5,038 bases of DNA, from NCBI GenBank assembly GCA_025462805.1, contig JAOAPJ010000407.1, forward strand, positions 1 through 5,038, written 5' to 3'. Shown piece by piece: positions 1 through 5,038 of this stretch. Numbering within the stretch: the first letter of the stretch is position 1; every line of letters begins with the position of its first letter. The stretch comes from Acidobacteriaceae bacterium. Lineage in GTDB: Bacteria > Acidobacteriota > Terriglobia > Terriglobales > Acidobacteriaceae. The notes beneath the pieces are model-generated. The model was not told where the DNA came from. It saw only the letters and a program-made list of their open reading frames with translations, and did not search any database. Made by a program: the position numbers and the translations under genes.

Positions 1-756
1 CGGCGCTGCGTCGTCGATGTGCCACCGCTTCCGGTCCCGTAATGTATCCGTCAGCGTCTTCACCGAATCATGGATCACCCGGTCCGTCTCTCCCTTGTTT
101 ACTTCGAAGGGGCGCACCTGGTAGACCAGCTCGTTGATCACATCCCCAAGGTTGAGCGCGTTCAGCATGCCCATGCCAAAGTCCACCGAAAACTTCAGTC
201 CTGGTTCGCCACTCGCCGCTTTGATGCCGTCGGTTTGCTGGAAGAGCAGGACGCGGAAGCCGTCAAATCCCGCGTTCTGCAGCGCGAACCGATATTCCGC
301 CTCGTACATACCGAATCGGCAAGGGCCACAAGAGCCGGCGGTGAAGAAGACGTAGTTGTCGATGATCTGCTGGCGGGTAAGTCCCCCCTGCTCCAGTTTC
401 TGGAGATAGCGCACCAGATTGCCCACAGTGAAGTAGGTGGGATTGCACTGCCCGTTATTGCCGAACTCCTTGCCGGCCTGGAAATCGGCTACCTCCGGCG
501 TGGGAATGTTTTCACAGTGATATCCGCTGCCGTGAAAAACGGCTTTGATCATCTCCTCGTGTTTCCAGGTCAGACCGCCGAAGAGAATCGTCACATAATC
601 GCGTTCGGCTGCAGTGAACGTCCGCTCGACAGGCTTCTTGAACTCGCGCATCCGCGCGAGGCCGGCCGCAGCGCGAAGGCGGGCCCGCTCGGCGTCGATG
701 CGGGCCTGGATCTCCACCTCGAAATCCTTCTGAACAATCTCTTCGATCACTGGCAT
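1..756 (-). CDS. 2-hydroxyacyl-CoA dehydratase/CoA-activase-associated protein (COG3581 type), C-terminus cut by window edge
   Basis: The frame is open from an ATG at 756 to the left edge, giving 252 residues without a stop. It starts with a charged, probably helical segment (about 5-40), followed by a conserved core. Recognisable blocks are YVTILFGGLTWKHE (54-67), EFGNNGQCNPTYFTVGNLV (97-115) and FFTAGSCGPCRFGMYEAEY (137-155), then GFRVLLFQQTDGI (166-178). I recognise these as the family related to benzoyl-CoA reductase/2-hydroxyglutaryl-CoA dehydratase subunits, also found as the C-terminal part of large BadF/BadG-type CoA-enzyme activases. Cys81, Cys104, Cys143 and Cys146 are candidate iron-sulfur ligands; that role is inferred. 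Such proteins are expected to be cytosolic and oxygen-sensitive. No ASKHA/HSP70-type ATPase domain is present in the visible part, so here it stands apart from the activase domain. It is the second gene of an operon behind the radical SAM gene (82-nt gap) and probably shares its sigma-54 promoter. The ATG is chosen because an AAGGAG ribosome site lies 6 nt upstream. The family call is fairly confident; the substrate is unknown. Confidence 0.78.
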   Translation of the reverse strand, partial: MPVIEEIVQKDFEVEIQARIDAERARLRAAAGLARMREFKKPVERTFTAAERDYVTILFGGLTWKHEEMIKAVFHGSGYHCENIPTPEVADFQAGKEFGNNGQCNPTYFTVGNLVRYLQKLEQGGLTRQQIIDNYVFFTAGSCGPCRFGMYEAEYRFALQNAGFDGFRVLLFQQTDGIKAASGEPGLKFSVDFGMGMLNALNLGDVINELVYQVRPFEVNKGETDRVIHDSVKTLTDTLRDRKRWHIDDAAP

Positions 757-838
757 ACGCGTCTCCTTCACTCCAGTTGAGGGTGCGGGTTCTGTGGCAG
801 GCGTTTGTGAATGTCCGATGGCCGGAGATGATGCCGGA
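757..838 (-). other. Intra-operon gap
   Basis: These 82 nt separate the radical SAM stop codon from the next start. I see no strong hairpin followed by a T-run and no convincing promoter, so co-transcription is the simplest reading. The only landmark is the ribosome site near its downstream end. Confidence 0.6.
763..768 (-). promoter_or_regulatory. Ribosome binding site of the COG3581-type gene
   Basis: On the minus strand AAGGAG lies 6 nt before the ATG at 756. It is the clearest Shine-Dalgarno in the window. It fixes the start against the in-frame upstream GTG at 771, which has no such site. Confidence 0.75.
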
Positions 839-2125
839 CTACATCTGTCCCTTCACGCCCTGAAAGCCGTGCGCGAGTTGCTTAAAGAAATACTTGATGA
901 CGCGCTGGTCGTTGTAGCACCAGCCGAGGATGTGGTTCAGCGTGGAGAAGCAATGGGTTTGGCAGGTTTCCTTCTGATGGTCTAGTTGCTTGGTATCGAA
1001 TTTGTGATCACCGACGACGCCCCAGTCATAGCTGGCGGTGTACATCGGGAAGCAGGGTGCCAGAGTTCCGTCCACTCGGATGATCATCGAGTTCTGACCC
1101 GCACGGCAGTTCCATGGGAAGTGATTCCCCTTCATGAAGTCGACCATCTGCCAGAGCCGCGTGTTCGAGTTCACCATCTTGTATCCGGCGTCCTGCTTCT
1201 CTGTCAGCCACTGGATGGTCTCTTCAACTGCCGGCCAGTCGTCCCTGGTGATATAGGTGACGTTGTTATCGGCGTGCCTGAAGTGTTCGTCCTGCTCCAA
1301 CAGCGGTGACTCGTTGATGTGATAGTCGGTGGCGATGCCATGGTCGTGGGCGACCTCCGTCAACTCCCGCACGTCGTCGAGATTGTTACGGCAGATATTG
1401 ATGTTGAGGAAGACGGAGTACCCATAGCCGTACTGCTTACGGACGAGATAGTCGAACTGTTTGCGGATGGGCGCCAAGGCCTTGGGCAAGCCGGGCTTCA
1501 GATCGACTGCGTCGACGGCGATGTTGAAGGTGGAGAGGCCGGCGTCAGCCAACCTGTCAATTACGTCGGTGCGCAACAGGCGTGCGTTGGTCGGCAGGTA
1601 GATCCAGAAGTCCTTCTTGGCGGCGTAGTAGGTGATGCGGTGGATGAAGTCTGGCCGCAGCAGCGGCTCGCCGCCCATATAAGCCAGCACACGACAACCA
1701 GTGGAGTGAAGCCAGTCCACGGAGCGCTTTGCCGTGTCTTCGCTCATTCCTTTGACCTTGTTATCGAATGCCCAGCAATAGTGGCAGTCCAGATTGCATT
1801 TGAATTCTGTGAAGAGATAGGCAATGAGTGGGTGGAAGTCTCCGGCTGTGACGCGGGACCTTATGTAAGGAAAGAGCCAGCCTTGCATCGCGTGGTAGAT
1901 CTGGCCCGGCGCCCAGGTGCGCTTCTGCGGAGGCACCCAGCCCTCGTCCTCATCAACCTCGCCCAACAGGTCGGGACGCTGCGGGAAGGTGGGATTGGGG
2001 AATTTCTGTGGCTCACCTACGGGCTGGAGCCCCCCGGTTGCGGCTGCTGGTTTCGTGAGCAAGTCGTGCAGCGGGACATCGAGCCGGAAGCTCGGCGGCT
2101 GTTCGGTGTGCTGCTCTAGACTCAT
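839..2125 (-). CDS. Radical SAM protein with SPASM/twitch-like C-terminal Cys region
   Basis: This is a 428-residue protein when read from the ATG at 2125. Residues 1-85 are a Pro-rich, acidic leader with no family I recognise. The radical SAM core follows: FKCNLDCHYCW carries Cys110, Cys114 and Cys117 (CxxxCxxC), which bind the [4Fe-4S] cluster that cleaves S-adenosylmethionine, and MGGEPLL at 150-156 is the GGEP motif of the core. The C-terminus has Cys340, an RVDGTLAPC stretch with Cys358, then Cys388, Cys392 and Cys403. This resembles a SPASM or twitch auxiliary-cluster domain but does not follow the canonical spacing. Such domains occur in peptide- and protein-modifying enzymes, yet no precursor peptide is visible nearby. 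No signal peptide or membrane segment is seen. The frame extends to a GTG at 2179, but the predicted sigma-54 transcript would begin only about 10 nt before that codon, so 2125 is preferred. It leads the operon with the COG3581-type gene. Substrate unknown. Confidence 0.88.
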   Translation of the reverse strand: MSLEQHTEQPPSFRLDVPLHDLLTKPAAATGGLQPVGEPQKFPNPTFPQRPDLLGEVDEDEGWVPPQKRTWAPGQIYHAMQGWLFPYIRSRVTAGDFHPLIAYLFTEFKCNLDCHYCWAFDNKVKGMSEDTAKRSVDWLHSTGCRVLAYMGGEPLLRPDFIHRITYYAAKKDFWIYLPTNARLLRTDVIDRLADAGLSTFNIAVDAVDLKPGLPKALAPIRKQFDYLVRKQYGYGYSVFLNINICRNNLDDVRELTEVAHDHGIATDYHINESPLLEQDEHFRHADNNVTYITRDDWPAVEETIQWLTEKQDAGYKMVNSNTRLWQMVDFMKGNHFPWNCRAGQNSMIIRVDGTLAPCFPMYTASYDWGVVGDHKFDTKQLDHQKETCQTHCFSTLNHILGWCYNDQRVIKYFFKQLAHGFQGVKGQM

Positions 2126-2199
2126 CGGGGGCCCCCATTTGTGCGCGAGAGTTTTGCAGCTGCAGGCGGCAGCGGACACCTCGCCTCATGACAAACAGA

Positions 2200-2216
2200 G
2201 GCAACTGACGGGCCAG
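2200..2216 (-). promoter_or_regulatory. Sigma-54 (-24/-12) promoter of the radical SAM operon
   Basis: The minus strand reads CTGGCCCGTCAGTTGCC. Compared with the sigma-54 consensus YTGGCACGN4TTGCW, only the A in the -24 block and the last base differ. The GG (2214-2213) and GC (2202-2201) doublets are separated by exactly 10 bases. Transcription would start near 2189, giving a leader of about 64 nt to the ATG at 2125. The nearby sigma-54 activator gene and the upstream dyad support the call. It has not been scored by matrix. Confidence 0.78.
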
Positions 2217-2310
2217 AGTTGAAGCAGCAGCAGGCGCGTGGTAAATAGTTGAAAGGAAACAGCGGCTGCCTGAGAGTTGCCTGCAGAACCAATTCCATCG
2301 CACAATCAAA

Positions 2311-2317
2311 ATGCCAA
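2311..2317 (-). promoter_or_regulatory. Possible additional activator half-site
   Basis: The minus strand reads TTGGCAT, a perfect 7-base inverted match to the plus-strand TTGGCAT at 2341-2347. It lies between the dyad and the sigma-54 promoter, about 113 bp upstream of the -12 element. In the other intergenic region a second TGCCA-containing palindrome sits at a similar place. It may be a weaker accessory site. Confidence 0.35.
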
Positions 2318-2330
2318 CAGACTGACTCTC

Positions 2331-2346
2331 TGCCAGCGTATTGGCA
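2331..2346 (-). promoter_or_regulatory. Enhancer-like dyad (UAS) for the radical SAM operon
   Basis: Read in the direction of the operon this is TGCCAATACGCTGGCA, an inverted repeat TGCCA-N6-TGGCA. Its centre lies about 138 bp upstream of the -12 element, within the usual range for binding sites of sigma-54 activators. It matches the dyad at 4609-4624 at 14 of 16 positions, in the same orientation relative to the target promoter. The likely binder is the Fis-type helix-turn-helix of the adjacent activator (inference). It could also act on the activator's own promoter. Confidence 0.62.
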
Positions 2347-2437
2347 TGGAGCCGAGCAAGCAGTTCCGACTGCGTACTGAGCGAGCTGGAACGCTTCTGG
2401 ACATTTTTCATGCCCCCTTGCACATCGAGCCTCATCT

Positions 2438-4582
2438 ATGAGGAACCGGTTACGGAAGGAAGGCGTCTGTCTCGATATGCGGAGATCGCGTCAGCAGGAG
2501 ACACTTGCGACGAGCGGCGGCACACTGCCCGTGGAGCGGGTGCGAGATTTCCGGAACTTTGCGCGCAGCATGGATGCGTTCGCCGATGCCGACGAGTTGT
2601 TGCGCACTCTGCCTGCTGCTTTGGCAACGCTGTTCGCCGCTCATACCGCTGCCGTGATCTGCGTGAAGGAGACCGGCATATCCGGCTTCGCCGCGAATGC
2701 CGGAGGAGGTCCCATAGAGGCTGCCGGCGAACAGGCGCCTTGGTACGAAGAGATCCGCCGCCTCACCATCGAGCGTCCTGAACTGTTCTTGCTGCCAGCA
2801 CTCGAGCACGAGATGCTGCTGCCAGAGACGCTGCTGCCGGATACCGTCCGGTTCTTCCGTGAACTCGGCAACCGGTCCTTATGCCTCCTTCCCTTGAGTA
2901 CCGCGCTGCGGCGGCTCGGCGTCCTGTGTGTGGCTAGCGAGAGCCCGGATGCCTTTTCTGAAGACGAGATCGGGCTTCTTTCCATGGTGTCCGATTATGT
3001 CGCGTTGGCGATAGACGATCGCCTTAACTTCGCGAGATCCGAAGCTGCCAGGCTCCATCTGGAGAGTGAGCGGACAAAGCTCAACCTGATCCTGGACCTG
3101 AACAACAGTGTCGTCTCCAATCTGGACCTTCGCGAGGTTCTACGGTCCGTATCGCCAGGCATCCGGAGGACAATGCGTGTGGATGGCGTAGCCCTGATGC
3201 TGCCTGATGCGGCCGGCACACAACTGCGGCTGCATGTCCTGGACTTCCCCGATGGCAAAGGAGTAGTGGGCGAAGGCGTTTCACGGCCAGTGGACGGGTC
3301 GCTTCCGGGCCAGGTCCTCCGCTCCGGAATGCCGTGGGTCGGCGATTTGGCAGCATTGCACAGGTCCGGCTTCGAGGACCGGATCTCCGCCGCGCGAGGG
3401 ATCCAGGCGGTCTGCATCCTTCCCCTCATGCGATGCCGCCGTGCGCTTGGGGTGCTTTGCCTAATCAGGCTGCGCAAAGCTAGCTTCACACCCGATGACG
3501 TCGAGTTCCTGACGCAGATTGCAGGGCAGGTGGCGATTGCCCTCGACAATGCTTTTGCCTACCAGCAGATCTCTGAGCTCCGGGACAGGCTTACCCAGGA
3601 GAAGCTTTATCTGGAAGATGAGATTCGCAGCGAGATGAACTTCGAGGAGATCATTGGTAATAGCGCGGTGTTGCGACGGGTTCTCGACCAGGTGGAAGCC
3701 GTGGCACCCACCAATTCAACCGTTCTCATCCAGGGGGAGACCGGGAGCGGAAAAGAGCTCATCGCGCGTGCCGTTCACAAGCTGAGTCACCGGAACAGCC
3801 ACCCATTCGTAAAGCTGAACTGCGCGGCTATTCCTACCGGACTGCTGGAGAGTGAGTTGTTCGGGCACGAAAGAGGTGCCTTCACGGGTGCGATCAATCA
3901 ACGAATCGGCCGTTTCGAACTTGCCTCGCAAGGCACCATATTCCTGGATGAGATCAGTGAGATCCCGCTTGATCTGCAGCCCAAGCTATTGCGTGTGCTG
4001 CAGGAACGGGAGTTCGAACGGCTGGGCAGCTCACGCACTCTGCGTACCGATGCTCGCTTGGTTGCAGCTACCAACCGGGATCTGCACGCAATGGTGGCAG
4101 AGCAAAGATTCCGCTCAGATTTGTTCTACAGGCTAAACGTATTCCCCATACATGTCCCTCCCTTACGGGAGCGGAGAGAAGATATCCCGTTCCTGGTTCG
4201 GCATTTCGCCCAGCACTTCGCCCGCAATATGAGCAAGAACATTGAGACGATCTCGTCTGAGACCATGAATGCGCTGATCCGCTATCCCTGGCCAGGAAAC
4301 ATCCGCGAATTGCAGAACTTGATTGAACGGGCGGTCATTCTCTCCAAAGGACCGGTCCTCAACGTCTCATTAGCCGATTTGAAATCCAAGACACAGAACG
4401 GTGCTGCGAATGGCTCGTCGACCCTCGCGGAGGTCGAACGAAGGCACATCTTGTCTGTGCTGGAAGAGACCAACTGGGTATTCGCGGGTCCCAACGGAGC
4501 AGCCGCGCGGCTCGGAGTCAAACGTCCGACGCTCCAGTTCCGCATGCAGAAGCTTGGGATCTCCCGTCCTCGCAAGGCATAA
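2438..4582 (+). CDS. Sigma-54-dependent activator, GAF-GAF-AAA+-Fis (FhlA-like)
   Basis: This 714-residue protein is an enhancer-binding activator of sigma-54 RNA polymerase. Two GAF sensor domains (about 47-192 and 215-372) are followed by a short coiled-coil linker (374-399, [12 protein letters not shown]...). The AAA+ domain spans 402-640. It has Walker A GETGSGKE (433-440), the sigma-54-contacting loop GAFTGA (480-485) and Walker B GTIFLDEI (499-506, Asp504/Glu505). Sensor I ATNRD (544-548), the arginine-finger segment FRSDLFYRL (558-566) and sensor [12 protein letters not shown] (618-627) complete it. The C-terminus (about 663-714) is a Fis-type helix-turn-helix with [20 protein letters not shown]. 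Length, domain order and the AAA+/HTH sequence recall FhlA, which senses formate; the ligand here is not known. There is no receiver domain, so control by a small molecule or partner is more likely than phosphorylation. It lies between two sigma-54-like promoters with matching dyads, its probable targets. The start is uncertain: ATG 2438 lacks a clear ribosome site, while ATG 2477 follows GGAAGGAAGG at a longish 13-nt spacing. Confidence 0.95.
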
Positions 4583-4608
4583 CTCGTCCGTTCGTTCTTG
4601 GACTTCCC

Positions 4609-4624
4609 TGCCAATTCGTTGGCA
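4609..4624 (+). promoter_or_regulatory. Enhancer-like dyad (UAS) for the STAS-like gene
   Basis: The sequence TGCCAATTCGTTGGCA is a perfect TGCCAA/TTGGCA inverted repeat around TTCG. It is the near-twin of the dyad at 2331-2346. Its centre is about 125 bp upstream of the -12 element of the next promoter. As RNA it could fold into a 6-bp stem with a UUCG loop and so mimic a terminator, but no T-run follows. Confidence 0.6.
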
Positions 4625-4637
4625 TTCTGCCAGAATG
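4623..4637. repeat. Palindrome CATTCTG-C-CAGAATG
   Basis: Seven-base arms flank a single central base. It overlaps the end of the 4609-4624 dyad by two bases, so TGCCA, TGGCA and TGCCA occur in succession within 24 bp. This may be a second binding site for the activator or for another dimeric regulator. Confidence 0.5.
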
Positions 4638-4726
4638 TCAGCAGCGCGCAAGACGCTAACGCCGCAGCACTTGCACAGGATGCCTGTCTCTGCTGTATTT
4701 TAGCCGCTTCGCCGAAGACGAGTTTT

Positions 4727-4742
4727 AGGCAGACCGATTGCA
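4727..4742 (+). promoter_or_regulatory. Sigma-54-like (-24/-12) promoter of the STAS-like gene
   Basis: The sequence AGGCAGACCGATTGCA has GG (4728-4729) and GC (4740-4741) exactly 10 bases apart and a perfect TTGCA -12 block. The -24 block matches GGCA but differs from TGGCACG at three places, so it is weaker than the promoter at 2200-2216. Transcription would start near 4753. The upstream dyad supports it. Confidence 0.55.
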
Positions 4743-4897
4743 CCGCTGTACACATCCACAGTCTTGGTCGTGAGGTCTACTTCTACACGGGTGTGTCGCA
4801 CAGGCAGGTTGCGGGATGACTGTTGACTTCGTTCATCCAGGCTAGGTGCATGAAACCAAAGACGGGAGGATTTTGGGCCGGACGGCGACATCGATCT

Positions 4898-4903
4898 AGG
4901 GGA
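4898..4903 (+). promoter_or_regulatory. Ribosome binding site of the STAS-like gene
   Basis: AGGGGA lies 8 nt before the ATG at 4912. This is good spacing and supports that start. Confidence 0.6.
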
Positions 4904-4911
4904 CAGGCTGT

Positions 4912-5038
4912 ATGTTGCGAATCACTCTGAGTGAGACAGGGTCGGAACAACGGTGGATACTGGAAGGGCGGCTGACGGGCGGCTCCATTGAGGACTTGGT
5001 GGCAAACTGGCGGGCCAATCGAGACCGTGCACCCACCC
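4912..5038 (+). CDS. N-terminus of a small STAS-like protein, cut by window edge
   Basis: From the ATG at 4912 the frame stays open to the right edge (42 codons plus one base). It reads MLRITLSETGSEQRWILEGR, then LTGGSIEDLVANWRANRDRAPT. The pattern of a short beta strand, a variable turn, a second strand ending in LEGRL-G, then an amphipathic helix with a Trp resembles the start of STAS-domain (anti-sigma-factor antagonist-like) small proteins that I recall from acidobacterial genomes. Only the first strand-strand-helix unit is visible, so the call is tentative. An AGGGGA ribosome site 8 nt upstream supports the start. The gene lies behind a sigma-54-like promoter and a dyad matching the one before the radical SAM operon, so it probably belongs to the regulon of the upstream activator. 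Confidence 0.65.
   Translation, partial: MLRITLSETGSEQRWILEGRLTGGSIEDLVANWRANRDRAPT

Follow-up and report, generated by a model that had tools for sequence, protein, structure and literature searches.

What binds a palindrome that stands in almost the same form on both sides of a regulatory gene, and which genes does it serve? This question is raised by a 5,038-nucleotide stretch of an Acidobacteriaceae genome (contig JAOAPJ010000407.1 of assembly GCA_025462805.1; hereafter the window), in which a gene for an FhlA-like sigma-54 activator lies between two 16-bp dyads (Table 1). An earlier note, made from the sequence alone, had described these dyads as a candidate operator that is directed on both sides towards sigma-54-type promoters, and had named the activator as the natural binder.

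Table 1. Sites and genes of the window, with positions counted from its first nucleotide
Feature	Position	Strand	Remarks
Second gene of the putative left operon	1..756	-	595 aa in L001; extends past the window edge
Radical-SAM gene	839..2125	-	First gene of the putative left target operon; profile match and alignment
Sigma-54-type -24/-12 element, radical-SAM operon	2200..2215	-	TGGCCCGTCAGTTGCC
IHF-like box	2242..2254	-	TTTCAACTATTTA; one mismatch to the IHF consensus WATCAANNNNTTR
Weak (promoter-proximal) dyad, left operator	2312..2327	-	AGTCAGTCTGTTGGCA; 19 bp from the strong dyad
Strong (promoter-distal) dyad, left operator	2331..2346	-	TGCCAATACGCTGGCA; left side kept in 13 of 14 loci with at most two mismatches
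FhlA-like sigma-54 activator gene	2438..4582	+	GAF, GAF, AAA+, HTH_8; recognition helix KRPTLQFRM
Strong (promoter-distal) dyad, right operator	4609..4624	+	TGCCAATTCGTTGGCA; right side kept in 13 of 14 loci with at most two mismatches
Weak (promoter-proximal) dyad, right operator	4628..4643	+	TGCCAGAATGTCAGCA; 19 bp from the strong dyad
Sigma-54-type -24/-12 element, right operon	4727..4742	+	AGGCAGACCGATTGCA
Small STAS-like gene, start only	4912..5038	+	First gene to the right; extends past the window edge

The activator and its neighbouring genes

The AAA+ domain of the activator matches Sigma54_activat (E = 9.3e-72), the GAFTGA loop is present in the translation, and the C-terminal Fis-type helix-turn-helix matches HTH_8 (25.2 bits against a cut-off of 22). 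The layout GAF-GAF-AAA+-HTH_8 is the same as that of FhlA of Escherichia coli and Salmonella, and the FhlA model NF011958 is the best-scoring NCBIfam model (587.2 bits). Assignment as an FhlA equivalog was rejected, because this score lies below the curated cut-off of 830 and the enhancer differs. According to the available text of one study (PMC4987338), FhlA likewise serves several operons as a single activator through a 16-bp palindromic enhancer, CATTTCGTACGAAATG; the operator of the window has the different sequence TGCCAA-N4-TTGGCA, and its neighbours are not formate hydrogenlyase genes.

To the left of the activator, the probable start of the radical-SAM gene is the ATG at 2125, which is conserved in the alignment and is preferred over the GTG at 2179 of the open reading frame list. 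The 595-aa protein encoded by the next gene has nothing over the Pfam cut-off and no match in NCBIfam or PDB. The third gene, which lies beyond the end of the window and was read in L087, encodes a protein of 1237 aa in which BcrAD/BadFG ATPase and DUF2229 domains occur; a relative of this protein is found within reach of the stretch in 13 of the 14 loci that carry the activator beside the radical-SAM gene, with only a partial match in L106. The L087 counterparts of the second and third genes lie at 10363-12150 and 12196-15909. Together, the radical-SAM gene and the genes for the 595-aa protein, which matches no family, and the 1237-aa BcrAD/BadFG-DUF2229 protein form a conserved set. It may constitute an ATP-driven reductase or dehydratase system that has yet to be characterised. 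In known systems, BcrAD/HgdC-type ATPases power oxygen-sensitive, low-potential reductions.

The STAS-like gene to the right is 64% identical to L001 7368-7667 and is present in 13 of the 14 carrier loci, with L095 as the exception; the STAS_2 match of the relatives is under the cut-off. Genes farther to the right differ among the 14 loci, and in L001 the gene that follows has the opposite direction. Two carboxypeptidase-regulatory-domain proteins occur there in only five of the 14 loci (L087, L088, L092, L093 and L098), and were therefore rejected as a constant part of the right operon.

Paired dyads and promoter-like elements in related loci

The sample comprised 40 stretches around relatives that were found through either the activator or the radical-SAM protein. 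The 14 loci in which both genes are adjacent include the window and an Edaphobacter MAG (L001, the first relative to be named), and two of them, L087 and L088, are near-identical. With up to two mismatches, the left dyad is absent only in L106 and the right dyad only in L095; on the right side of L096 it is the proximal dyad that counted as the match, the distal one departing more. In L001, dyads with the same arms flank the activator at a separation of 2278 bp, as in the window, and the activator is 61 and 79% identical to that of the window over two matched segments. The L001 activator (4848-7114) is split across two reading frames near 6548, by either a frameshift or an assembly error.

Across the loci, the core of the dyad is TGCCAA-N4-TTGGCA. 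In 24 strong dyads (12 per side, with L088 left out), positions 1-5, 12, 13 and 15 are invariant, and eleven of the twelve arm positions carry 1.35-2 bits, position 11 carrying 1.13. The positions and strands that the earlier note gave for the two dyads are correct, as are its counts of 14 of 16 and 17 of 20 identical bases. Its conserved centre, AATWCGYT, does not survive the comparison, in which positions 7-10 carry only 0.03-0.59 bits, and the three upstream bases TCC that it added to the match are not conserved in the alignment. Within the window, a search with up to three mismatches finds only these two 16-mers, while shuffled windows yield a mean of 0.12 matches and reach two in 3 of 200 shuffles, a test that is partly circular because the search pattern was derived from the two sites themselves.

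Each strong dyad is accompanied by a weaker copy, which lies 19 bp nearer the promoter in all aligned loci except on the right of L090 (20 bp). On the left side (12 loci), G2, A5 and T12-A16 of this copy are invariant; it is a half-site in which TGGCA is fixed and the other arm is loose. In the 13 carrier genomes, a search for the tandem pattern that allowed at most three mismatches in its 20 letters yields 23 sites and hits every carrier. Of these sites, 22 flank the activator; the remaining one is G371:C1:2845756. None is found in seven genomes that have the radical-SAM orthologue without an adjacent activator, and a reversed control pattern gives two sites in the carriers and one in the non-carriers. 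The right pair of G545 and that of G456 fall short of the threshold. Because nearly all tandem sites lie at the locus, a large regulon was rejected. Single dyads with at most one mismatch occur 187 times in the carriers, where the reversed control occurs 83 times; in the non-carriers, the corresponding counts are 44 and 55. Since only the carriers have about twice the control count, a few further activator sites are possible.

The absence of the dyads from activator-less loci can also be followed locus by locus. Twenty-one radical-SAM loci have at least 84% identity over most of the protein, and 10 of them, as opposed to 11 carriers, lack an adjacent activator match. In nine of these 10 (L094, L097, L100-L105 and L108), no dyad with up to two mismatches lies near the gene; L094 has one dyad 8 kb from it, in L103 a different activator-like match lies at a distance of about 5 kb, and the stretch before the contig end is only 1.4 kb in L097 and 0.8 kb in L104. 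L099 has a weak pair about 100 bp upstream of the radical-SAM gene (2957-2990; two mismatches each, 18 bp apart) and no activator match within the 1.2 kb to the contig end; the pair may be a relic, or an activator may follow beyond the contig end. The 14 more divergent radical-SAM loci (L109-L122), all of which lack an activator next to the gene, contain a single dyad with at most one mismatch, in L119, and it lies more than 2 kb from the gene. In L095, the right dyad and the STAS-like gene are both missing. A further observation concerns L106 (G338:C7), where the radical-SAM gene is apparently broken, the activator match lacks its N-terminal part and the left dyad is lost while the right side is kept; apparently one half of the switch has decayed. 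L266, an orthologue outside the motif definition, has the tandem on both sides and adjoins a radical-SAM fragment with 83% identity.

Promoter-like elements were searched with the sigma-54 consensus TGGCACG-N4-TTGCW, with GG and GC fixed and a score of at least 8 of 12. The corresponding consensus parts are written tGGcacg and tTGCt in the available text of a Desulfovibrio study (PMC4641369). All 13 loci have such an element on the left, with a distance of 127-137 bp to the dyad centre. The right side has one in 12 of 13 loci, at 93-135 bp, and its -24 box is frequently AGG or CGG rather than TGG; L096 yields none at the score used. Both ranges fall inside the 80-200 bp expected between a sigma-54 enhancer and its promoter. 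From their likeness of sequence, these sigma-54-type elements are probably sigma-54 promoters, as the earlier note had supposed. In the window, the -12 G is 136 bp away from the centre of the dyad on the left and 123 bp on the right upon recount, rather than the 138 and 125 bp of that note. Candidates of the same score class also occur elsewhere, at 54 bp on the left of the window and at 35 and 178 bp on the right of L089. At a score of at least 9, the three carriers included in the comparison have an element at -89 to -96 (score 10-11), and four of the ten activator-less radical-SAM genes have elements with a score of 9 at scattered positions; the difference is less marked than the one shown by the dyads, because carrier scores span 8-11. 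A separate scan of the window, which also covered terminators, showed no sigma-70 site.

In 12 of the 13 loci, an IHF-like box with zero to two mismatches occupies a fixed place between the left operator and the promoter; L001 is the exception. No such box is found at the right promoter, where the best matches have two to four mismatches and are scattered (12 loci). Three HU/IHF-type proteins are encoded in each of the 10 genomes searched, a count in which IHF and HU are not separable. The RpoN DNA-binding domain is present in 12 of the 13 carrier genomes and was not found in G532, a contig assembly.

Proposed mechanism and alternative explanations

The FhlA-like activator very probably uses the dyads on either side of its gene as enhancers, or upstream activating sites. 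Each enhancer would consist of two TGCCAA-N4-TTGGCA dyads, a strong promoter-distal one and a weaker one about two helical turns nearer the promoter. The activator would contact them through its HTH_8 domain, while the GAF domains would sense a signal, and its ring would assemble on the paired sites. A DNA loop, aided on the left by an IHF-like protein, would then lead to opening of the RNA polymerase-sigma-54 complex at the -24/-12 element. The predicted targets both point away from the activator: on the left, an operon of the radical-SAM and BcrAD/HgdC-type activase genes, and on the right, the STAS-like gene, followed in some relatives by those for the carboxypeptidase-regulatory-domain proteins.

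This mechanism is preferred because the dyads stand on both sides, keep their arms while the centre varies and have tandem copies at a constant spacing; because the tandem follows the presence of the activator among genomes; because L095 lacks the right dyad together with the STAS-like gene; because sigma-54-like elements and RpoN accompany it in nearly all carriers and L266 has the tandem as well; and because, among paralogues, a change of recognition helix goes with a change in the arms of the operator. Counted against it are the lack of an RpoN match in G532, the states of L106, L099 and L096, the AGG or CGG of the right -24 box, the stray -24/-12 candidates, the right pairs of G545 and G456 under the threshold and the inconstancy of the right-hand genes.

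A regulator other than the activator might instead bind the dyads, either a repressor or some other enhancer-binding protein, and the activator would then lie between them by coincidence. Acidobacterial genomes hold many sigma-54 activators, and a first look at those of the carriers gives numerous candidate activators. This explanation is nevertheless improbable, given that all 13 carriers have the tandem at the locus and that none of the seven genomes with the radical-SAM gene but without an activator beside it has one; the adjoining activator is the most likely binder, as the earlier note had suggested. Moreover, distant homologues with the same type of helix (L030, L031 and L204-L207) have TGCCA arms with at most one mismatch, whereas homologues with a Ser or Asn helix have different arms beside their own genes. 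It is slightly less probable still that the left operator serves mainly in autoregulation of the activator, as its place upstream of the activator, about 107 bp from the start, would permit, since the conserved left -24/-12 element and the IHF-like box face the radical-SAM gene, and no comparable element towards the activator was seen by eye between the dyad and the ATG.

Least probable of all is the explanation of the palindromes as RNA hairpins, such as terminators, or as chance repeats. The right strong dyad does begin 27 bp after the activator stop, and a terminator scan flags 2337-2313 (minus strand), a hairpin that combines an arm of the strong left dyad with one of the weak and precedes ATTTTGATTG. 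However, the scan as a whole is at the level of shuffled sequence (4 against 4.0), and neither strong dyad itself has a T run after it. The same arms on both sides, the variable centre, the 19-bp phasing and the narrow distances to the -24/-12 elements also argue against hairpins, as does the lack of dyads where the activator is missing.

Enhancers of this kind are already known, and this operator appears to be new. Motifs beside -24/-12 promoters have similarly been reconstructed by comparative genomics in Desulfovibrio (PMC4641369) and Clostridiales (PMC6615313), which belong to phyla other than the present one; the letters TGCC are absent from the main text of the former, and the word Acidobacteria is absent from that of a multi-phylum sigma-54 study. 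A literature search, with most subscription journals outside its reach, found no description of the TGCCAA-N4-TTGGCA operator (one match concerned Enterococcus), no operator work on acidobacterial sigma-54 activators (one match concerned ECF sigma factors) and no recognition code for sigma-54 enhancer-binding proteins. An operator, its neighbouring targets and a promoter layout are provided here for an acidobacterial sigma-54 activator. The earlier note had overlooked the second dyad nearer each promoter, the left IHF-like box and a link between operator and recognition helix.

The recognition helix and base 5 of the operator

This link emerges among 178 activators with a readable helix, reduced to 153 at 95% identity, whose flanks were scored for TGCCn-N6-n'GGCA with at most one mismatch in the eight fixed bases. 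The 20 Phe activators (TLQF), which represent 19 loci because L001 and L032 are the same place, have 23 perfect sites, all with A; 19 are called A and one has no call. The 31 Ser activators (TLQS) have 17 perfect sites, all with G, 22 being called G and nine having none. Among the eight Asn activators (TLQN), two perfect sites, both with C, belong to one activator, and the calls are C in four, G in one and none in three; the six Tyr activators give G once, C once and no call four times. One-mismatch calls are partly due to chance, because 21 of 88 activators with other helices also receive one (G 9, A 8, C 3, T 1); a perfect site occurs in only one of these 88 (L293, TLQA, with G).

When all 1024 five-base arms are ranked, with kinship ignored, TGCCA comes first for Phe (Fisher 1.8e-14) and TGCCG for Ser (3.2e-9), while Asn has TGACC in first place (1.7e-6), followed by TGCCC (2.2e-4). 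No arm falls below 1.1e-4 for the NS, RS, EA, HS, QA and QY helices or for smaller helix groups. TGCCA had been the top arm for EA helices in a first, smaller sample (6 of 10 against 2 of 51, mostly mixed sites like TGCCATCCTTTCGGCA), and was dropped when it was not the top arm in the larger one.

In a tree built without the HTH domain (151 of the 153 activators, L001 and L032 being too short), Phe versus Ser is one change, and A versus G is one change. The 39 agreeing activators are therefore not 39 events, since a sign test of Phe/Ser against A/G has one independent pair. The independent events are Ser/Phe, Ser/Asn, one change from Phe to Tyr (L216, with the site TGCCGAACAGTCGGCA, in a set of seven whose other six members have Phe with A) and one His activator (L298) with C, which depends on one weaker site. 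Leu and other Tyr activators in the same part of the tree have no site. The third helix residue was rejected as the cause of the base switch, because Ser at that position occurs with both bases.

In the HTH_8 domain of acidobacterial FhlA-like activators, with helices of the form [KN]R[PST]TLQx[RK], residue x may set base 5 of the TGCCn half-site, with Phe for A, Ser for G and Asn for C, and gene duplication followed by a single residue change and a single matching base-pair change may have split off new dedicated switches; we consider the balance for and against this rule to be about even, few evolutionary events supporting it. Critical residues in helix 3 of LuxO include Tyr426 and Arg427 in the available text of one paper (PMC11407668), and by our reading of residue order these would correspond to the Gln and Phe positions here. 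The rule, which would be new, resembles the LacI-family code in deriving residue-base relations from natural co-variation of regulators and sites, as far as the available text of that study goes (PMC2978694); it differs in its DNA-binding domain, which is the HTH_8 of enhancer-binding proteins, and in the small number of independent events behind it. If it is true, enhancers and target genes would be predictable from protein sequence across the family, and the avoidance of cross-talk among paralogous activators would become directly testable.

The layout of the window recurs in the wider family. Of 59 Phe, Ser and Asn activators, 40 have a downstream site and enough sequence. At 50-190 bp past the first site of these 40, a sigma-54-like element with a score of at least 8 is present on the same strand in 36 and on the opposite strand in eight, a result that answers, for relatives, the check which the earlier note had proposed. 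A second dyad (at most 3 of 10 mismatches, offsets of 14-25) fits best at 18-20 bp in 29 of the 40. In activators with the IS helix (KRTTLIS; L035, L270, L272, L275 and others), the arms TTCGA and GTCGA are enriched beside the genes (Fisher 5.1e-6 and 1.5e-5 in the ranking of 1024 arms), a hint that bases may also be set by the residue which precedes the Phe/Ser position.
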